Shown here piece by piece: positions 1 to 64,000 of a stretch of DNA of 64,000 bases. The position numbers and the translations under genes are program-made. This stretch comes from Gelidibacter mesophilus DSM 14095 (lineage in GTDB: Bacteria > Bacteroidota > Bacteroidia > Flavobacteriales > Flavobacteriaceae). A model generated the notes under the pieces. It saw only the letters and a list, made by a program, of their open reading frames with translations. It did no database searches and was not told where the DNA came from. Where the stretch lies: positions 1-64,000 of the forward strand of contig NZ_AUHD01000017.1 in assembly GCF_000423005.1 (NCBI RefSeq), read 5' to 3'. Numbering within the stretch: position 1 is the first letter of the stretch; every line of letters starts with the position of its first letter.

Positions 1-33
1 GTACTGCATCTCGTGGGAGAGTAGGTCGCCGCC
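1..33 (+). rRNA. rrf: 5S rRNA gene, 3' end only
   Basis: The first 33 bases match the conserved 3' end of bacterial 5S rRNA (GTGGGAGAGTAGGTCGCCGCC). The 5' part lies outside the window, so a ribosomal operon ends here. A strong terminator follows directly. Confidence 0.85.
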
Positions 34-43
34 TTTTTTTGAG

Positions 44-77
44 AGTCCCTTCATGGCAACATGGAGGGACTTTTTTT
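44..77 (+). terminator. Rho-independent terminator of the rRNA operon
   Basis: A 12-bp stem (44-55 with 60-71, one T.G pair) closes a GCAA tetraloop and is followed by a run of seven T. It lies about 10 bases after the 5S 3' end. Confidence 0.9.
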
Positions 78-196
78 GTTTGTAGGGGTCAGGGGGCGTC
101 ATACACCATTTCAATAATGATTTCATTTAATCCGAAAGTACTTTAAATACACCTCAATTTTGTGTATTTTCAATGGCTGATACCAAATAGCGTAGA

Positions 197-2653
197 ATGG
201 ATGAAAATAGGGATATTGAGTTAGCCTGGAATTTTGTGAACAATACCAATCAAAGTATTTTCTTGACAGGAAAAGCAGGTACAGGTAAAACTACTTTTTT
301 ACATAATTTAAAGCATAATTCTTTAAAACGTATAGTAGTTGTAGCACCAACCGGAGTGGCTGCAATCAACGCCAAAGGCGTCACCATTCATTCCTTTTTT
401 CAATTGCCGTTTGGCCCCATCTTACCTGATGCTAATTCCAACACGTCCTCTGGTTTCAATAAGAAATTTAGTAAAACCAAGATCAATATTATAAAATCGA
501 TGGATTTATTAATTATTGATGAGATAAGTATGGTGCGCGCTGATGTATTGGACGGCATTGATAAAACCTTGAAGCGCTTTAGGAATAGAAATAAAGTTTT
601 TGGAGGCGTACAAGTATTGATGATTGGAGATTTACAACAGCTTTCTCCCGTCATTAGAGAGAATGAATGGCAACTGCTAAAGCCCTATTATCAAACTGGT
701 TATTTCTTTAGTAGTATTGTCTATCAGAGCTGTAATGCCATAACCATAGAACTCAGACACATCTACAGACAGGAAAATCCCAAGTTTATTGAGATTCTTA
801 ACGAAATCCGGAATAACACCTTATCACCAGCTTCTGCAGAGGAACTCAATAAAAGGTATATCAAGGATTTTAAACCCGATCCAAAGGAGGGTTATATAGC
901 ATTGACTACCCATAATAATAGAGCAGAACAGGTAAATAGTGCTGAACTAAAGTCTTTAACCACCAAATCATCTACGTATAAGGCGAAGATTTCAGGAAAG
1001 TTTCCCGATCATGCCTTTCCAAATAGCGAAGAACTAATTTTGAAAGTGGGCGCTCAGGTGATGTTTATCAAGAATGATAGCACTCCTGAAAAGCGCTATT
1101 TTAATGGGAAAATAGGGAAGGTCATTTTTTTGGATAAAGATGAAGTCGTCGTAAGATGTCCAGAAGATGAATTTAATATTAATACCACTAGAGAGGAATG
1201 GGAGAATATCAACTACTCTGTCAATGCTGAAACAAAGGCGATAACGGAAGATAAAATTGGCTCGTTTACACAAATGCCTTTACGTTTAGCTTGGGCTATT
1301 ACGATCCACAAAAGCCAAGGCTTGACCTTTGAAAAGGCCATAGTGGACGCCCAAGGTGCCTTTGCGCATGGACAAACCTATGTGGCTTTAAGTAGATGTA
1401 AATCCTTAGAAGGTCTCGTGCTAAAAAGTAAAATTGATTCGAGCCAAATCATCAATGATCAACAGGTCAGTTTATTTACGCAATCCTCAGCTGAAAATCA
1501 ACCCGATGAGCAAACGCTACAGTTGGCTAAAAAAGTCTTTCAACTCGAATCCATTCAGGACATATTTGATTTTTATGAATTCTTATATCCTATAAATCGT
1601 TTGTTGGACATCTATTATAAAAACCGAGGCAGCGTTCAAGGAAATGTGGAGGCTCCATTGATTTCTATAAAAAATGCGATTACTAATTTCTTAAAGCTAA
1701 GCAATAGTTTTAGTCTTCAATTGCATCAAATCTCAGATGATAAAAGTTTACCTGAAACCAATAGTTTGGTTCAAGAGCGATTTAATAAAGCCATTGCCTA
1801 TTTTAAATCTGAAACTGAAAAAGGGATTGTAGAGGGTTTAAAAGCTTTCAGTTTTTCAACAGATAATAAAGGCATTGAAAATGATCTTATTAAAATTTTG
1901 GATACCATCGAAGAACTTGTTACGGTCAAACTCTCTTTTTTTAATGGTTTGGCTGAAGGTTTTTCAACGCAGAAGTTTTTGGAATTGAGGGCCAAATCAA
2001 TATTCTTGACTAAGGAGAAACCAAAGAAGTCAAGAGCATCCGTAATTGATGGTACGGTTAATATTGAATTATTTGAATTGCTAAGAGAATTAAGAAATGA
2101 AATTGCGAATGAAAATGACTTGATTCACTATCAGGTCTTCACACAAAAAGCATTATATGAGATATGTGAAGTGCTTCCCGTCAATAAAAAGCAACTATTA
2201 GAAATCAATGGTTTTGGTAAAGTTAGGGTAGATAAATATGGTAGTCAGATACTCGAAGTCATAAAGGCCTATTGTGAAGAGAATGATATTGAAACTGATG
2301 AGTCTATTGTTTTGGAAAAGTCTCCAGAACCCAAAAAGAAAACGGCAAAAGTTGGATCTGATAAGATATCCTTAGAATTATTTAAATCTGGGAAAAGCGT
2401 TTCCGAAATTGCTGCAGAACGTGAGCTTGCTGAAACAACAGTTTTTGGTCATTTATCAAAATTTGTGGTGTCAGGTGAAGTCAAAGTAACGGATTTAATT
2501 TCAGAAGTACATTTTAAAGAACTGACGGAACTCATCCCAAAACAATCTTTCGAGAGTCTTTCAGAACTAAAAGGTAAACTTGATCAGAAATATAGCTATT
2601 CTGAAATAGGGTTAGTTTTAGACACTATTAGGGAGGAGGATAAGGATCTTTAG
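197..2653 (+). CDS. SF1 helicase with HRDC and C-terminal helix-turn-helix region (PIF1/RecD-like)
   Basis: An 818-residue ATP-dependent DNA helicase. The Walker A motif GKAGTGKT is at residues 25-32, Walker B DEIS at 108-111, then GDLQQLSPV near 148 and the late SF1 motifs HKSQGLTF and YVALSRC near 370-400. An HRDC-like region (about 645-700) contains LLEINGFGKVRVDKYG. The last roughly 100 residues, with VSEIAAERELAETTVFGHL, resemble the HTH region that ends many Bacteroidota helicases of this type. The gene stands alone after the rRNA terminator and converges on the acyl-CoA dehydrogenase. Role in repair or replication-fork processing is inferred from the family. Confidence 0.85.
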   Translation: MDENRDIELAWNFVNNTNQSIFLTGKAGTGKTTFLHNLKHNSLKRIVVVAPTGVAAINAKGVTIHSFFQLPFGPILPDANSNTSSGFNKKFSKTKINIIKSMDLLIIDEISMVRADVLDGIDKTLKRFRNRNKVFGGVQVLMIGDLQQLSPVIRENEWQLLKPYYQTGYFFSSIVYQSCNAITIELRHIYRQENPKFIEILNEIRNNTLSPASAEELNKRYIKDFKPDPKEGYIALTTHNNRAEQVNSAELKSLTTKSSTYKAKISGKFPDHAFPNSEELILKVGAQVMFIKNDSTPEKRYFNGKIGKVIFLDKDEVVVRCPEDEFNINTTREEWENINYSVNAETKAITEDKIGSFTQMPLRLAWAITIHKSQGLTFEKAIVDAQGAFAHGQTYVALSRCKSLEGLVLKSKIDSSQIINDQQVSLFTQSSAENQPDEQTLQLAKKVFQLESIQDIFDFYEFLYPINRLLDIYYKNRGSVQGNVEAPLISIKNAITNFLKLSNSFSLQLHQISDDKSLPETNSLVQERFNKAIAYFKSETEKGIVEGLKAFSFSTDNKGIENDLIKILDTIEELVTVKLSFFNGLAEGFSTQKFLELRAKSIFLTKEKPKKSRASVIDGTVNIELFELLRELRNEIANENDLIHYQVFTQKALYEICEVLPVNKKQLLEINGFGKVRVDKYGSQILEVIKAYCEENDIETDESIVLEKSPEPKKKTAKVGSDKISLELFKSGKSVSEIAAERELAETTVFGHLSKFVVSGEVKVTDLISEVHFKELTELIPKQSFESLSELKGKLDQKYSYSEIGLVLDTIREEDKDL

Positions 2654-2673
2654 AAACTTTTCATTTATCATAA

Positions 2674-2703
2674 AAAAAGACCCAACCTATGTTGAGTCTT
2701 TTA
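2674..2703. terminator. Bidirectional terminator between convergent genes
   Basis: The hairpin AAAAGACcCAAC / GTTGaGTCTTTT with loop CTAT (one C/A mismatch) is flanked by an A run on the left and T-rich sequence on the right, so it can serve the helicase gene and the opposing acyl-CoA dehydrogenase gene. Confidence 0.7.
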
Positions 2704-2723
2704 TTGAATTATGATTTGGAATT

Positions 2724-3866
2724 TTATTCTTTTATTAGATTTCTAGAAATGACAATCTTCTGTATCTCCGAGGTACCTTCATAGATCTGGGTAATCTTGG
2801 CGTCGCGCATCAAGCGTTCTACGTGATATTCCTTAACAAACCCGTTGCCTCCATGAATCTGGACTGCTTCAACTGTATGTTCCATCGCCACTTTAGAGGC
2901 AAATAATTTGGCCACAGCACTTGATACATCATAATTATTACCTTGATCTTTATCCCAAGCCGCTTTCATCACTAAATGGCGTGCAGCTTCAATATCCACA
3001 TACATATCTGCTAATTTAAACGCAATGGCTTGGTGATTACAGATTTCCGTTCCAAAGGCTTTCCTCTCTTTTGAATATTTTAAGGCCAATTCATAAGCAC
3101 CGGCAGCAATTCCTAAAGCTTGAGCGGCAATACCAATGCGTCCACCCGAAAGTGTTTTCATTGCAAATCTAAACCCTGCGCCATCTTCCCCAATTCGGTT
3201 TGCTTTCGGTACTTTTACATCGTTAAATTGTAAGGTATGTGTGTCACTGCCCCTAATTCCTAATTTGTCCTCTTTAGGACCAATATCAAATCCTGGAGTA
3301 CCTTTTTCAACAATAAATGCATTGATACCGTGTGAGCCTTTATGCTTGTCCGTTTGTGCAATTACCAAATACACATCAGCGCGTCCACCACTGGTAATCC
3401 AGTTTTTAGTACCATTTAAAATGTAATGGTCACCTTTTTTTATTGCTGTAGTTCTTTGTGAGGTCGCATCACTTCCTGCTTCAGGTTCGCTTAGACAAAA
3501 AGCACCCAAAAATTCGCCGGTAGCCAATTTTGTGAGATACTTTTGCTTTTGTTCTTCGTTGCCAAATCTTTCTAAACCATAACATACCAATGAATTATTT
3601 ACCGATACAATCACCGAAGCTGAGGCATCTATCTTAGATAATTCCTCCATGATCAGTATATAGGAAATGGTATCCATTCCACTGCCGCCATATTTTGGGT
3701 CAACCATGATTCCCAAAAAGCCCAAGTCTCCCATTTTTTTGACCAATTCTTTTGGAAACTGTTGCTTGTTGTCGCGCTCAATAACCCCAGGAAGAAGTTC
3801 CGAATCGGCGAAATCACGAGCTGCGTCGCGAATTAATTTATGTTCCTCTGTTAGCGTAAAATCCAT
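2724..3866 (-). CDS. Acyl-CoA dehydrogenase (short-chain/butyryl type)
   Basis: A 380-residue FAD enzyme that oxidises acyl-CoA to trans-2-enoyl-CoA in fatty-acid or branched-chain amino-acid breakdown. Visible signatures are FCLSEPEAGSDA (flavin/substrate region), SGGRIGIAAQALGIA, IHGGNGFVKEYHVERLMRDA and the C-terminal YEGTSEIQ, whose Glu (about residue 363) is the expected catalytic base in this subfamily. Length is normal and complete. It is monocistronic with its own upstream promoter-like element at 3904-3934. Chain-length preference cannot be read from the sequence. Confidence 0.93.
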   Translation of the reverse strand: MDFTLTEEHKLIRDAARDFADSELLPGVIERDNKQQFPKELVKKMGDLGFLGIMVDPKYGGSGMDTISYILIMEELSKIDASASVIVSVNNSLVCYGLERFGNEEQKQKYLTKLATGEFLGAFCLSEPEAGSDATSQRTTAIKKGDHYILNGTKNWITSGGRADVYLVIAQTDKHKGSHGINAFIVEKGTPGFDIGPKEDKLGIRGSDTHTLQFNDVKVPKANRIGEDGAGFRFAMKTLSGGRIGIAAQALGIAAGAYELALKYSKERKAFGTEICNHQAIAFKLADMYVDIEAARHLVMKAAWDKDQGNNYDVSSAVAKLFASKVAMEHTVEAVQIHGGNGFVKEYHVERLMRDAKITQIYEGTSEIQKIVISRNLIKE

Positions 3867-3903
3867 AGTATAAGGTAATTGTTGATTTGTTAGAAAATGA
3901 ATG

Positions 3904-3934
3904 CAAAGATAAGGTTTTACTACTATTTTTTCAA
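3904..3934 (-). promoter_or_regulatory. Candidate promoter of the acyl-CoA dehydrogenase gene
   Basis: On the minus strand TTG, 20 bases, TATCTTTG fits the Bacteroidota -33/-7 form (TTG ... TAnnTTTG). It ends about 38 bases before the start codon. Confidence 0.6.
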
Positions 3935-3957
3935 TTTGAATAGCTATTTTTACACTT

Positions 3958-5022
3958 ATGAATAAAAATCACTACAACGTTATAGGCGTGATGTCAGGTA
4001 CATCCTTGGATGGGATTGACCTAGCCCATTGTTCTTTTACATACAGCAACCAATGGAATTTTGAGATATTGGAGGCAGAAACTTATGCATATTCCTCAGA
4101 TTGGGTATGGAAATTGAAGAATTTGGTAACATTGACCAAGGCCGAATTAGTAGAATTGGATGAGGATTATACAATTTTTTTAGGAGAGACCATTCTTCAG
4201 TTTATTCAAAAGCATAAACTTTCCGGGTTAGATGCCATTTGCTCTCATGGGCATACAGCATTACACCAACCGGAAAATAGGCTGACCTATCAAATTGGTA
4301 ATTTGCCAAATTTAGCAACCTTTTTAGATGAAACCGTAGTGTGTGATTTTAGGGTTGCTGATGTAGTTTTAGGTGGTCAAGGTGCGCCTTTAGTACCAAT
4401 AGGCGATAAGTTGATGTTTTCTCAATATGAATTTTGTTTAAATTTAGGCGGGTTTGCAAATATCTCAACGGAAATTAGCGGGAAGCGAATCGCCTATGAT
4501 ATTTGCCCTGTGAATATTGTACTGAATCATTATGTAAGTGATTTAGGTTTAGATTATGATGATGCGGGGAAGATAGCGGCCTCCGGGACTATTGACCAAG
4601 CCTTGCTACAGGAGTTGAATGCTTTGAGCTTTTATGAAATCGCTTATCCAAAATCTTTAGGATTGGAATGGGTCAAAACAGAAATTTTCCCACTAATTGA
4701 TGAACGCAATTTGGATACCAAAGATACTTTAAGAACTTTTGTCGAGCATATCACAATTCAAATTTCACAGGTCATCAATTCAAAAAATAATGCCTCAGTG
4801 CTCACGACTGGAGGAGGTGCATTTAATGATTTTTTAATGGAATGCCTGTCCGATAAAACTTCCAATGTTATTGTAATCCCCGAAAAAAAACTAATTGACA
4901 ACAAAGAAGCACTCATTTTTGCATTTTTGGGCGTTTTAAAACTTCGCAATGAAAACAACTGCTTAAGTAGTGTGACAGGGGCATTAAATGATCATAGTTC
5001 AGGTAAAATTTATTATCCTTAA
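3958..5022 (+). CDS. anmK: Anhydro-N-acetylmuramic acid kinase
   Basis: A 354-residue kinase of peptidoglycan recycling that converts 1,6-anhydro-MurNAc to MurNAc-6-phosphate. The N-terminal VIGVMSGTSLDGIDLA signature is diagnostic of AnmK. Further family features are CSHGHTALHQP, FRVADVVLGGQGAPLVPIGD, NLGGFANIS and the phosphate-2-like TTGGGAFNDFLM. The length is somewhat below that of the enterobacterial enzyme but complete. It is transcribed divergently from the acyl-CoA dehydrogenase across a 91-bp gap. Confidence 0.94.
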   Translation: MNKNHYNVIGVMSGTSLDGIDLAHCSFTYSNQWNFEILEAETYAYSSDWVWKLKNLVTLTKAELVELDEDYTIFLGETILQFIQKHKLSGLDAICSHGHTALHQPENRLTYQIGNLPNLATFLDETVVCDFRVADVVLGGQGAPLVPIGDKLMFSQYEFCLNLGGFANISTEISGKRIAYDICPVNIVLNHYVSDLGLDYDDAGKIAASGTIDQALLQELNALSFYEIAYPKSLGLEWVKTEIFPLIDERNLDTKDTLRTFVEHITIQISQVINSKNNASVLTTGGGAFNDFLMECLSDKTSNVIVIPEKKLIDNKEALIFAFLGVLKLRNENNCLSSVTGALNDHSSGKIYYP

Positions 5023-5034
5023 AATTATTGCAAA

Positions 5035-5069
5035 TTTGATTCATAGCGATGCTTAGTTTTTTATATTTG
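5035..5069 (+). promoter_or_regulatory. Candidate promoter of the exbB-exbD-tonB-folC operon
   Basis: TTTG at 5035-5038, a 23-base spacer, then TATATTTG at 5062-5069, matching the Bacteroidota TTTG / TAnnTTTG pair. A transcript starting near 5076 would have a leader of about 150 bases before the ATG at 5229. Confidence 0.5.
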
Positions 5070-5228
5070 TCACGAAAATTAAACGCGGTAACAGCGCTTT
5101 TTTGTTCTACATACAATACATCTTAAGCGCCTTACGATTAATGTCTACTAGAACACGAATAAAAAATATACTTAAGTTCAGTTTTGAACGTTTACACACT
5201 TATTAATTCAATTTTAATAAATTTTAAT

Positions 5229-5924
5229 ATGATATTACAGAGTACTATTCAAGATGGAGTGGAACTTGTTCCAGAAGCAGAATCAGTTGAAAAAACATTG
5301 TCCATAATTGAATTGATAAGTAGTGGAGGAACTGCGGGAATTATCATCATGGCCCTTTTGTTTGTGTTGTTGGTTTTTGCAATATATATTTATTTCGAAA
5401 GATTATTTGCTGTAAAGGCAGCATCTCAAATAGATTCAAATTTCATGAATCAAATAAAAGATCACGTGTCCAATGGAAAAACAGATTCTGCCCAGATTCT
5501 ATGTGCCCAAGTCAATACGCCAGTATCTCGATTAATCAATAAAGGGATCAGCCGAATCGGCAAGCCTTTGGAAGACATTAGTACGGCTTTGGAAAGTGCA
5601 GGACGATTGGAAGTTTATGAATTGGAAAAAAACGTGAGTGTTCTGGCTACCATTTCGGGTGTAGCGCCAATGATTGGATTCTTAGGTACTGTTATTGGAA
5701 TGATTTTATCCATCTTTGAAATTGCAAACGCGGGCGGTCAAATCGACATCAAACTTTTGGCAGACGGACTCTATACAGCAATGACTACCACTGTTGGTGG
5801 ATTGATTGTAGGTATCGTCGCCTATATGGCCTATAACCATTTGGTAGTTAAAACAGATAAAGTTGTGCATCAGATGGAGGCCAACTCATTAGAGTTTTTA
5901 GACCACTTGAACGAACCGATTTAA
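5229..5924 (+). CDS. exbB: MotA/TolQ/ExbB proton channel family protein
   Basis: A 231-residue inner-membrane subunit of the ExbB-ExbD proton channel that powers TonB. Three hydrophobic segments are visible: about 35-57, 135-160 (GVAPMIGFLGTVIGMILSIF) and 178-205 (the family-typical TTVGGLIVGIVAYMAYN). The reading frame extends 45 bases upstream to a TTG, but the ATG at 5229 gives the usual family N-terminus and is preferred. It is followed by exbD after 133 bases, then tonB and folC in the same orientation. Confidence 0.92.
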   Translation: MILQSTIQDGVELVPEAESVEKTLSIIELISSGGTAGIIIMALLFVLLVFAIYIYFERLFAVKAASQIDSNFMNQIKDHVSNGKTDSAQILCAQVNTPVSRLINKGISRIGKPLEDISTALESAGRLEVYELEKNVSVLATISGVAPMIGFLGTVIGMILSIFEIANAGGQIDIKLLADGLYTAMTTTVGGLIVGIVAYMAYNHLVVKTDKVVHQMEANSLEFLDHLNEPI

Positions 5925-6057
5925 TTCAGTCTGTAGTTGATAATCTTTAGTTCTCAAATGCGGGAAGGTTAAGTTGGAAGCCTAATTTATTGGCACTTGC
6001 CTGCTGAGCAGACATGAGAAGGCATTAGAAAAATGATAATTTGAGTAATACTTAATT

Positions 6058-6450
6058 ATGAATATAAGAGGAAGAAATAAAGTAACACCAGAGTTCAATA
6101 TGTCGTCAATGACAGATATTGTTTTCTTGTTATTGATATTTTTTATGTTGGCATCTACATTGGTAACGACTAATGCTATTGACATCTTGCTACCTAAAGC
6201 TGGTGGGAAAACGGAAAATAAAAAATCGGTCGCTGTAAGTATTACCAAAGATTTAAACTATTATATCGATCAAAAGTTGGTTGGGGAAAGTGTTTTGGAA
6301 CTTGAATTAAAGAATGTTCTCGCCAATCAGGAAGAACCTACCATTGTTTTAAGAGCTGAAAAATCCGTTGCTGTAGAGAATGTCGTTAAGGTAATGGACA
6401 TTGCCAACAGAAATAAATTTAAGGTGATATTGGCGGTTAAGCCTAATTAA
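6058..6450 (+). CDS. exbD: Biopolymer transport protein ExbD
   Basis: A 130-residue partner of ExbB. The N-terminus EFNMSSMTDIVFLLLIFFMLAST carries the one membrane helix with the conserved Asp (TDIVF) that shuttles protons, followed by a periplasmic domain ending with MDIANRNKFKVILAVKP, typical of ExbD/TolR. It lies between exbB and tonB. Confidence 0.93.
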   Translation: MNIRGRNKVTPEFNMSSMTDIVFLLLIFFMLASTLVTTNAIDILLPKAGGKTENKKSVAVSITKDLNYYIDQKLVGESVLELELKNVLANQEEPTIVLRAEKSVAVENVVKVMDIANRNKFKVILAVKPN

Positions 6451-6495
6451 GGCCTATTTCACCTGCATTGGAATTTGTAGATTTTATAAAATGAA

Positions 6496-7377
6496 ATGAA
6501 ATATCTGAAAACCAAACATGAACGCAATTCAGCAAAACTCACCACACTTATTGTGGTTATTCTGCTGTTGCTATTATTTGTGATGGGGCCTCCCTATATG
6601 GATCCGCCATTGGAATATGGGATTGCAGTCAATTTTGGTGATTCAGAAGTAGGCAGTGGCGCTGTACAACCGCTTAAACCTGTTAAATCAGAACCCAAAG
6701 AGGTGGTCACTGAACCGGTGGTAAAGGAAACGAAAGTTGAAGAAGAAAAGACAGAACCTACAAAATCAGAACAACCAGCTGAAAAAGTATTGACGGAAGA
6801 CAATTCTGAAGCTATTGCCATGAAAAAACAAAAGGAGGCTGCAGATGCCAAGGCAAAAGCGGATGCTAAAGCAAAGGTAGAGCGCGTGCAAAAAGCAAAG
6901 GAAGCTGCCGAAGCTAAAAAACGGCAGGAAGAAGCTGATAAAAAGGCTAAGTTGGATGCCTTGATTGGCGGAGTTAAAAAATCGGAGGGTAAAACCACCG
7001 GTGGCGAAGGTGATGATGCTAAACCAGGGGATAAAGGCCAATTAGACGGCGATCCATATGCTCCGAGCTATTTTGGACAACCTGGTACTGGTAGTGGGGG
7101 CAGTGGCGGTGGTTACGGATTAAACGGCCGAGGCAAACCTTCAAATAGTAAAGTCGTACCTGATTGTGATGAAGAGGGAAGGGTCGTGGTAGAAATCCAC
7201 GTGAACAGAGACGGCCGGGTTGTAAATGCCATCCCTGGAAAAAAGGGAACTACAGGAAATATATGCCTCTATGAAGCCGCCCGAAAAACGGCGCTCACCT
7301 ATAAATGGCCAGCCGATCCAAAGGCGCCATCTACCCAAGTAGGTTTTGTGAAAATCGATTTTAGCGTTACTCAATAA
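6496..7377 (+). CDS. tonB: Energy transducer TonB
   Basis: A 293-residue periplasm-spanning protein. One N-terminal membrane helix lies at about residues 15-33 (TTLIVVILLLLLFVMG). A Pro/Glu/Lys-rich stretch and a long Lys/Ala/Glu segment with heptad-like character (about 95-155) come next, then a Gly-rich linker (about 165-210), then a TonB C-terminal domain (about 210-293) with VVVEIHVNRDGRVVNA. It transfers energy from ExbBD to TonB-dependent receptors such as SusC. Its stop codon abuts the folC ATG. Confidence 0.9.
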   Translation: MKYLKTKHERNSAKLTTLIVVILLLLLFVMGPPYMDPPLEYGIAVNFGDSEVGSGAVQPLKPVKSEPKEVVTEPVVKETKVEEEKTEPTKSEQPAEKVLTEDNSEAIAMKKQKEAADAKAKADAKAKVERVQKAKEAAEAKKRQEEADKKAKLDALIGGVKKSEGKTTGGEGDDAKPGDKGQLDGDPYAPSYFGQPGTGSGGSGGGYGLNGRGKPSNSKVVPDCDEEGRVVVEIHVNRDGRVVNAIPGKKGTTGNICLYEAARKTALTYKWPADPKAPSTQVGFVKIDFSVTQ

Positions 7378-8598
7378 ATGACCTATCAAGATACAGTCAA
7401 TTGGATGTTTCGGCAGTTGCCAATGTATCAAAACCAAGGCAAGACAGCTTATAAAGCCAACTTGGATAATACTCTGCAGTTAGCTGAATATCTTAAGCAT
7501 CCCGAAAATAACTTCAAAAGTATCCATGTGGCCGGTACCAATGGGAAAGGTTCGACGAGTCATATGTTGGCGTCCATTTTACAAGAATCGGGTTACAAGG
7601 TTGGCCTCTATACGTCTCCACATTTAAAAGATTTTAGGGAGCGTATTAAAATCAATGGCAATGAGATAAGTGAGGACTTTGTTGTAAAATTCATCCGCAA
7701 TCACCAATCATTTTTTGAAACACATGCGTTGTCATTTTTTGAAATGACAGTCGGAATGGCTTTTGACTATTTCTCTAAAGAAAAAGTGGACATCGCTATT
7801 GTTGAAGTAGGGATGGGAGGACGGTTGGATTCTACAAATATCATTACGCCAGAGCTGTCTGTTATTACAAATATTGGGTTAGATCACACCCAGTTTTTAG
7901 GAACGACGTTAGAAGTCATCGCGTATGAAAAAGGTGGAATCATAAAGACTAATGTGCCGGTGGTTATAGGAGAAACGCAACCAGAAACAGCTCCTGTTTT
8001 TAAGAAGCTTGCTGCCCAACGTGATGCCGATATCTTTTTTGCAGATCAGATAGAAGCTTTACAAGATTATAACTCCGACTTAAAAGGCGCTTATCAGAAG
8101 AAAAATAAGGAGACAGTGCTGGCCGCAATACATATCATTCGTGAAAAGTCGTTCGAAATATCAGAGGAATCACTTAAGAACGGCTTTCAGTTTGTTATAA
8201 GGAACACAGGACTGAATGGGCGTTGGCAAATTCTGCAGGAAGAACCAAAGATTATTTGTGATACAGCGCATAACGCTGAAGGTTTAAAATATACCATGGA
8301 CCAATTGTTAGAAGAGCGATATGTACAGTTGCATATGGTGTTTGGGGTTGTAAATGACAAGGATGTAACTTCCATTTTATCTTTATTGCCTAAACATGCT
8401 ATCTATTATTTTTGCCGACCTAATATTCCGAGAGGATTAAATGCAGAAGAGTTACACAATATTTTTGTTGCGAACGGATTTAAAGGTGCCGCTTATGGTA
8501 GTGTTAAAGACGCGTTAAGTGCAGCAAAACAATGTTCTACAAAATTAGATGTGATATATGTAGGTGGCAGCACCTTTGTTGTAGCAGAAATAATTTAA
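7378..8598 (+). CDS. folC: Bifunctional folylpolyglutamate synthase/dihydrofolate synthase
   Basis: A 406-residue Mur-ligase-family enzyme that adds glutamate to dihydropteroate and folates. The P-loop HVAGTNGKGSTSHMLAS (about residues 51-67), the YTSPHLKDFRERI segment, EVGMGGRLDSTN, TNIGLDHTQFLG and DTAHNAEGL are all in family order. Its ATG starts at the base after the tonB stop, so the two are probably translationally coupled. The link between folC and the exb/ton genes looks positional rather than functional. Confidence 0.94.
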   Translation: MTYQDTVNWMFRQLPMYQNQGKTAYKANLDNTLQLAEYLKHPENNFKSIHVAGTNGKGSTSHMLASILQESGYKVGLYTSPHLKDFRERIKINGNEISEDFVVKFIRNHQSFFETHALSFFEMTVGMAFDYFSKEKVDIAIVEVGMGGRLDSTNIITPELSVITNIGLDHTQFLGTTLEVIAYEKGGIIKTNVPVVIGETQPETAPVFKKLAAQRDADIFFADQIEALQDYNSDLKGAYQKKNKETVLAAIHIIREKSFEISEESLKNGFQFVIRNTGLNGRWQILQEEPKIICDTAHNAEGLKYTMDQLLEERYVQLHMVFGVVNDKDVTSILSLLPKHAIYYFCRPNIPRGLNAEELHNIFVANGFKGAAYGSVKDALSAAKQCSTKLDVIYVGGSTFVVAEII

Positions 8599-8617
8599 AA
8601 TTTTTATTAAAAAGCTT

Positions 8618-8646
8618 TTGGGATATCAAAAACTAATCTATATTTG
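8618..8646 (+). promoter_or_regulatory. Promoter of the tRNA-Val genes
   Basis: TTG at 8618-8620 (within CTTTTGG), 18 bases, then TATATTTG at 8639-8646: a very close match to the Bacteroidota consensus. The tRNA begins 13 bases later. Confidence 0.75.
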
Positions 8647-8658
8647 CATCCCGTAATA

Positions 8659-8733
8659 GGGCGATTAGCTCAGCTGGTTCAGAGCACCTCGTTTACACCG
8701 AGGGGGTCGGGGGTTCGAACCCCTCATCGCCCA
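8659..8733 (+). tRNA. tRNA-Val (anticodon TAC)
   Basis: A complete 75-base cloverleaf: acceptor GGGCGAT / ATCGCCC, D-arm GCTC..GAGC, anticodon stem CCTCG / CGAGG with loop TTTACAC (anticodon TAC, normal T33), T-arm with GGTTCGAAC-type loop, discriminator A. The 3' CCA is not encoded. Confidence 0.95.
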
Positions 8734-8736
8734 CTA

Positions 8737-8764
8737 AAGTTCATACATTGTATGGACTTTTTTT
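8737..8764 (+). terminator. Hairpin between the two tRNA-Val genes
   Basis: A 10-bp stem (8737-8746 with 8750-8759, one T.G pair) with loop ATT, followed by T residues. It separates the first tRNA-Val from the second, so the second may depend on read-through or its own promoter. Confidence 0.7.
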
Positions 8765-8774
8765 ATAAACAGCA

Positions 8775-8849
8775 GGTCCATTAACTCAGCTGGTTCAGAG
8801 TGTCACGTCGACAACGTGGAAGTCACTGGTTCGAATCCAGTATGGACCA
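8775..8849 (+). tRNA. tRNA-Val-like (anticodon GAC) with atypical anticodon loop
   Basis: A 75-base cloverleaf: acceptor GGTCCAT / ATGGACC, D-arm ACTC..GAGT, anticodon stem TCACG / CGTGG, T-arm ACTGG TTCGAAT CCAGT, discriminator A. The anticodon loop reads TCGACAA, so anticodon GAC is preceded by C at position 33 instead of the nearly universal T. The anticodon stem also has a T.G pair. Its 3' 26 bases belong to the repeat that borders the integrated element. It is either a functional but unusual tRNA or one decaying after integration. Confidence 0.75.
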
Positions 8850-8850
8850 C
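8824..8850 (+). repeat. attL: tRNA-Val 3' end, left copy
   Basis: This 27-bp stretch from the T-arm (CACTGGTTCGAA) to GGACCAC is identical to 19565-19591. Here it forms the 3' part of a complete tRNA, as expected for the side that reconstitutes the target gene. Confidence 0.82.
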
Positions 8851-8950
8851 TTTTATGGTATTTTTGTAAATTATAATATATGTAATTGTTTGATTTACAG
8901 GTAAATACATTTTAATAGTTGTTAAATGATTTGATTTAACATCAAAGTTT

Positions 8951-8968
8951 AGGTGACCTATTCGGTTA
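8951..8968 (+). repeat. 18-bp direct repeat, left copy (possible integrase arm site)
   Basis: AGGTGACCTATTCGGTTA occurs here, 100 bases inside attL, and again at 19497-19514, 50 bases inside attR. Its position in both element arms and the same orientation suggest arm-type binding sites for the integrase. Confidence 0.6.
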
Positions 8969-9052
8969 GCTCGAATTATTATCTTTTAGGTTTTAATTCT
9001 ATTATACGTATGGTTTGACTTTCGTTTTTAATGAATATTTAAAAAACGAACT

Positions 9053-9745
9053 ATGCGAACATCAAATTTATCAATTACGTTCTGGCAGAACGTATCAAAG
9101 AAGAAATCTGGCAATGCGCCATTATATGCCAGAGTCACTGCAAATGGCATACGTTTAGAGATCAGTTTGGGTAAGTCCATTCCTATTAAGTCATGGAGTA
9201 AGACTACAAAAAAAATGATTGGTAGATCAAGCGACAGCCAGCAGGTCAATGCCCATATTGACCAAGTTTACTTTAAACTTTTAGAATGCCAACGGCAATT
9301 AAACCTTGAGGGAAAGGTCATAACAGCCAGTGCGATTAAAACCTACTACTACAAGGAGGGCAACGATCAAAAAACTTTAGTTGATTTAATAAACTACCAT
9401 CAAAGGATTATGGCAAACGTCATTAAGCCGAGTACTCTAAGCCATTATTTTACCACAGAAAAATATTTGCTTGAATTTTTGGAATGTTCCATGAAATCAA
9501 AAGACGTAAATTTAATTGATATATCATTTGAATTCATCAGTGAGTTTGAATGCTTTCTTAGAAAAAAAAGCAAATTGAATCATAACGGCGTTATGAAACA
9601 CTTGACAAGGTTGAAGAAGCTGATAAATTTGGCTATCAAATTAGATTGGTTGGTAGGAAATCCATTTGTTAATTTTAGCATAAGATTTTTAAAGACGGAA
9701 CGAGACATTCTTAACAAAAATGAATTGGCCGTCATTGATGGATAG
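9053..9745 (+). pseudogene. Tyrosine recombinase/integrase, truncated before the catalytic domain
   Basis: The 230 residues match the N-terminal part of Bacteroidota phage/ICE-type integrases: an Arm-DNA-binding region (about 1-85, with SITFWQNVSKKKSGNAPLYARV) and a SAM-like core-binding domain (about 105-215). The reading frame stops at LNKNELAVIDG, exactly where family members continue into the catalytic domain carrying the R..HxxR..Y residues. That domain is absent on the other side of the adjoining insertion sequence, so the insertion was accompanied by a deletion. Its location just inside attL is the usual place for an integrase. Confidence 0.85.
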
Positions 9746-9828
9746 GACGGACAAAGTGAACCACACGCAGCGGATGAAAGTGAGCATATCAAAGTAAGTG
9801 CTCAAAATCGATTCATTTGTGGTTAAAT

Positions 9829-10560
9829 TTAGTGATTATCTTTTAATTTTTTGCGCATAGATTCTCCTTTTATATCTATTCTATGAGCTGTGTGCACAAG
9901 GCGGTCCAAAATAGCATCTGCAATGGTCTGTTCCCCAATAATTTCATGCCATGCTTCAACCGGTAATTGGGAGGCAATGATGGTACTGTGTTTACCGTGC
10001 CTGTCCTCTATAATTTCCATAAAAGAATGCCTGTTGATACTATCCAGTGCTTTAAGTCCAAAGTCATCCAAGATGAGCAGATCCTGTTTCTCTAGCTTAT
10101 TGATTTGCTTTAAATAGGAACCATCGGCTTTTGATGTTTTTAGCATGGTAAAGAGTTTATTGGTATTAAAATACATCACTTTGTAGCCCAATGAACATGC
10201 TTGGTGACCAATTGCCGATGCCATATAACTTTTCCCTGCACCTGTACTTCCCGTAATGAGCAGATTCTGTTTTTGTGTTATAAAATTACAACTGGAGAAG
10301 CGTTGTATTTGATTTTTATCTAAACATCTTGAAGCATCATAATCGATAGCTTCCATAACGGCACTATATCTAAAATGTGCCGCTTTTGTCAATCGCTCTA
10401 TCTTTCGGTTCTGCCGGTCATCCCATTCACTTTGGATGAGATACGCAACTAGCTCATCATTGGTATAGGTAATGTTCTGTGGTGACAAACTCCCGTCGAA
10501 GGCTCTATACATACCGTATAGCCTTAACTGTTTCATGTGCTCTAATGTCTGTGCGTTCAT
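9829..10560 (-). CDS. istB: IS21-like helper ATPase IstB
   Basis: A 243-residue AAA+ ATPase related to DnaC that assists the IS21 transposase. Walker A is ITGSTGAGKS (about residues 102-111) and Walker B is LLILDDFGLK; the SQLPVEAWHEIIGEQTIADAILDRL segment is characteristic. It lies 11 bases downstream of istA in the same operon, the standard istA-istB arrangement. It appears intact. Confidence 0.95.
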   Translation of the reverse strand: MNAQTLEHMKQLRLYGMYRAFDGSLSPQNITYTNDELVAYLIQSEWDDRQNRKIERLTKAAHFRYSAVMEAIDYDASRCLDKNQIQRFSSCNFITQKQNLLITGSTGAGKSYMASAIGHQACSLGYKVMYFNTNKLFTMLKTSKADGSYLKQINKLEKQDLLILDDFGLKALDSINRHSFMEIIEDRHGKHSTIIASQLPVEAWHEIIGEQTIADAILDRLVHTAHRIDIKGESMRKKLKDNH

Positions 10561-10571
10561 TGTTTATGGTT

Positions 10572-12116
10572 TTATTTATAATAATTACTGCCTCTAATGT
10601 TATTGTGACTGGGGATATCCGGTTGCTGTTCGACATCTTCATTTAAAGTGTCCCATCCGTTTTTAAGGATGCGTTCTATAATGTTATAGTTGTGCGCACC
10701 ATAATCCAGAGCGCGTTTGCAGGCATTGTCCAGTCGTGCATTGCCCACTTTTTTTGTAAGATGCAATATGCCCAGACAGGATTTATAGGATTGCTCGGGA
10801 TGTTGTTTTTTGTCGAGTATTTTAATGATGAGTTCTTTGCAGTGATCTCCTATCTGGTCAGCCCAGGCAATAAATTTCTCACTGCTCCATTCACTGACAA
10901 AACGGTGTTGAGAAGGCATGTGCTCCTTTATGGAGGTGTACCCGTATTTTTGTTTTGTTATTGAATGGACCGTGAGCAGCTCCTGCTGATGGTAGACCTC
11001 TACAGTACTATCTGAGTAAATAACCTTGACCCGCTTTCCGATATGCTGATAGGGCACGCTATAATAGTGTTTATCCTTTCCGAAGTAAATATGACTGTTT
11101 TTATGGACCGTTGCGTTTGCAGAACGTTTGATCTCATAGCATTTTGAGGGGAGTGCCTTGAGTTGGTGTTTTTCAATCTCTTCAAACAAAGAATGGCGTG
11201 AGTACTCCCGACCTCTAAATGACATGTTGTTATGTAATTTAAGCTGTTCCAGTATGGCTTTGTTGAGTTTTCGCCTATTATGGAACATCTGGTTGCGTAA
11301 TGGTGCAAATACACGGGTATATATAATCCGTACAGCATTTTCAACAATGGCCTTGTCCCTCGGCATATAGGCTCTAGTGGGCAATACTGCCGTTTTGTAA
11401 TACGCTGCAAAGTCGGCAAAGTCTTCATTTACCTTGGGCTCGTACCGGCTGCCCGTGGTCACAGCAGCCCTTAAATTATCAGGGACTAAAGCCTCGGGTA
11501 CTCCGCCGTAAAACCAGAGTGCATTTTCAACGCAGGCCATAAAATCTTCTTTCTTTTGGCTCTCACAGGCTTCTACATACGTGTATTGACTGCTGCCCAA
11601 AACGCAGACAAAGACCTCCAGGTCTTGTATTTCTCCTGTGTGACGGTCCACAATGGAGAGCTTCTTTCCCGTAAAATCGATGAAGAGCTTGTCGCCAGCT
11701 TTATGGGAAAAGTGCATCACTGGAGACACCTCTTTCGCCCACTCCCGATACCAATATCTAAACTGGGTGATCTTGAAGCCATCTGGGTGTTTGCCATAAT
11801 ATTCTTGCCAGAGCAGTTCTTTGGTAACTCCAGTTTTCCGAAGCTCCTTATCAAAATAAGGGAAGTATTTTTCTAGGGTCAGTAACTGTGGGCTCTTTTC
11901 TTTTTGATCGGATTTAAAGAGGTTGTTCAGCTCTTCAAGTGTCATAGCAGACACTTCGTAATTCGTAAGCTGATAACGCTTGAAAAAGTCAATGTACTTG
12001 GTAATGGTACTACGTGAAAGTCCTGTGATTAGACTTGTCTTGCGCTTGCTGACACCTTCGCTGTAGAGTTTAAAAATCTGTTTTATTTTTCGCATATCTA
12101 TTTGTGTATTTGCCAT
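10572..12116 (-). CDS. istA: IS21-family transposase IstA
   Basis: A 514-residue DDE transposase. The N-terminal region has an HTH (about 15-45, ITGLSRSTITKYI). The integrase core shows LFIDFTGKKL (first Asp), ALVPDNLRAAV (second Asp) and AIVENAVRIIYTRVF (Glu), giving an intact catalytic triad. Length is normal for IS21. Start and end lie within the inverted terminal repeat arrays. The element may still be active. Confidence 0.95.
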   Translation of the reverse strand: MANTQIDMRKIKQIFKLYSEGVSKRKTSLITGLSRSTITKYIDFFKRYQLTNYEVSAMTLEELNNLFKSDQKEKSPQLLTLEKYFPYFDKELRKTGVTKELLWQEYYGKHPDGFKITQFRYWYREWAKEVSPVMHFSHKAGDKLFIDFTGKKLSIVDRHTGEIQDLEVFVCVLGSSQYTYVEACESQKKEDFMACVENALWFYGGVPEALVPDNLRAAVTTGSRYEPKVNEDFADFAAYYKTAVLPTRAYMPRDKAIVENAVRIIYTRVFAPLRNQMFHNRRKLNKAILEQLKLHNNMSFRGREYSRHSLFEEIEKHQLKALPSKCYEIKRSANATVHKNSHIYFGKDKHYYSVPYQHIGKRVKVIYSDSTVEVYHQQELLTVHSITKQKYGYTSIKEHMPSQHRFVSEWSSEKFIAWADQIGDHCKELIIKILDKKQHPEQSYKSCLGILHLTKKVGNARLDNACKRALDYGAHNYNIIERILKNGWDTLNEDVEQQPDIPSHNNIRGSNYYK

Positions 12117-12170
12117 GACCTTTTTAATTAAAAAGGTCGGAAAACCTGTACAAATAGAATCGATTTTTAG

Positions 12171-12262
12171 TGGTTCACTTTCATCCGCTGTAGGTGGTTC
12201 ACTTTGCTCCGCTGAGCTATGCTCACTTTAATCCGCTGGAGGTGGTATACTATGCCCGTTGT
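12171..12262 (-). repeat. IS21 right-end repeat array, 24-bp period
   Basis: Four tandem units start at 12171, 12195, 12219 and 12243. The first three share the core TnnTTCACTTnnnTCCGCTG with small changes and the fourth is degenerate. They are the inverse of the left-end units near 9744-9787 and probably are transposase binding sites. Confidence 0.75.
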
Positions 12263-12271
12263 TTGCACTAC

Positions 12272-13120
12272 TCACATTTTGAATAACTTATGAAATTCGA
12301 GTATTGCCAATACCGGTAAATGATCTGAAGCATAGTGCTCAGACACGACACTATGTTTTTTAATTTTAAAAGCTGTTTTGGGTTTAAAAGCTATAAAATC
12401 AATTGCTTTTGTTGGGTTGATAACAGGTATTGTAGGTAAACATAATTCACAGGTACGGGTGAATTTTTGATCAAAAACTTCAATTACCTGACTTTTTTCA
12501 ACAGCATTGAAATCTCCTGCAATAATTATGGGTATTGATTCCTTCTGTGTGATTTCAATGATTTTATGAACTTGAAGCAGTCGGTTTGTATGGTCCTTCT
12601 CAGAATCAAGATGGGTGTTGGCAAACCAAATTGATTTGCCATCCGGCAACTTAATTTGAGACATCGTTAAAATACGAGGTTCGCCAGTTCTTTCGGGACT
12701 TGAAGGAAGATGATAAATCTGAGACTTCAGAATGGGAAACTTAGAAAGAATTGCTAATCCATACGCTCCATTTTGAAAATCTATTGCTTTTCCAAAAAAC
12801 ACGTGAAACCCTAAAGCTTCCGCAATTTGCTCAGCTTGATTTCCAAAACCTGAACGTTCTGTATTGGAATCTACTTCCTGTAGAGCTACCAGGTCTGCTT
12901 TGCTATTTTTAATTACGTTAATAATAGCAGGAAGATCAATTTTGTCTTTTATAGATGGTGGGTTTGCATGATGGATGTTATAGCTTAAAATTCGCAGTTC
13001 ATTACTGATTTCAGTATTTAATGAATCCTGTGCATGTAGTTTCGAGAAATCTGAAATGAGGACCATCATAAAGACTGTCCCCACTATTAAATTTTTAACT
13101 TTTGAATTCTTTGTAATCAT
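12272..13120 (-). CDS. Exported endonuclease/exonuclease/phosphatase-fold hydrolase (second copy)
   Basis: A 282-residue metal-dependent phosphoesterase of the EEP superfamily (DNase I/sphingomyelinase/inositol phosphatase fold). Motifs in order are ILSYNIHH, LVALQEVD, FANTHLD, IAGDFNA, AIDFIAF and ASDHLPV. The N-terminus has a hydrophobic stretch (NLIVGTVFMMVLISDF) ending before HAQ, consistent with a signal peptide. It lies 21 bases after the first EEP gene, last in the susC-susD operon, and ends about 10 bases from the IS right end. Substrate is unknown: nucleic acid, phospholipid head group or sugar phosphodiester all fit the fold. Confidence 0.85.
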   Translation of the reverse strand: MITKNSKVKNLIVGTVFMMVLISDFSKLHAQDSLNTEISNELRILSYNIHHANPPSIKDKIDLPAIINVIKNSKADLVALQEVDSNTERSGFGNQAEQIAEALGFHVFFGKAIDFQNGAYGLAILSKFPILKSQIYHLPSSPERTGEPRILTMSQIKLPDGKSIWFANTHLDSEKDHTNRLLQVHKIIEITQKESIPIIIAGDFNAVEKSQVIEVFDQKFTRTCELCLPTIPVINPTKAIDFIAFKPKTAFKIKKHSVVSEHYASDHLPVLAILEFHKLFKM

Positions 13121-13141
13121 AGTATATTTAGAGTTTTATGT

Positions 13142-13996
13142 CTAATCAGAAATCTTAACTTTAGCAATGACTGGAAAATGGTCGGATATAAATTGGTCAC
13201 CGCGTTGGGCATCGAGGATTTGTATGCTTAAGGGTTTTACAGCGCCTTTATAAAATATATAATCTATTCGATCTTTAGAACTTTTACCTTTTACATTCCA
13301 GCCATTGGAACTGTATTCAGGACCATATACGCGGTCCTTGTCTAGAGTGAGATAGGGATCATACAAATTATGTTCTAAAAGAATTTTAATAGGCTCACTC
13401 TTGGGTGCGCTGTTAAAATCACCAGTAACTAGAACAGGTTCTGTTTTGGCAATGCTTGTTATTTCTTCAGATAATAGCTTGGCACTTTCTATCCGGGCAT
13501 TTTTACCCCGATGATCAAAATGCGTGTTGAAATGATAAAAGATTGTGCCTGTAGCTTTATCTTTAAACCAAGCCCAAGTGACAATGCGTGGCAATGCAGC
13601 ATCCCAGCCTTTTGAAGCGACTTGCATTGGCGTTTTTGAAAGCCAAAATGTATTATGGTCCAGGAGTTCGAACCTCTCTTTTTTGTAAAAAATTGGAGAA
13701 AACTCTCCTTTATTACCCCCTTCACGACCAATACCAACATAACTATAAGTTGGTAAAAGTTGTTGCATATCTATAACTTGTGTATGTGTGACTTCCTGAG
13801 CACCTATAAGGTCAGAATCAAAAAAACGGATGCTATGTGTAAGCCATTCTTTGCGATTCTCCCAGACATTTATGCCGTCCTCAGCACTGTTGTATCTAAC
13901 GTTAAAAGAAACTACGGTAATTTCAGTGTGCTGTTCTTGAGAAATTGCACCGCTGGTTACCAGCAGTGCAAAAATTATATAAATTAGTTTTTTCAT
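13142..13996 (-). CDS. Exported endonuclease/exonuclease/phosphatase-fold hydrolase (first copy)
   Basis: A 284-residue EEP-superfamily protein with signal peptide KKLIYIIFALLVTSGAISQ. Motifs in order are VVSFNVRYN, LIGAQEV, FNTHFDH, VTGDFNSAP, RIDYIFYKG and SDHFPV. The ATG at 13996 overlaps the susD stop (TAATG), so it is chosen over a TTG nine bases upstream and implies translational coupling to susD. It shares only the fold motifs with the downstream EEP protein, so the pair is not a recent duplication. Members of this type occur in Bacteroidota nutrient-uptake loci; the exact substrate cannot be assigned. Confidence 0.85.
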   Translation of the reverse strand: MKKLIYIIFALLVTSGAISQEQHTEITVVSFNVRYNSAEDGINVWENRKEWLTHSIRFFDSDLIGAQEVTHTQVIDMQQLLPTYSYVGIGREGGNKGEFSPIFYKKERFELLDHNTFWLSKTPMQVASKGWDAALPRIVTWAWFKDKATGTIFYHFNTHFDHRGKNARIESAKLLSEEITSIAKTEPVLVTGDFNSAPKSEPIKILLEHNLYDPYLTLDKDRVYGPEYSSNGWNVKGKSSKDRIDYIFYKGAVKPLSIQILDAQRGDQFISDHFPVIAKVKISD

Positions 13997-15735
13997 TATT
14001 TCCAACCTGGGTTTTGTTCAAGATTTGGGTTCAACTGTAATTCTATACGAGGAATAGGATATAGGTAATCTTTATTTTCATCAAACGTTCTATTATTATA
14101 ATCAGGATGTGGATCAATTAGACCATTCGCATCAAGTGTGAAATCAGAACCCAATTTATAATATTGTACACCACTTATAGGGTCTGATGGTTTCTCGCCT
14201 TCATATAAAACAACATTAAGCGTGCCATCACCTGTAAGATCGTAAGATCCTGCCCCTGGAAAATATAAACCGCGAATTGGCTGGGTCAAAGTTTGTCCAG
14301 CTCTCCAACGCACCACATCATCCCATCTAAAGTTTTCCATAAAAAGCTCAATACGTCTTTCACGTCTGATTTCTAAAATAACCCCCTTGTTTACACCTAG
14401 TACCCCCGGATATTGTGATGCCATAAAATTATCTGGTAAATTATTGGAAGCATCAAGGCTAAGATTGGGCATATTGACCCGTTGTCTCAGTAAATTAATG
14501 GATGTGTCCAAATCTTCCTGAGAAAGGCGACCTAATTCAGCTAAAGCTTCTGCATGATTTAATACGACCTCACCAAAACGATAGATAGGTAAATCAGTGA
14601 TTGATTGCCCGTTTGTATCGTAAACAGGTTCTGTAACGTATTTAATAATTTGATACCCTGTAACAGTTGCTCCGAGATTTGGCGCAAGTGGTGTGTTTTG
14701 ACCTTTTCTTGTATAACCTGGTGTACGAATGGTTTGAGCTAAACGGGGGTCTCTGTTTTGCACTTCTTCTGTAAATGATAATTGATTATATCCCGAAAGA
14801 TCAGTAAATCTGGTGCCATCCGCATTAAGATAACTGTTTACAAGATCTTTTGGTATGCCAGGACGCCCATAGGAACTGGTAGTGGTATAATAATTAACAT
14901 TGTGTCCTATATTAAGGTCCTCAGAATATGTTCGGGCTAATATAACCTCCACACCATTGGCGTCGTGAGAATTAAAAAGTTCAGCATAATCTTTATGTGG
15001 ATTACCTGTAGCAAATATCATATAGGGAGAATTGTGGATTAATTCTTGCGAAGCAGCAATGGAGGCTTGCAAGTATTTCTCATAACCATCCATTCCTCTG
15101 TATTTGTTATAGGTGCCTTCATAAAGACCTACACGGGATTTTAGTGCCAGTGCAGTATACTTTGTTACTTCAAATGTGTTTTGCTCTTCTTTTAAATTTT
15201 CAATTGCCCAATCAAGATCTACCAGAATTTTATCAACTATAAACCGACGGCTATCTCGAGGTTTAGTCAAGGCTTCGATGTCATCAGCTAAAATGGGCTG
15301 ATCATACCAAGGAAGCTCTCCAAAACGTTGCAGTTTATCAAAGTAAAATTGAGCTCTAAAAAAACGAGCGACACCACCATAGTGTGCTTTGGCCTCTTCG
15401 TCGTCGCACTTTTCATATTCTTGAAGAAAAAAATTAATATCCCTAAGGTATTGCCAGTTCCACCCACCACCAGAAGTTGGTACGAGACGAGTGCCACGCA
15501 TTTCATCACTTAATTCGGTTTGTATAATATTATCTGTAGTGGCCTCTCCATTGTATATTGAAGTACTAGGCCACATTCTATAAAAACCATTTGTGTATAG
15601 TTGAAGATCACTAGGTGTATTGAAAAATGTTTCAGCAGTAATTTCAGATAAGGGCTGCTTATCTAAAAAATCATTACTGCAAGAATTTATGTTGAAAGCT
15701 ATAAATATTCCGATAATAATATGTTTAAAATTCAT
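13996..15735 (-). CDS. SusD-family nutrient-binding outer-membrane lipoprotein
   Basis: A 579-residue RagB/SusD protein. The N-terminus ends in a lipobox (FNINSC, Cys about residue 19), and NDFLDKQPLSEITAETFF is the usual mature start. TPR-like N-terminal half and C-terminal EIRRERRIELFMENFRWDDVVRW are signatures of the family. It caps the SusC channel and captures ligand at the cell surface. It starts 11 bases after the susC stop. Ligand cannot be deduced from sequence. Confidence 0.95.
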   Translation of the reverse strand: MNFKHIIIGIFIAFNINSCSNDFLDKQPLSEITAETFFNTPSDLQLYTNGFYRMWPSTSIYNGEATTDNIIQTELSDEMRGTRLVPTSGGGWNWQYLRDINFFLQEYEKCDDEEAKAHYGGVARFFRAQFYFDKLQRFGELPWYDQPILADDIEALTKPRDSRRFIVDKILVDLDWAIENLKEEQNTFEVTKYTALALKSRVGLYEGTYNKYRGMDGYEKYLQASIAASQELIHNSPYMIFATGNPHKDYAELFNSHDANGVEVILARTYSEDLNIGHNVNYYTTTSSYGRPGIPKDLVNSYLNADGTRFTDLSGYNQLSFTEEVQNRDPRLAQTIRTPGYTRKGQNTPLAPNLGATVTGYQIIKYVTEPVYDTNGQSITDLPIYRFGEVVLNHAEALAELGRLSQEDLDTSINLLRQRVNMPNLSLDASNNLPDNFMASQYPGVLGVNKGVILEIRRERRIELFMENFRWDDVVRWRAGQTLTQPIRGLYFPGAGSYDLTGDGTLNVVLYEGEKPSDPISGVQYYKLGSDFTLDANGLIDPHPDYNNRTFDENKDYLYPIPRIELQLNPNLEQNPGWK

Positions 15736-15746
15736 TGTCTGGGTTT

Positions 15747-18700
15747 TTAAAATTTAAGAGAAATACCTAAAGAATAGGTTTTTGAGAACGGGTTAGTCTG
15801 GGCTGTACCTCTATTTGTTGAAGGTGATGGACTATTTAAATTTACAGATGCGCTTGCCGCTTCTGGGTCAATATATTCAGTTAAAGGAGAAAAGGTGAGC
15901 AAATTTTCACCACTAAAATAGATACGTAATTTAGTAGCAGATTTTGAAATGATTCCGTCAGGTAGGGTATAGCCTATAGTCAAATTTTTAAATCTCAAAT
16001 AGGCGACACTTTGCAAATACCGGTCATTAACTTTCTCAAGAGAGCCTCCTAAGGCGATATAGCCATAATTTCTTGGGTAATACGCATCTGGGTTTTCAGG
16101 ACTCCAAATTTGATTTGCTAAATCTTTTCTTATAAATGAATTATAAGGTCTGTTATAAGGTCCCCAAAATATTCTGGAATCTGAATTCGGATACCAATCC
16201 TGCTTACCAACTCCTTGGAAAAACATGGATAAATCGAAACCTTTCCATTCTGCACTAGCCAAGAAGCTATAGAGGTATTGCGGTGCGGAGTTTCCAATAA
16301 TTTTGCGGTCTCCCGGATTGTTAACAGTATTTTCTCCTTCTCCTATATAGCCATCCCCGTCTAGATCGATGTATTTAACATCACCAGGTTTTAGTCCGCC
16401 ACCTGCAGAGATACGGTTTGAAACAAAGCTTTGATCTGCGTGATTTGCTATTTCGTTTTCTGTTTGAAAAAGACCGTCAATCTTATAGCCCCATAATTCG
16501 CCTATTGTCATTCCTTCATAAAAATCTACTAGGCTTAGATTAGGGTTGTCAAAATTTGTTATTTTTGTTTTAGAGTTAGATAAATTACCTGTTAATGAGT
16601 AGGAGAATGGATCTTTTGCCAAAATAAAAGAATCTGTATATGTCAATGAAAGTTCGAAACCTTTAGTTCTCAAATCTGCTGAGTTTTCCAACGGAGATCC
16701 CGTTCCTAAAACGCTTGGTAGTGTAGCGCCTGGAGAGAGCATGCCGTCTGTGTCCCTTTGAAACCAGTCAAATGTTGCAGAAAGTTTATTGTCTAAAACA
16801 CTTATGTCTATACCTAAATTCATAGTGCTTACCTTTTCCCAGGTAATTTCTGAAGGGTTTAAAGCAGGAGATTCGATGTAGTTTAATTGACTTCCGTTTA
16901 AAACATAATTGTAAAGGCCATTTGGTAAGGTAGGAAAGTATGCGTAATTGTCAATATTTTGATTTCCTAAAGAACCATAAGATGCCCTAAGTTTAAATTG
17001 ATCAAATGTATTTCCTGTGACATCTTCAAAGAATTGTTCTTTATTGATTAACCATGCTGCAGAAGCAGAAGGAAAAAAGCCCCAGCGATAATCAGTGGGA
17101 AACCTTGATGTGGCATCATATCTACCATTAAGTTCTAGCACATATTTATCTTGATAATCATAAGATAGTCTGTAAAACAAGCCTTGCAATGCCCATTCAG
17201 ATGCACCTCCTGACACCGCGGGATTTGATGTAGCTAAACCCCAGGAGTTTAAATCATTAGAAATCAGATTTTGTTTGCTGCCTGAAATGCTGTTAGTTAC
17301 ATAAGTTTCCTGATTGAATCCAAGTGTAACCTTTAAGTTGTGGTCTCCAAAATACCCCCTATATTCACCATACACGTTTAGGGCATCAAACTTACTTTCT
17401 GTGCGATATTCATTTAAATAGTCATTACCCATGAGCTCTATTTGCTCAGGATAAATGGAGTAAGGGATTCTCGTTGATCGCTGATACCGACTAAAGGTGT
17501 TTCGTCTTATAGCGTAATTGGCATTTAATGTTAACCCATTTAGAGGTTTTATCTCAACGGAAGCGATATTGCTGAACTCATTATTGAAAGTTTGCTGCTT
17601 TGTAGTTCCTTGCAATAAGCCAGCATAAACACCATCACCTATAGTGTAATTATTTAATTCTGTACGCCACAAGGCACCGCCATCAGGATTTACAGGAACA
17701 TAGGACGGTAGGGCATGCACCCAAATTAGACTATTCCAGATATTACGGTAGTTGCCATATTGACTTCCGCTGTGCTCAAGATCTTCTGAGCTATTGTATT
17801 GCATGTTGTTTGAGAACGATAGCCATTCTGAAGCTTTAATATCAACTTTACCTCTTAAATTGTATTTGTCATAAGTGTCTTCTTGAACTTTTAGGATTCC
17901 TGTAGATTTAAAATTTCTGTATGAAAAATAGGCTTTTACTTTTTCAGAACCACCAGCAATAGAAGTTGTATAAATTTGCGTGGGATATTTTTTTCTGAAA
18001 AATGTATCCCACCAATCTGTTTGTCCATAATGAATGTATTGATCTTTACCATTTCGTTGATCAATTACAACACGTGCTAATGAAGGGTTCTGAGAAACTT
18101 CGTAGAGCGCCTGCATGTCTTTTTCTGTGTAACCTGTGTAAGAAGCCCCACTATTATTTCTAAAAGCCTCATCCACTATAGAAACTGCTTTAAAGGGATC
18201 GGTTAAAAAATCAGTATTCATAGTAGGTGAATTGATAGCGGTAGTCACTCCAAAATTAACCCGTACGTTCCCTTTATCGCCATTCTTTGTCGTTACCAAC
18301 ACCACACCAAAAGCACCTCTTGCTCCGTAAATTGCTGCCGCTCCTGCATCTTTAAGCACACTGATGGATTCAACATCGTTGGGGTTTAAATTGCTTAAAT
18401 CGCCTTCAATTCCGTCAATTAAGATTAAAGGGGTACCTCCGTTAATAGAGGTAAAACCTCTGATATTGATTCGCGGTTCAGAGCCCATTTTACCAGTGCT
18501 TTGTGTTACGTTTAAACCAGGGCTTATGCCTTGTAGACTAGTGCTAACGTCAGCAACAGGTCTTTCATCAATATTTTGGGTATTAACTGTGCTAACAGCT
18601 GTGGAGAGTTTTTCACGACTTGTCTTGCCATAACCTATTATTACAACTTCATCCAGTGTACTGTTCTCCAGCTCCATTTGAATTTGTAGTGGGTTTAAAC

Positions 18701-19043
18701 TTGTAATCATAAGCTCCTTGGTTTTAAAGCCGATATAAGAAATTTTAATTGTAATTGGCAACTCAGTTAGAGTAAGGTTGAAATGTCCATCAAAATCTGT
18801 TGAGGTTCCATTTGTAGTATTTAATTGGGTAACGGAAGCTCCTGGTAGTGGCATCCCTAAGTCATCTAGAACTACGCCTTTAAGTGTTTGTTCAATAATT
18901 GTTTTGGAAATCGAGTCAACTGAATGTGTGATATAATGTGTTTCAGATTTTGCTGAGGTAGTGTTAAGCAATAAAGAAATAATTAATAAAAAGGAAATTG
19001 AATTTTTCAAATAGATTAAAATTTTTCGTAATTTGTATTTCAT
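15747..19043 (-). CDS. SusC/RagA-family TonB-linked outer-membrane receptor
   Basis: A 1098-residue transporter. It has an N-terminal signal region (SFLLIISLLLNTTSAKS), a carboxypeptidase-regulatory-like domain (about 50-135, LKGVVLDDLGMPLPGASV), the SusC hallmark TLDEVVIIGYGKTSREKLSTA, a plug domain (about 150-255, with GGTPLILIDGIEGDLSNLNP) and a beta-barrel ending in SLGISLKF. It heads the operon with susD and two phosphoesterase-fold genes inside the tRNA-Val element, and would be energised by the ExbBD-TonB machinery. There is no adjacent anti-sigma or hybrid two-component regulator. Confidence 0.96.
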   Translation of the reverse strand: MKYKLRKILIYLKNSISFLLIISLLLNTTSAKSETHYITHSVDSISKTIIEQTLKGVVLDDLGMPLPGASVTQLNTTNGTSTDFDGHFNLTLTELPITIKISYIGFKTKELMITSLNPLQIQMELENSTLDEVVIIGYGKTSREKLSTAVSTVNTQNIDERPVADVSTSLQGISPGLNVTQSTGKMGSEPRINIRGFTSINGGTPLILIDGIEGDLSNLNPNDVESISVLKDAGAAAIYGARGAFGVVLVTTKNGDKGNVRVNFGVTTAINSPTMNTDFLTDPFKAVSIVDEAFRNNSGASYTGYTEKDMQALYEVSQNPSLARVVIDQRNGKDQYIHYGQTDWWDTFFRKKYPTQIYTTSIAGGSEKVKAYFSYRNFKSTGILKVQEDTYDKYNLRGKVDIKASEWLSFSNNMQYNSSEDLEHSGSQYGNYRNIWNSLIWVHALPSYVPVNPDGGALWRTELNNYTIGDGVYAGLLQGTTKQQTFNNEFSNIASVEIKPLNGLTLNANYAIRRNTFSRYQRSTRIPYSIYPEQIELMGNDYLNEYRTESKFDALNVYGEYRGYFGDHNLKVTLGFNQETYVTNSISGSKQNLISNDLNSWGLATSNPAVSGGASEWALQGLFYRLSYDYQDKYVLELNGRYDATSRFPTDYRWGFFPSASAAWLINKEQFFEDVTGNTFDQFKLRASYGSLGNQNIDNYAYFPTLPNGLYNYVLNGSQLNYIESPALNPSEITWEKVSTMNLGIDISVLDNKLSATFDWFQRDTDGMLSPGATLPSVLGTGSPLENSADLRTKGFELSLTYTDSFILAKDPFSYSLTGNLSNSKTKITNFDNPNLSLVDFYEGMTIGELWGYKIDGLFQTENEIANHADQSFVSNRISAGGGLKPGDVKYIDLDGDGYIGEGENTVNNPGDRKIIGNSAPQYLYSFLASAEWKGFDLSMFFQGVGKQDWYPNSDSRIFWGPYNRPYNSFIRKDLANQIWSPENPDAYYPRNYGYIALGGSLEKVNDRYLQSVAYLRFKNLTIGYTLPDGIISKSATKLRIYFSGENLLTFSPLTEYIDPEAASASVNLNSPSPSTNRGTAQTNPFSKTYSLGISLKF

Positions 19044-19081
19044 GATAATAGAACTATGAATTTATACTGTAGTTTTATTTT

Positions 19082-19117
19082 AAAGAACCCGTTTCTGTTG
19101 TAGCAGAAGCGGGCTTT
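19082..19117 (-). promoter_or_regulatory. Hairpin in the susC leader region
   Basis: CCCGTTTCTG (19088-19097) pairs with CAGAAGCGGG (19104-19113) around loop TTGTAG, with partial outer pairing AAAG/CTTT. On the minus strand it lies about 40 bases before the susC start and is followed by a T/A-rich stretch, so it may act as an attenuator or as a terminator of an upstream transcript. Confidence 0.45.
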
Positions 19118-19496
19118 AAATTATTAGACTGGCTCAAATTTGTTTTTTAATCTTATATGAAGGGTTTTAAATTAGAAGATTATTTTTTTTTGACAAATTA
19201 AGTGTGAATCATTTGGCTGTGGATTACCAAACTATTAAGTAAATGTTAATAGTTGAATACATCAATTATCAGCTTTTATAAGCTATTAATATTACATTGC
19301 TTTAGGGTATTTATATTATAAATAACAAGATCTAATGCAACAATGTTAGCAGAGTGATGATGGTCAACAAGATTAAGTAAGTAGTCGGTATAAATTTTGG
19401 AGATGAAACAGGTTTATTAATCCATTTCATTTTATTTATCAATGAATGATTTTATTTGTAATTTTGAATTTTCGAAATCAGCCCATACGTTCAAAA
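19118..19496. other. Long A/T-rich region upstream of susC
   Basis: About 380 bases between the susC leader hairpin and the right arm repeat. I see no credible coding region and no exact TAnnTTTG element on the minus strand; the susC promoter therefore remains unidentified. Confidence 0.5.
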
Positions 19497-19514
19497 AGGT
19501 GACCTATTCGGTTA
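19497..19514 (+). repeat. 18-bp direct repeat, right copy (possible integrase arm site)
   Basis: Identical to 8951-8968 and in the same orientation. Here it extends into the imperfect palindrome GGTGACC-TATTC-GGTTACC. It lies 50 bases inside attR. Confidence 0.6.
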
Positions 19515-19564
19515 CCTTGGAAGTTTTTGATATTGCAAAGCCCTTGTTTTCAGGGCGATGTGTC

Positions 19565-19591
19565 CACTGGTTCGAATCCAGTATGGACCAC
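19565..19591 (+). repeat. attR: tRNA-Val 3' end, right copy
   Basis: A 27-bp copy of the tRNA T-arm and acceptor 3' strand, identical to 8824-8850, with no matching 5' tRNA half before it. The preceding bases (GCCCT-TGTTTTC-AGGGC) form a small stem-loop that is not a normal anticodon arm. Confidence 0.82.
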
Positions 19592-19600
19592 ATCAAGCAG

Positions 19601-19630
19601 AATCCTGATGCGAGAGCATCGGGATTTTTG
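19601..19630 (+). terminator. Original terminator of the tRNA-Val transcript
   Basis: An 11-bp stem (19601-19611 with 19616-19626, one T.G pair), loop GAGA, then TTTT. It sits 9 bases after attR, where the native tRNA gene would have ended before integration. Confidence 0.8.
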
Positions 19631-19680
19631 TTTCCTGAGAATCCCAAGTCAAACACTTGAGGATTCTCAGGAAACAAAAA
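19625..19680. repeat. Perfect 20-bp-arm palindrome
   Basis: 19625-19644 is the exact reverse complement of 19661-19680. The 16-base centre contains a further CAAGT/ACTTG pair (45-49 with 55-59) and loop CAAAC, so almost the whole 56 bases can fold as one hairpin or cruciform. The left arm overlaps the T run of the preceding terminator. Both arms end in T/A runs, so it could terminate transcription from either side, but no gene end adjoins it on the right. Confidence 0.85.
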
Positions 19681-20014
19681 AAATACGAAGGGCGCTGCTG
19701 AGCGCACGGGATTGTATTTGCAGGAGTGGTTTTATTCTGGCTCAACTTCTGGCTCAACGCAGTTAATCCATTGCAAATCTCAAGTCCAAGACTTATCAGT
19801 GAATTAAACATTAAATTAGATTACTCAGAAGTTTACAGAACGCTGTATATGTCCGCCGACTTTGAAGAGACCCAAAGTGATACTGTGAAAGCGTTCACCT
19901 TAAGCGTGCTTATAAAACTCAAAAGAATCAAACTCAAAGGTTGCTAAAAATATCTTTTAACAATGATGACTCGTGCTGCGTTTATTTGTAATGACATAGA
20001 TTAATAGCTGTGTA
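19681..20014. other. Intergenic region without a confident gene
   Basis: It contains a direct repeat CTGGCTCAAC (two copies about 12 bases apart near 19737) and an open frame from 19726 to 19947 (73 codons) whose latter part has ordinary composition (for example LDYSEVYRTLYMSADFEE) but which I do not recognise. It may be a remnant of an older coding region. Confidence 0.35.
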
Positions 20015-20042
20015 TTGAAAATACGGAAAAGACGTAACTTTG
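20015..20042 (+). promoter_or_regulatory. Promoter of the small basic protein gene
   Basis: TTG at 20015-20017, a 17-base spacer, then TAACTTTG at 20035-20042: a full match to the Bacteroidota consensus, 48 bases before the ATG at 20090. Confidence 0.65.
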
Positions 20043-20089
20043 TTTAATCTTTACATTACTTTTGATAAGGATTACCTAAAGCACCCATC

Positions 20090-20236
20090 ATGCCAAAACC
20101 CAAAGGTCAGAAAAACGCTAAAAACAAAGCCAAGCATACCAAGCTTCTTGATAGGAAAATTAATAAGCAAAAAGCTGATAAAGAACTTCGAAAAGAACGA
20201 CTTAAGGCCATTATCAAAAAGGCGAATCCGTCATAA
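20090..20236 (+). CDS. Small highly basic protein, 48 residues
   Basis: A 48-residue frame begins MPKPKGQKNAKNKAKHTKLL and ends KAIIKKANPS. About 19 residues are Lys or Arg, with no Cys and no hydrophobic segment. Composition is consistent with a nucleic-acid- or ribosome-associated small protein, but I do not recognise a named family. Support for coding comes from the well-formed promoter 48 bases upstream, an ATG start and a stop before the convergent murF gene. Function is not assigned. Confidence 0.6.
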   Translation: MPKPKGQKNAKNKAKHTKLLDRKINKQKADKELRKERLKAIIKKANPS

Positions 20237-20333
20237 TTGAGCTTTTCATAAAAAATTTCCGAACAATCTAAATTTGTTTGGAATAGGCAATGTTATTCGC
20301 TTTCCCAGATAAACTATAATGAACTAGTCTAGG

Positions 20334-21620
20334 TCATGACAAAAGCTCTAAAATGCGTTCCAGAGCCATTCCACGCGACCCTTTAATCAGCAGAAATGAA
20401 TTTGTAATACGATTGTTTTGAAGCTTGAATTTTAAATGGTCAAAAGTTTCAAATTTTTCTATGTTTCTTTTTTTGACATTCGTTTTATAAAAATTCTTAC
20501 CCACTAAATGCACTTTCCCAAAGACGTTTTTTTCAAGATAATCTACAATTACCTGATGTTCACTTTCCGCAGTTTCACCCAATTCAAACATATCCCCTAA
20601 GAAGATTATTTTTTCTCCTTGTTGCAATTGATTAAAATTTTCAAGAGCCGCCATCATACTTGTGGGATTGGCGTTATAAGCATCCATGATAATTGTATTG
20701 CTTCCTTTTTTAAGAATTTGCGATCGGTTATTGGTAGGTATGTAATTCTCAATGGCGCTGATAATCTGTTCCGAGGCCACTTTAAAATAAGAACCTATGG
20801 CTACTGCTACAGCAATATTATTAAAATTGTATGTCCCTGTCAGTTGACTTTTAATAACAGAATCATTATAGTTTAGGGTTACATAGGGTTGAGAGTCGAT
20901 GATTTTTAATTTGGTGTCCGAAGAGGTGAGGGACCCAAATTTATGGATATGCTGATAATTTAAAGTTTGTTGTACCTGGGTAGCATCGTTGTCATTGACG
21001 AATATAGTTTTCTTATGAGCCATTAAATAATCATACAACTCGGATTTTGCTTTGATGACCCCTTCAAGACTCCCAAAGCCTTCAAGATGTGCTTTACCAA
21101 AATTGGTAATCAGTCCATAGTCAGGATTGGCGATGGTGCACAAAAATTCAATTTCGTTGGGATGGTTAGCACCCATTTCTACTATTCCAATCTCGGTATT
21201 TCCATTCATGCCTAACAAGGTTAAAGGAACACCAATATGGTTGTTTAGGTTGCCAAGCGTTGCGGTCGTTTTATATTTCTTAGACAACACCGCATTGATT
21301 AATTCTTTGGTAGTGGTCTTCCCATTACTTCCCGTAAGCGCAATTATAGGAACCCCCAATTGATTTCTGTGAAATGCGGCAAGTTGCTGTAAACTCTCTA
21401 GGACGTTTTCTACTAAAATAATCCGTTCATCAATGGCGTAGGCTTCTTCGTCAACCACGCAATATTTTGCGCCAGATTCCAAAGCGTGCTTGGCAAATTC
21501 ATTTCCATTAAAATTGTCTCCTTTTAAAGCGAAAAAAATACTGTCTTTTTCAATTTTTCGAGTGTCGGTACTTACTGATGTGCATTGTAAAAAATGCTGA
21601 TAAAGTGCTTCTATAACCAT
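20334..21620 (-). CDS. murF: UDP-N-acetylmuramoyl-tripeptide--D-alanyl-D-alanine ligase
   Basis: A 428-residue cytoplasmic Mur ligase that adds D-Ala-D-Ala to the peptidoglycan precursor. The N-terminal TDTRKIEKDSIFFALKGDNFNGNEF is the MurF uridine-binding region; the P-loop is ALTGSNGKTTTKEL (about 108-121), followed by GNLNNHIGVPLTLL, EMGANHPNEI, and the C-terminal MDAYNANPTSMMAAL. Complete. It lies downstream of gldJ on the same strand but a strong terminator separates them. Confidence 0.96.
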   Translation of the reverse strand: MVIEALYQHFLQCTSVSTDTRKIEKDSIFFALKGDNFNGNEFAKHALESGAKYCVVDEEAYAIDERIILVENVLESLQQLAAFHRNQLGVPIIALTGSNGKTTTKELINAVLSKKYKTTATLGNLNNHIGVPLTLLGMNGNTEIGIVEMGANHPNEIEFLCTIANPDYGLITNFGKAHLEGFGSLEGVIKAKSELYDYLMAHKKTIFVNDNDATQVQQTLNYQHIHKFGSLTSSDTKLKIIDSQPYVTLNYNDSVIKSQLTGTYNFNNIAVAVAIGSYFKVASEQIISAIENYIPTNNRSQILKKGSNTIIMDAYNANPTSMMAALENFNQLQQGEKIIFLGDMFELGETAESEHQVIVDYLEKNVFGKVHLVGKNFYKTNVKKRNIEKFETFDHLKFKLQNNRITNSFLLIKGSRGMALERILELLS

Positions 21621-21635
21621 AAAATAAATGTAATA

Positions 21636-21666
21636 AAAAAGTCCTAACGTTTAGTTAGGACTTTTT
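21636..21666 (-). terminator. Terminator between gldJ and murF
   Basis: A 13-bp perfect stem (21636-21648 with 21654-21666), loop GTTTA, and T/A runs on both sides. It lies 19 bases after the gldJ stop and just before the murF start. Confidence 0.88.
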
Positions 21667-21684
21667 ATATATTTTAGTTAAATA

Positions 21685-23361
21685 CTATTGTCTTGTTTTC
21701 TTATCGCTTCCTTTTGATTTTGAACCAACTCTAGACATCGCACATCTAAATCCGATATAATCAGTGGCCATATCTTGTGGGAAATAACGACGTTGCGCCG
21801 GATCTATCCAATAAGCTCTGTCTTTCCACGATCCACCTTTGTAAACTCTTACATTATCATTGATCAAAGATGTTCTGTCGTTAGATTTGTCGTATGTTCT
21901 AACAAGGGCGCCTGTTGAATCAGTAATAACTGAATGATCAGGAGAGTTATACATTTGTCGCGTTTCAGATTTATCAGTAGCATCGTCGTCGCTAAAATTA
22001 TCACTATAATGACGTGATGATCTTCTGTCTCCATCTCTGAAGTTTCTGTTATCACTAGTGTCAAAATTTGTTCTTAAGTAAGAATCTTCAGTGTCAATTG
22101 GTACTTGCAGAATTCCTCCCGGTAAGTTTCTAGCTACTACTTGTCCATTGCTTAAAGTGTCATAAACAATATCTTCAGAAGTGACTACTTTTACGGTACC
22201 ATCTTCATTGATTGCATTTTTTGTATAAACGTTACCTCGGTAATAGTTGAAGTCATTAAATTCGTCATCAACAATTGGTCGATAGACATCGGCCACCCAT
22301 TCTGCAACGTTACCAGCCATATCATAAATTCCAAAATCATTTGGTAAATATGATTTTACAGCATTGGTAATATCAGCACCATCGTCAGACCAACCTGCAA
22401 TTCCACCATAATCACCTTTACCTTGCTTAAAGTTAGCTAATTGGTCTCCTCTAGTTCTTCTTTTGCCAGAACGTGTGTATTGACCACTCCAAGGATATTT
22501 TTTTCTACCGCGAATTGTGTTGTAATTTCTTAATTCATTCAGACCAAGCGCTGCATATTCCCATTCAGCCTCAGAAGGTAAACGGTATTCAGGAGATATG
22601 ATACCAGACTCTCTCTTAGCATACACATTAATAGGGTTGCCTTCAGCATCGGTTTGCTGTCTTCTTTTTCCACCTTCTAATACATCAGCATTACCACCAT
22701 AAGTAGAACTTGGAGAATTGATATAGGTATCCGTATTGAAATTGGCATCAGCATTCACGTCTGTCAAACGGGCATCTCTTTTTAGATAGCCAGCTTGTTC
22801 CAGATACAACTCATTAACTCTATCGGTTCTCCAATTAGCAAATTCAACAGCTTGGATCCAGCTTACACCAACAACAGGATATTCTCCATAACCAGGATGA
22901 CGTAAATAATTTTCTGTCATCATTTCGCTATAACCTAGACGGTTTCTCCAAACTAAAGTATCTGGTAAAGCACCTTGATAAATCAATTTGAAATTAGGAT
23001 CATCTGGTGGATATACACGTTTAATCCAATCCAAATACTCTAAGTACATTTTGTTGGTCACCTCAGCTTCATCCATGTAAAATGACTGAACGTGTTGTTG
23101 ACTTGGAGTATTGTTCCAATCGTGCATCGGATCATCCTGCACTTTACCCATGGTAAAGGTGCCTCCTTCTACAAAAACTAAACCTGGAGAGGTTTCTTGT
23201 TCTTTGAAATTGGTGTTGTATTGAAATCCTCCATTCTTATCATTGATTTTCCATCCAGTGGCTCTGGACTCGTTTGAAGAAGATCTTTTACATCCAACCA
23301 TTGCTAAAGAGAACATTAGGGCCAATGCAATCCTTATATTAATGATGTTTTTCATATCCAT
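21685..23361 (-). CDS. gldJ: Gliding motility lipoprotein GldJ
   Basis: A 558-residue outer-membrane lipoprotein needed for gliding and type IX secretion in flavobacteria. The signal peptide ends in lipobox AMVGC (Cys 24). The body is a formylglycine-generating-enzyme/sulfatase-modifying-factor-like domain (FVEGGTFTMGKVQDDPMHDW near the start, EYRLPSEAEWEYAALGL in the middle, VYKGGSWKDRAYWIDPAQRRYF and DYIGFRCAMSRV at the end). Start could also be the ATG two codons later. It is divergent from porU, an arrangement that groups gliding and secretion genes. Confidence 0.94.
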   Translation of the reverse strand: MDMKNIINIRIALALMFSLAMVGCKRSSSNESRATGWKINDKNGGFQYNTNFKEQETSPGLVFVEGGTFTMGKVQDDPMHDWNNTPSQQHVQSFYMDEAEVTNKMYLEYLDWIKRVYPPDDPNFKLIYQGALPDTLVWRNRLGYSEMMTENYLRHPGYGEYPVVGVSWIQAVEFANWRTDRVNELYLEQAGYLKRDARLTDVNADANFNTDTYINSPSSTYGGNADVLEGGKRRQQTDAEGNPINVYAKRESGIISPEYRLPSEAEWEYAALGLNELRNYNTIRGRKKYPWSGQYTRSGKRRTRGDQLANFKQGKGDYGGIAGWSDDGADITNAVKSYLPNDFGIYDMAGNVAEWVADVYRPIVDDEFNDFNYYRGNVYTKNAINEDGTVKVVTSEDIVYDTLSNGQVVARNLPGGILQVPIDTEDSYLRTNFDTSDNRNFRDGDRRSSRHYSDNFSDDDATDKSETRQMYNSPDHSVITDSTGALVRTYDKSNDRTSLINDNVRVYKGGSWKDRAYWIDPAQRRYFPQDMATDYIGFRCAMSRVGSKSKGSDKKTRQ

Positions 23362-23687
23362 ACTTTTAAGTAAGCTGATTAAATTTAGTGACGCAATATA
23401 GTAATTAAAGAGAAATTAACAAGCGTTTTTTATAAATAGATTAAAAAAAACTTGCATTTCATCCCTTTTTTTGAACACAACATCGGATTTTTGGTGGTTT
23501 TATCGATGTATTTAGTGTTTTAATAACGTCGTAAGAATTTTAATATTGTGGTAATTTTGAAGAATAATTTTGGCCTTTATAATATGAATGACCTGCTGCC
23601 GTTATGAATTCAGGTTATTTTAGTCTTTTGGTTGATGATAATAGTGTTAAATTGCAATAATTTTCTGAAAAAGATTTATAAAAACTA
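23362..23687. other. Divergent gldJ/porU intergenic region
   Basis: About 326 bases with no coding region. On the plus strand it contains TAATTTTG at 23552-23559 and again at 23565-23572; the second is preceded by TTG at 23546-23548 with a 16-base spacer and is the better candidate for the porU promoter. No exact element was found for gldJ. Confidence 0.5.
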
Positions 23688-26600
23688 ATGAGAATAAAGT
23701 TACTATTACTATTTGTTTTAACATCATTTCTAAGTTTTTCCCAAGAGAAGCGTTTTGACATTAATTGGGATGGTACTGTTGTTTTAGAAACCGCCTCATC
23801 ATCTCTGGTCGTACCTTCTTTTGATAAGGATAACTTTAGTTTTGATACTTCTATGGGGATAATGTTTTTTGCAGAATGGACATCGGAAGGAAAAATAAAT
23901 GAAAACTCGGTGAGCCTTACCAATGTCACTTATGCCATTATTTCCGCCAATGATTTGAAATCCGTTCCTCCAGAAACAATTCCAATAGCTCCAAAACTAC
24001 ATTTTGAAAATACTGTAGCAAGAGATAAAACGCACGCGTATCTTGAAGTGACACCTATTATAAATGACAACGGTGTCTTTAAGAAGATCACTTCATTTAC
24101 CATTTCATATAATATATCGGCCAATAGGTCTGTCTTCGGATATCCCAATCAAGTCAATGCCATTAGTAATTCAGTGCTGAGCTCTGGAAGTTGGTACCGA
24201 TTTTATGTGGACAAATCGGGCGTGTTTAAATTATCGAAAAGCTTTTTAAATGCCTTGGGTGTCAATACCAATTCTGTAGATCCGCGTACCATTAAGATTT
24301 ATGGAAATGGAGGCGCCATGCTGCCATTACCCAACGCCGAACCCTATCCTGTAGACTTGACGGAAAACGCCATAAAATTTATGGGAGAAGAGGATGGGGA
24401 GTTTAATAATGATGATTATATCTTATTTTATGCTGAGGGCCCCATAGGTTACAATGCAGATAGTAATACTAATTATAATGTGTTTACTGACAAAAGCTAT
24501 TATTATGTGAATGTAAGCGGAGGTGTTGGTAAGCGCATACAAACTATGGCACAGCCCGCAAGTGCCTCAACCTATGTGGTCAATACCTTTCATGATTACC
24601 AGTTTCATGAAGTGGATGAGATTAATATTGTGCGGGTTGGAAGACGTTGGTTTGGCGATCGATTTGATATCGAAACCGAAAAAGAGTTTGAATTTAAATT
24701 TCCGAATTTAATTACCTCTGAACCAGCCCATATTAAGATTTACGCAGCATCTACCTCTGAAGCACCATCAAGCATGGAGGTTAAAGTGAACTCAAATGTT
24801 GTGGCAAATTTTAATTTTGCACCCATTAGTTCTCCCGTCTTAGCAGATGGAAAGTTCTTTAATAATAAGGTCACACTCACCTCACCCGAAGTTGTTGTGA
24901 ATTTAAACTATAATAATTCAGGAAATCCAACAGCCCATGGCTATTTGGATTATATATCCATTGAAGCCACTCGTGGTTTGAGTTTTGAAGGAGAGCAATT
25001 CATATTTAAAAACAATAAGGTGGCAAATACACCTGGTATTGTAGAGTATAATTTGACCAATGCCTCCTCCGTTTCAGAGATTTGGGATATCAGCAATAAA
25101 TATGAGGTGGCCAGTGTCTTAAATACCAACCAGAATCCAGTCTTAAATTTCAAATCGGTTTCAGGAATCTCCAAAAAATACCTGGCGCTGACACCTACTG
25201 ATTATTATGAGCCTTTAAGGGATGGTAAAACAATCGTCAACAATCAAAATATTAAGGGCACCATTTTTAAGGATGAACAAGGCCAGTTTAAAGATATTGA
25301 TTATCTGATTGTCTCCCCAAATAATTTTGTTTCTCAGGCTGAACGATTGGCACAAATAAATAGACTGCAGAACAATCTTAATGTAAAAGTTGTGACGCTT
25401 GACGAAATCTATACCGAGTTCAGTTCAGGAAATCAAGATGTTGCTGCAATCAGGAATTTGGTGCGTTATATCTATCACAATGCCAGTTCACCAGACAAAA
25501 GGTTAAAATATTTGTGTCTGTTTGGTGATGCTTCTTTTGATTATAAGGATAGAATTCCAAACAACACCAATAATGTGCCGTCGTGGCACTCTGTGGATAG
25601 TTTCAGTTTGACTAACGCATTTGTCTCAGATGATTTTTATGGGATGATGGATAGTAACGAAGGCGATATGGGGAATTCCAATAAGTTGGATATTGCCGTT
25701 GGGAGAATTTTGGCAGAGACCCCACAGCGTGCAAAAGAAATGGTCGATAAAATTGACCTGTACTATAAAGATGCTTCTTATGGGAACTGGAGGAACAATG
25801 TTGTAGTGATGTCTGATGATGTAGATGTTGCTTGGGAGCGTGTTTTACAGGAAACAACAGACGAGATCGGGCAGAACATAACTGCTGAAAAACCATTTTT
25901 AAATGTCGTAAAGATCCATTCAGATGCTTATCAGCAACAGGCTTCGGCAAGTGGAGAGCGCTATCCTGCGGCAAATAAAGCAATTAAGGATGCCCTTGAA
26001 GTGGGGGCATTGGTCGTTAATTATTTTGGTCATGGCGGTGAGGATGGATTGGCCTCTGAACGTATTTTTGATAAAACGGATTCACAGGAAATCAGAAACA
26101 CTTGTAAGTTTAATTGTTTTGTGACGGTGACTTGTGAATATACACGATTTGATAACCCATTTCGGCCAACGGCCGGAGAATATACCTATTGGAATACTGA
26201 CGGCGGTGCGATTGGACTGATTACAACCACACGGCAAATATTTGTGAGTGTGGGGGTCACCTTTAATGTAAAATTGGAAAAGTATCTTTTTGGGTTCGGC
26301 TCAAATGACTACCCAACAATGGCCGAAGCTTTGCGTCTCACAAAAAATGACCCTACAATCTCTGGAATTCAACAACGGCGTTTAGTATTTTTTATAGGCG
26401 ATCCTGCCATGAGGCTCGCTTTTGCCAAACCAAATATTCAGCTCACGAAAATCAATGATGTTCCTCTTGGTCACACCAATGACACTTTAAAGGCCCTTAG
26501 TAAAGTGAAAATGTCTGGAGAGGTTTTAGATCCTGCAGGAAATTTAATGACGGGTTATAATGGTGTTCTTACGGCAACTATTTTTGATAAAAACATAGAG

Positions 26601-27548
26601 CGTCAAACACTGGCCAATAATAATATCCGTGAGAACGGGCAATTGATAAAAATGGACTTCTCCACTTTGGGCGAGAAAATATTTATAGGACAAGCTACGG
26701 TTAGCAATGGTGTTTTCGATTTTGAATTTGTAGTTCCTAGAGATATTGGCGTACCTGTTGGAAAGGGAAAAGTCAGTTTTTATGCAAAATCAGATACCCC
26801 TTTGCAAGATCAGGCAGGTTCTAACTTTGAGGTTTTGGTTGGAGGAATTAATGAAAATGCCGAAACAGATAACACAGGACCTGTTGTAAAACTCTATTTC
26901 AATGACGAGAATTTTGTGTCTGGCGGTATTACCAATGAAACACCTACACTCTTGGCAAAGCTTGAAGATCCTAATGGCATCAATACGGCCAGTGGTATTG
27001 GACATGATATTGTGGCTATTATTGACGGTGATGAAACCAATCCTTTTGTATTGAATGACTATTATAAAGCTCAGGTAGATGATTATACCAAAGGAGAGGT
27101 GTCTTATCCTTTTCGTGATTTAGAACCTGGATTCCATACGTTAACACTCAAAGCTTGGGATGTATATAATAATTCTGGGATTTCTGAAATTCAGTTTGTG
27201 GTCCACGATAAAGATGAAGAATTGCAGATAGAAAATGTACTCAATTACCCGAATCCCTTTATAAATTACACAGAATTTTGGTTCAACCACAATAGTTCGC
27301 AACCTTTAGACGTTTCTATACAAATATTCACCATTTCAGGTAAACTCATAAAAACCTTAAATAGTCAAACCAATGCAGGCGGATGTTGTAATGAAGGTGT
27401 TTCGGCACTATCAAGAGATATCGTTTGGGATGGTCGCGATGATTTTGGCGATAAGATCGGAAAGGGAGTCTATATTTATAAACTAAAAGTAAGATCAAAT
27501 CAACTAAATAAGCAAGTTGAGAAGATTCAAAAACTTGTAATACTTTAA
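23688..27548 (+). CDS. porU: Type IX secretion system sortase PorU
   Basis: A 1286-residue exported C25-family (gingipain-like) peptidase that removes the C-terminal signal from T9SS cargo and attaches it to the cell surface. It has an N-terminal signal peptide (LLLLFVLTSFLSFSQ). The catalytic region contains VVNYFGHGGEDG (His about 782) and FVTVTCEYTRFD (Cys about 816), a spacing like the His-Cys dyad of gingipains. Its own C-terminus (NYPNPFINYTEFWFNHN ... GKGVYIYKLKV) is an FlgD-like/CTD-like domain. Followed by porV after 62 bases, as in other flavobacteria. Confidence 0.95.
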   Translation: MRIKLLLLFVLTSFLSFSQEKRFDINWDGTVVLETASSSLVVPSFDKDNFSFDTSMGIMFFAEWTSEGKINENSVSLTNVTYAIISANDLKSVPPETIPIAPKLHFENTVARDKTHAYLEVTPIINDNGVFKKITSFTISYNISANRSVFGYPNQVNAISNSVLSSGSWYRFYVDKSGVFKLSKSFLNALGVNTNSVDPRTIKIYGNGGAMLPLPNAEPYPVDLTENAIKFMGEEDGEFNNDDYILFYAEGPIGYNADSNTNYNVFTDKSYYYVNVSGGVGKRIQTMAQPASASTYVVNTFHDYQFHEVDEINIVRVGRRWFGDRFDIETEKEFEFKFPNLITSEPAHIKIYAASTSEAPSSMEVKVNSNVVANFNFAPISSPVLADGKFFNNKVTLTSPEVVVNLNYNNSGNPTAHGYLDYISIEATRGLSFEGEQFIFKNNKVANTPGIVEYNLTNASSVSEIWDISNKYEVASVLNTNQNPVLNFKSVSGISKKYLALTPTDYYEPLRDGKTIVNNQNIKGTIFKDEQGQFKDIDYLIVSPNNFVSQAERLAQINRLQNNLNVKVVTLDEIYTEFSSGNQDVAAIRNLVRYIYHNASSPDKRLKYLCLFGDASFDYKDRIPNNTNNVPSWHSVDSFSLTNAFVSDDFYGMMDSNEGDMGNSNKLDIAVGRILAETPQRAKEMVDKIDLYYKDASYGNWRNNVVVMSDDVDVAWERVLQETTDEIGQNITAEKPFLNVVKIHSDAYQQQASASGERYPAANKAIKDALEVGALVVNYFGHGGEDGLASERIFDKTDSQEIRNTCKFNCFVTVTCEYTRFDNPFRPTAGEYTYWNTDGGAIGLITTTRQIFVSVGVTFNVKLEKYLFGFGSNDYPTMAEALRLTKNDPTISGIQQRRLVFFIGDPAMRLAFAKPNIQLTKINDVPLGHTNDTLKALSKVKMSGEVLDPAGNLMTGYNGVLTATIFDKNIERQTLANNNIRENGQLIKMDFSTLGEKIFIGQATVSNGVFDFEFVVPRDIGVPVGKGKVSFYAKSDTPLQDQAGSNFEVLVGGINENAETDNTGPVVKLYFNDENFVSGGITNETPTLLAKLEDPNGINTASGIGHDIVAIIDGDETNPFVLNDYYKAQVDDYTKGEVSYPFRDLEPGFHTLTLKAWDVYNNSGISEIQFVVHDKDEELQIENVLNYPNPFINYTEFWFNHNSSQPLDVSIQIFTISGKLIKTLNSQTNAGGCCNEGVSALSRDIVWDGRDDFGDKIGKGVYIYKLKVRSNQLNKQVEKIQKLVIL

Positions 27549-27565
27549 TAATCAATTATATTTGC
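27535..27565 (+). promoter_or_regulatory. Promoter of porV
   Basis: TTG at 27535-27537 (inside the 3' end of porU), 20 bases, then TATATTTG at 27558-27565. A leader of about 40 bases would precede the ATG at 27611, so porV can be expressed independently of porU. Confidence 0.6.
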
Positions 27566-27610
27566 TACATACATGGCTGTCACAGCGCCTTGTATAATAC
27601 TAACAACCCT

Positions 27611-28813
27611 ATGAAAAAATACATATTAGCTTTTATCTCCTTAATCATTTATAATTTTTCTTTTGCGCAAGAAACGGTCATATTTGAAAATCAGTCCTCA
27701 GTTATTACTACGGCAGTTCCTTTTTTATTCATTGCATCTGATGCTCGCGCCGCAGGTATGGGTGATATTGGGGTGGCGACTTCTGTGGACGCCTTTTCCC
27801 AACAGTGGAATCAGTCAAAATACGTTTTTTCCGAGGCTAAATCAGGAATAGCAGTAAGTTATACGCCCTATTTGAGTAAATTAGTGAATGATATTTTCTT
27901 AGGAAATGTCACCTATTTTAACAGGATTTCAGAGCGTAGTTCTTTTGCGGCAAGTTTCAAATACTTTAGTTTGGGCGAAATTGAATTGGTGCAGGATGAA
28001 TTTTCTGAAGCCCTAATAGCACAGCCGAATGAATTGGCCATTGATGCCTCTTATTCTTTAAGATTGGCCACGCAATTTTCTATGGCAGTTGGATTACGCT
28101 ATTTACGTTCTGATTTAAAAATTCAAGCCTTGGACAATTCAGCAGAAGCAGGAAGCTCTGTAGCTGTCGATATTTCTGGGTATTATCAAAGTGAAGAAGA
28201 GGCGTATAATAGCTTTAATGGAAGAACACGCTTAGGTTTTGCCATTCAAAATTTAGGTCCAAAAATTAAATATGATGACGGCGGAAGAGAAAACTTTTTG
28301 CCTACCAATTTAAGGCTTGGAGGCGGTTTCGATTTTATATTTGATGAGTATAATACTTTGGCGCTAACAGCAGAAGTGACAAAATTATTGGTACCATCTC
28401 CACCATTATATGGATATGATGAAACTAATGGGATTCCTGGTCAGCAACTTGATGAGGAGCCTACTTATATTGTAAAAGGTAAATCTCAGGATGTTGGTTT
28501 TCTGAAAGGTGTTTTTCAATCTTTTGGTGATGCGCCGGGAGGATTTAGTGAAGAGTTGAAAGAGTTTACTTGGGCCTTGGGAGCAGAATATCAGTATCAA
28601 GATTCTTTTGCATTTAGAGCAGGTTACTTTAATGAAAGCGATGATAAAGGCGCGCGTAAGTTTTTTGCATTAGGTGCAGGTTTTAAATATACTACCATTA
28701 ATATTGATATGTCTTATTTATTCTCCGCTTCAAAAATTCAAAGTCCGTTGGAAAATACCTTGCGTTTTTCCCTAACCTTCAATTTTGGTGATGGCGAGTA
28801 TAGAGAATACTAG
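27611..28813 (+). CDS. porV: Type IX secretion outer-membrane protein PorV
   Basis: A 400-residue FadL-like beta-barrel that shuttles T9SS cargo between the translocon and PorU. The ATG at 27611 gives signal peptide KKYILAFISLIIYNFSFAQ; a frame extension to 27590 adds seven unlikely residues. Typical features are FLFIASDARAAGMGDIGVATSVDAFSQQWN near the mature N-terminus and an aromatic-ended barrel strand at the C-terminus (NTLRFSLTFNFGDGEYREY). Directly follows porU. Confidence 0.94.
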   Translation: MKKYILAFISLIIYNFSFAQETVIFENQSSVITTAVPFLFIASDARAAGMGDIGVATSVDAFSQQWNQSKYVFSEAKSGIAVSYTPYLSKLVNDIFLGNVTYFNRISERSSFAASFKYFSLGEIELVQDEFSEALIAQPNELAIDASYSLRLATQFSMAVGLRYLRSDLKIQALDNSAEAGSSVAVDISGYYQSEEEAYNSFNGRTRLGFAIQNLGPKIKYDDGGRENFLPTNLRLGGGFDFIFDEYNTLALTAEVTKLLVPSPPLYGYDETNGIPGQQLDEEPTYIVKGKSQDVGFLKGVFQSFGDAPGGFSEELKEFTWALGAEYQYQDSFAFRAGYFNESDDKGARKFFALGAGFKYTTINIDMSYLFSASKIQSPLENTLRFSLTFNFGDGEYREY

Positions 28814-28834
28814 AAGGTTTTTAAATAAATTAAT

Positions 28835-28868
28835 AAAAAACTATTGCTATTCTAAAGCAATAGTTTTT
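28835..28868 (+). terminator. Terminator of porV
   Basis: The hairpin ACTATTGCT / AGCAATAGT (28840-28848 with 28856-28864) extends by A/T pairs and ends in a T run, 20-50 bases after the porV stop. Confidence 0.88.
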
Positions 28869-28911
28869 TTGTCTAAAAAAGTGTCGTATTTTTAAAATTA
28901 TAAAAGAATCT

Positions 28912-29394
28912 ATGAAGGAAATTAAAATAGAATCCCTGCTTAATGTTTATGATACTTTAGAAGAGCTTCCTCGGGATGTTATTGCTTTGATGAAAAAGGC
29001 TATGGAAGCAAGGGAAAGATCCTATTCGCCATATTCTAAATTTGGGGTTGGGGCGGCACTTCTGCTCGAAAACGGTGAAATCATTACAGGAAGCAATCAA
29101 GAGAATGCATCTTATCCGTCTGGCCTATGTGCAGAAAGAACTGCCATTTTTTATGCGGGGTCGCAATTTCCTGACGTTGCCATCAAAAGAATGGCGATTA
29201 TTGCGGGATCGCGATTAAAAACTACTGATAAACCAATTCCACCTTGTGGTGCCTGCCGACAATCTATTGCGGAATATGAGGTAAAGCAAGATGCGCCTAT
29301 TGAAATTTATTTTATGGGTGAAAAGGGAAAAGTAGTGCGGTCACATTCTTTGGCAAATCTGCTGCCTTTGGTGTTTGATAAAACCGTTCTATAA
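28912..29394 (+). CDS. cdd: Cytidine deaminase
   Basis: A 160-residue zinc enzyme that deaminates cytidine and deoxycytidine in pyrimidine salvage. The catalytic motif is SGLCAERTAIFYA (Cys ligand and catalytic Glu) and the second zinc motif is PPCGACRQSI. YSPYSKFGVGAALL and SNQENASYPSGLC are further family signatures. The size is that of the small homotetrameric type with a short N-terminal extension. Confidence 0.95.
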   Translation: MKEIKIESLLNVYDTLEELPRDVIALMKKAMEARERSYSPYSKFGVGAALLLENGEIITGSNQENASYPSGLCAERTAIFYAGSQFPDVAIKRMAIIAGSRLKTTDKPIPPCGACRQSIAEYEVKQDAPIEIYFMGEKGKVVRSHSLANLLPLVFDKTVL

Positions 29395-29566
29395 CGATTT
29401 CGTAGAAATTTTACGATTTTCGGTTTTTTCATTACTGCTTTATGTGTTACTTTTGTTATCCGTTTAGTGAAGGACAATTTTTGAATATTTGAGAAACGAA
29501 CCAAAAGTTGATAGCTGAAATAATCTCGCATTTGAGATGTTCAGTTCTCTAAATTATAACGATTTA

Positions 29567-29574
29567 TAAATTTG
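29567..29574 (+). promoter_or_regulatory. Candidate -7 element of pdhA
   Basis: TAAATTTG matches TAnnTTTG 23 bases before the pdhA ATG, but no TTG lies at the proper distance upstream. Confidence 0.35.
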
Positions 29575-29596
29575 ATTTTTTTAGAAATTATTTTGG

Positions 29597-30595
29597 ATGG
29601 AAAAGATAACTAAGGAGGTTTACCTCAAATGGTATGAAGACATGTTGTTTTGGAGAAAGTTTGAAGACAAACTTGCTGCGGTATATATTCAACAAAAAGT
29701 AAGAGGTTTTCTTCATTTATATAACGGACAGGAAGCTATTTTAGCTGGTGCATTGCACGCCATGGACCTGACCAAGGATAAAATGATCACTGCGTATCGT
29801 AATCACGTTCAGCCAATCGGAATGGGTGAAGATCCTAAACGTGTTATGGCGGAATTATACGGCAAAGCCACAGGAACTTCTCAAGGTCTTGGTGGATCTA
29901 TGCATATTTTCTCTAAAGAACATCGCTTTTATGGCGGTCACGGAATCGTAGGGGGACAAATACCTTTAGGTGCTGGGATGGCCTTTGGAGATAAATATAA
30001 TGGAATCAATGCCGTGACACTTTGTTGTTTTGGTGATGGTGCTGCACGGCAAGGATCTTTGCATGAATCTTTCAATTTGGCAATGCTATGGAAACTACCA
30101 GTGGTGTTTGTTTGTGAAAACAACGGTTATGCCATGGGTACTTCAGTAGCACGTTCTGCAAATCATACCGATATTTGGAAATTAGGTTTGGGTTATGAAA
30201 TGCCTTGCGGACCTGTTGACGGAATGAATCCGGTAAAGGTTGCCGAAGCTTTTGATGAAGCTATCCAACGTGCTAGACGCGGTGACGGTCCAACATTTTT
30301 AGAGCTTAAAACTTACCGCTATAGAGGACACTCAATGAGTGATGCGCAACACTATCGAACAAAGGATGAGGTGGCAGAGTATCAAAAAATTGATCCTATC
30401 ACGCAAATTAAAGATGTGATTCTTGAAGAGAAATACGCCACTGAAGAAGATCTTAAGAAAATTGATAAAAGTGTCAAGGAGCGCGTAGCAGAATGTGAAA
30501 AATTTGCTGATGAATCTCCTTATCCTGAGAAAAGTCTCATGTATGATGCAGTTTATGAGCAGGAAGATTATCCATTTATACAACACAAAATATAA
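29597..30595 (+). CDS. pdhA: Pyruvate dehydrogenase E1 component, alpha subunit
   Basis: A 332-residue thiamine-diphosphate enzyme subunit that decarboxylates pyruvate. The TPP motif begins GDGAARQGSLHESFNLA and ends CENN about 30 residues later; LGGSMHIFSKEHRFYGGHGIVGGQ and the regulatory-loop-like YRYRGHSMSDAQHYRTKDEV are standard for E1-alpha. It is followed after three bases by the E2 gene. The E1-beta gene is not in the window, which is common in Flavobacteriaceae, where it is encoded elsewhere. Confidence 0.95.
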   Translation: MEKITKEVYLKWYEDMLFWRKFEDKLAAVYIQQKVRGFLHLYNGQEAILAGALHAMDLTKDKMITAYRNHVQPIGMGEDPKRVMAELYGKATGTSQGLGGSMHIFSKEHRFYGGHGIVGGQIPLGAGMAFGDKYNGINAVTLCCFGDGAARQGSLHESFNLAMLWKLPVVFVCENNGYAMGTSVARSANHTDIWKLGLGYEMPCGPVDGMNPVKVAEAFDEAIQRARRGDGPTFLELKTYRYRGHSMSDAQHYRTKDEVAEYQKIDPITQIKDVILEEKYATEEDLKKIDKSVKERVAECEKFADESPYPEKSLMYDAVYEQEDYPFIQHKI

Positions 30596-30598
30596 GCT

Positions 30599-32287
30599 AT
30601 GGCAGAAGTAATAAATATGCCGCGTTTGAGTGATACCATGGAAGAAGGAACTGTGGCAACGTGGTTAAAGAAAGTTGGAGATAAGATTGTTGAAGGTGAT
30701 ATTTTGGCTGAAATTGAAACAGATAAAGCCACAATGGACTTTGAATCTTTTTATGAAGGCACCTTGCTTTATATTGGTATTCAAGAAGGAGAAACTACTA
30801 AGGTTGATGAATTGTTAGCTATTATTGGTGAAGAAGATGAAGATATTTCGGATCTGATCAAAGGGGGTTCTTCGGATAAAAAGGAAGAACAATCCGAAGA
30901 TGACTCTGACGCTGATGACTCTAAAGAAGATGACTCCGAAGAAAATGATGATAAAGCATCTGATTCTGACGACAACGACGATTCTTCAGACTCTGAAGAT
31001 TCAGAGGATTCTGGTGAATTGCCAGAAGGTGTTACCGTTGTGACCATGCCACGTTTAAGTGATACCATGGAAGAGGGTACGGTAGCAACATGGCTCAAAA
31101 AAGAAGGCGATCAGGTTGAGGAAGGCGATATGCTTGCTGAGATCGAAACGGATAAGGCAACGATGGAGTTCGAATCTTTTCAATCCGGAACCTTACTTTA
31201 TATAGGACTACAGGAAGGTGAAAGTGCCAAAGTAGACGCTTTATTGGCTATTATAGGTCCGGAAGGAACCGACGGTGCAGCCATTGCCAAAAAATACTTA
31301 TCAGAAGGTTCTGATAAGAAAAAGGAAGCTCCTAAAAAGGAAAGTTCTAAGTCTGACAAAAAGGAAGCGACTAAAGCACCTGTAAAAGAAGAGAAAAAAC
31401 AAGCTTCGACCTCAACTTCAAGCTCAGATTCCAGTCGCGTATTTGTGTCACCTTTGGCTCGAAAAATGGCTGAAGAAAAAGGAATCGACTTGTCGCAAGT
31501 AAAAGGGTCTGGAGAAAACGGGCGCGTTGTTAAGCGTGATATTGAAAACTTCACCCCTGGAGCAAGTTCTCCAGCTTCAGTTGGTAAATTTGTACCTTCT
31601 GGTCAGGAAGATTTTGATGAGAAACCAAATTCGCAAATGCGTAAAGTGATTGCGAAACGTTTGGCTGAATCTAAATTTACCGCACCACATTACTATTTGA
31701 ACGTCGAGTTTGATATGGCTAATGCCATTGCTTTTAGAGAGCAATTCAACTCTATTCCGGATACGAAAATTTCATACAATGATATGATTGTTAAGGCCTG
31801 CGCCTTGGCCTTAAAAATTCACCCTCAAGTTAATTCGCAATGGTTCGCTGATAAAATGCGCTTAAACAATCACGTGCACATTGGCGTAGCGGTTGCTGTT
31901 GAAGACGGTTTGGTGGTGCCGGTAGTGAAATTTGCCAATGAGCAGACTTTGCCCCAAATTGGAGCAGCGGTAAGGGATTTTGCAGGACGTTCAAGAACCA
32001 AGAAATTAACGCCTCAAGAAATGGAAGGAAGTACTTTTACAGTTTCTAACCTAGGCATGTTTGGTATTGAAAGTTTTACATCCATCATCAATCAGCCAAA
32101 TTCAGCTATTTTATCAGTGGGAGCCATTCTTGAAAAGCCGGTGGTAAAAAATGGACAGGTTGTGGTTGGCAATACGATGAAACTTTCTTTGGCATGTGAT
32201 CATAGAACGGTGGATGGTGCAACTGGAGCAGAGTTTCTTCAGACCTTAAAAGGATTTATTGAAAATCCAGTCACCATGTTAATATAA
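30599..32287 (+). CDS. pdhC: Pyruvate dehydrogenase E2, dihydrolipoyllysine acetyltransferase with two lipoyl domains
   Basis: A 562-residue E2. Lipoyl domain 1 (about 2-78) and lipoyl domain 2 (about 148-224) are near-identical, both with MPRLSDTMEEGTVATWLKK and the lipoylation site ETDKATM. They are joined by a strongly acidic Asp/Ser/Glu linker (about 93-143), and the second is followed by a Lys/Ser-rich linker. The E3-binding domain (about 280-315) has VSPLARKMAEEKGIDLSQV. The catalytic domain (about 335-562) ends with CDHRTVDGATGAEFL, carrying the active His and Asp. It forms an operon with pdhA. Confidence 0.95.
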   Translation: MAEVINMPRLSDTMEEGTVATWLKKVGDKIVEGDILAEIETDKATMDFESFYEGTLLYIGIQEGETTKVDELLAIIGEEDEDISDLIKGGSSDKKEEQSEDDSDADDSKEDDSEENDDKASDSDDNDDSSDSEDSEDSGELPEGVTVVTMPRLSDTMEEGTVATWLKKEGDQVEEGDMLAEIETDKATMEFESFQSGTLLYIGLQEGESAKVDALLAIIGPEGTDGAAIAKKYLSEGSDKKKEAPKKESSKSDKKEATKAPVKEEKKQASTSTSSSDSSRVFVSPLARKMAEEKGIDLSQVKGSGENGRVVKRDIENFTPGASSPASVGKFVPSGQEDFDEKPNSQMRKVIAKRLAESKFTAPHYYLNVEFDMANAIAFREQFNSIPDTKISYNDMIVKACALALKIHPQVNSQWFADKMRLNNHVHIGVAVAVEDGLVVPVVKFANEQTLPQIGAAVRDFAGRSRTKKLTPQEMEGSTFTVSNLGMFGIESFTSIINQPNSAILSVGAILEKPVVKNGQVVVGNTMKLSLACDHRTVDGATGAEFLQTLKGFIENPVTMLI

Positions 32288-32377
32288 TTGTAAAGTGATT
32301 GATTTTGTCGAAATGAGCTTCTATCTTGCTGAATTCAAAATCAATCAATGACTATTAAAATGAATCATTAAATATTT

Positions 32378-32416
32378 AAAAATCCTGTTTCAGTCTATTG
32401 AAACAGGATTTTTTCA
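32378..32416 (+). terminator. Terminator of the pdhA-pdhC operon
   Basis: A 15-bp perfect stem (32378-32392 with 32399-32413), loop GTCTAT, followed by T residues. Confidence 0.88.
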
Positions 32417-32437
32417 TTAAATAAAATACTAAGTGAT

Positions 32438-33436
32438 ATGAAACATATTCTTGTAATCAGTGCGCTCTTAATAATCGTTTCCTGTAAAACCAAGACCAAA
32501 GAGCTTCCTGAAAACACCAATAATGACCTTGCTTTGATGGAGCAAACGTCAGAAGCACCAACGTTGAATTTTGTAACCAGTGCGGAAGTTAAAGAAAGTG
32601 TGTCCTATTTGGCTTCAGATGAATTAAAAGGTCGTGCAACGGGTTCAGAAGGCATTGAGAAGGCAGCAGTTTATATTGAGAATAAGCTGAAATCCTATAA
32701 TGTTCAACCTTATTTTGAAACTTATCGAGATCATTATAAAGCAAAAGGAATGGAGGCCACTAATGTTGTGGGGTATATTGAAGGTAATGACCCCGATTTA
32801 AAAAATGAATTCATCATTCTTGGTGCACATTATGATCATATTGGCGTTGTGAAAGCTGTGGACGGCGACTCCATTGCTAATGGCGCCAATGATGATGCTT
32901 CAGGTGTGGCGGCAGTTTTGGCTATGGCACGATATTTCGCCACTAAGAAAAATAATAAGCGCAGTATTCTATTTACGTTGTACTCTGGTGAGGAAATGGG
33001 ATTATTGGGATCAAAGCATTTAGCGGATCGTTTAAAAGAACAGAACATAAATCTCTACACCATGATCAATTTTGAAATGATGGGCGTGCCTATGGTTGAT
33101 AAGGATTATGACGCCTATTTTACAGGGTTTGATCTTTCTAATATGGCTACAAAGATGAATGACTATGTAGATTTTAAGTTGTTGGATCAATTACCGAAGG
33201 CTAAAGAGTTTAAATTATTTTACCGCTCTGATAATTATCCATTTTATAAAGTGTTCAATAAACCTTGTCATGCCATTTCTACCTTTGACTTCACTAATTT
33301 TGACCATTATCATAAAGTGGGGGATGAAGCTGAATTAATGGATTACGAATTTATGGCCGATTTGATAAACAAATTGATTCCTGCTTTTGAGACTATGAGC
33401 AACACACTAACCCAGGAAATTAAAATGCATGAGTAA
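32438..33436 (+). CDS. M28-family zinc aminopeptidase, lipoprotein
   Basis: A 332-residue exported peptidase. The N-terminus ends in lipobox IIVSC (Cys about 16). The metal-binding motifs are ILGAHYDHIG, GANDDASGVAAVL, SGEEMGLLGS and, near the C-terminus, ISTFDFTNFDHYHKVGD. Family members release N-terminal amino acids from peptides at the cell surface or periplasm. It overlaps the next gene by 8 bases, so the M28, SDR and HAD genes form one operon; the functional reason is not apparent. Confidence 0.9.
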   Translation: MKHILVISALLIIVSCKTKTKELPENTNNDLALMEQTSEAPTLNFVTSAEVKESVSYLASDELKGRATGSEGIEKAAVYIENKLKSYNVQPYFETYRDHYKAKGMEATNVVGYIEGNDPDLKNEFIILGAHYDHIGVVKAVDGDSIANGANDDASGVAAVLAMARYFATKKNNKRSILFTLYSGEEMGLLGSKHLADRLKEQNINLYTMINFEMMGVPMVDKDYDAYFTGFDLSNMATKMNDYVDFKLLDQLPKAKEFKLFYRSDNYPFYKVFNKPCHAISTFDFTNFDHYHKVGDEAELMDYEFMADLINKLIPAFETMSNTLTQEIKMHE

Positions 33437-34112
33437 ACATATCATTATTACAGGAACAAGTAGAGGAATTGGTTATGAATTGGTAAAACTGTTTGCCAAA
33501 CAAGGCCATCACGTTTTGGCATTGTCTAGAAACGATGGCCCTGTAAAAGCCTTGAAATTGAAAAATGTACATGCATTTTGTTTTGATTTGGGAGATGCAG
33601 AAGCCTATCAAAAGGTAGAAAACTATATTTCAGAATATTGGACTCATGTAGATGTACTGATCAATAATGCTGGGAAAGTTCTAAATAAGCCTTTTGCAGA
33701 GACAACGGTCAGTGATTTCGAAGAAGTATACCGTACCAACGTATTTGGGATGGCTGAACTCACCCGAACCTTAATCCCATTTATGACAAAAAACAGCCAT
33801 GTAGTTACTATGAGTTCTATGGGTGGTGTGCAAGGAAGTATGAAATTTCCGGGACTTTCAGCGTATAGCTCTAGTAAGGCCGCGGTGATTACTTTAACTG
33901 AACTGCTTGCTGAAGAATATAAAGACTCTGGAATTTCATTTAATGTGCTGGCACTTGGCGCCGTCCAAACTGAAATGTTGGAAGAAGCTTTTCCAGGTTA
34001 TAAAGCACCGATTTCTCCAGAGGAAATAGCAGATTATATTGTTGACTTTTCCTTAAAAGGCCAAAAGTTTTATAATGGGAAATTACTTCAAGTGTCTAAT
34101 TCAACTCCTTAA
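33429..34112 (+). CDS. SDR-family oxidoreductase
   Basis: A 227-residue classical short-chain dehydrogenase: cofactor motif ITGTSRGIGYEL (residues 7-18), LINNAGK near 80, Ser in VVTMSSMGG and the catalytic YSSSK (about 145-149). It is sandwiched between the M28 peptidase gene (8-base overlap) and the HAD gene (stop and start overlap). Substrate unknown. Confidence 0.9.
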   Translation: MSKHIIITGTSRGIGYELVKLFAKQGHHVLALSRNDGPVKALKLKNVHAFCFDLGDAEAYQKVENYISEYWTHVDVLINNAGKVLNKPFAETTVSDFEEVYRTNVFGMAELTRTLIPFMTKNSHVVTMSSMGGVQGSMKFPGLSAYSSSKAAVITLTELLAEEYKDSGISFNVLALGAVQTEMLEEAFPGYKAPISPEEIADYIVDFSLKGQKFYNGKLLQVSNSTP

Positions 34113-34753
34113 TGATGTCTAAGTATAAATGCGTTATTTTTGATTGTGATGGCGTTCTGGTAGATAGTGAACCAATTGCTGGACAGGTTTTGGTGGAAAT
34201 GGCCAATGAATATGGCGCTAATATCGATTTAAATTATGCCTTAAAAAACTTTAAGGGTACTTCAATGCAACAGTGCTATGAGCAAGTGGCTGAGTTGGCT
34301 ACTCAAAGATTACCAGATGATTTTATGCCAAATTTCAGAGAACGCAGCTTCGAATCGTTTAAAAAAAATATTCAGCCTGTAGAAGGTGTCACTGAGCTGC
34401 TAAAAAATCTTCATATTCCGTTTTGTGTGGCGTCTAGTGGTCCTGAAAATAAGATCAGGCTCAATCTAGAATTAACCGGATTATTGCCTTTTTTTGAGAA
34501 TGCTATTTTCAGCTGCTTTGCATTAAATAAATGGAAGCCAGATCCTGCTGTTTTTCTTTGGGCTGCAGAAACCATGGGTTTTGATCCTAAAGATTGTGTG
34601 GTTATTGAAGACAGCATGAGCGGTGTAAATGCCGCTAAAAATGGTGGTTTTGATGTGTTTGGCTTTACGGCTCATGATTATAATAATGAACTTGAAGGCA
34701 ACGCCACTTTAACTTTTAACAACATGTCAGAGGTTTTAAGTTTATTACGATAA
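34112..34753 (+). CDS. HAD-superfamily hydrolase, beta-phosphoglucomutase-like
   Basis: A 213-residue phosphatase-type protein. Motif I is IFDCDGVLVDSEP (nucleophile Asp 10 and acid/base Asp 12), motif II is CVASSGPENK, motif III is KWKPDPAVFLWA, motif IV is CVVIEDSMSGVNAAKNGG. The cap domain lies between motif I and II, as in subclass I proteins acting on small phosphosugars. Its start codon overlaps the SDR stop (TAATG). Confidence 0.9.
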   Translation: MMSKYKCVIFDCDGVLVDSEPIAGQVLVEMANEYGANIDLNYALKNFKGTSMQQCYEQVAELATQRLPDDFMPNFRERSFESFKKNIQPVEGVTELLKNLHIPFCVASSGPENKIRLNLELTGLLPFFENAIFSCFALNKWKPDPAVFLWAAETMGFDPKDCVVIEDSMSGVNAAKNGGFDVFGFTAHDYNNELEGNATLTFNNMSEVLSLLR

Positions 34754-34786
34754 ATGCTTAAAACTCAAACTTGTAACACACGCAAT

Positions 34787-34993
34787 TTAAATTTTAGTCA
34801 GCGCTGAACCTTTATGAGCTGCAATATGGTCGGTTTTGTCACTTTTAATTTCATATTGCGGATCATCTTTGCTGGCGTGATGGGTATAGCCCTTATAATC
34901 AAAATCCGAATGGTGCACTTATGTGATTTTTCCTGAGACATGTCCTGCTTCGGAATTCCATTTGATATGATCTCCAACTTTAAATGTTTTCAT
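34787..34993 (-). pseudogene. DUF2945/TUDOR-like small protein, interrupted by an in-frame stop
   Basis: Reading the minus strand gives a 68-codon frame starting MKTFKVGDHIKWNSEAGHVS and ending HIAAHKGSALTKI, the pattern of the DUF2945 (hypervirulence-associated TUDOR domain) family. Codon 25 is TAA (34921-34919) where a Lys is expected in GKITKVH. The rest of the frame, including YKGYTHHASKDDPQYEIKS, is fully open. A single base change explains it, so this is a recent pseudogene or a sequencing error. Confidence 0.8.
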
Positions 34994-35124
34994 GATATTT
35001 TTTATTAAAATTAATAGTAAGTATTAGATAAGTATTAGAATGGTCTGCCAGTTGTCCATAGGCTTCTTTAAATGTCTTAGACATGCTGTCGTTAGGTTGA
35101 CATTTGGTTTCATCAAATTATCTT

Positions 35125-35709
35125 TTACAACTCTTTAATTGCCAAATTGAAATTAATTTCAATCTCGTCTGAGACTACCACAAGTCCAAACATTTTTTTG
35201 GGTGCTATAAGATCAAAATCTTTAATATTCAATTTAAGACGGCCCGAGATCAACCAATCTTGCTCTTTGTAGAATTTTGTTTCCATATGGTAATCATGTT
35301 TTAACCCGGCAATTTCAATCTCCACTAAAGCAACGGCTGAATGTTCTTGATTAGGTTTTAACTTGATTTCTTTTAATCTAAGTATAATCTCAGGATAGAC
35401 CTCTGATTGTAGTAAATCGTGAAAATCGCTATTAATTCCTTTTCCGCCGCAATCAAATCCATTGTTCTCTAAAATTAACATCGATTCTTCAAATTTGATG
35501 AGGTCATCAAAATTCTCATATTGAATTTTTATTGGCGCATCAAGATTATGGATGTTGTATTGACATATAAAATCCTTGACGTTACTAGTGCCTTTGATGA
35601 ACAATTCGCTTTTTGAAGTGATTCGGACGAACTTACTGTTTCTGATGGTGTTTAACTTGGAAAAAGAAACCAGCAGTAGAAATGGTAAAATAAAAAGTAA
35701 TCTTTTCAT
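35125..35709 (-). CDS. YceI-family protein
   Basis: A 194-residue exported protein starting MKRLLFILPFLLLVSFSKL, a signal peptide; the frame extends further upstream but that would add an unlikely N-terminus. It has the lipocalin-like pattern of YceI proteins: FIKGTSNVKDFICQY near the N-terminus, KLKPNQEHSAVALVEIEIAGLKHDY, and the C-terminal LNIKDFDLIAPKKMFGLVVVSDEIEINFNL. Family members bind isoprenoid-type lipids in the periplasm. A terminator separates it from the porin upstream. Confidence 0.8.
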   Translation of the reverse strand: MKRLLFILPFLLLVSFSKLNTIRNSKFVRITSKSELFIKGTSNVKDFICQYNIHNLDAPIKIQYENFDDLIKFEESMLILENNGFDCGGKGINSDFHDLLQSEVYPEIILRLKEIKLKPNQEHSAVALVEIEIAGLKHDYHMETKFYKEQDWLISGRLKLNIKDFDLIAPKKMFGLVVVSDEIEINFNLAIKEL

Positions 35710-35742
35710 ACGTCTGTTGATAATACAATTACAAGATATTAA

Positions 35743-35793
35743 TAAAAAAACAAACCCCAATAATTTAGCATTTGACTAAATTTATGAGGTTTG
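35743..35793 (-). terminator. Terminator of the yceI-porin operon
   Basis: On the minus strand CAAACCTC (35793-35786) pairs with GGGGTTTG (35758-35751), enclosing a second stem AATTTAG / CTAAATT, and is followed by seven T (35750-35744). It lies about 25 bases after the porin stop. Confidence 0.85.
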
Positions 35794-35818
35794 CAATTAC
35801 TAAAACTAACTCAATTTG

Positions 35819-37087
35819 TTAGAAACTAATTACGGCCTCAGCCATTAGTCCATTAAATTTTCCTTCGTTGAAGATGCTTGAAGTGCTGTAGCCATCATAC
35901 TTTTGATTGACATATTCCGCTTTAAGAAGAATATTTCTTGTAATAAACCAACCGGCACCTACTTGAAATCTTGAGATGTCTACGTCACTGCCACTGACAT
36001 CTTCAGAATCTACTTGGTTGTAACGCGCTCCTAAGTAAAAATTTTCGGTGCTACCAAAGCGGTAGATCAACTCTGCAGCGTACTGATTAGCTGTTCTTTT
36101 TTCAGTTTCAGCATTTGCTTTACCTTTAGCTGACTCTAAGGTTCCGAAGAACTCTAAGCCTTTATATTTTACGAAGGGATTAAACATGAAAGCCGTAATC
36201 TGGTTGCTTAATTTTGGGTCATAACGTCCTGATCTAAAATTTCCTGCTGTTGTTGCATTCGTGTTTTCAAGGACTAAATAATATCTAGAACCCGCTCTAT
36301 CTGCACTATAAAGGTATGAGTTGGCCACTTTACCAGTATTATAGAGAGATCCTGTCAGCCTTACACGAAGATCATCATTAATTTGTTTGTCGTAACCTAG
36401 CTTTGCTAAAAATGAAGCACCTCCAGTATCAGGTTTGTCAACAGACTGATTCAATTTACCGTTGGTGAAACCTACCATTCCAATGAATCCATTTCTTCGG
36501 TAGTACACTTCAGCACCTACTTCTGTCGTAAATCCGTCCATAATTAAGTTGCCTACAAAAGGGTTATAAATGGCTTGCGCATTATCAGATCTTCTAAAAT
36601 GTGCATCACCATAGTTGTTTTCCATGTGTCCCACTTTAATGGTAGAGTATTTCATTATGTTTTCAAGAAAGCCTTTTTCTATAAACTCAAGTTTATCGAT
36701 TTGGAAATACCCGCCTTTTACATAAGGTTCTGGATGGTGACGAGAAGAAAGGTAGGTACGTAAATGCATTCTAATGCCGTCATATAGTGCTACATCCAAA
36801 TCAAGGTTTGCTGTTGCCAGGTTGAAATTTGAACCGATGTCAATCAACTCCACCGCTCCAGAGTTTTCATGGTTAAGTGCTTGAAACTGAAGTGTAGATG
36901 AGCCTCCAATTCTTACTTTTATGCCATCAAATGTGGAAATGGTATCTTTAGGAGCCTCAAAAACATTAATTCCTGCTTTGTCAGGTTCTCTATAATTATC
37001 AAGACTTCTGTTGTTTTTTTGAGCGTAGGTAGTAACTCCTGCAAGAAGTATTACTGCAATTGCTGAGTTTTTGATAAGTGTTTTCAT
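35819..37087 (-). CDS. Outer-membrane porin (phosphate-selective porin O/P-like)
   Basis: A 422-residue protein with signal peptide KTLIKNSAIAVILLAGVTTYAQ. The remainder is beta-barrel-like: alternating aromatic strands (FQALNHENSG, IRMHLRTYLSSRHHPEPYV, EFFGTLESAKGKA, YAAELIYRFGSTENFYLGARYN) and a final strand GLMAEAVISF ending in Phe. It belongs to the porin group often found near YceI genes in flavobacteria; its start is 33 bases after the upstream YceI stop, so the two are co-transcribed. Solute specificity is unknown. Confidence 0.8.
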   Translation of the reverse strand: MKTLIKNSAIAVILLAGVTTYAQKNNRSLDNYREPDKAGINVFEAPKDTISTFDGIKVRIGGSSTLQFQALNHENSGAVELIDIGSNFNLATANLDLDVALYDGIRMHLRTYLSSRHHPEPYVKGGYFQIDKLEFIEKGFLENIMKYSTIKVGHMENNYGDAHFRRSDNAQAIYNPFVGNLIMDGFTTEVGAEVYYRRNGFIGMVGFTNGKLNQSVDKPDTGGASFLAKLGYDKQINDDLRVRLTGSLYNTGKVANSYLYSADRAGSRYYLVLENTNATTAGNFRSGRYDPKLSNQITAFMFNPFVKYKGLEFFGTLESAKGKANAETEKRTANQYAAELIYRFGSTENFYLGARYNQVDSEDVSGSDVDISRFQVGAGWFITRNILLKAEYVNQKYDGYSTSSIFNEGKFNGLMAEAVISF

Positions 37088-37119
37088 TAGTATAAGTTTT
37101 AATTAAATTTTGAATCTTT

Positions 37120-37707
37120 TTATTTGGTTAAGATGGTATTGAATTTTATGGTTACCTCGTCTCCAGTGGTAATAGTTCCTAAAAGTGCTTTTGGTGGATC
37201 TATCCCAAAATCAGTCATTTTGAAGGCTTTTTCACCTTTTAGGGTCACTTTGTCTGAAGATGTTGAGAGGTCAAAATTCATTTTCTGTTTTTTAGTTGCG
37301 CCAGCTATGCTTAAATTTCCAGTGACTTCTACTTTATAAGTGTTAGTGCCTGAAGTGGTGATGGTATTAACTTCAGTCAGTTGAAAAGTGATGCTTTTAT
37401 GCTTGTTCGTCTTTAGAGCTTTGTAGGTGTTCTTGTCCATTGATCCTTTACCACTTTTAAGGCTTTCAGCAGTTACCTCAAAAGTCAATTTTTCAATTTT
37501 TAAATCGGTTGTGACATCTAGACCAATTTGTCCTTTTTGTTGTTCGGCATCAATGTCCCAATCATGTAAACTAGAAGTTCCTGAAACCGTAAGTTTTGAG
37601 GCCTGATTATTTAAAGTGTAAGTTTGTGAGTAAACTTCTGGCGTTGATAAGATGAGCATACACAAAAGGCTCAACATAGATTTAGTGATGGTTTTGATAG
37701 TAATCAT
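37120..37707 (-). CDS. YceI-family protein
   Basis: A 195-residue periplasmic protein with signal peptide (SMLSLLCMLILSTPEVYSQ). YceI features: LTVSGTSSLHDWDIDAEQQKGQIGLDV, SLKSGKGSMDKNTYKALKT, GNLSIAGATKKQKMNFDL and FGIDPPKALLGTITTGDEVTIKFN. It is the first gene of an operon with the porin. The second YceI gene downstream is divergent in sequence and separately transcribed. Confidence 0.93.
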   Translation of the reverse strand: MITIKTITKSMLSLLCMLILSTPEVYSQTYTLNNQASKLTVSGTSSLHDWDIDAEQQKGQIGLDVTTDLKIEKLTFEVTAESLKSGKGSMDKNTYKALKTNKHKSITFQLTEVNTITTSGTNTYKVEVTGNLSIAGATKKQKMNFDLSTSSDKVTLKGEKAFKMTDFGIDPPKALLGTITTGDEVTIKFNTILTK

Positions 37708-37762
37708 AATAGTATGTTTTAATATTATGATACAAAGTTGGGTATTAAATAGAGCTTAACCG

Positions 37763-37776
37763 ATGATAAATATCAT
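37763..37776. promoter_or_regulatory. Candidate Crp/Fnr-type operator upstream of yceI-porin
   Basis: ATGATAAATATCAT is a perfect palindrome and matches the Crp/Fnr core TGAT-N4-ATCA. It lies 56 bases upstream of the YceI start codon, a suitable distance for activation. No regulator gene is adjacent. Confidence 0.45.
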
Positions 37777-38162
37777 GGTTGAAAATTGACTATCTATTTT
37801 AATTTTTTGGTAAGAAATTGGAATGTTTGGGATGGGATGAGAAGAATCACAGAAGACTGATTTACTAGTAATTAAAAGAAAATATTTTTAGTTAGATTTT
37901 TTTAGGATTGATATAGAGGAAATTCTAAAAATAAAAAAATTTAATTTTTAAACGGAACTTCGTAATGATTAGTCCTAGTTGCTAATCGAAATAGGATTTA
38001 TATTGATAGTTTTCAGAATAAGGAGAACCTTAGATTAAATTTTTAAGTTTCCTCAATGTATAGAAAAGATATTTTTGAGCATTACCTGCTGATTGTGAGG
38101 TGGAATGCCCAAGAATAATGAGGTCTTAATATTAGAGATGCTTTGTTGTAGCCCTATAAATA
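37777..38162. other. Non-coding, A/T-rich interval
   Basis: About 385 bases between the yceI-porin operon and cbpM. I see no credible gene, RNA or terminator in it. Confidence 0.5.
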
Positions 38163-38456
38163 TTAATCTTCAAAAATCCGTAATCTGTTTTTAGCAGCCG
38201 CCAAATCCTCTTGCAGCTCTTGAATTTTTTCCAAAAGATTTAATACGGTATCAATGCCCTCAAAATTTATATGTAAATCTTTATGTAATCTAACTATGGA
38301 TTCCAGATTTTTGATGTGATTTTGATGGATACAAGGTGATTTTTCAATAGTTGTTATTTCAATCAGCCCATATTCGTTTAAATCTTGAAAAAATGAGGTT
38401 TCCACTTTGTAAGAAGTGCATAAGGTTGCTATGGGAATATATGTTGCAGTACTCAT
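38163..38456 (-). CDS. cbpM: Chaperone modulator CbpM
   Basis: A 97-residue MerR-HTH-like protein that inhibits the DnaJ homologue CbpA. It has the CbpM pattern [51 protein letters not shown] followed by a short coiled coil. The start codon overlaps the cbpA stop by four bases, the standard cbpA-cbpM arrangement, so the two are translationally coupled. Confidence 0.9.
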
Positions 38457-39361
38457 GATTGTAAATTTTTAAGTTCATTGAACAGTGCTTTCTCTTTATC
38501 AGAAAGTTTGGTGGGCATCTCAATCTCATAAGTTATAAAAAGATCACCAAATTGACCATCTTTTTTATAGATAGGAAAACCTTTTCCTTTGAGTTTAACT
38601 TTGGTACCATTTTGAGTTTCAGGTTTCACTTTTAACTTTACTTTCCCGTCAAAAGTACGCACGGTAACTTCGCCACCTAAAATTGCAGTATAGAGATCAA
38701 TTTTTTCAGTTGCGTACAAGTTGGAGCCATCTCGCTTGAATTTGGTGCTGTTGCTGATGTTGAATTGAATCAATAAATCACCATTTGGACCGCCGTTGGC
38801 ACCTGGACCTCCTTTGCCTGAAATTTTGATAACCTGGCCGTTTTCAACACCGGCTGGAATCGTCAATCGAATGTTTTTTCCATTAACAGTCAGGACTCTT
38901 TTTTGTGTTTCAAAAACATCTTTAATATCTAATTGTAATTCTGCATTGAAATCCTGCCCTCTAAATCCAGCAGATCTGCCATGTCCTTGAGAGGCACCTC
39001 GACCGCCAAACATCGATTCAAAAAAATCTGAAAATTCGCTATCAGAGAAGTTGCCGCCACCAAAGTTGCCTGGTCCTTGTTGTTGATAGTGCCGTTGAGA
39101 TTGCTGTTGTTGTTGTGCTTGTTCATAAGCTTCGCCATGCTGCCAATCTTTGCCATACTTATCGTATTTTTTACGTTTCTCAGGATCACTTAATACTTCA
39201 TTGGCTTCATTGATTTCCTTGAATTTGTGTTCTGCGGTTTTATCATTCGGATTGACATCAGGATGGTGTTTTCTTGCTAATTTCCGATAGGCTTTTTTGA
39301 TTTCAGCTGTAGTCGCTGATTTATTAAGTCCCAATACTTTGTAATAATCTATAAATGCCAT
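38453..39361 (-). CDS. cbpA: DnaJ-family co-chaperone CbpA
   Basis: A 302-residue class B J-protein. The J domain (residues 1-70) has the HPD motif in [11 protein letters not shown] Gln/Gly-rich linker (about 80-135, with [13 protein letters not shown]) lacks the DnaJ zinc finger. The two C-terminal substrate-binding domains include [22 protein letters not shown] and [25 protein letters not shown]. It presents substrates to DnaK; CbpM downstream modulates it. Confidence 0.95.
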
Positions 39362-39561
39362 TTGGTTGTGCGTTGTTGTTTAAAGATTTAAGTTTTTAAA
39401 TGTCGTGCTTGCTCGATAAGAGACTTTAATCCCTATAATCATTCAATATCAAGAATTGCAGTAATAAAGGTAAACATAGAAACCTGAATGTTCTTTAACT
39501 TTCTGCTAAAGTTTTCTTTTCTAAATTTACAAAAATCTTTAAACAATCCCATCAAATCCAT

Positions 39562-39569
39562 TACTTTTG
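39562..39569 (+). promoter_or_regulatory. -7 element directly upstream of the SprT-like gene
   Basis: TACTTTTG matches TAnnTTTG. Its last G is six bases before the ATG at 39575, where the transcript itself would be expected to begin, suggesting a leaderless or nearly leaderless mRNA. A clear upstream TTG is missing. Confidence 0.4.
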
Positions 39570-39574
39570 CGTCT

Positions 39575-40186
39575 ATGCACAATGCGCTTCAAGAATACAT
39601 TCCTTATCAGGCAATTCCTGATGTTTTAGAGCTTTTAAAGCATGATAATTTGGTCCTAAAAATCAAGAATGAACGTAAAACGCGTCATGGTGATTATAGA
39701 AGTTTGCCAAACAATAAACATCAAATTACCATAAATCGTAATTTAAACCATTATCGGTTTTTGATTACTTTGATTCATGAAATAGCCCATTTTGAAGCTT
39801 ACAAAAACTTTGGGAGGTACATAAAACCTCATGGTAAAGAATGGAAATACACCTTTCAAAGATTGATGTTGCCTTTTTTAAATCCAAATGTGTTTCCAAA
39901 TGATTTGTTGCCACTTTTAGCAATACATTTTAGAAACCCGAAGGCCAGTAGTGACTCTGATGTTAAATTGGCATTGGCCTTAAAACAATTTGACCCTCCT
40001 AATGATAAAACCTATATTTTTGAAGTTCCAATAGGAAGTGAGTTCCGACTTTATAATGGACGCGTTTTTAAAAAAGGAGGAAAAAGACGAACACGTCATG
40101 AAGGTGTAGAGGTTGCGTCCGGAAAGTTGTATCTTTTCAATCCGAATGCAGAGGTGGAATTAGTGGACTGTTTGAAGTTACAGTAA
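39575..40186 (+). CDS. SprT-like zinc metalloprotein
   Basis: A 203-residue protein with the zinc-peptidase motif HEIAHFEAYKNFGRYIKPHGKEW, which supplies two His, the catalytic Glu and a downstream His as in SprT/Spartan domains. The C-terminal part has VPIGSEFRLYNGRVFKKGGKRRTRHEGVE, a basic segment replacing a zinc ribbon. The frame extends 29 codons upstream, but the ATG at 39575 gives the family-like start HNALQEYIPYQAI. By analogy it might process protein-DNA adducts; this is inference. Confidence 0.85.
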   Translation: MHNALQEYIPYQAIPDVLELLKHDNLVLKIKNERKTRHGDYRSLPNNKHQITINRNLNHYRFLITLIHEIAHFEAYKNFGRYIKPHGKEWKYTFQRLMLPFLNPNVFPNDLLPLLAIHFRNPKASSDSDVKLALALKQFDPPNDKTYIFEVPIGSEFRLYNGRVFKKGGKRRTRHEGVEVASGKLYLFNPNAEVELVDCLKLQ

Positions 40187-40316
40187 GCACTTATAATCTA
40201 AGACTTTCTTGCGAGATGTTTTAAGTGTTTTTTGTGCCAATTTATTAGATATACAGGTTTTTGGTCAACAAAATGACCTAATTTATTTTTCATAAAAAAT
40301 ATAAAATTTTACAGAC

Positions 40317-41396
40317 ATGAATAGTAATTATTACGCCATATTAATGGCGGGAGGAGTAGGATCAAGATTTTGGCCCATCAGTACACAGGATTTTCCAAAG
40401 CAATTTCATGATATGTTAGGGACAGGCGATACGCTTGTTCAAAAAACCTTTAAGCGGCTTTCAAAATTAATCCCTAAAGAGAATATTTTTATTCTTACCA
40501 ATGCCATATATAAAGACTTGGTTTTTCAACAATTACCTGGCGTGACTGAACGTCAAGTATTGTTGGAGCCAGCAATGCGCAACACGGCACCTTGTATTCT
40601 ATATGCTTCTTTAAAGATTCAAAAGGAAAATCCTGAAGCCGTAATGATTGTAGCACCAAGTGATCATTGGATTGAAGATGAAGAGAAATTTACCAAAAAT
40701 GTACAGCAGGCCTTCAACTTTTGCGAAGCGCATGATGCCCTGATGACTTTGGGTATTCAGCCAAGTTTCCCAAATACAGGGTTTGGATATATCGAGTATG
40801 AAAAAGAATCAAAAGAAGCCATAAAACCTGTTCAGCAATTCCGGGAAAAACCAGATTATGAAACGGCAAAATCATTTATCAATCAAGGGAATTTTTTATG
40901 GAATGCAGGGATTTTTATGTGGAGTGTCAAGAGTGTGATAAGGGCTTTTCAGTTTCATCAACCACAATTATTTCAATTATTCGAAAAAGGAATCAACCTC
41001 TACAATACTACAGACGAAGACCTTTTTATAGCTGAAAATTACGCAAAATCAGAAAACATCTCCGTGGATTATGCCATCATGGAAAGTTCAGAAAATGTAT
41101 ATGTCCTACCGGCGGAATTTGACTGGAATGATTTAGGAACCTGGGGAAGTTTATATGACCAACTTGAGAAGGATCAAAACCAAAATGCCGTAGTAAATGC
41201 GAGGACTTTGACAGAGGGTGCCTCAGGGAATATGATTAGAACTAAAGGCGATAAGATTGTAGTGGTTGATGGACTAAAAGATTATATCATTGTGGACAAA
41301 GACGAAGTTTTGCTTATATTTCCCAAATCTAAAGAACAGGACATAAAGCAAGTCCTTCAAAAAGTCAAGGATAAGTTTGGCAATCAGAACGGATAA
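40317..41396 (+). CDS. manC: Mannose-1-phosphate guanylyltransferase
   Basis: A 359-residue nucleotidyltransferase making GDP-mannose for capsule, exopolysaccharide and glycoprotein synthesis. The nucleotide-binding signature is MAGGVGSRFWPIS (residues 10-22) with the catalytic Lys in FPKQF; VAPSDHWIEDEEKF, NTGFGYIEYE and FREKPDYETAKSF follow, and EFDWNDLGTWGSLY is conserved. It lacks the C-terminal isomerase domain of bifunctional enzymes. The DUF389 gene follows after 11 bases. Confidence 0.95.
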   Translation: MNSNYYAILMAGGVGSRFWPISTQDFPKQFHDMLGTGDTLVQKTFKRLSKLIPKENIFILTNAIYKDLVFQQLPGVTERQVLLEPAMRNTAPCILYASLKIQKENPEAVMIVAPSDHWIEDEEKFTKNVQQAFNFCEAHDALMTLGIQPSFPNTGFGYIEYEKESKEAIKPVQQFREKPDYETAKSFINQGNFLWNAGIFMWSVKSVIRAFQFHQPQLFQLFEKGINLYNTTDEDLFIAENYAKSENISVDYAIMESSENVYVLPAEFDWNDLGTWGSLYDQLEKDQNQNAVVNARTLTEGASGNMIRTKGDKIVVVDGLKDYIIVDKDEVLLIFPKSKEQDIKQVLQKVKDKFGNQNG

Positions 41397-41407
41397 CACG
41401 TGAGTTA

Positions 41408-42880
41408 ATGGAAGAAAATAAATTTAATTTTTCAGAAGAAGAAAAATTAGAGGAACAGGATAAAGCTGTTGAAGCCTCTAAGCAGGCCGTTAAGAAGGAT
41501 GCACAAGGACTTTGGGTGAGTATTAAGCATTTTATCAGCGAATTGCTTGATTTTAGAGAGGACACTGATAGAGATGCCACCGTTACTGCTATTAAAGGTG
41601 ATATTTCTTTTAAGGGAGCGACCGCTTGGATTCTCATCTGTTCTATTTTTGTGGCCTCTGTTGGATTGAATGCCAACTCTGCAGCTGTAGTTATTGGTGC
41701 CATGTTAATTTCGCCATTAATGGGTCCGATATTGGGTGTTGGTCTTTCCATAGCTATAAATGATATCGACACTTTAAAACGATCATTGATCAATTTGGTC
41801 ATAATGATTGTGCTCAGTTTGGCAACCGCTTTTCTATTCTTTAAATTTTTTCCATTAAGTGAAGATACCTCTGAATTGCTGGGGCGTGTAAAACCAGATA
41901 TTCGTGACGTATTGATTGCCTTTTTTGGAGGTTTGGCTCTGATTATTGCGAGAACAAAAAAAGGAACTATAGCGTCAGTTATTTTTGGTGTGGCTATTGC
42001 TACCGCATTAATGCCGCCTTTGTGTACCGCAGGATATGGACTGGCAAAGGGCAATCTAGATTATTTTTTAGGAGCCATGTACTTGTTTACCATCAATACT
42101 ATTTTTATAGCTTTGGCCACATTTATAGTAGTAAAAATTCTAGGGTTTCCAATGCTCAAATATGCTAATTCAGCCAAGCGTAAACGCATCTCCAGAATTG
42201 CTACGGTGGTTGCAGTTATTGTAATGATACCTGCTATTTTCACCTTTATGGATGTATGGAGACAGAGCAAGTTTGAGAATGAATCTCGAGCATTTATCAA
42301 TAAAGAGCTGGAGTCTTTACCGCATTCTGATTTTATTAAGACAAATGCAATTTTCACCTATTCGAGTGTCAAAGGAGAGCCATCTACTCTAGAGTTGAAC
42401 AGTTTTGGATTGGATCAAATTCCAGAGAATACCGTGTCCATTATCAAGGGCCGTATGAAAGATTATCCAGCACTTGCTAATGCAAAACTTGTCTTTAATC
42501 AGAACCGATCTAGAAATTTGGACAACATTCGGTACATGTCGCAATTGCGCTATCGCGATTCTTTGGACTTATTGTCACAGGCTGAAAAGATTATCTTTCT
42601 TGAGGATAAAGTTAGAAAACTGGCAAAATACGAAACACTTCAAATCCCTTTTGAAGAGTTAAGTAAGGAGGTTAAAATTAACTATGAGAACATTGATAAA
42701 TTATCGTATTCTAGTGTCATTTCCTCTAATTTTAAAAAATTGGATACTATTGCGGAGTTTACGGTACAATGGAATGAAAGCGTCAAAGAAGATGTGATAA
42801 CCAAGGAACAGAATAAACTACACCGATGGCTCAAGCAAAAGTATAAATTGGATACTTTAGTAGTAAGAAAGGGTCGGTAA
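41408..42880 (+). CDS. DUF389-family membrane protein
   Basis: A 490-residue protein with six or so hydrophobic helices between about residues 70 and 285 (WILICSIFVASVGLN, AAVVIGAMLISPLMGPILGVGLSI, LVIMIVLSLATAFLFF, IASVIFGVAIATALMPPLCTAG, MYLFTINTIFIALATFIVV, TVVAVIVMIPAIFTFM) and a soluble C-terminal region. GAMLISPLMGPILG and ATALMPPLCTAGYG are hallmarks of the TIGR00341/DUF389 family, whose function is unknown. It follows manC by 11 bases, probably in one transcript, which hints at but does not prove a link to polysaccharide metabolism. Confidence 0.88.
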   Translation: MEENKFNFSEEEKLEEQDKAVEASKQAVKKDAQGLWVSIKHFISELLDFREDTDRDATVTAIKGDISFKGATAWILICSIFVASVGLNANSAAVVIGAMLISPLMGPILGVGLSIAINDIDTLKRSLINLVIMIVLSLATAFLFFKFFPLSEDTSELLGRVKPDIRDVLIAFFGGLALIIARTKKGTIASVIFGVAIATALMPPLCTAGYGLAKGNLDYFLGAMYLFTINTIFIALATFIVVKILGFPMLKYANSAKRKRISRIATVVAVIVMIPAIFTFMDVWRQSKFENESRAFINKELESLPHSDFIKTNAIFTYSSVKGEPSTLELNSFGLDQIPENTVSIIKGRMKDYPALANAKLVFNQNRSRNLDNIRYMSQLRYRDSLDLLSQAEKIIFLEDKVRKLAKYETLQIPFEELSKEVKINYENIDKLSYSSVISSNFKKLDTIAEFTVQWNESVKEDVITKEQNKLHRWLKQKYKLDTLVVRKGR

Positions 42881-43037
42881 GTGCCATTAATTGAAGAGTT
42901 GATTCCTGTGGGAAAGAAAGTTGTGTTTTAAAATTTTTCATGTAAAGCCCGCAAAGGAAATATTCCTATCTGATGATGAATTTTTTGTGGAAAATGCGTA
43001 AATTAATTGAGCTGAATACGAAAAGCTTTCACCTGAA

Positions 43038-43805
43038 CTATACATCTTCATCCAAATACATTTTTTGAACGCGTTTGAATAAGTCCGAAGAATACACAAA
43101 GTCCGTGACCGCTTCATTATCGGTTTTAAAAATATTTTTATTTGATCCTTCCCATTCTTTAAGACCGTTTTTCAAAAAGATAATCTTTTCACCAATTTCC
43201 ATTACTGAGTTCATATCGTGGGTATTGATAATGGTAGTAATATCATATTCTTTGGTAATTTCTTGAATAAGATTGTCAATTACGGTAGCAGTCCGCGGGT
43301 CTAAACCAGAGTTGGGTTCATCACAAAATAAATATCTGGGTTGGTTGACAATAGCTCTTGCAATTGCTACTCGCTTTTGCATTCCACCTGAAGCTTCACT
43401 AGGAAGTTTGTTATGCGCATCATCAAGATTCACTCTTTTTAGGACGATATCAACCCTGTCGTTCATTTCACTCTTGCTCTGTTTTGTAAACATTCGCAAT
43501 GGGAATTTTACATTTTCGGCGATGGTCATAGAATCAAAAAGAGCACTACCTTGAAATACCATGCCCATTTTTGATCTCAAAGTACTTTTTTCGTCGGTAG
43601 ATAAGTTTGAATAATCGGAGCCGTCATAAATAATGGAACCTTCATCAGGAGTGAACAAGCCTAATAAAGTTTTTAAAAATACGGTCTTTCCCGAACCACT
43701 CTGTCCTATGACAAGATTGGTTTTGCCTTTCTCAAATTTGGTGCTTATGCCTTTGAGGATTTCGTTATCACCAAAAGATTTATGGATATTATTGACTTCA
43801 ATCAT
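43038..43805 (-). CDS. mlaF: ABC transporter ATP-binding protein, MlaF type
   Basis: A 255-residue ATPase of the MlaFEDB-like phospholipid transporter. Walker A is VIGQSGSGKTVFL (about 33-45), the Q-loop MVFQGSALFDSMT, the signature ASGGMQKRVAIA, Walker B YLFCDEPNSGLDP and the H-loop INTHDMNSV. The start overlaps the mlaE stop by one base. The MlaD (MCE-domain) partner is not adjacent in this window. Confidence 0.92.
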   Translation of the reverse strand: MIEVNNIHKSFGDNEILKGISTKFEKGKTNLVIGQSGSGKTVFLKTLLGLFTPDEGSIIYDGSDYSNLSTDEKSTLRSKMGMVFQGSALFDSMTIAENVKFPLRMFTKQSKSEMNDRVDIVLKRVNLDDAHNKLPSEASGGMQKRVAIARAIVNQPRYLFCDEPNSGLDPRTATVIDNLIQEITKEYDITTIINTHDMNSVMEIGEKIIFLKNGLKEWEGSNKNIFKTDNEAVTDFVYSSDLFKRVQKMYLDEDV

Positions 43806-44542
43806 TAGCTTAGCAACATTTGGGTTAATATGTAGTTTAAAAGGATAATGGCAACACTCGTCCAGACGAAAGAGGTGGTACTGGCTTTGCCCACTTCTAA
43901 TGCTCCACCTGTCATATAAAATCCATGGTATGAGGGTATCGTAGCCAATAAAAAGGCGAAAACAAAAGTTTTTATAAATGCATACGCAATATGAAATGGA
44001 ATAAAGTCCAGTTGTATCCCTGCAATATAATCATCTAAAGAAGCAAAACCTCCAAACACACATGCTGCCATTCCGCCAATAATTCCTAAGAATATAGCAA
44101 TAGAAATCAAGAATGGATATAACATGAGCGCGACAAATTTAGGAAATACCAAATAATTTACGGCGTTGATTCCCATGACTTCCAAGGCATCAATTTGCTC
44201 AGTAACACGCATCGTCCCGATGCTCGATGTGATAAAAGAGCCAACTTTTCCTGCCATAATGATGGAGATAAAGGTGGGGGCAAACTCTAAAACTACCGAC
44301 TGTCGTGTCGCGAAGCCAACCAAGGTTTTTGGTATTAGTGGGTTGGTCATGTTTAAAGCGGTTTGAATGGTCACCACACCGCCCACAAAAAAAGCAATGA
44401 ATGATACTATCCCTATCGAATTGATAATCAGGTCATCAATGTCTTTAAAAATTAAATGTCGCAACACTGACCATTTGGTGGGTTTGCGGAACATTTGCTT
44501 TATCATCAAAAAGTATCGACCAATATTATGTAGGTAACTCAT
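43805..44542 (-). CDS. mlaE: MlaE-family lipid ABC permease
   Basis: A 245-residue inner-membrane permease. Several hydrophobic segments are visible (SIGIVSFIAFFVGGVVTIQTAL, VSFPLISIAI-type region near 150, AYAFIKTFVFAFLLATIPSYHGF, SVAIILLNYILTQMLLS), with the family motifs EFAPTFISIIMAGKVGSFITSSIGTMRVTEQIDALEVMGIN and YLVFPKFVALMLYPFL. It forms the core of an outer-membrane lipid-asymmetry transporter with the ATPase encoded next. Confidence 0.93.
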   Translation of the reverse strand: MSYLHNIGRYFLMIKQMFRKPTKWSVLRHLIFKDIDDLIINSIGIVSFIAFFVGGVVTIQTALNMTNPLIPKTLVGFATRQSVVLEFAPTFISIIMAGKVGSFITSSIGTMRVTEQIDALEVMGINAVNYLVFPKFVALMLYPFLISIAIFLGIIGGMAACVFGGFASLDDYIAGIQLDFIPFHIAYAFIKTFVFAFLLATIPSYHGFYMTGGALEVGKASTTSFVWTSVAIILLNYILTQMLLS

Positions 44543-44625
44543 ATTAAACTTTTAGTACTGCTAATGTAAAAAAATGACGACGTATTTTATCTTTTATTTA
44601 TAATTAAGATTTTTTAAAAAAGCCG

Positions 44626-44633
44626 TATGTTTG
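44626..44633 (+). promoter_or_regulatory. Candidate -7 element of the alkaline phosphatase gene
   Basis: TATGTTTG matches TAnnTTTG 24 bases before the ATG at 44657. No clear TTG lies at the usual distance upstream. Confidence 0.35.
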
Positions 44634-44656
44634 ATATTTAAATTCAATTTAGAAAA

Positions 44657-46324
44657 ATGAACAATATTATCTCCAGTATCCTTATCACTTTGTTTTTTGC
44701 TACATCACTTCAAGCACAACAAGGGAGTTCTAAAAACAAGACCAGCAAAGATAACACTATTCAAACGCAACCAAAACTAATTGTGGGCATTGTTGTGGAT
44801 CAAATGCGCTATGATTATCTCACAAGATTTTATAGTAAGTATGGAGAAGGCGGTTTTAAGCGGATGATAAATGAAGGATTCAATTGCAAAAACAACCATT
44901 TTAATTATGTGCCAACTTATACGGCACCCGGGCATGCTTCAGTTTATACAGGAACGACACCTAAATATCACGGCATTATTGGAAATAATTGGTACGACAA
45001 GGAGATAAAAAAATCGGTTTATTGTGCTGGTGATGATAGTGTGCAATCAGTTGGTACCGCGCATGATGCTGGTAAAATGTCGCCAAGCAGGATGAAAACA
45101 ACCACGTTTGCCGATGAAAATAGACTTTTCACGCAATTACGAGGGAAAACCATAGGGATTGCGCTTAAAGATAGAGGTGCTATACTTCCGGCAGGCCACA
45201 CTGCAAACGCCGCATATTGGTTTCATGGTGCTGACGAGGGCCGTTGGATAACAAGTACATTTTATATGAATGAATTGCCACAATGGGTTCAAAATTTCAA
45301 CAATTCAAAACAAGCAAGTTCCTATTTTAAAGTATGGAATACCTTATATGATATTTCAACCTATACCGAAAGCGCAGCAGATGAAAACACTTTTGAAGGC
45401 GGTTATAACGGTAAGGAAACAGCAACATTTCCTTATGATTTGATGGCTCTAAAAGAAAAGAATTCTGGATATGATATTCTTAAGGCAACACCTTACGGCA
45501 ATAATTTGACAACTGACTTTGCGCTTGCGGCAATTGATGGTGAATCTTTAGGAAAAGATGAATTTACAGACGTATTGGCTGTTAGTTATTCAAGTACAGA
45601 TTATGTTGGCCATAATTTTGGAGTGAGTTCAAAGGAGGTTCAAGATGCTTATTTACGATTAGATCAGGATTTAGAGCGTTTGTTTAATGGTTTGGATGCT
45701 AAGGTAGGCAAAGGCAATTACACAGTTTTCTTAACTGCAGATCATGCTGCTGTTGAGGTGCCGTCTTATTTAGCGAGTTTAAAAATTCCTGCCGGATATT
45801 TTAGTGGCAAAGCATTTAAAGACCAGTTAAATGCTTTTTTAAAGACGACCTATAATACTGAAGATCTTATAGAGAACTTTAGCAATAACCAAATTTTTCT
45901 GAATAGAGCAAAAATTTCTGAAATGGGACTAAAGCTTGCAGACGTTCAGCAAAGTATTGCCAATGAGATTATTTCATACCAACATATCGATAAGGTTTAC
46001 ACAGGCCAATCAATGATGAAAACTTCTTTTTCAAGAGGGATAGAAGAATTGATCCAAAATGGTTATAATCAAAAACGTTCCGGTGATGTGATTTATGTGT
46101 TTGATCCTGCGGTTCTATCCTATAGTTTGACGGGATCTTCCCACGGGACTGCCTTTAATTATGATACCCACGTACCACTTTTACTTTTCGGAACAGGTAT
46201 CAAACATGGCCATACCTACAAGAAAACAAATATTACCGACATTGCCCCAACAATGTCTGCCGTGTTAGGCATTGGGTTCCCAAGTGGTTCTTCAGGTCAG
46301 CCCTTGGAATTTGTTTTAGAATAG
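44657..46324 (+). CDS. Exported alkaline phosphatase, PafA-like
   Basis: A 555-residue phosphomonoesterase of the alkaline phosphatase superfamily. It has signal peptide IISSILITLFFATSLQAQ, metal-binding VVDQMRYDYLTRF, nucleophile region YVPTYTAPGHASVYTGTTP (Thr as nucleophile, as in PafA), VSYSSTDYVGHNFG, TADHAAVEVP and SSHGTAFNYDTHVPLLLFG. PafA releases phosphate from many organic monoesters in flavobacteria, independent of phosphate starvation. The nuclease gene follows within four bases. Confidence 0.9.
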   Translation: MNNIISSILITLFFATSLQAQQGSSKNKTSKDNTIQTQPKLIVGIVVDQMRYDYLTRFYSKYGEGGFKRMINEGFNCKNNHFNYVPTYTAPGHASVYTGTTPKYHGIIGNNWYDKEIKKSVYCAGDDSVQSVGTAHDAGKMSPSRMKTTTFADENRLFTQLRGKTIGIALKDRGAILPAGHTANAAYWFHGADEGRWITSTFYMNELPQWVQNFNNSKQASSYFKVWNTLYDISTYTESAADENTFEGGYNGKETATFPYDLMALKEKNSGYDILKATPYGNNLTTDFALAAIDGESLGKDEFTDVLAVSYSSTDYVGHNFGVSSKEVQDAYLRLDQDLERLFNGLDAKVGKGNYTVFLTADHAAVEVPSYLASLKIPAGYFSGKAFKDQLNAFLKTTYNTEDLIENFSNNQIFLNRAKISEMGLKLADVQQSIANEIISYQHIDKVYTGQSMMKTSFSRGIEELIQNGYNQKRSGDVIYVFDPAVLSYSLTGSSHGTAFNYDTHVPLLLFGTGIKHGHTYKKTNITDIAPTMSAVLGIGFPSGSSGQPLEFVLE

Positions 46325-46328
46325 CAAT

Positions 46329-47132
46329 TTGACTAAAAAAAATCTTTATGGCATGATTGCTATACTCCTCGTGCTTGGAGTATATGGTTACGAATTTTTT
46401 TTAAACGAAGAAGAATCTTTAAGAATTATAAAAGAAGGCGGACGGGTCAAATCAGACACCAATGCCTTCTTTTTGCCTTCCAGCACCACTGGGCAGGTGA
46501 TACATCATCAAAGGTATTCGCTTTCTTATAGTGAGCCTCATGAGCAAGCGGAGTGGGTGGCTTATGAGCTTAAAAAATCACACCTTTCAAAATCGAATTT
46601 TAAACGCCCCTATTTTGAAATTGACCCCGCTGTAAAAACGGGTGCAGCAAGTTGGCGTAACTATAAAAACTCGGGATATGATCGGGGGCATTTATGTCCC
46701 GCTGGAGACAGAAATTACAATCAAAAAGCGCACGACGAAACATTTTTAACTAGTAACATCAGTCCGCAGAATCATGAGTTTAATGCAGGTATTTGGAATA
46801 GCTTAGAGCAAAAGGTTCGCGATTGGGCACGCAAATATGATGGGGTTTATGTGGTTGCTGGGGGCGTTTTAAAAGATAATTTAGCTACTATCGGAAATGA
46901 AAAAGTAGCGGTCCCTGAACATTTTTATAAAATTATATATGATCCGAATAATCAAAAGATGATTGCTTTTTTAATGCCAAGTAAAGATTCTAAAGAGCCA
47001 TTGTGTAAGTTTGTAGTTCCAGTGGATTCTGTAGAGGTACTCACTGGGATTGACTTTTTTCCACAATTGGAAGACGTATTGGAGAATAAATTAGAAGCTA
47101 TGAGTACTTATTATGGTTGGAGTTTTAATTGA
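46329..47132 (+). CDS. DNA/RNA non-specific endonuclease, membrane-anchored
   Basis: A 267-residue beta-beta-alpha-metal nuclease of the NucA/EndoG family with catalytic DRGHLCPAGDRNYN (His general base) and the metal ligand Asn in SNISPQNHEFN. The N-terminus is a single hydrophobic anchor (MIAILLVLGVYGYEFF). The start is a TTG four bases after the phosphatase stop; an ATG eight codons later (46353) is an alternative and keeps most of the anchor. It sits with a phosphatase, suggesting extracellular nucleic-acid and phosphate scavenging. Confidence 0.88.
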   Translation: MTKKNLYGMIAILLVLGVYGYEFFLNEEESLRIIKEGGRVKSDTNAFFLPSSTTGQVIHHQRYSLSYSEPHEQAEWVAYELKKSHLSKSNFKRPYFEIDPAVKTGAASWRNYKNSGYDRGHLCPAGDRNYNQKAHDETFLTSNISPQNHEFNAGIWNSLEQKVRDWARKYDGVYVVAGGVLKDNLATIGNEKVAVPEHFYKIIYDPNNQKMIAFLMPSKDSKEPLCKFVVPVDSVEVLTGIDFFPQLEDVLENKLEAMSTYYGWSFN

Positions 47133-47200
47133 TTTTTAAACGGGTTGAAACGTTAGAAGTGGTTAAAATGCAGAAACCAATAAAACAGATGTCTAAATAT

Positions 47201-48244
47201 ATGAAAAGAACATTTTTAATAATCTTTACCGTAGGTCTATCTCTTAACGTAATGGCACAAAATCAACAAACATCACAAGACAGTATAGAAATATTTTATG
47301 ATGCTTTATTTAGGAATCTGCAAAAGCAATATCTGTTTAAAAAAGATGTCGATTGGCGCAAAGTTAAATCTGAAACTCACCAAAGTTTAACAAAATACGC
47401 CGACTTTCAAAGTTCACTTAATGAGTTAGAAAATTTGTTTGTGAAAATTGGAGCCACACATTGTAAAGTACGCTATAAAGAAAATCAATATTCAATTCCA
47501 TTTCAAATCGCTCCAAATCTTTTAAGTGAACAATTGAAAGAGAAATTTTCAACAAAACAAGATTTTGAAGCGAAAATAATTGACGGAAAATATGGATATA
47601 TATTAATGCCTGAAATTTCCCCTTCAGATTTTAGTCCAGAATATACGCACACGCTTGCTCAGCCTTTATATGATCAAATTTTCGAATTAAAAAGTAACAA
47701 TAAATTAGATGGATGGATTATAGATTTAAGATTGAACACTGGAGGTAATGCAGAACCCATGTTGCTATCATTATATGATTTTTTAGGAGATAATACTGTT
47801 TGGGGTTCATTAAATGTCAAAAAAAGGCAAACAACTACTTATAGTTTAGATAAAGGAAATTATATCTTTCATATTGATAAAAACCCTTTTAAACAATCGT
47901 ATATAAATCCAAAAGGGGAATTATTGGTTAAAACAAAAGTGGCGGTTATCACGAGTGCTATTACAGCGAGTTCAGGAGAAATAACGGCTTTGGCTTTTAA
48001 AGCAAGACCAAAAACTATTTTGATTGGAGAAGCGACATCTGGTTATACAACAGGAAATATGAATGTTGATTTACCTTTTGAATCTTTATTGATTTTAACA
48101 ACCTCTTTTGACAGTGATAGAAATGGTAATTATTACGATAAAATTATTCCAGACATTCTTGTTTCAAAACAAGATAATTTTGACGACTTACTTTTAGATG
48201 GAAATATTCAGAAAGCTATAACATTTATATCGGGAAAAGAATAA
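47201..48244 (+). CDS. S41-family (C-terminal processing type) peptidase
   Basis: A 347-residue exported protein with signal peptide KRTFLIIFTVGLSLNVMAQ. The peptidase domain has GYILMPEISPSDF, DGWIIDLRLNTGGNAEPML (the conserved RxNxGG region) and TSAITASSGEITALAFKARP carrying the presumed catalytic Ser, then LIGEATSGYTTGN. No PDZ domain is obvious. The frame opens upstream from a TTG at 47129, but the ATG at 47201 begins a proper signal peptide. It resembles esterase-like tail-specific protease relatives; substrate unknown. Confidence 0.82.
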   Translation: MKRTFLIIFTVGLSLNVMAQNQQTSQDSIEIFYDALFRNLQKQYLFKKDVDWRKVKSETHQSLTKYADFQSSLNELENLFVKIGATHCKVRYKENQYSIPFQIAPNLLSEQLKEKFSTKQDFEAKIIDGKYGYILMPEISPSDFSPEYTHTLAQPLYDQIFELKSNNKLDGWIIDLRLNTGGNAEPMLLSLYDFLGDNTVWGSLNVKKRQTTTYSLDKGNYIFHIDKNPFKQSYINPKGELLVKTKVAVITSAITASSGEITALAFKARPKTILIGEATSGYTTGNMNVDLPFESLLILTTSFDSDRNGNYYDKIIPDILVSKQDNFDDLLLDGNIQKAITFISGKE

Positions 48245-48343
48245 TAAGTTAACTAAGGGATAAATTAAAGGAAGTTCATTTATTTATAATTGAGATGTCT
48301 CTTAGATCCCGTAGCGAAGCGGTCTTGAACTCATTTTCAGATT

Positions 48344-49528
48344 TTACTCGTTATAAATCTCCAAAAACGCTTTGTCAGCATTCTTCTGATAAAGCTCAAT
48401 CAGTTTTTCTTTACCATTTGAGCCCAAGGTCTCCCGAAGCGTTTTGCTTTCAATCAGTTTTTTTATGGCAGCTTTAAACTCTTCCTTGGTTTCATAGAGT
48501 AATCCGCAGTCTGAAGCTTCAATAAGCTCCTGCTGTGCTTTGCATTTTGTGGCCAAGATGGGGATTTCGCCATACATATACTGAAATAATTTATTGGCAA
48601 CACCCGAATCATGCTGGGCATTAACCTGAAAGGGCGCCAAACCAATCGTAATTTTTTTCAGATAGGCCGGAAGGTACTTCATATCCGTCCATGGCATATA
48701 AGTGAGATACTTGTTTGCAATTGGATGATTGACATAACTGAGAAACACGTCTTTATCTGCTTTATCAGTAGGTCCTATGATCAACGTGTGAAATTCATTT
48801 CCCTCTTCCAAAAGTTCTATAATCCATGGTAGAATATCGATAATGCCACGGCGTTTCGCCACGACGCCAAAATAGAATAGCGTCGGTAAATTTGAATGAA
48901 ACGGTACAGAATACTCGTTTTTTTCAAAGGTTTGAAAACTGTCAAAATCAGGCATATTTGGATGCGTATATATCGTTTCTGGTTTTAAAAACGAAAATCG
49001 CTTTATTAAATCCTGCCTAAAGGAATTGCTCAATACGATAATATGATTGGCAAAGTTTAAGTATTCACCTTCCTTATCGTACCATTTTTGGGGTTGGACT
49101 ACATATTTTCGCCATCCTTTTATGGCCCATTGATATGAATTTATTGCGGCGGGATAGTTCTCGTGAAGGTCTAAAGTTAAGGGGATGTCACGCTTTGATT
49201 GCAGAATACCTTTTTTAGCTGCTTTGGCCAAATAGAGATCGTGCACATGTAGTGCATCTAACTTATTTTCGGATATGAATTTGGTAATATTTTTTTGCCA
49301 TAACCGTTCGTACAGCTTAAAATTTGTACTCAAAAGCACAAAGAGATCTCTAATTTTTCTAGGGATCTTAACTCGTGTTACTTGAAAATCTGGATAGGTT
49401 TTATAAGTCTTTCCAAAATCAAAGCAGAGTACAGCTATCGTGTGGCCTTCCTCTAGAAGTAAACGGATTTCCTTTTGGACACGATGGTCATGATCAAACT
49501 CATTATCTACAACAACGCCAATAGTCAT
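48344..49528 (-). CDS. Glycosyltransferase family 4-type protein
   Basis: A 394-residue GT-B glycosyltransferase. The N-terminal domain begins with DNEFDHDHRVQKEIRLLLEEGH, typical of GT4 members using a nucleotide-sugar donor; the C-terminal domain has LFYFGVVAKRRGIIDILP and GLAPFQVNAQHDSGVANKLFQYM followed by a donor-binding ELIEASDCGLLYE region. It starts two bases after the KAS III-like stop, so the two form an operon. The acceptor is unknown. Confidence 0.87.
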   Translation of the reverse strand: MTIGVVVDNEFDHDHRVQKEIRLLLEEGHTIAVLCFDFGKTYKTYPDFQVTRVKIPRKIRDLFVLLSTNFKLYERLWQKNITKFISENKLDALHVHDLYLAKAAKKGILQSKRDIPLTLDLHENYPAAINSYQWAIKGWRKYVVQPQKWYDKEGEYLNFANHIIVLSNSFRQDLIKRFSFLKPETIYTHPNMPDFDSFQTFEKNEYSVPFHSNLPTLFYFGVVAKRRGIIDILPWIIELLEEGNEFHTLIIGPTDKADKDVFLSYVNHPIANKYLTYMPWTDMKYLPAYLKKITIGLAPFQVNAQHDSGVANKLFQYMYGEIPILATKCKAQQELIEASDCGLLYETKEEFKAAIKKLIESKTLRETLGSNGKEKLIELYQKNADKAFLEIYNE

Positions 49529-49529
49529 C

Positions 49530-50588
49530 CTAATATTGATAAACTATCGAATTGATATGCATACCGCCACCTACACTGGCAAACATGATGATATCGCCTT
49601 TGCTCAGCGTTTGATTTTTCAACTTATTTTTTCTGACCAAATCAAATAAGGTAGGAATGGTTGCAACAGAGCTATTTCCCAATTCGTGTATGCTCATCGG
49701 CATGATGCCCTCAGGGATTACAGTGTCATAAAGCTTATAAAAGCGTTTTAGTATCGCTTCATCCATTTTCTCATTGGCCTGATGTATAAAGATCTTTTTC
49801 ACATCTTTAATGTCTTTGCCGCTTTTATCCAAACAGGCTTTCATAGCCAAAGGCACATTGGTTAGTGCAAATTCATATATTTTTCTTCCGTCCATTTTGA
49901 TATAACGGGTATCCTCACACAAATCTTTATTATTGGAGTTGCCAAAGTATAAATAATAGGCTTCATCATAGGTAAAACTTCCAGTTTCATGGGCCAAAAT
50001 CCCGCCTTCTTCGTCTGTTGCCTGAACAATGGTAGCGCCAGCACCGTCACTATAGATCATAGAATCTCGGTCATGTTTGTCCACTACTCTTGAGAGTGTT
50101 TCAGACCCAATAACCAAACATTTTTTCGCAATACCGGCCTTTATGAAAGCATTTGCCTGAATAACGCCTTCAATCCACCCCGGACAGCCAAAAAGGATGT
50201 CATAAGCAACACATTTTGAGCTTTTAATTCGTAAACTGTGTTTTACACGAGAGGCTAAACAAGGCAATGCATCCGTTTGAATCGTGTTATGTTTAACATC
50301 ACCAAAGTTATGTGCCATGATGATATAATCCAATTCTTCAGGATCTATATTGGCATCAGCAATGGCTTTTTCTGCAGCAAAAAAAGCAAGGTCAGAGGAG
50401 GTTAAATGGTCTGAAGCATAACGGCGCTCGTCAATACCAGTAATTGCTTTGAATTTTTCAATGATGACCGAATTGGGATGCTTTAAACTTGAGCCGTCGG
50501 TATTTAGAAAATGATGTTGACTGAAGCTTTCGTTTTTTTCGATGCTACTTGGAATGTAGCTACCGGTGCCAGTAATCTTTATTGCCAT
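49530..50588 (-). CDS. 3-oxoacyl-ACP synthase III-like enzyme
   Basis: A 352-residue thiolase-fold condensing enzyme. The catalytic triad is visible: Cys in ILFGCPGWIEGV, His in IFIHQANEKMD and Asn in HELGNSSVATIPTLF. GGILAHETGSF and ASVGGGMHINSIVYQY are family features. ATG at 50588 is preferred over a TTG 21 bases upstream because it gives the family start AIKITGTGSYIPSS. It shares an operon with a GT4 gene, so a role in a secondary lipid or natural-product pathway rather than general FAS II priming is possible (inference). Confidence 0.85.
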   Translation of the reverse strand: MAIKITGTGSYIPSSIEKNESFSQHHFLNTDGSSLKHPNSVIIEKFKAITGIDERRYASDHLTSSDLAFFAAEKAIADANIDPEELDYIIMAHNFGDVKHNTIQTDALPCLASRVKHSLRIKSSKCVAYDILFGCPGWIEGVIQANAFIKAGIAKKCLVIGSETLSRVVDKHDRDSMIYSDGAGATIVQATDEEGGILAHETGSFTYDEAYYLYFGNSNNKDLCEDTRYIKMDGRKIYEFALTNVPLAMKACLDKSGKDIKDVKKIFIHQANEKMDEAILKRFYKLYDTVIPEGIMPMSIHELGNSSVATIPTLFDLVRKNKLKNQTLSKGDIIMFASVGGGMHINSIVYQY

Positions 50589-50717
50589 TTGTTTTGAAAA
50601 TTTGTTCAATTCACTAAATGTACTTAATATTCGTTTTGGTCAACACTAATTCAAGTGTTTATTGATGATTTTTGCCAAATTATCAAAAATATACCACATA
50701 GAAATAAAAATTAATAG

Positions 50718-50755
50718 AAAAGCGCTCATTTAATATTTTAAAGAGCGCTTTTGGT
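50718..50755 (-). terminator. Terminator of gcvP
   Basis: The stem AAAAGCGCTC / GAGCGCTTTT (50718-50727 with 50743-50752) has a 15-base A/T-rich loop, and T/A runs flank it. It lies about 25 bases after the gcvP stop. Confidence 0.8.
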
Positions 50756-50779
50756 AATAATTATACTGGTTTAACAGCA

Positions 50780-53629
50780 CTATGCTTCCATATATTCTTC
50801 AATCGGCGCACATGTACAAATTAAGTTCCTGTCACCATAGGCATCATCTACGCGTCTAACGGATGGCCAAAATTTGTTGTCACGAATATATTCTAACGGA
50901 TATGCAGCGGTTTCTCTGGAATATGGGAAATCCCACTGACCGGAGGTCAGCATCGCTAAAGTATGTGGTGCATTTTTAAGCACGTTATTTTGATCGTCTT
51001 TTGAAGCATTGTCAATTTCCTTTCTGATAGAAATCATGGCGTCACAGAAACGGTCCATTTCGTCTTTGCTCTCACTTTCAGTAGGTTCAATCATCAGCGT
51101 TCCAGCCACTGGAAAGGACACTGTTGGCGCATGGAATCCATAATCCATCAAACGTTTTGCGATGTCACTAACTTCAATGCCATTTTCTTTAAAAGGCCTA
51201 CAATCTACAATCATCTCATGGGCGGCGCGTCCGCGTTCTCCAGAATATAAAGTGTCAAACTGACCTTGCAGACGTTGCTTGATATAATTTGCATTCAATA
51301 TGGCTGTTTGTGTCGCTTTTGTCACGCCTTCAGCACCCAACATTTTGATATATCCATAAGAGATCAAGCATACCAAAGATGATCCAAAGGGTGCTGCTGA
51401 AATAGCAGTGATTGCTTTGTTGCCACCAGTTTTGATAATTGGGTTGCCTGGCAAAAATGGCACTAATTGTTCTGCAACACAAATAGGGCCAACACCTGGA
51501 CCACCACCACCATGAGGGATGGCAAATGTTTTATGTAAATTAAGATGGCATACGTCTGCACCAATGTTTCCAGGATTGGTCAAACCAACCTGAGCATTCA
51601 TATTGGCGCCATCCATATAGACTTGGCCGCCATTATCGTGGATAATTTGTGTGATTTCCTTGATGGCAGATTCATAAACCCCGTGGGTAGATGGATAAGT
51701 AACCATTAAACATGAGAGGTTATCTTTATGCTTAAGCGCCTTTTCACGCAAATCGTCCACATCGATATTGCCTTCCTCAGTAGATTTTGTGACGACCACC
51801 TTCATTCCGGCCATAACGGCACTTGCTGGATTGGTACCATGTGCAGAAGATGGAATCAAACAAATATTACGATGGCCTTCGTTGCGAGACTCATGATAGG
51901 CTTTGATTACCATTAAACCTGCAAACTCACCTTGTGCGCCAGAATTTGGTTGTAAAGAAGTGCCAGCAAAACCGGTAATTTCAGTCAGTTGGTCCTCTAA
52001 TGCTTTTAGAACGATATGATAACCTTCAGCCTGCTCAACGGGACAAAATGGATGAATAGTACCCCAATTTGGCCAACTTAATGGTAACATCTCTGCGGCA
52101 GCATTAAGTTTCATCGTACAAGAACCCAACGCGATCATGGAGTGGTTCAAAGACAAGTCCTTGCGCTCCAGCATTTTGATATAACGCATCAACTCCGTTT
52201 CTGAATGGTGCTTGTTGAAGACATCCAAAGTTAAGAACTCTGATTGACGTTGTAAATTCTCTGAAATGGAATTGGCCTCTTCAATGGCTGTTAAGGTAAC
52301 CGTATCCTTTTGACGGTTCTCAGCAAAAATGGCAATAATTTCATTGGCATCTTTTAGGGAAGTCGTTTCATTAATTGAAATCGTTACAGTATCTGCATTA
52401 GGATAATAGAAATTAACTTCATGGCGTTCCGCTATCTTTTTGATGTTTTCAGCGTTTGCTTCAACTTTAAGCGTGTCAAAAAATGAGGTGTTTTTTTGTT
52501 TGTACCCCAATTGCGTTAAAGCATTTGCCACACCTGAAGCCGTATTATGAACTTTGGACGCAATAAATTGAAGACCTTTTGGACCGTGATAAACAGCGTA
52601 CATTGCTGCCATAACGGCTAATAGTACTTGCGCGGTACAAATATTAGATGTGGCTTTGTCACGTTTAATATGTTGCTCACGGGTCTGTAATGCCATGCGT
52701 AACGCTCTGTTGCCGTTCATGTCTTTGGTTACTCCAATGATACGTCCTGGCAAATCACGTTTATAGTCTTCTTTAGTTGCGAAATAGGCAGCATGAGGAC
52801 CGCCATATCCCATTGGTATTCCGAAACGTTGCGTTGTTCCAACTACCACGTCAGCACCAAATTTACCTGGAGCTTCCAATTTTACCAAACTTAAAATATC
52901 AGCCGCAACTGCCACTTTTATTTGATTGGCATTGGCTTTTTCAATGAATGACTTGATATCGCTTACCAATCCGTCTTTTCCCGGGTATTGTAAAATGGCC
53001 CCGAAGAATTCTGATGAAAAACTGAATTCCTCTTCATTCCCGACAACTAATTCAATGCCAATAGGAGCAGACCGGGTTTGCAACAAAGACAAGGTTTGCG
53101 GTAAAATGGCGTCAGAAACAAAAAATTTGTTAATGTTGTTTTTCTTTTGATCACGATCACGAACAGCAAATAGTAATCCCATAGCTTCAGCCGCGGCTGT
53201 GCTTTCGTCAAGTAGCGAGGCATTGGCAATTTCCATTCCTGTCAAGTCTGTAACCATGGTTTGGAAGTTCAGAAGCGCTTCCAAACGTCCTTGGGCAATT
53301 TCAGCTTGATAAGGCGTATAGGCCGTATACCATCCCGGATTTTCCAAAACGTTACGTTGAATAACGGCAGGAACAATGGTGGGGTGATAACCTAATCCAA
53401 TATAAGATTTAAAAATTTTATTCTTTTTCGAAAGCTCATGAATATGGTTATTATATTCGTACTCAGACATTGGCGCGTCAAGATTCAATCCGTTTTTCAA
53501 TCGGATATTATCAGGAAGTGTCTCATAGATCAATTGATCTAAGTTTTCAACTCCAATGGCTTTGAGCATTAAATTTTGGTCATTTTCGTCTGGACCAATA
53601 TGGCGAAGAGCAAAACTGTTTGTATTCAT
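50780..53629 (-). CDS. gcvP: Glycine dehydrogenase (decarboxylating), P-protein
   Basis: A 949-residue full-length (fused alpha+beta type) P-protein of the glycine cleavage system. It has FALRHIGPDENDQNLMLKAIG at the start, GYYPTIVPAVIQRN-like segments, RFGIPMGYGGPHAAYFA in the N-terminal half and the PLP-lysine motif NLHKTFAIPHGGGGPG in the C-terminal half, followed by HGTNPASAVMAGMKVV. It releases CO2 and transfers the aminomethyl group to the H-protein. It stands alone; gcvH and gcvT are not in the window. Confidence 0.97.
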   Translation of the reverse strand: MNTNSFALRHIGPDENDQNLMLKAIGVENLDQLIYETLPDNIRLKNGLNLDAPMSEYEYNNHIHELSKKNKIFKSYIGLGYHPTIVPAVIQRNVLENPGWYTAYTPYQAEIAQGRLEALLNFQTMVTDLTGMEIANASLLDESTAAAEAMGLLFAVRDRDQKKNNINKFFVSDAILPQTLSLLQTRSAPIGIELVVGNEEEFSFSSEFFGAILQYPGKDGLVSDIKSFIEKANANQIKVAVAADILSLVKLEAPGKFGADVVVGTTQRFGIPMGYGGPHAAYFATKEDYKRDLPGRIIGVTKDMNGNRALRMALQTREQHIKRDKATSNICTAQVLLAVMAAMYAVYHGPKGLQFIASKVHNTASGVANALTQLGYKQKNTSFFDTLKVEANAENIKKIAERHEVNFYYPNADTVTISINETTSLKDANEIIAIFAENRQKDTVTLTAIEEANSISENLQRQSEFLTLDVFNKHHSETELMRYIKMLERKDLSLNHSMIALGSCTMKLNAAAEMLPLSWPNWGTIHPFCPVEQAEGYHIVLKALEDQLTEITGFAGTSLQPNSGAQGEFAGLMVIKAYHESRNEGHRNICLIPSSAHGTNPASAVMAGMKVVVTKSTEEGNIDVDDLREKALKHKDNLSCLMVTYPSTHGVYESAIKEITQIIHDNGGQVYMDGANMNAQVGLTNPGNIGADVCHLNLHKTFAIPHGGGGPGVGPICVAEQLVPFLPGNPIIKTGGNKAITAISAAPFGSSLVCLISYGYIKMLGAEGVTKATQTAILNANYIKQRLQGQFDTLYSGERGRAAHEMIVDCRPFKENGIEVSDIAKRLMDYGFHAPTVSFPVAGTLMIEPTESESKDEMDRFCDAMISIRKEIDNASKDDQNNVLKNAPHTLAMLTSGQWDFPYSRETAAYPLEYIRDNKFWPSVRRVDDAYGDRNLICTCAPIEEYMEA

Positions 53630-53779
53630 TAAGATAGTGTTGTGTTAGATTCCCGTCTTTGCGTGAAATTCAAATTTTTAAGCACTTTAAATTTGTGGAT
53701 TCAAAGGTCTTTTTTCCAACCGCGAATTTACGGAATTATTGACCATTTTTAGTTAACGAAATCTAAAGTTTTTAACCAA

Positions 53780-53812
53780 TTGAACGTCTTATTAACACAA
53801 TGCTTATTTTTG
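53780..53812 (+). promoter_or_regulatory. Promoter immediately upstream of the membrane protein gene
   Basis: TTG at 53780-53782, 22 bases, then TATTTTTG at 53805-53812. The ATG of the downstream gene begins only five bases later, so the transcript may be leaderless. Confidence 0.45.
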
Positions 53813-53816
53813 TAAG

Positions 53817-54647
53817 ATGAAGCGCATAAAGCCTTTGTTTGATTTTTACATCAATAGTAGCACCCATGTAGCCTTGGCGGTGTTTTCTATGACCTTTGTG
53901 AGTCTGTTGGAGCTTAATTTGCCAACCGATTGGCCCTTGTTGTTGTTTGTGTTTTTCTCTACAATTACAGGTTATAATTTTGTGAAGTATTTCGGGATGG
54001 CAAGGTTTCATCATCGGCAACTGGCAAGGTGGTTGAAAATTATTCAGGTATATTCTTTTATTTGTTTCCTGTTAATGCTTTGGTTTATGTTTCAACTAAC
54101 AACCAAAACGATGCTTTATATTATTATTTTTGGGGCCATTACATTTTTATATGCCATTCCTTTTTTACCAAAACGATTTTTTATGGACCAACAAAAAAAT
54201 CTTAGAAACATTGGCGGTGTAAAAGTATATGTAATTGCCTTGGTTTGGGCTGGGGTTACGGTTCTGCTTCCTGTTTTAGATAATAACGCATTCTTTTCTA
54301 TCGATGTTTGGATTACAGCCGCCCAACGATTTGTTTTGGTCATGCTCTTGATGTTGCCTTTTGAAATTAGGGATTTGCAATATGATAGTTTGAAATTGGC
54401 CACAATTCCTCAGAAAATTGGAATAAGAAATACCAAAATAATGGGCGTTATGGGAGCGATTGTTTTTTGTGTGTTGGAGTTTTTTAAAGAGGAATTGAAT
54501 CAGAAGTTGATTGCATTAACCTTTGTAGTGGCATGTGTTACTTTGCTTTGCATTGTTTTTTCCAATAGGAAAAGAAGCAATTATTACAGTTCTTTTTATG
54601 TCGAAAGCGTGCCTATCCTGTGGTTGATCCTACATTTCGTTTTTTAG
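53817..54647 (+). CDS. Polytopic membrane protein, UbiA prenyltransferase-like
   Basis: A 276-residue protein with about eight hydrophobic segments (for example VALAVFSMTFVSLLELNL, WPLLLFVFFSTITGYNFV, IIIFGAITFLYAIPFL, VIALVWAGVTVLLPVL, LIALTFVVACVTLLCIVF). The pattern FEIRDLQYDSLKLATIPQKIG resembles the second Asp-containing loop of UbiA-family prenyltransferases, while the first loop (GYNFVKYFGMARFHH) lacks a clear NDxxD. This makes a divergent UbiA-fold protein the best guess. Its 3' end overlaps the opposing small gene by 18 bases. Confidence 0.65.
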   Translation: MKRIKPLFDFYINSSTHVALAVFSMTFVSLLELNLPTDWPLLLFVFFSTITGYNFVKYFGMARFHHRQLARWLKIIQVYSFICFLLMLWFMFQLTTKTMLYIIIFGAITFLYAIPFLPKRFFMDQQKNLRNIGGVKVYVIALVWAGVTVLLPVLDNNAFFSIDVWITAAQRFVLVMLLMLPFEIRDLQYDSLKLATIPQKIGIRNTKIMGVMGAIVFCVLEFFKEELNQKLIALTFVVACVTLLCIVFSNRKRSNYYSSFYVESVPILWLILHFVF

Positions 54648-54884
54648 CTGTTCGTTCAGACGGTCTTCAATAAGTTTGCGCTCGCTGTAGTGTAAACATT
54701 CCAATTTGGATGATTTTAAAGTTTTGGTCAACTTTGTGTTCCGGTTGACGTAGAGTCTCGTGGTGCGACACCAAAGGTATCTGAAGCTAAGTTTGACTTT
54801 TTCCCACAAGGTAGATTCACGATATTGCGATTTATCGCAGATATGAAATGCTTCTTCTTTTGAAATTAAAAATGATCTTGACAT
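54630..54884 (-). CDS. Small protein co-transcribed with an ECF sigma factor
   Basis: An 84-residue protein with ISKEEAFHICDKSQYRESTLWEKVKLSFRY then LWCRTTRLYVNRNTKLTK. Flavobacterial homologues, as I remember them, carry a putative zinc-binding H-x-C and C-x-x-C arrangement and sit directly behind sigma factor genes, suggesting a minimal anti-sigma role. Here the second motif reads CRTT, so one Cys appears lost. It starts two bases after the sigma factor stop. The function is inferred from position. Confidence 0.6.
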   Translation of the reverse strand: MSRSFLISKEEAFHICDKSQYRESTLWEKVKLSFRYLWCRTTRLYVNRNTKLTKTLKSSKLECLHYSERKLIEDRLNEQLKNEM

Positions 54885-54886
54885 TG

Positions 54887-55444
54887 CTATGATTTAAACC
54901 AGTTTTTCTCCATGCATTCAGCCATTGCAATCCGTGCACGATGAATAATGACCCATAAGTTAGACGCAGTGATGTTTAGTTCATTACAAATAGTTTCTGT
55001 TTCATAATTTAGGATGGTTTTCATTTTGAAAACGGTTGCTTGTTTTTCCGGTAGTTTATCCAAACAATTATAGATAGCATCACCTAATTCAGAGTTTTCT
55101 AGAATTTCTTCAGCATTTAAATAACCTTCATCCTCTACACGTTCTTCAAGCCAATCTCCTTCATTCTCGTCGGTATTATAAGTCATTCTGACTTCAGCTT
55201 GACCTTTCTTCGAATTTATCTTTCTATAATAATCAATGATTTTTCGTTTTAGGATCGAAATAAGCCAAGTGCGCTCGGTCGCCTCTCCTTTAAAATTTTT
55301 CATTGACTTTAAACCTGCGAAAAACGTATCTTGAAGTATATCTTTTGCAATTTCGCGGTCATTGACACGCGTTATAGTATAATTAAAGAGGTAATCCGAA
55401 TAGCGCTCAATCCACTTTTTCGGGTTAAGTTGATGATTTGGCAT
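54887..55444 (-). CDS. ECF-type RNA polymerase sigma-70 factor
   Basis: A 185-residue sigma factor with region 2 (about 10-75, DREIAKDILQDTFFAGLKSM and ERTWLISILKRKIIDYYRK) and region 4 (about 125-180, LDKLPEKQATVFKMKTILNYETETICNELNITASNLWVIIHRARIAM). An acidic insert (NTDENEGDWLEERVEDEGY) lies between. It is probably paired with the small downstream protein. The regulon cannot be identified here. Confidence 0.92.
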   Translation of the reverse strand: MPNHQLNPKKWIERYSDYLFNYTITRVNDREIAKDILQDTFFAGLKSMKNFKGEATERTWLISILKRKIIDYYRKINSKKGQAEVRMTYNTDENEGDWLEERVEDEGYLNAEEILENSELGDAIYNCLDKLPEKQATVFKMKTILNYETETICNELNITASNLWVIIHRARIAMAECMEKNWFKS

Positions 55445-55486
55445 TTGTTTTCATAGCGATTTGTATCAAAAATAAGTAATTAAAAT

Positions 55487-56342
55487 TTAATTATTCAGCA
55501 AATCAGATAAAGCGTTTTGAATGTTTTTGTGTTTAAAACTGAAATTATTATCCAATAAACGGTTGGGAACCACATTTCTGCTTTTTAGAATAAGCTCCGT
55601 TTCTGTGCGGATAATTTGCGCTCCAATATTTAAAAGCCATTCAGGGTGTGAGATTCCAATTGGGATTTTTAATGTTTTTCTTAGGGCAGACATTAAAGTG
55701 TTATTGTCCGTTGGTTGCGGGACGCAAAGATTAAAATTTCGGGAAAGGTTGGTGTGGTCAATTAAAAAATCGACAGCGTTTGCAAAATCCTGTTCATGGA
55801 TCCAACTTACTTTTTGATTGCCTGAGCCCTGTTTGCCGCCAAGTCCATATTTGGTCAATGTTTTCAACGGGATAAGCGCACCGCCTGTTTTGCCCAAAAC
55901 GATGGCTGTACGAAGTGCTATCTTCCGGGTCTTTGGATTTGAAATGGCGTAGAAGGCATGTTACCATGATTTTGCAATGTTCATGGAGAAATCATCACCA
56001 ATTATTCCTTGTTCCTCGTCGTTTCCATAGTCTAAAGAGCCTTCGTAAATAGTTGAAGTTGACGCATTTATCCACAACTTTGGAGGCTGTTCACACAAGT
56101 TGATGGCTAGTCCCAAAACATGTGTGGCGTCTATTCTTGAATCGTTGATTAGTTTTTTGTTCGTTTCGGGGTATCTGCAGTCCACTGATTTCCCGGTGAG
56201 ATTAATCAGCACGTCAGCGTTTCCTAAAACTGTAGTCCAATCGCTTAGTTCTTCAGCATTCCAATAGACGTCGTTCTCACTTTTTGGATGTCTGGTCAGT
56301 ATTCTGACCTTATAGCCAATAATTTATCAATTCTAGAAGTCT
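55487..56342 (-). pseudogene. TIGR01777-type NAD(P)-dependent epimerase, decayed
   Basis: The minus strand encodes a recognisable SulA/TIGR01777-like epimerase in pieces. RLLELIN (about 56342-56320) lies in one frame; GYKVRILTRHPKSENDVYWN through DFSMNIAKSW continues in another (56317-55964); then an in-frame TAA (55963-55961) replaces a codon, and HAFYAISNPKTRKIALRTAIVLGKTGGALIPL through NALSDLLNN finishes in the same frame to 55487. The start codon and the N-terminal Rossmann GxxGxxG are missing. So at least one frameshift, one nonsense change and a 5' loss have accumulated. Confidence 0.85.
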
Positions 56343-56368
56343 ATCTCGTTAGAAATGTCGATAAATAA

Positions 56369-58405
56369 CTATTTTATAGGTATCAATCCAGCACGTTTTA
56401 ACAATGCTTCAGGTTGAGGTTCTTTACCTCTGAAACGTTTGTAAAGCACCATTGGATCTTCGATACCGCCTTGAGATAACACGTTCTCCATGAATTTTGT
56501 GGCAACTTCTTTATTAAAAATGCCTTTTTCCTTAAAGAATTCAAAAGCATCGGCATCCAGTACTTCAGCCCATTTGTAGCTGTAGTATCCTGAAGAATAG
56601 CCGCCTTGAAAAATATGGGAAAATGAAGTGCTCATACAATTTTCCTTGACATCAGGAAATAATTTTGTGTCTTCAAATACTTTTAATTCGTGGGTTTTAA
56701 CATCAGTAATTGCTGTAGGATCGGCCCCATGCCAGCTCATGTCTAAAAGACCAAAACTGATTTGTCGCATGGTTTGCATCCCTTCATGGAAAGTAGATGA
56801 ATCCTTAATTTTTTGAACAAAATCCATGGGAATCACTTTTCCCGTTTGGTAATGTGTTGCAAACAATTCCAATGCGTCTTTTTCATAACACCAGTTTTCA
56901 AAAATCTGACTTGGTAATTCAACAAAATCCCAAAACACACTTGTGCCCGATAAACTCGGATACGTGGTATTGGCCAACATGCCGTGAAGTGCATGTCCGA
57001 ATTCGTGAAATAGGGTGGTGACTTCATTAAAAGTTAAGAGTGAAGGCTTCGTTTTGGTAGGTTTAGTGAAATTACACACTATAGAAATGTGTGGGCGCTC
57101 ATTGGTGGTCTCTTTTATAAATTGAGGTTTGTAGCTGGTCATCCAGGCGCCATTCCGTTTTCCTGCCCTTGGAAAAAAATCGGCATAAAAAATGGAAACC
57201 AAATCGCCCACAGTATTGGTTACTTTATAGGTAAGCACATCTTCATGGTATTTGTCTATGGTGGTAATTTCTTCAAATTCCAGTCCGTATAACTTTTGAG
57301 CCACTTTAAAAGCGCCATTAATGACATTCTCCAATTTAAAATAGGGTTTTAGCTTTTCGTCATCCAGATCAAAGCGTTCTTGTTTTAATTTTTCGGCGTA
57401 ATATCCAGAATCCCATTTTTCTAAACGATTGATCTTGTCTTTGTTACGGGCAAATTCCTGAAGTTCCTCAAATTCTGCTAATGCGGCAGGTTTTGCCTTA
57501 GCTAAGAGTTCTTCCAAAAAGGCCTCTACTTTTTGCGGTGTTTTTGCCATACGCTCTTCTAGAACGAAGTGGGCATGGGTTTTATAACCGAGCAATTGTG
57601 CACGTTCAAAACGTAATCTGGCAATTTGAAGAACATTGTTTTGATTGTCTAGCGCATCTCCTTTAAATGCTTTTCTTCCGGCTGCAATGGCTAGTTTTTT
57701 TCGGAGTGCTCTATTATCTGCATAGGTCATAAACGGAATGTAACTCGGGTAGTCCAATGTGAACATCCATCCATCTTTATCTTTGCTTTCTGCCAATTGC
57801 TTCGCTGCTTCCAGTGCGCCTTCTGGCAGGCCTGCCAGCTCACCTTCATTGGTGATCAACATCTCAAAATTATTCGTTTCTGCTAAGACATTCTCACCGA
57901 ATTTTAATGAAATTTGACTCAATTGCTTATCAATATCTCTAAGTTTTTGCTTCTTTTTTTCAGAGAGGTTGGCACCATTGCGGGAAAAGCCTTTATATTT
58001 TTTATCCAAAAGCGTCTGTTGTTCAACCGTTAAGTCCAAGCTTTCTTTGTGGTCATAGACAGCTTTGACTCTTTTAAAGAGGGCTTTATTTAAGGTGATG
58101 TCATTACTGAATTCAGACAATAATGGAGAGACTTCCTGTGCTATTTTTTGAATAATATCACTGGTTTCTGCTGAATTTAGGTTGAAAAAAATACTCGAAA
58201 TCCGATCTAATTGATGTCCCGTAAATTCCAAAGCCTCAATAGTGTTTTTAAAGGTAGGTTGAGCTTCAGTATTGGTTATGGCGTTAATTTCTGACTGAGC
58301 TTCAGTAATGGCGAATTTAAATGCCGGGAGAAAATCTGTATCTTTTATTTTGGTAAAAGGAGCCGTATTGTATGGCGTATCAAAAGGTGTATTGAGAATG
58401 TTCAT
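56369..58405 (-). CDS. M3-family zinc oligopeptidase (Dcp/OpdA-like)
   Basis: A 678-residue cytoplasmic peptidase. The metal-binding motif is TLFHEFGHALHGML (about residue 466), with FWDFVELPSQIFENWCY downstream supplying the third ligand Glu. N-terminal PFDTPYNTAPFTKI and C-terminal GGIEDPMVLYKRFRGKEPQPEALLKRAGL are characteristic of the dipeptidyl carboxypeptidase/oligopeptidase A branch. No signal peptide is seen. It degrades short peptides. It lies alone, downstream of a degraded epimerase gene. Confidence 0.94.
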   Translation of the reverse strand: MNILNTPFDTPYNTAPFTKIKDTDFLPAFKFAITEAQSEINAITNTEAQPTFKNTIEALEFTGHQLDRISSIFFNLNSAETSDIIQKIAQEVSPLLSEFSNDITLNKALFKRVKAVYDHKESLDLTVEQQTLLDKKYKGFSRNGANLSEKKKQKLRDIDKQLSQISLKFGENVLAETNNFEMLITNEGELAGLPEGALEAAKQLAESKDKDGWMFTLDYPSYIPFMTYADNRALRKKLAIAAGRKAFKGDALDNQNNVLQIARLRFERAQLLGYKTHAHFVLEERMAKTPQKVEAFLEELLAKAKPAALAEFEELQEFARNKDKINRLEKWDSGYYAEKLKQERFDLDDEKLKPYFKLENVINGAFKVAQKLYGLEFEEITTIDKYHEDVLTYKVTNTVGDLVSIFYADFFPRAGKRNGAWMTSYKPQFIKETTNERPHISIVCNFTKPTKTKPSLLTFNEVTTLFHEFGHALHGMLANTTYPSLSGTSVFWDFVELPSQIFENWCYEKDALELFATHYQTGKVIPMDFVQKIKDSSTFHEGMQTMRQISFGLLDMSWHGADPTAITDVKTHELKVFEDTKLFPDVKENCMSTSFSHIFQGGYSSGYYSYKWAEVLDADAFEFFKEKGIFNKEVATKFMENVLSQGGIEDPMVLYKRFRGKEPQPEALLKRAGLIPIK

Positions 58406-58577
58406 AAGTGCTTTTATATATTGTATAGCCGTTATCGGACACTATCTATAACGGGTAGTAATCGCCGATAATTAACTTAATTTTAAATATTTTTGGTAAT
58501 GATATTTTTACCTTTGTTGAACAATTGTAAAAAAGAAGTTTTGATAAAGCCCTTTAATATAATTGATTAATAGCAGA

Positions 58578-58605
58578 AAAATCCCCAACTGAAGTTGGGG
58601 ATTTT
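58578..58605 (-). terminator. Terminator of purK-purE
   Basis: The 12-bp stem AAAATCCCCAAC / GTTGGGGATTTT (58578-58589 with 58594-58605) has loop TGAA and a T-rich tail on the minus strand. It abuts the purE stop. Confidence 0.85.
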
Positions 58606-59088
58606 CTATTTTAAAGCTTTGGCCGACTCAATAACGGATATTTTTAAATCTTCTTTATAAGCGATGATTTTATCCATGACTTTGGTATCTGAACTTCCAA
58701 TGATTTGAGCGGCAAGAATGCCTGCATTTTTCGCACCGTTGAGTGCCACAGTCGCCACAGGTACGCCTCCTGGCATTTGAAGGATGGAGAGAACTGAGTC
58801 CCAGCCGTCAATAGAATTGCTACTTTTTACAGGAACACCTATTACTGGCAACGGCGTTAAAGAAGCAATCATTCCCGGTAAATGTGCTGCCCCACCTGCA
58901 CCTGCAATGATGACTGAAAAACCGCGGGTATGGGCGTTTTTTCCATAATCAAATAACTTTTCTGGCGTTCTGTGGGCTGATACAATATCCACTTCAACGT
59001 CAATGTTAAATTGTTTTAAGATATCAATTGCGTCTTGCATTACTGGAAGATCGCTTTTGCTACCCATGATGATTCCTATTTTGCTCAT
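58606..59088 (-). CDS. purE: 5-(carboxyamino)imidazole ribonucleotide mutase
   Basis: A 160-residue class I PurE. The N-terminal IGIIMGSKSDLPVMQDAIDIL, VSAHRTPEKLFDY and GAGGAAHLPGMIASLTPLPVIGVPV motifs bind the CAIR/N5-CAIR phosphate. The ATG at 59088 gives the family N-terminus (SKIGIIMGSK); a TTG nine codons upstream is less likely. It follows purK on the same strand with an 85-base gap; together they convert AIR to CAIR. Confidence 0.96.
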   Translation of the reverse strand: MSKIGIIMGSKSDLPVMQDAIDILKQFNIDVEVDIVSAHRTPEKLFDYGKNAHTRGFSVIIAGAGGAAHLPGMIASLTPLPVIGVPVKSSNSIDGWDSVLSILQMPGGVPVATVALNGAKNAGILAAQIIGSSDTKVMDKIIAYKEDLKISVIESAKALK

Positions 59089-59172
59089 AATTCTTATCTC
59101 TTGTGTAAGATTCAAATTTCAAAATCTTTGTTTTTAAGATCGTAAAAATTCAAATGCTCTCTTTTATATGTG

Positions 59173-60324
59173 TTAACTGATGACCTTAATCAAATTTTTG
59201 ACATCTTCCGCAATTTTTCGCGCTTCATTCAGATCTTCATTGACTATCGTAACATGGCCCATTTTTCGAAATGGTCTGGTTTGATTTTTACCGTAGATAT
59301 GTGGGGTTACACCATCCATTGCCATAATTTGTTCTATGTTTTCATATACAACAGCACCTGAGAAACCTTCGGCTCCCACTAAATTCACCATCACCCCTGC
59401 AACTTTATGGCCTGTTTTTCCCAGTGGTAAATTTAAAACGGCTCTTAAATGCTGTTCAAACTGAGAGGTGTAGCTTGATTCAATAGTGTGGTGTCCAGAA
59501 TTATGTGGTCTTGGTGCCACTTCATTTACCAAAATCTCGTCGTTTTGAGTTTGGAACATTTCCACCGCCAATAATCCTACATGATGGAATGCGTCAGAAA
59601 CCTTTAAAGCGACTTTGTGCGCTTTTTCTGCTACTCTCGCGTCAATTCTTGCAGGGCAAATTACATATTCTACCTGATTGGCTTCTGGGTGAAACTCCAT
59701 TTCCACAATCGGATAAGTTTTGACGTCGCCATTGGAATTTCTGCTCACAATCACCGCAAGCTCATTTTTAAAAGGAATCATTGTTTCGGCAATACATTCC
59801 CCATCCTTCAACTCCTTTAAATCTGATTTGCTTCGCACCACCTTCACGCCATTGCCATCATACCCAAACTGAGCGGCTTTCCAGACAAAAGGCAAATGAA
59901 GTCCGCCGTTATCAATTGCATCTTCAATTTCAGAGACGTAAGCGAAACGTGCAAAATCTGCCGTTGGAATATTATGATCCACATAAAATAATTTCTGTGT
60001 GGCTTTGTTTTGGATGGTTTTTAAGGTTTTAGAAGAAGGGAATACTTTAATGCCTTCTTTTTCCAAAGTCTCTAGGGCATTTGCATTCACATTCTCAATC
60101 TCTATAGTCAGAACATCCACTTTTCTTCCAAAGTCAAGAACAGTATCGTAATCCATTAAATCGCCTTTGGTAAATTCATTGCAAGCAATTTTGGACGGAG
60201 CTTCATCACTAGGGTCGAGCACGCAGGTATAAATGTCAAATTTACGAGTTTCTGTAAGTAACATTTTGCCTAATTGGCCGCCACCAAGAATGCCAAGTTT
60301 AAAATTTGAAGAGAAATAAGTCAT
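59173..60324 (-). CDS. purK: N5-carboxyaminoimidazole ribonucleotide synthase
   Basis: A 383-residue ATP-grasp enzyme that carboxylates AIR using bicarbonate and ATP. The N-terminal LGILGGGQLGKMLLTETRKF, ATP-grasp GGLHLPFVWKAAQFGYDGNGVKVV, and the C-terminal EVAPRPHNSGHHTIESSYTSQFEQHLRAVLNLPLG are diagnostic. It forms an operon with purE. Confidence 0.96.
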   Translation of the reverse strand: MTYFSSNFKLGILGGGQLGKMLLTETRKFDIYTCVLDPSDEAPSKIACNEFTKGDLMDYDTVLDFGRKVDVLTIEIENVNANALETLEKEGIKVFPSSKTLKTIQNKATQKLFYVDHNIPTADFARFAYVSEIEDAIDNGGLHLPFVWKAAQFGYDGNGVKVVRSKSDLKELKDGECIAETMIPFKNELAVIVSRNSNGDVKTYPIVEMEFHPEANQVEYVICPARIDARVAEKAHKVALKVSDAFHHVGLLAVEMFQTQNDEILVNEVAPRPHNSGHHTIESSYTSQFEQHLRAVLNLPLGKTGHKVAGVMVNLVGAEGFSGAVVYENIEQIMAMDGVTPHIYGKNQTRPFRKMGHVTIVNEDLNEARKIAEDVKNLIKVIS

Positions 60325-60450
60325 GTTTAAGGTTCTTACGTAGAAAATTCGGTTAAATTTATGTCATCAAAAAAACAAAAATACGTTTAAACTCTGAAAG
60401 TTGTAAATCAAATCCTGAAATTTCGGGAGTAAATTTTAAATCAAAAAGCG

Positions 60451-60458
60451 TATCTTTG
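60451..60458 (+). promoter_or_regulatory. Candidate -7 element of the hpt-adk gene
   Basis: TATCTTTG matches TAnnTTTG 22 bases before the GTG start. A matching TTG at the usual distance is not clear. Confidence 0.4.
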
Positions 60459-60480
60459 CATCTTTTAAAAACCAATTATA

Positions 60481-61590
60481 GTGATTAAACTTCACGATTT
60501 ATATTTCAAACCATTTATTTCTGAAGAGGAAATTGATTCTGCCGTTCAGAGAATGGTGGACCAAGTTGCAAATGATATCCAAGATGATATTCCTGTTTTT
60601 GTTGGAGTTTTAAATGGATCGTTCATGTTTGTCAGTGATTTTGTTAAAAAATATCCGAAACCATGTGAGGTGACTTTTATAAAGTTGGCATCTTATGAAG
60701 GCGTTAAATCAACAGATGATATTCAACGCTTGATCGGATTGACGCAAGATTTGACGGGTAGAACAGTGGTGATTCTTGAAGATATTATTGATTCTGGTAA
60801 TACCTTGGTGGAAATCCATCGTATTTTTGAAAATGAAGAGGTTAAGGAATTGAAGATTGCTACGCTGTTTTATAAACCTGAGGCATATAAAAAAGACTTT
60901 AAGCTACATTATGTTGGTATTGAAATTCCTAATAAATTTATTGTTGGATACGGTTTGGATTACGACGCATTGGGAAGAAATTTGCCTGAAGTATATCAAT
61001 TAAAAACAACGCAACACATGACCAATTTTGTCCTATTTGGACCTCCAGGAGCTGGAAAAGGAACTCAAGCCAATTTTTTAAAGGAGACCTATAATCTTGT
61101 ACATATTTCTACGGGTGATGTGTTCAGACAGAATATAAAAAACAAAACGGCATTAGGGATGCTGGCTAAATCTTTTATGGATAAAGGAGAGTTGGTGCCA
61201 GACCAGATCACTATTGATATGTTAAATGCCGAAGTTGAAAAAAATTCCGATGCCAACGGATTTATTTTCGATGGATTTCCAAGGACAAATGCTCAAGCAA
61301 AAGCCTTAGATGAATTGATGGATGGTAAAGATTCTCAGATTAATGGGATGATTGCTCTTGAAGTGGATGATGAGGTTTTAGTAGAGCGTTTATTGGGTCG
61401 CGGAAAAACAAGTGGAAGGGCAGATGATGCTGATGAGCAAATTATCAGAAATCGCATCAAGGAATACTATAAAAAAACAGCGATTCTGAAAGATTACTAT
61501 GACGCCCAAGATAAATATTGTGGTGTGGATGGCGTTGGTAGCATCTCAGAAATCACTGAGCGTTTAAATAAGGTAATTGATAAATTATAA
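60481..61590 (+). CDS. Hypoxanthine phosphoribosyltransferase-adenylate kinase fusion
   Basis: A 369-residue two-domain protein beginning at GTG. Residues 1-178 are a complete HPRT (VGVLNGSFMFVSDFV, the PRPP motif VVILEDIIDSGNTL, FIVGYGLDYDALGRNLPEVYQL). Residues 180-369 are a complete adenylate kinase (P-loop LFGPPGAGKGTQ, HISTGDVFRQ, GFIFDGFPRTNAQA, short zinc-less LID with GRGKTSGRADDADEQIIRNRIKEY). Only about two residues link them, and the Adk part begins with its own ATG at 61018. It would couple hypoxanthine salvage with AMP/ADP balance. obgE follows, the usual adk neighbour in this group. Confidence 0.95.
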   Translation: MIKLHDLYFKPFISEEEIDSAVQRMVDQVANDIQDDIPVFVGVLNGSFMFVSDFVKKYPKPCEVTFIKLASYEGVKSTDDIQRLIGLTQDLTGRTVVILEDIIDSGNTLVEIHRIFENEEVKELKIATLFYKPEAYKKDFKLHYVGIEIPNKFIVGYGLDYDALGRNLPEVYQLKTTQHMTNFVLFGPPGAGKGTQANFLKETYNLVHISTGDVFRQNIKNKTALGMLAKSFMDKGELVPDQITIDMLNAEVEKNSDANGFIFDGFPRTNAQAKALDELMDGKDSQINGMIALEVDDEVLVERLLGRGKTSGRADDADEQIIRNRIKEYYKKTAILKDYYDAQDKYCGVDGVGSISEITERLNKVIDKL

Positions 61591-61717
61591 GCAATAATTT
61601 AAACAAGCAACCCAATACTTGGGAAGCTAAATTTGTTGAACTATTAAGTTTAATCGTAAGGAAGGTTCCTAGATTAGATTTTAATTAAATGGATTCCCAC
61701 GTTCGTGGGAAATGAAT

Positions 61718-62716
61718 ATGACTGAAGGGAATTTTGTTGACTATGTAAAAATGAACGTGCAATCCGGAAACGGAGGTAAAGGCTCAATGCATTTGCATCG
61801 TGAAAAGTATATAGCCAAAGGAGGTCCTGATGGTGGTGATGGTGGTCGTGGTGGTCATGTAATTATTAGAGGGAACGACAATCAATGGACTTTATATCAT
61901 TTAAAGTTTAAAAAACACATTAGAGCAGGTCATGGTGAACATGGCAGCGCTTCTAGAAGTACTGGTGGTGATGGTGAAGATGTCTACGTTGATGTGCCAT
62001 TGGGTACTGTTGTAAGAGATGCTGAAACCAATGAAATTATTTTTGAGATCACTGAGAATGGTGAAGAAAAAATTATTGCTGAAGGTGGAAAGGGTGGACT
62101 CGGAAATTGGCATTTTAAGACTTCGACCAATCAAACACCACGCTATTCCCAACCAGGTATTCCGTTACAGGAACGTGATATTCTTATGGAACTAAAGCTT
62201 TTGGCTGATGTTGGTTTGGTAGGTTTCCCTAATGCCGGAAAATCGACATTACTGTCAGTCATTACTTCTGCAAAACCAAAAATTGCCGATTATGAGTTTA
62301 CAACGCTTAAACCAAATTTGGGAATTGTAGAGTATCGTGATTTCCAATCGTTTGTAATGGCGGATATTCCCGGAATTATTGAGGGTGCTGCGGAAGGCAA
62401 AGGACTTGGCCATTACTTTTTGAGACATATTGAACGCAATTCAATTCTGTTATTTTTAATACCTGCTGACGCTGATGATATTCTTAAGCAGTATGAAATT
62501 CTGTTGGACGAGCTGCGTCGTTACAACCCTGAAATGTTGGATAAAGAGCGTTTGATTGCCATTTCAAAAAGTGATATGCTAGATGCTGAATTGGAAGCGG
62601 AACTAAAGAAAGAACTCGATACAACCTTGCCAATAGATTATATGTTTATTTCGTCCGTAGCGCAAAAGGGCATCACGGAATTAAAGGACCGACTTTGGAA
62701 GATGTTGAATGTGTAA
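61718..62716 (+). CDS. obgE: GTPase ObgE/CgtA
   Basis: A 333-residue essential ribosome-assembly GTPase. The glycine-rich Obg fold (1-158) has [27 protein letters not shown]. The G domain shows G1 [10 protein letters not shown]2 with [14 protein letters not shown]3 DIPGIIEGA and G4 SKSD. There is no OCT domain, as in other Bacteroidota. The ATG at 61718 matches the conserved start [10 protein letters not shown]; another ATG lies six bases upstream. Confidence 0.95.
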
Positions 62717-62813
62717 TGTCGGGTTTAGTTTATCATTCATATAAAGCGCGTTGTTAGTAATGCTCTTTCTTTTTGAGAGTTTAAACAACTGAATTGTCAT
62801 GAAAAAAGTATAA

Positions 62814-62837
62814 AATAATAGAATGGATTCTATTATT
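62814..62837. terminator. Hairpin after obgE
   Basis: AATAATAGAA (62814-62823) pairs perfectly with TTCTATTATT (62828-62837) around TGGA. It has no GC-rich stem and no strong T run, so it may be only a weak terminator. Confidence 0.4.
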
Positions 62838-62970
62838 TCCATTCTCAATTTCTCATCATTATTATTTTCTAGCGCTTTTTCTTCCCGATAAAATCTTGAA
62901 AGGGGGTGTTTTCCATAAACATTTAATACAATTTTAATAATCCTAATTTAGGTTGGGGTTTTTCGTTTCG

Positions 62971-62978
62971 TAACTTTG
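62971..62978 (+). promoter_or_regulatory. Candidate promoter of the SDR gene
   Basis: TAACTTTG matches TAnnTTTG; TTG at 62953-62955 lies upstream with a slightly short spacer of 15 bases. The ATG is 17 bases downstream. Confidence 0.5.
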
Positions 62979-62994
62979 GATAAAACGATATAAA

Positions 62995-63720
62995 ATGAAA
63001 AACTTAAAAGATAAAGTGGCCTTAATCACAGGCGGGAGTAAAGGCATTGGCTACGGTGTAGCACTGAGTTTGTTAAATGAGGGCGTGAATGTCGCCATAA
63101 CAAGCCGTAGCGAAGCGAGTGCAAAAGAGGCAGCAACAGAACTTACAAAGAAATCAAAATCATCTGCAAAAGCAATTGGGGTGATGGCGGATGTCAGAAA
63201 ATATGAAAGTCAACAAGATGCGGTAAAACAAGTGCTGTCAAAATTTGGGCAGTTGGATATTGTAGTAGCCAATGCTGGTTTGGGGCATTTTGCATCCATT
63301 GAAGACTTGACACCAGAGCAATGGCAAGAAACTATAGACACAAATCTTTCTGGTGTTTTTTACACTATAAAATCGAGCCTTGAGGCTCTTAAAAAATCTA
63401 AAGGTTATTTTATTAGCATTTCCAGTTTGGCAGGAACTAACTTTTTTGCCGGTGGATCAGCTTATAATGCAAGTAAATTTGGGGTTACCGGATTTACACA
63501 ATCGGTGATGTTAGACTTGAGACAACATAACATTAAGGTAAGCACCATTATGCCAGGGTCGGTTTCTACTCATTTCAATGGGAATGAGCCTGATGATAAG
63601 GATGCTTGGAAAATTCAAAGTGAAGATATCGGTGAACTGGTGATTGATCTAGTAAAGATGAATGAGCGTACTTTGCCAAGTAAGATTGAGGTACGGCCAA
63701 CGATGCCGCCAAGTAAATAA
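62995..63720 (+). CDS. SDR-family oxidoreductase
   Basis: A 241-residue classical short-chain dehydrogenase. The cofactor motif is ALITGGSKGIGYGVA, followed by VVANAGLGHF, catalytic Ser in FISISSLAGTNF and the active YNASKFG. The N-terminal basic patch ITSRSEASAKE suggests NADP preference. It has its own promoter; neighbours do not indicate the substrate. Confidence 0.92.
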   Translation: MKNLKDKVALITGGSKGIGYGVALSLLNEGVNVAITSRSEASAKEAATELTKKSKSSAKAIGVMADVRKYESQQDAVKQVLSKFGQLDIVVANAGLGHFASIEDLTPEQWQETIDTNLSGVFYTIKSSLEALKKSKGYFISISSLAGTNFFAGGSAYNASKFGVTGFTQSVMLDLRQHNIKVSTIMPGSVSTHFNGNEPDDKDAWKIQSEDIGELVIDLVKMNERTLPSKIEVRPTMPPSK

Positions 63721-63738
63721 TTGAAACTTTTTTTATAA

Positions 63739-63798
63739 AAGCCTCGGTAATCATATCTCAATCATTTTTGAAATTTGATGCTGAGGCTTATTTTTTAT
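63739..63798 (+). terminator. Probable terminator of the SDR gene
   Basis: AAGCCTC (63739-63745) pairs with GAGGCTT (63783-63789) across a long partly paired loop and is followed by ATTTTTTATTA. Confidence 0.55.
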
Positions 63799-63818
63799 TA
63801 CCTTTAAAATAAAAAGTT

Positions 63819-64000
63819 ATGAAAAAATCACTTCTCCTATTTGGACTTGCCGTACTGGTTATGTCCTGTACTGCTGTGCGCGTGAATTATGATTATGAGA
63901 AAACAACAGATTTCAATGCTTACAAAACCTATAATTATTATAATGACATGAACATGGGAATGAGCGAGTTGGACGCAAAACGATTTTTGGCTGCTTTAGA
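63819..64000 (+). CDS. DUF4136-type lipoprotein, partial (runs off the window)
   Basis: The first 60 codons begin KKSLLLFGLAVLVMSCTAV, a lipoprotein signal with lipobox VMSC (Cys 17). The mature start VNYDYEKTTDFNAYKTYNYY fits the DUF4136 family of small outer-membrane lipoproteins of unknown function. The gene is cut by the end of the window, so length and C-terminus are unknown. Confidence 0.7.
   Translation, partial: MKKSLLLFGLAVLVMSCTAVRVNYDYEKTTDFNAYKTYNYYNDMNMGMSELDAKRFLAAL

Follow-up and report, generated by a model that had tools for sequence, protein, structure and literature searches.

A tRNA-Val(GAC)-targeted island with a susC-susD-EEP-EEP operon in Gelidibacter mesophilus, its integrase gene cut by an IS21-family element

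How did a susC-susD operon come to lie between a tRNA gene of Gelidibacter mesophilus DSM 14095 and that gene's own terminator? The locus belongs to the window analysed here, the 64,000 nt at positions 1 to 64,000 of the forward strand of contig NZ_AUHD01000017.1 (assembly GCF_000423005.1), and an earlier note had described it as an accessory element inserted by a tyrosine recombinase at the 3' end of tRNA-Val(GAC). We give a probability of about 0.88 to a fuller account, in which a mobile island entered at this tRNA, was then hit by an IS21 element, underwent a deletion and now persists as a fixed carrier of the susCD-EEP operon. The borders drawn in that note stand, whereas the truncation of the integrase, the arm repeats and the wider family of elements had been missed.

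The target gene was located with ARAGORN at 8775..8850 (forward strand), next to its chromosomal neighbour tRNA-Val(TAC) (8659..8734, forward). A repeat search found the last 27 bases of the target (8824..8850) again at 19565..19591 on the same strand, identical at 27 of 27 positions, so that a direct repeat of the tRNA 3' end stands at either border of a 10,741-bp insert placed at the exact end of tRNA-Val(GAC). The left copy completes the tRNA and is read as the core of attL, with the 3' part of the gene derived from the element; at the right copy, read as attR and the displaced tRNA 3' end, ARAGORN found no tRNA, as had been proposed. By our own arithmetic, an exact 27-bp match arises by chance in 64 kb with a probability of the order of 1e-7, and a direct-repeat search of the whole window (at least 24 nt, 16-nt seed) returned as further families only the tandem pair of tRNA-Val genes and a single unrelated pair of 220 nt. 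Directly 3' of the right copy, in the region 19592..19630 (forward), lies ATCAAGCAGAATCCTGATGCGAGAGCATCGGGATTTTTG.

Eight genomes of the same genus (G001 to G008) served for comparison. In five of them (G003, G004, G005, G007 and G008) the site is precisely empty: the left flank up to 8850 runs on without interruption into the sequence that starts at 19592 in the window, the check that the earlier note had proposed. BLAST sets this joint to the base in G003, G005, G007 and G008, where nearly the same form of ATCAAGCAGAATCCTGATGCGAGAGCATCGGGATTTTTG follows tRNA-Val(GAC); in G004, which lacks a base-level BLAST placement, the agreement consists of the first bases and the terminator shape only, and the counterpart of ATCAAGCAGAATCCTGATGCGAGAGCATCGGGATTTTTG is more diverged. 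The native terminator of the tRNA, expected behind the right copy, is thus found after tRNA-Val(GAC) in five relatives. As for the remaining three, G006 has the tRNA followed by a different sequence, G002 has a related integrase next to this tRNA, and in G001 no tRNA was found in the 2.5 kb from murF to the contig end. A SusD search returned no protein above 43% identity in any of the eight. Neither of the observations that the earlier note had named as refuting its reading was made in these genomes.

These comparisons bear on the possibility that the operon is ancestral here, in which case the relatives would have lost it and tRNA duplication would have left the 27-bp repeat as a by-product. 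Tandem tRNA-Val genes are indeed present at the locus, and tRNA clusters can undergo recombination, but such a history is contradicted by the shared empty junction, by the absence of any close SusD from the genus, and by the arm motifs and the integrase fragment, which lie at distances known from other elements (see below). We consider it highly improbable. An island made by tyrosine-recombinase integration at the end of tRNA-Val(GAC) is the supported reading, to which composition lends no support as regards foreign origin, since the cargo and the window as a whole have the same GC content (0.370 against a mean of 0.372).

The integrase fragment reported just inside the left end is confirmed by Pfam, though as a truncated gene: 9053..9742 (forward) encodes the N-terminal part of a tyrosine integrase, about 228 own residues with an arm-binding and a SAM-like domain (PF17293 and PF13102 only), and no catalytic domain was detected by Pfam. 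The gene is cut by an IS21-family element of 2529 bp (9739..12267, reverse strand), whose inverted ends, TGG...GCA, are set by a second copy in the same genome, and which has the features of its family, namely istB (9829..10560, reverse; PF01695), istA (10572..12116, reverse; rve and Mu-transpos_C_2), TG...CA ends and terminal repeats. The cargo had been described as IS21 plus the operon; istA and istB are borne out, but the transposon interrupts the integrase gene, whose catalytic half is missing from the insert. By eye, the flanks of the transposon differ both in the window and at the second genomic copy, with no evident target duplication, as would be expected after an adjacent deletion. 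The G002 homologue, 86.5% identical to the fragment over 215 residues, retains its catalytic domain; relatives of this G002 integrase were found in 101 plasmid records, none of them reaching 60% identity. Many single-sequence folds showed a hairpin in the leader of the integrase, but the alignment fold did not recover it.

Besides the core, the two ends share an exact 18-bp direct repeat, of which only two copies exist genome-wide at up to one mismatch. The left copy belongs to a putative integrase arm site at 8951..8970 (forward; AGGTGACCTATTCGGTTAGC), about 100 bp inside attL (102 bp to the tRNA end), as in the family; the right copy (19497-19514), 50 bp before the right core, is part of a putative arm site at 19497..19521 (forward; AGGTGACCTATTCGGTTACCTTGGA), all 25 bases of which recur in the G002 motif. 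In G002 this motif occupies the same place as the near-identical left arm of the window, whose last bases differ from those of the right arm and of G002. The motif is present in 37 of 397 family genomes, against one for a reversed control, and 30 motif loci in the family, including the right arm of the window itself, were scored for their distance to tRNA 3'-end sequence. Such sequence lies 100-115 bp upstream in 18 loci, 78-81 bp downstream in 8, and at neither place in 4, whereas only 1 of 234 control windows had it at these distances. Five more far ends, located by way of the tRNA tail, show a similar motif that precedes the tail by 78-81 bp (one of them, G033, is also counted among the 30 loci), and the 15 listed same-contig motif pairs within 150 kb, 6.9-121 kb apart, all share one orientation. 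No occurrence of three spellings of the motif was found in the open-access papers that were searched. From this geometry we infer that the motifs are probably integrase arm sites.

The two-arm design need not extend to every member, as no second motif was found genome-wide in G002 at up to three mismatches and a GGTGTGC variant is unpaired. This variant was considered as a second motif type marking both ends and rejected, being present as a single copy in 8 of 46 genomes and never as an exact pair. Among other elements sought, far ends were located for 5 of 12. For G002, neither L048 nor the initial 60 kb of contig C23 yielded a further att copy with up to 8 mismatches over 29 positions, except for two copies on C23, at around 59 kb and beyond the tRNA, that have 6 mismatches each. 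Its murF-side contig, which encodes a DUF5712 protein, a T4SS coupling protein and an SSB, ends in a tail that agrees with the tRNA over roughly its final nine bases only; it is probably a different element and was given no weight as support. A tRNA-Pro gene adjoins the integrase gene in 25 of the 29 genomes with the best-matching integrases, yet a search for long tRNA-Pro duplications at far ends (23-base pattern, 30 genomes) gave no standout extra copy, so the cores of related tRNA-Pro islands would be shorter or diverged.

With its integrase gene broken by the transposon, the island is probably stuck in place. Excision in trans by another cellular integrase could exploit the two intact ends and arm motifs, and the genome does hold four paralogous integrases; these are, however, just 30-37% identical, three of them adjoin tRNA-Pro, tRNA-Asp and tmRNA genes, and the deviating last bases of the left arm also speak against recognition by this route, which makes continued mobility very unlikely.

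What the element was before its decay is suggested by the relatives of its cargo. In a MAG and in Leeuwenhoekiella marinoflava, relaxase genes are found close to the operon, which follows integrase, primase, NikA and MobA genes at locus L182 and primase, NikA and MobA genes at L184. The island is therefore probably what decay has left of an integrative and mobilizable element, even though Pfam identified no relaxase or mobilization gene of its own among the insert's seven main genes. In line with this, G033, a relative with both ends mapped, carries MobA and NikA. Against it stand three points: the integrase of the relatives on which it relies is not close to that of the window, with no match above 150 residues in L182; their operons are oriented oppositely with respect to the integrase; and among 22 loci that hold this operon or a related one, not one shows the arm motif or any of three exact tRNA tails. 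Origin as a prophage or phage-satellite remnant would fit the presence of relatives of the G002 integrase in 96 phage records, including Flavobacterium and Cellulophaga phages (all below 60% identity), but the same seven genes contain no phage structural domain by Pfam, and the relaxase genes in G033, L182 and L184 point away from a phage; we regard such an origin as unlikely.

The cargo itself, on the reverse strand throughout, comprises a susC-like TonB-dependent receptor (15747..19043; Pfam, TIGR04056), a susD-like lipoprotein (13996..15735; PF07980, PF14322) and two endonuclease/exonuclease/phosphatase-family (EEP) proteins, EEP1 (13142..14005; PF03372), with PDB matches to the solved EEP proteins 3g6s, 3mpr and 4c1r, and EEP2 (12272..13120; PF03372), which has orthologues at the same operon position. 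Outside the genus, SusD relatives of 75-84% identity are found in a MAG, two Leeuwenhoekiella, a Polaribacter and Pricia. Pfam detected no glycosidase or other CAZyme domain in the operon, which pairs SusCD with phosphoesterase-family enzymes, as in PUS systems. The system probably takes up a phosphorylated or phosphodiester substrate through the outer membrane, with hydrolysis outside the cytoplasm, and we infer a role in phosphoester uptake; the phosphatase activity of EEP1 and EEP2 is only putative, since the family also includes nucleases. An ordinary glycan system with the EEP proteins as glycan phosphatases, rather than phosphorus scavenging, is a serious if somewhat less probable alternative, given that 4c1r was deposited as a mannosyl-6-phosphatase; the lack of CAZyme domains, a metallophosphatase gene after EEP2 at locus L116, and the SusCD systems with phosphodiesterases that are described in Flavobacterium as induced by Pi depletion (PMC8115612) weigh against it.

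The proposed history would run as follows. A Bacteroidota-type tyrosine integrase would have bound the core derived from the tRNA as well as the repeated arm motif, whose distance from the end of the tRNA is about 100 bp in attL and about 80 bp in attR. It would have recombined the attP of the element, probably an integrative and mobilizable one, with the 3' end of tRNA-Val(GAC), rebuilding the tRNA from the element's copy and displacing the original 3' end by 10.7 kb. Insertion of IS21 into the integrase gene would have come next, followed by loss of the DNA from IS21 to EEP2, including the integrase catalytic half and probably a mobilization module, to leave what is now probably a fixed carrier of the susC-susD-EEP-EEP operon.

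The island is a clear, well-bounded case of a SusCD operon that was gained at a tRNA gene and later probably locked in place by an insertion sequence. At even odds, and as one joint claim, it may represent a Flavobacteriaceae-wide class of tRNA-targeted islands that move outer-membrane nutrient-uptake operons between genera under a single grammar of attachment sites. In this grammar, a tandem repeat of the form GGTNACC-TATTC-GGTNACC would serve as the arm, ~102 bp in from the end of the tRNA on the side of the integrase and, on the opposite side, ~79 bp ahead of the displaced end. If so, a search for the motif pattern alone would map both borders of many unrecognised islands. With its fixed spacing to the tRNA ends, the 18-bp arm signature looks like a marker of both borders in the 15 listed pairs, and it offers both island delimitation from sequence and a testable model of integrase binding.

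The CTnDOT and NBU integrases are Bacteroidota tyrosine integrases that use repeated arm-type sites besides the core; in comparison, the motif and distances described here are known from sequence alone. The tycheposons of Prochlorococcus are likewise small tRNA-targeted elements with nutrient-uptake genes, but belong to another phylum and use another recombinase, and no replication module is seen in the window island. As far as their description goes, the PUS loci of Flavobacterium, SusCD systems induced by Pi depletion, resemble the cargo in setting SusCD beside phosphoesterases instead of glycosidases, and differ from it in that the window enzymes, known from their genes, are of the EEP family and lie on a mobile island (PMC8115612). 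The 10K genomic island of Riemerella anatipestifer, whose integration and excision are reported experimentally, is also a flavobacterial island of 10 kb that has perfect direct repeats and a tyrosine integrase beside a tRNA gene, but, as outlined there, with tRNA-Arg as target, a 53-bp repeat, mostly hypothetical cargo and a working integrase (PMC6764341). In the account given of them, tRNA-targeted islands of the Islander type carry displaced 3' tRNA fragments and share with ours the regenerated tRNA, the fragment at the far end and the tyrosine integrase (PMC4383910); here that integrase is destroyed by IS21, and arm motifs at fixed distances are added. The island is a further example of an already known type, and the arm motif and its spacing are the addition to it.

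The insertion at the 3' end of tRNA-Val(GAC) is bounded by two identical 27-bp sequences at 8824-8850 and 19565-19591, which a repeat comparison confirmed to be exact copies; as the earlier note had claimed, the left copy completes a tRNA, being contained in tRNA-Val(GAC) at 8775-8850, and the right copy stands alone, with no tRNA predicted at 19565-19591. A whole-genome search found this tRNA-Val(GAC) gene to be the only one in the genome, its sole other match at 100% identity being the right copy, and returned two weaker matches (75-77%) elsewhere, one of which is the neighbouring tRNA-Val(TAC). We sought the right-flank gene murF (20334-21620) in 59 genomes, comprising that of the window, eight from the same genus and 50 more distant ones, and, when the left flank through 8850 was set against the right flank from 19592, found the proposed empty site in five of the eight same-genus genomes. 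The joint lies exactly at 8850|19592 by BLAST in G005, G007 and G008, and in G003 the BLAST match begins at the base right after the tRNA. The sequence following the right copy, which had been read as the terminator expected after the tRNA, has a near-identical counterpart directly after tRNA-Val(GAC) in these four genomes and a diverged one, identical at its beginning, in G004. G006 has a different sequence 3' of this tRNA, in G001 the 2.5 kb before the contig end contain no tRNA, and G002 has an integrase gene at tRNA-Val(GAC). In G007 and G003, parts of the right-flank sequence after tRNA-Val(GAC) (L007 and L045) recur about four times in a 0.6-kb stretch.

The integrase fragment claimed inside the left end is borne out by an ORF at 9053-9745 in which a domain search found the arm-binding and SAM-like tyrosine integrase domains and no catalytic domain. 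Set against a second IS21 copy on contig C4 of the same genome, 90% identical over 2.5 kb, the IS21 ends fall at 9739 and 12267 (TGG...GCA), so that the integrase breaks off after about 228 residues of its own. The missing half was not found across IS21 on its other side, the gene for EEP2, an endonuclease/exonuclease/phosphatase-family protein, ends four bases from IS21, and by eye no target duplication is evident at either IS21 copy. An insertion of IS21 into the integrase followed by an adjacent deletion, the order that we infer, would account for both the absent duplication and the missing half. The second IS21 copy (L049, G000:C4:50000-66000), whose istA has one internal stop, lies downstream of another integrase gene, beginning about 270 bp from it, and is upstream of a susC-like gene, in an arrangement resembling that of the window. 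The integrase leaders of many family members, like 9014-9055 in the window, hold a near-invariant TTTGACTTTCGT stretch before the start of the gene and a possible hairpin, for which an alignment fold gave no support.

The G002 integrase at the same tRNA is 86.5% identical to that of the window over 215 residues and has a catalytic domain; its reading frame, read from the DNA and left unmended, is broken near the start. Of its 66-kb contig 60 kb were read, and these yielded no relative of susC, susD or EEP. Genes for an SSB, a DUF5712 protein and a TraG/VirD4-type coupling protein adjoin murF there (L048, G002:C12:1-14900) and probably represent one end of a further mobile element at this site.

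A putative integrase arm site is repeated inside both island ends: at up to one mismatch, AGGTGACCTATTCGGTTA is present twice in the window's genome, at 8951 and 19497, both within the island and at distances of 102 and 80 bp from the tRNA ends. Elsewhere among 39 genomes it occurs only in G002 (exact), at the same place and sharing 25 bases with the window's right end, and in G005 (one mismatch), within an open reading frame that has no tRNA in the surrounding 3 kb. The best-matching integrases from 29 other genomes (36-49% identity), drawn from a sample of 299, adjoin a tRNA-Pro gene in 25 cases, the other four having no tRNA within 1.5 kb, and by eye their attL mostly carry similar tandem repeats in a similar place (25 tRNA-Pro cases and three paralogues from the window's genome shown). 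Far ends of 12 elements in these genomes were sought with a 15-base stretch from the tRNA end; seven were not found in the 2-40 kb stretches searched, and in all five that were located the 13-base tRNA tail is preceded by a similar repeat starting 78-81 bp before it, the G132 far end carrying the element's own variant GGGAACAATTCGGGAACA, which matches its attL.

Across the family, the pattern GTNACCTATTCGGTNACC occurs in 37 of 397 genomes and its reversed control in one. Among the matches listed, at least 15 same-contig pairs lie within 150 kb, all 15 in the same orientation and 6.9-121 kb apart, a count that excludes single copies, copies on different contigs, a G083 locus with 13 overlapping matches, three G155 chromosome copies at least 200 kb from their neighbours (two on the other strand), and the window's own pair, because the last bases of its left motif differ. 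A tRNA 3'-end sequence ends 100-115 bp upstream of the motif in 18 of 30 returned loci, starts 78-81 bp downstream in eight and is in neither position at four (L144, L146, L163 and L165), and was present in 1 of 234 control windows; since the list of tails was compiled from the tRNAs of these loci and of the window, this spacing test was not blind, but the narrow spacing was no input to it. Of the 18 upstream tRNA sequences, 13 are part of a complete predicted tRNA and five (L147, L153, L155, L157 and L158) are solitary tails; the eight downstream loci include the window's own right arm (L159) and G033 (L151), which is also one of the five far ends located above, and a few of the 30 are near-identical (L148/L149, 93%; L160/L163, 94%). 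Counting against the generality of paired arms are the GGTGTGC variant (8 of 46 genomes), which never occurs in exact pairs, and G002, where no second motif copy was found. The 13 overlapping matches in G083 (L168, G083:C12:45871-46008) have a 12-bp period and form an expanded arm array beside tRNA-Pro.

The cargo has the claimed gene order, susC-susD-EEP1-EEP2. No SusD above 43% identity was found in any same-genus genome; in the family sample, a match at E below 1e-60 is present in at least 35 of 299 genomes, counting that of the window, a minimum because no more than four candidates were scored per genome. The best matches besides the window's are 65-77% identical and come from six genomes, three with all four operon genes and three in which the 20 kb read yielded no EEP2. 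Named genomes, scanned by pattern, gave 31 operon loci, with the nearest SusD in a MAG (84%), Leeuwenhoekiella blandensis (84%) and L. marinoflava (83%), followed by Polaribacter sp. DS7-9 (79%) and Pricia antarctica (75%). On the MAG contig (L182) the operon is preceded by genes for an integrase, a VapE-like protein, a primase, NikA and MobA, and in L. marinoflava (L184) primase, NikA and MobA lie about 3.6 kb before it; in L. blandensis (L183), a hybrid two-component regulator takes the place of the mobilization genes. The arm motif and three exact tRNA tails are absent from all 22 loci that were checked among these 31. Given these relaxase-gene neighbours and the absence of motif and tails, the operon accompanies mobilizable elements in two genomes, but not demonstrably the window's integrase family elsewhere. 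G033 has a related 9-kb island, both ends mapped, with MobA and NikA and a relaxase that shares about 50% identity with those of L182 and L184. Beside its relaxase genes it encodes a protein with a Tox-MPTase3 metallopeptidase domain (L141:13356-14906), and in L. marinoflava a Piwi-domain protein is encoded about 6.6 kb after the EEP2 gene (L184:20024-21737). Upstream of susC, at 19044-19151, the window has a hairpin-like CCCGTTTCTG...CAGAAGCGGG; the first 80-110 bp, as far as the alignments extend, are also conserved in the MAG and Leeuwenhoekiella operons and may be a leader or attenuator.

The solved EEP proteins that EEP1 matches include one deposited as a mannosyl-6-phosphatase, and the matches of EEP2 to solved proteins are weak; at L116, a metallophosphatase follows the operon. 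SusCD systems with phosphodiesterases, induced by Pi depletion, are described in Flavobacterium (PMC8115612). Phosphoester uptake and hydrolysis seems somewhat more likely than a glycan system.

A search of open-access literature found the arm motif in no paper, and no description of an att design common to the tRNA islands of flavobacteria was seen. Flavobacteria are known to harbour tRNA islands of such size that have an integrase and direct repeats, among them the Riemerella 10K island (PMC6764341), and the window's island belongs with these islands of the Riemerella 10K type, as a new example.
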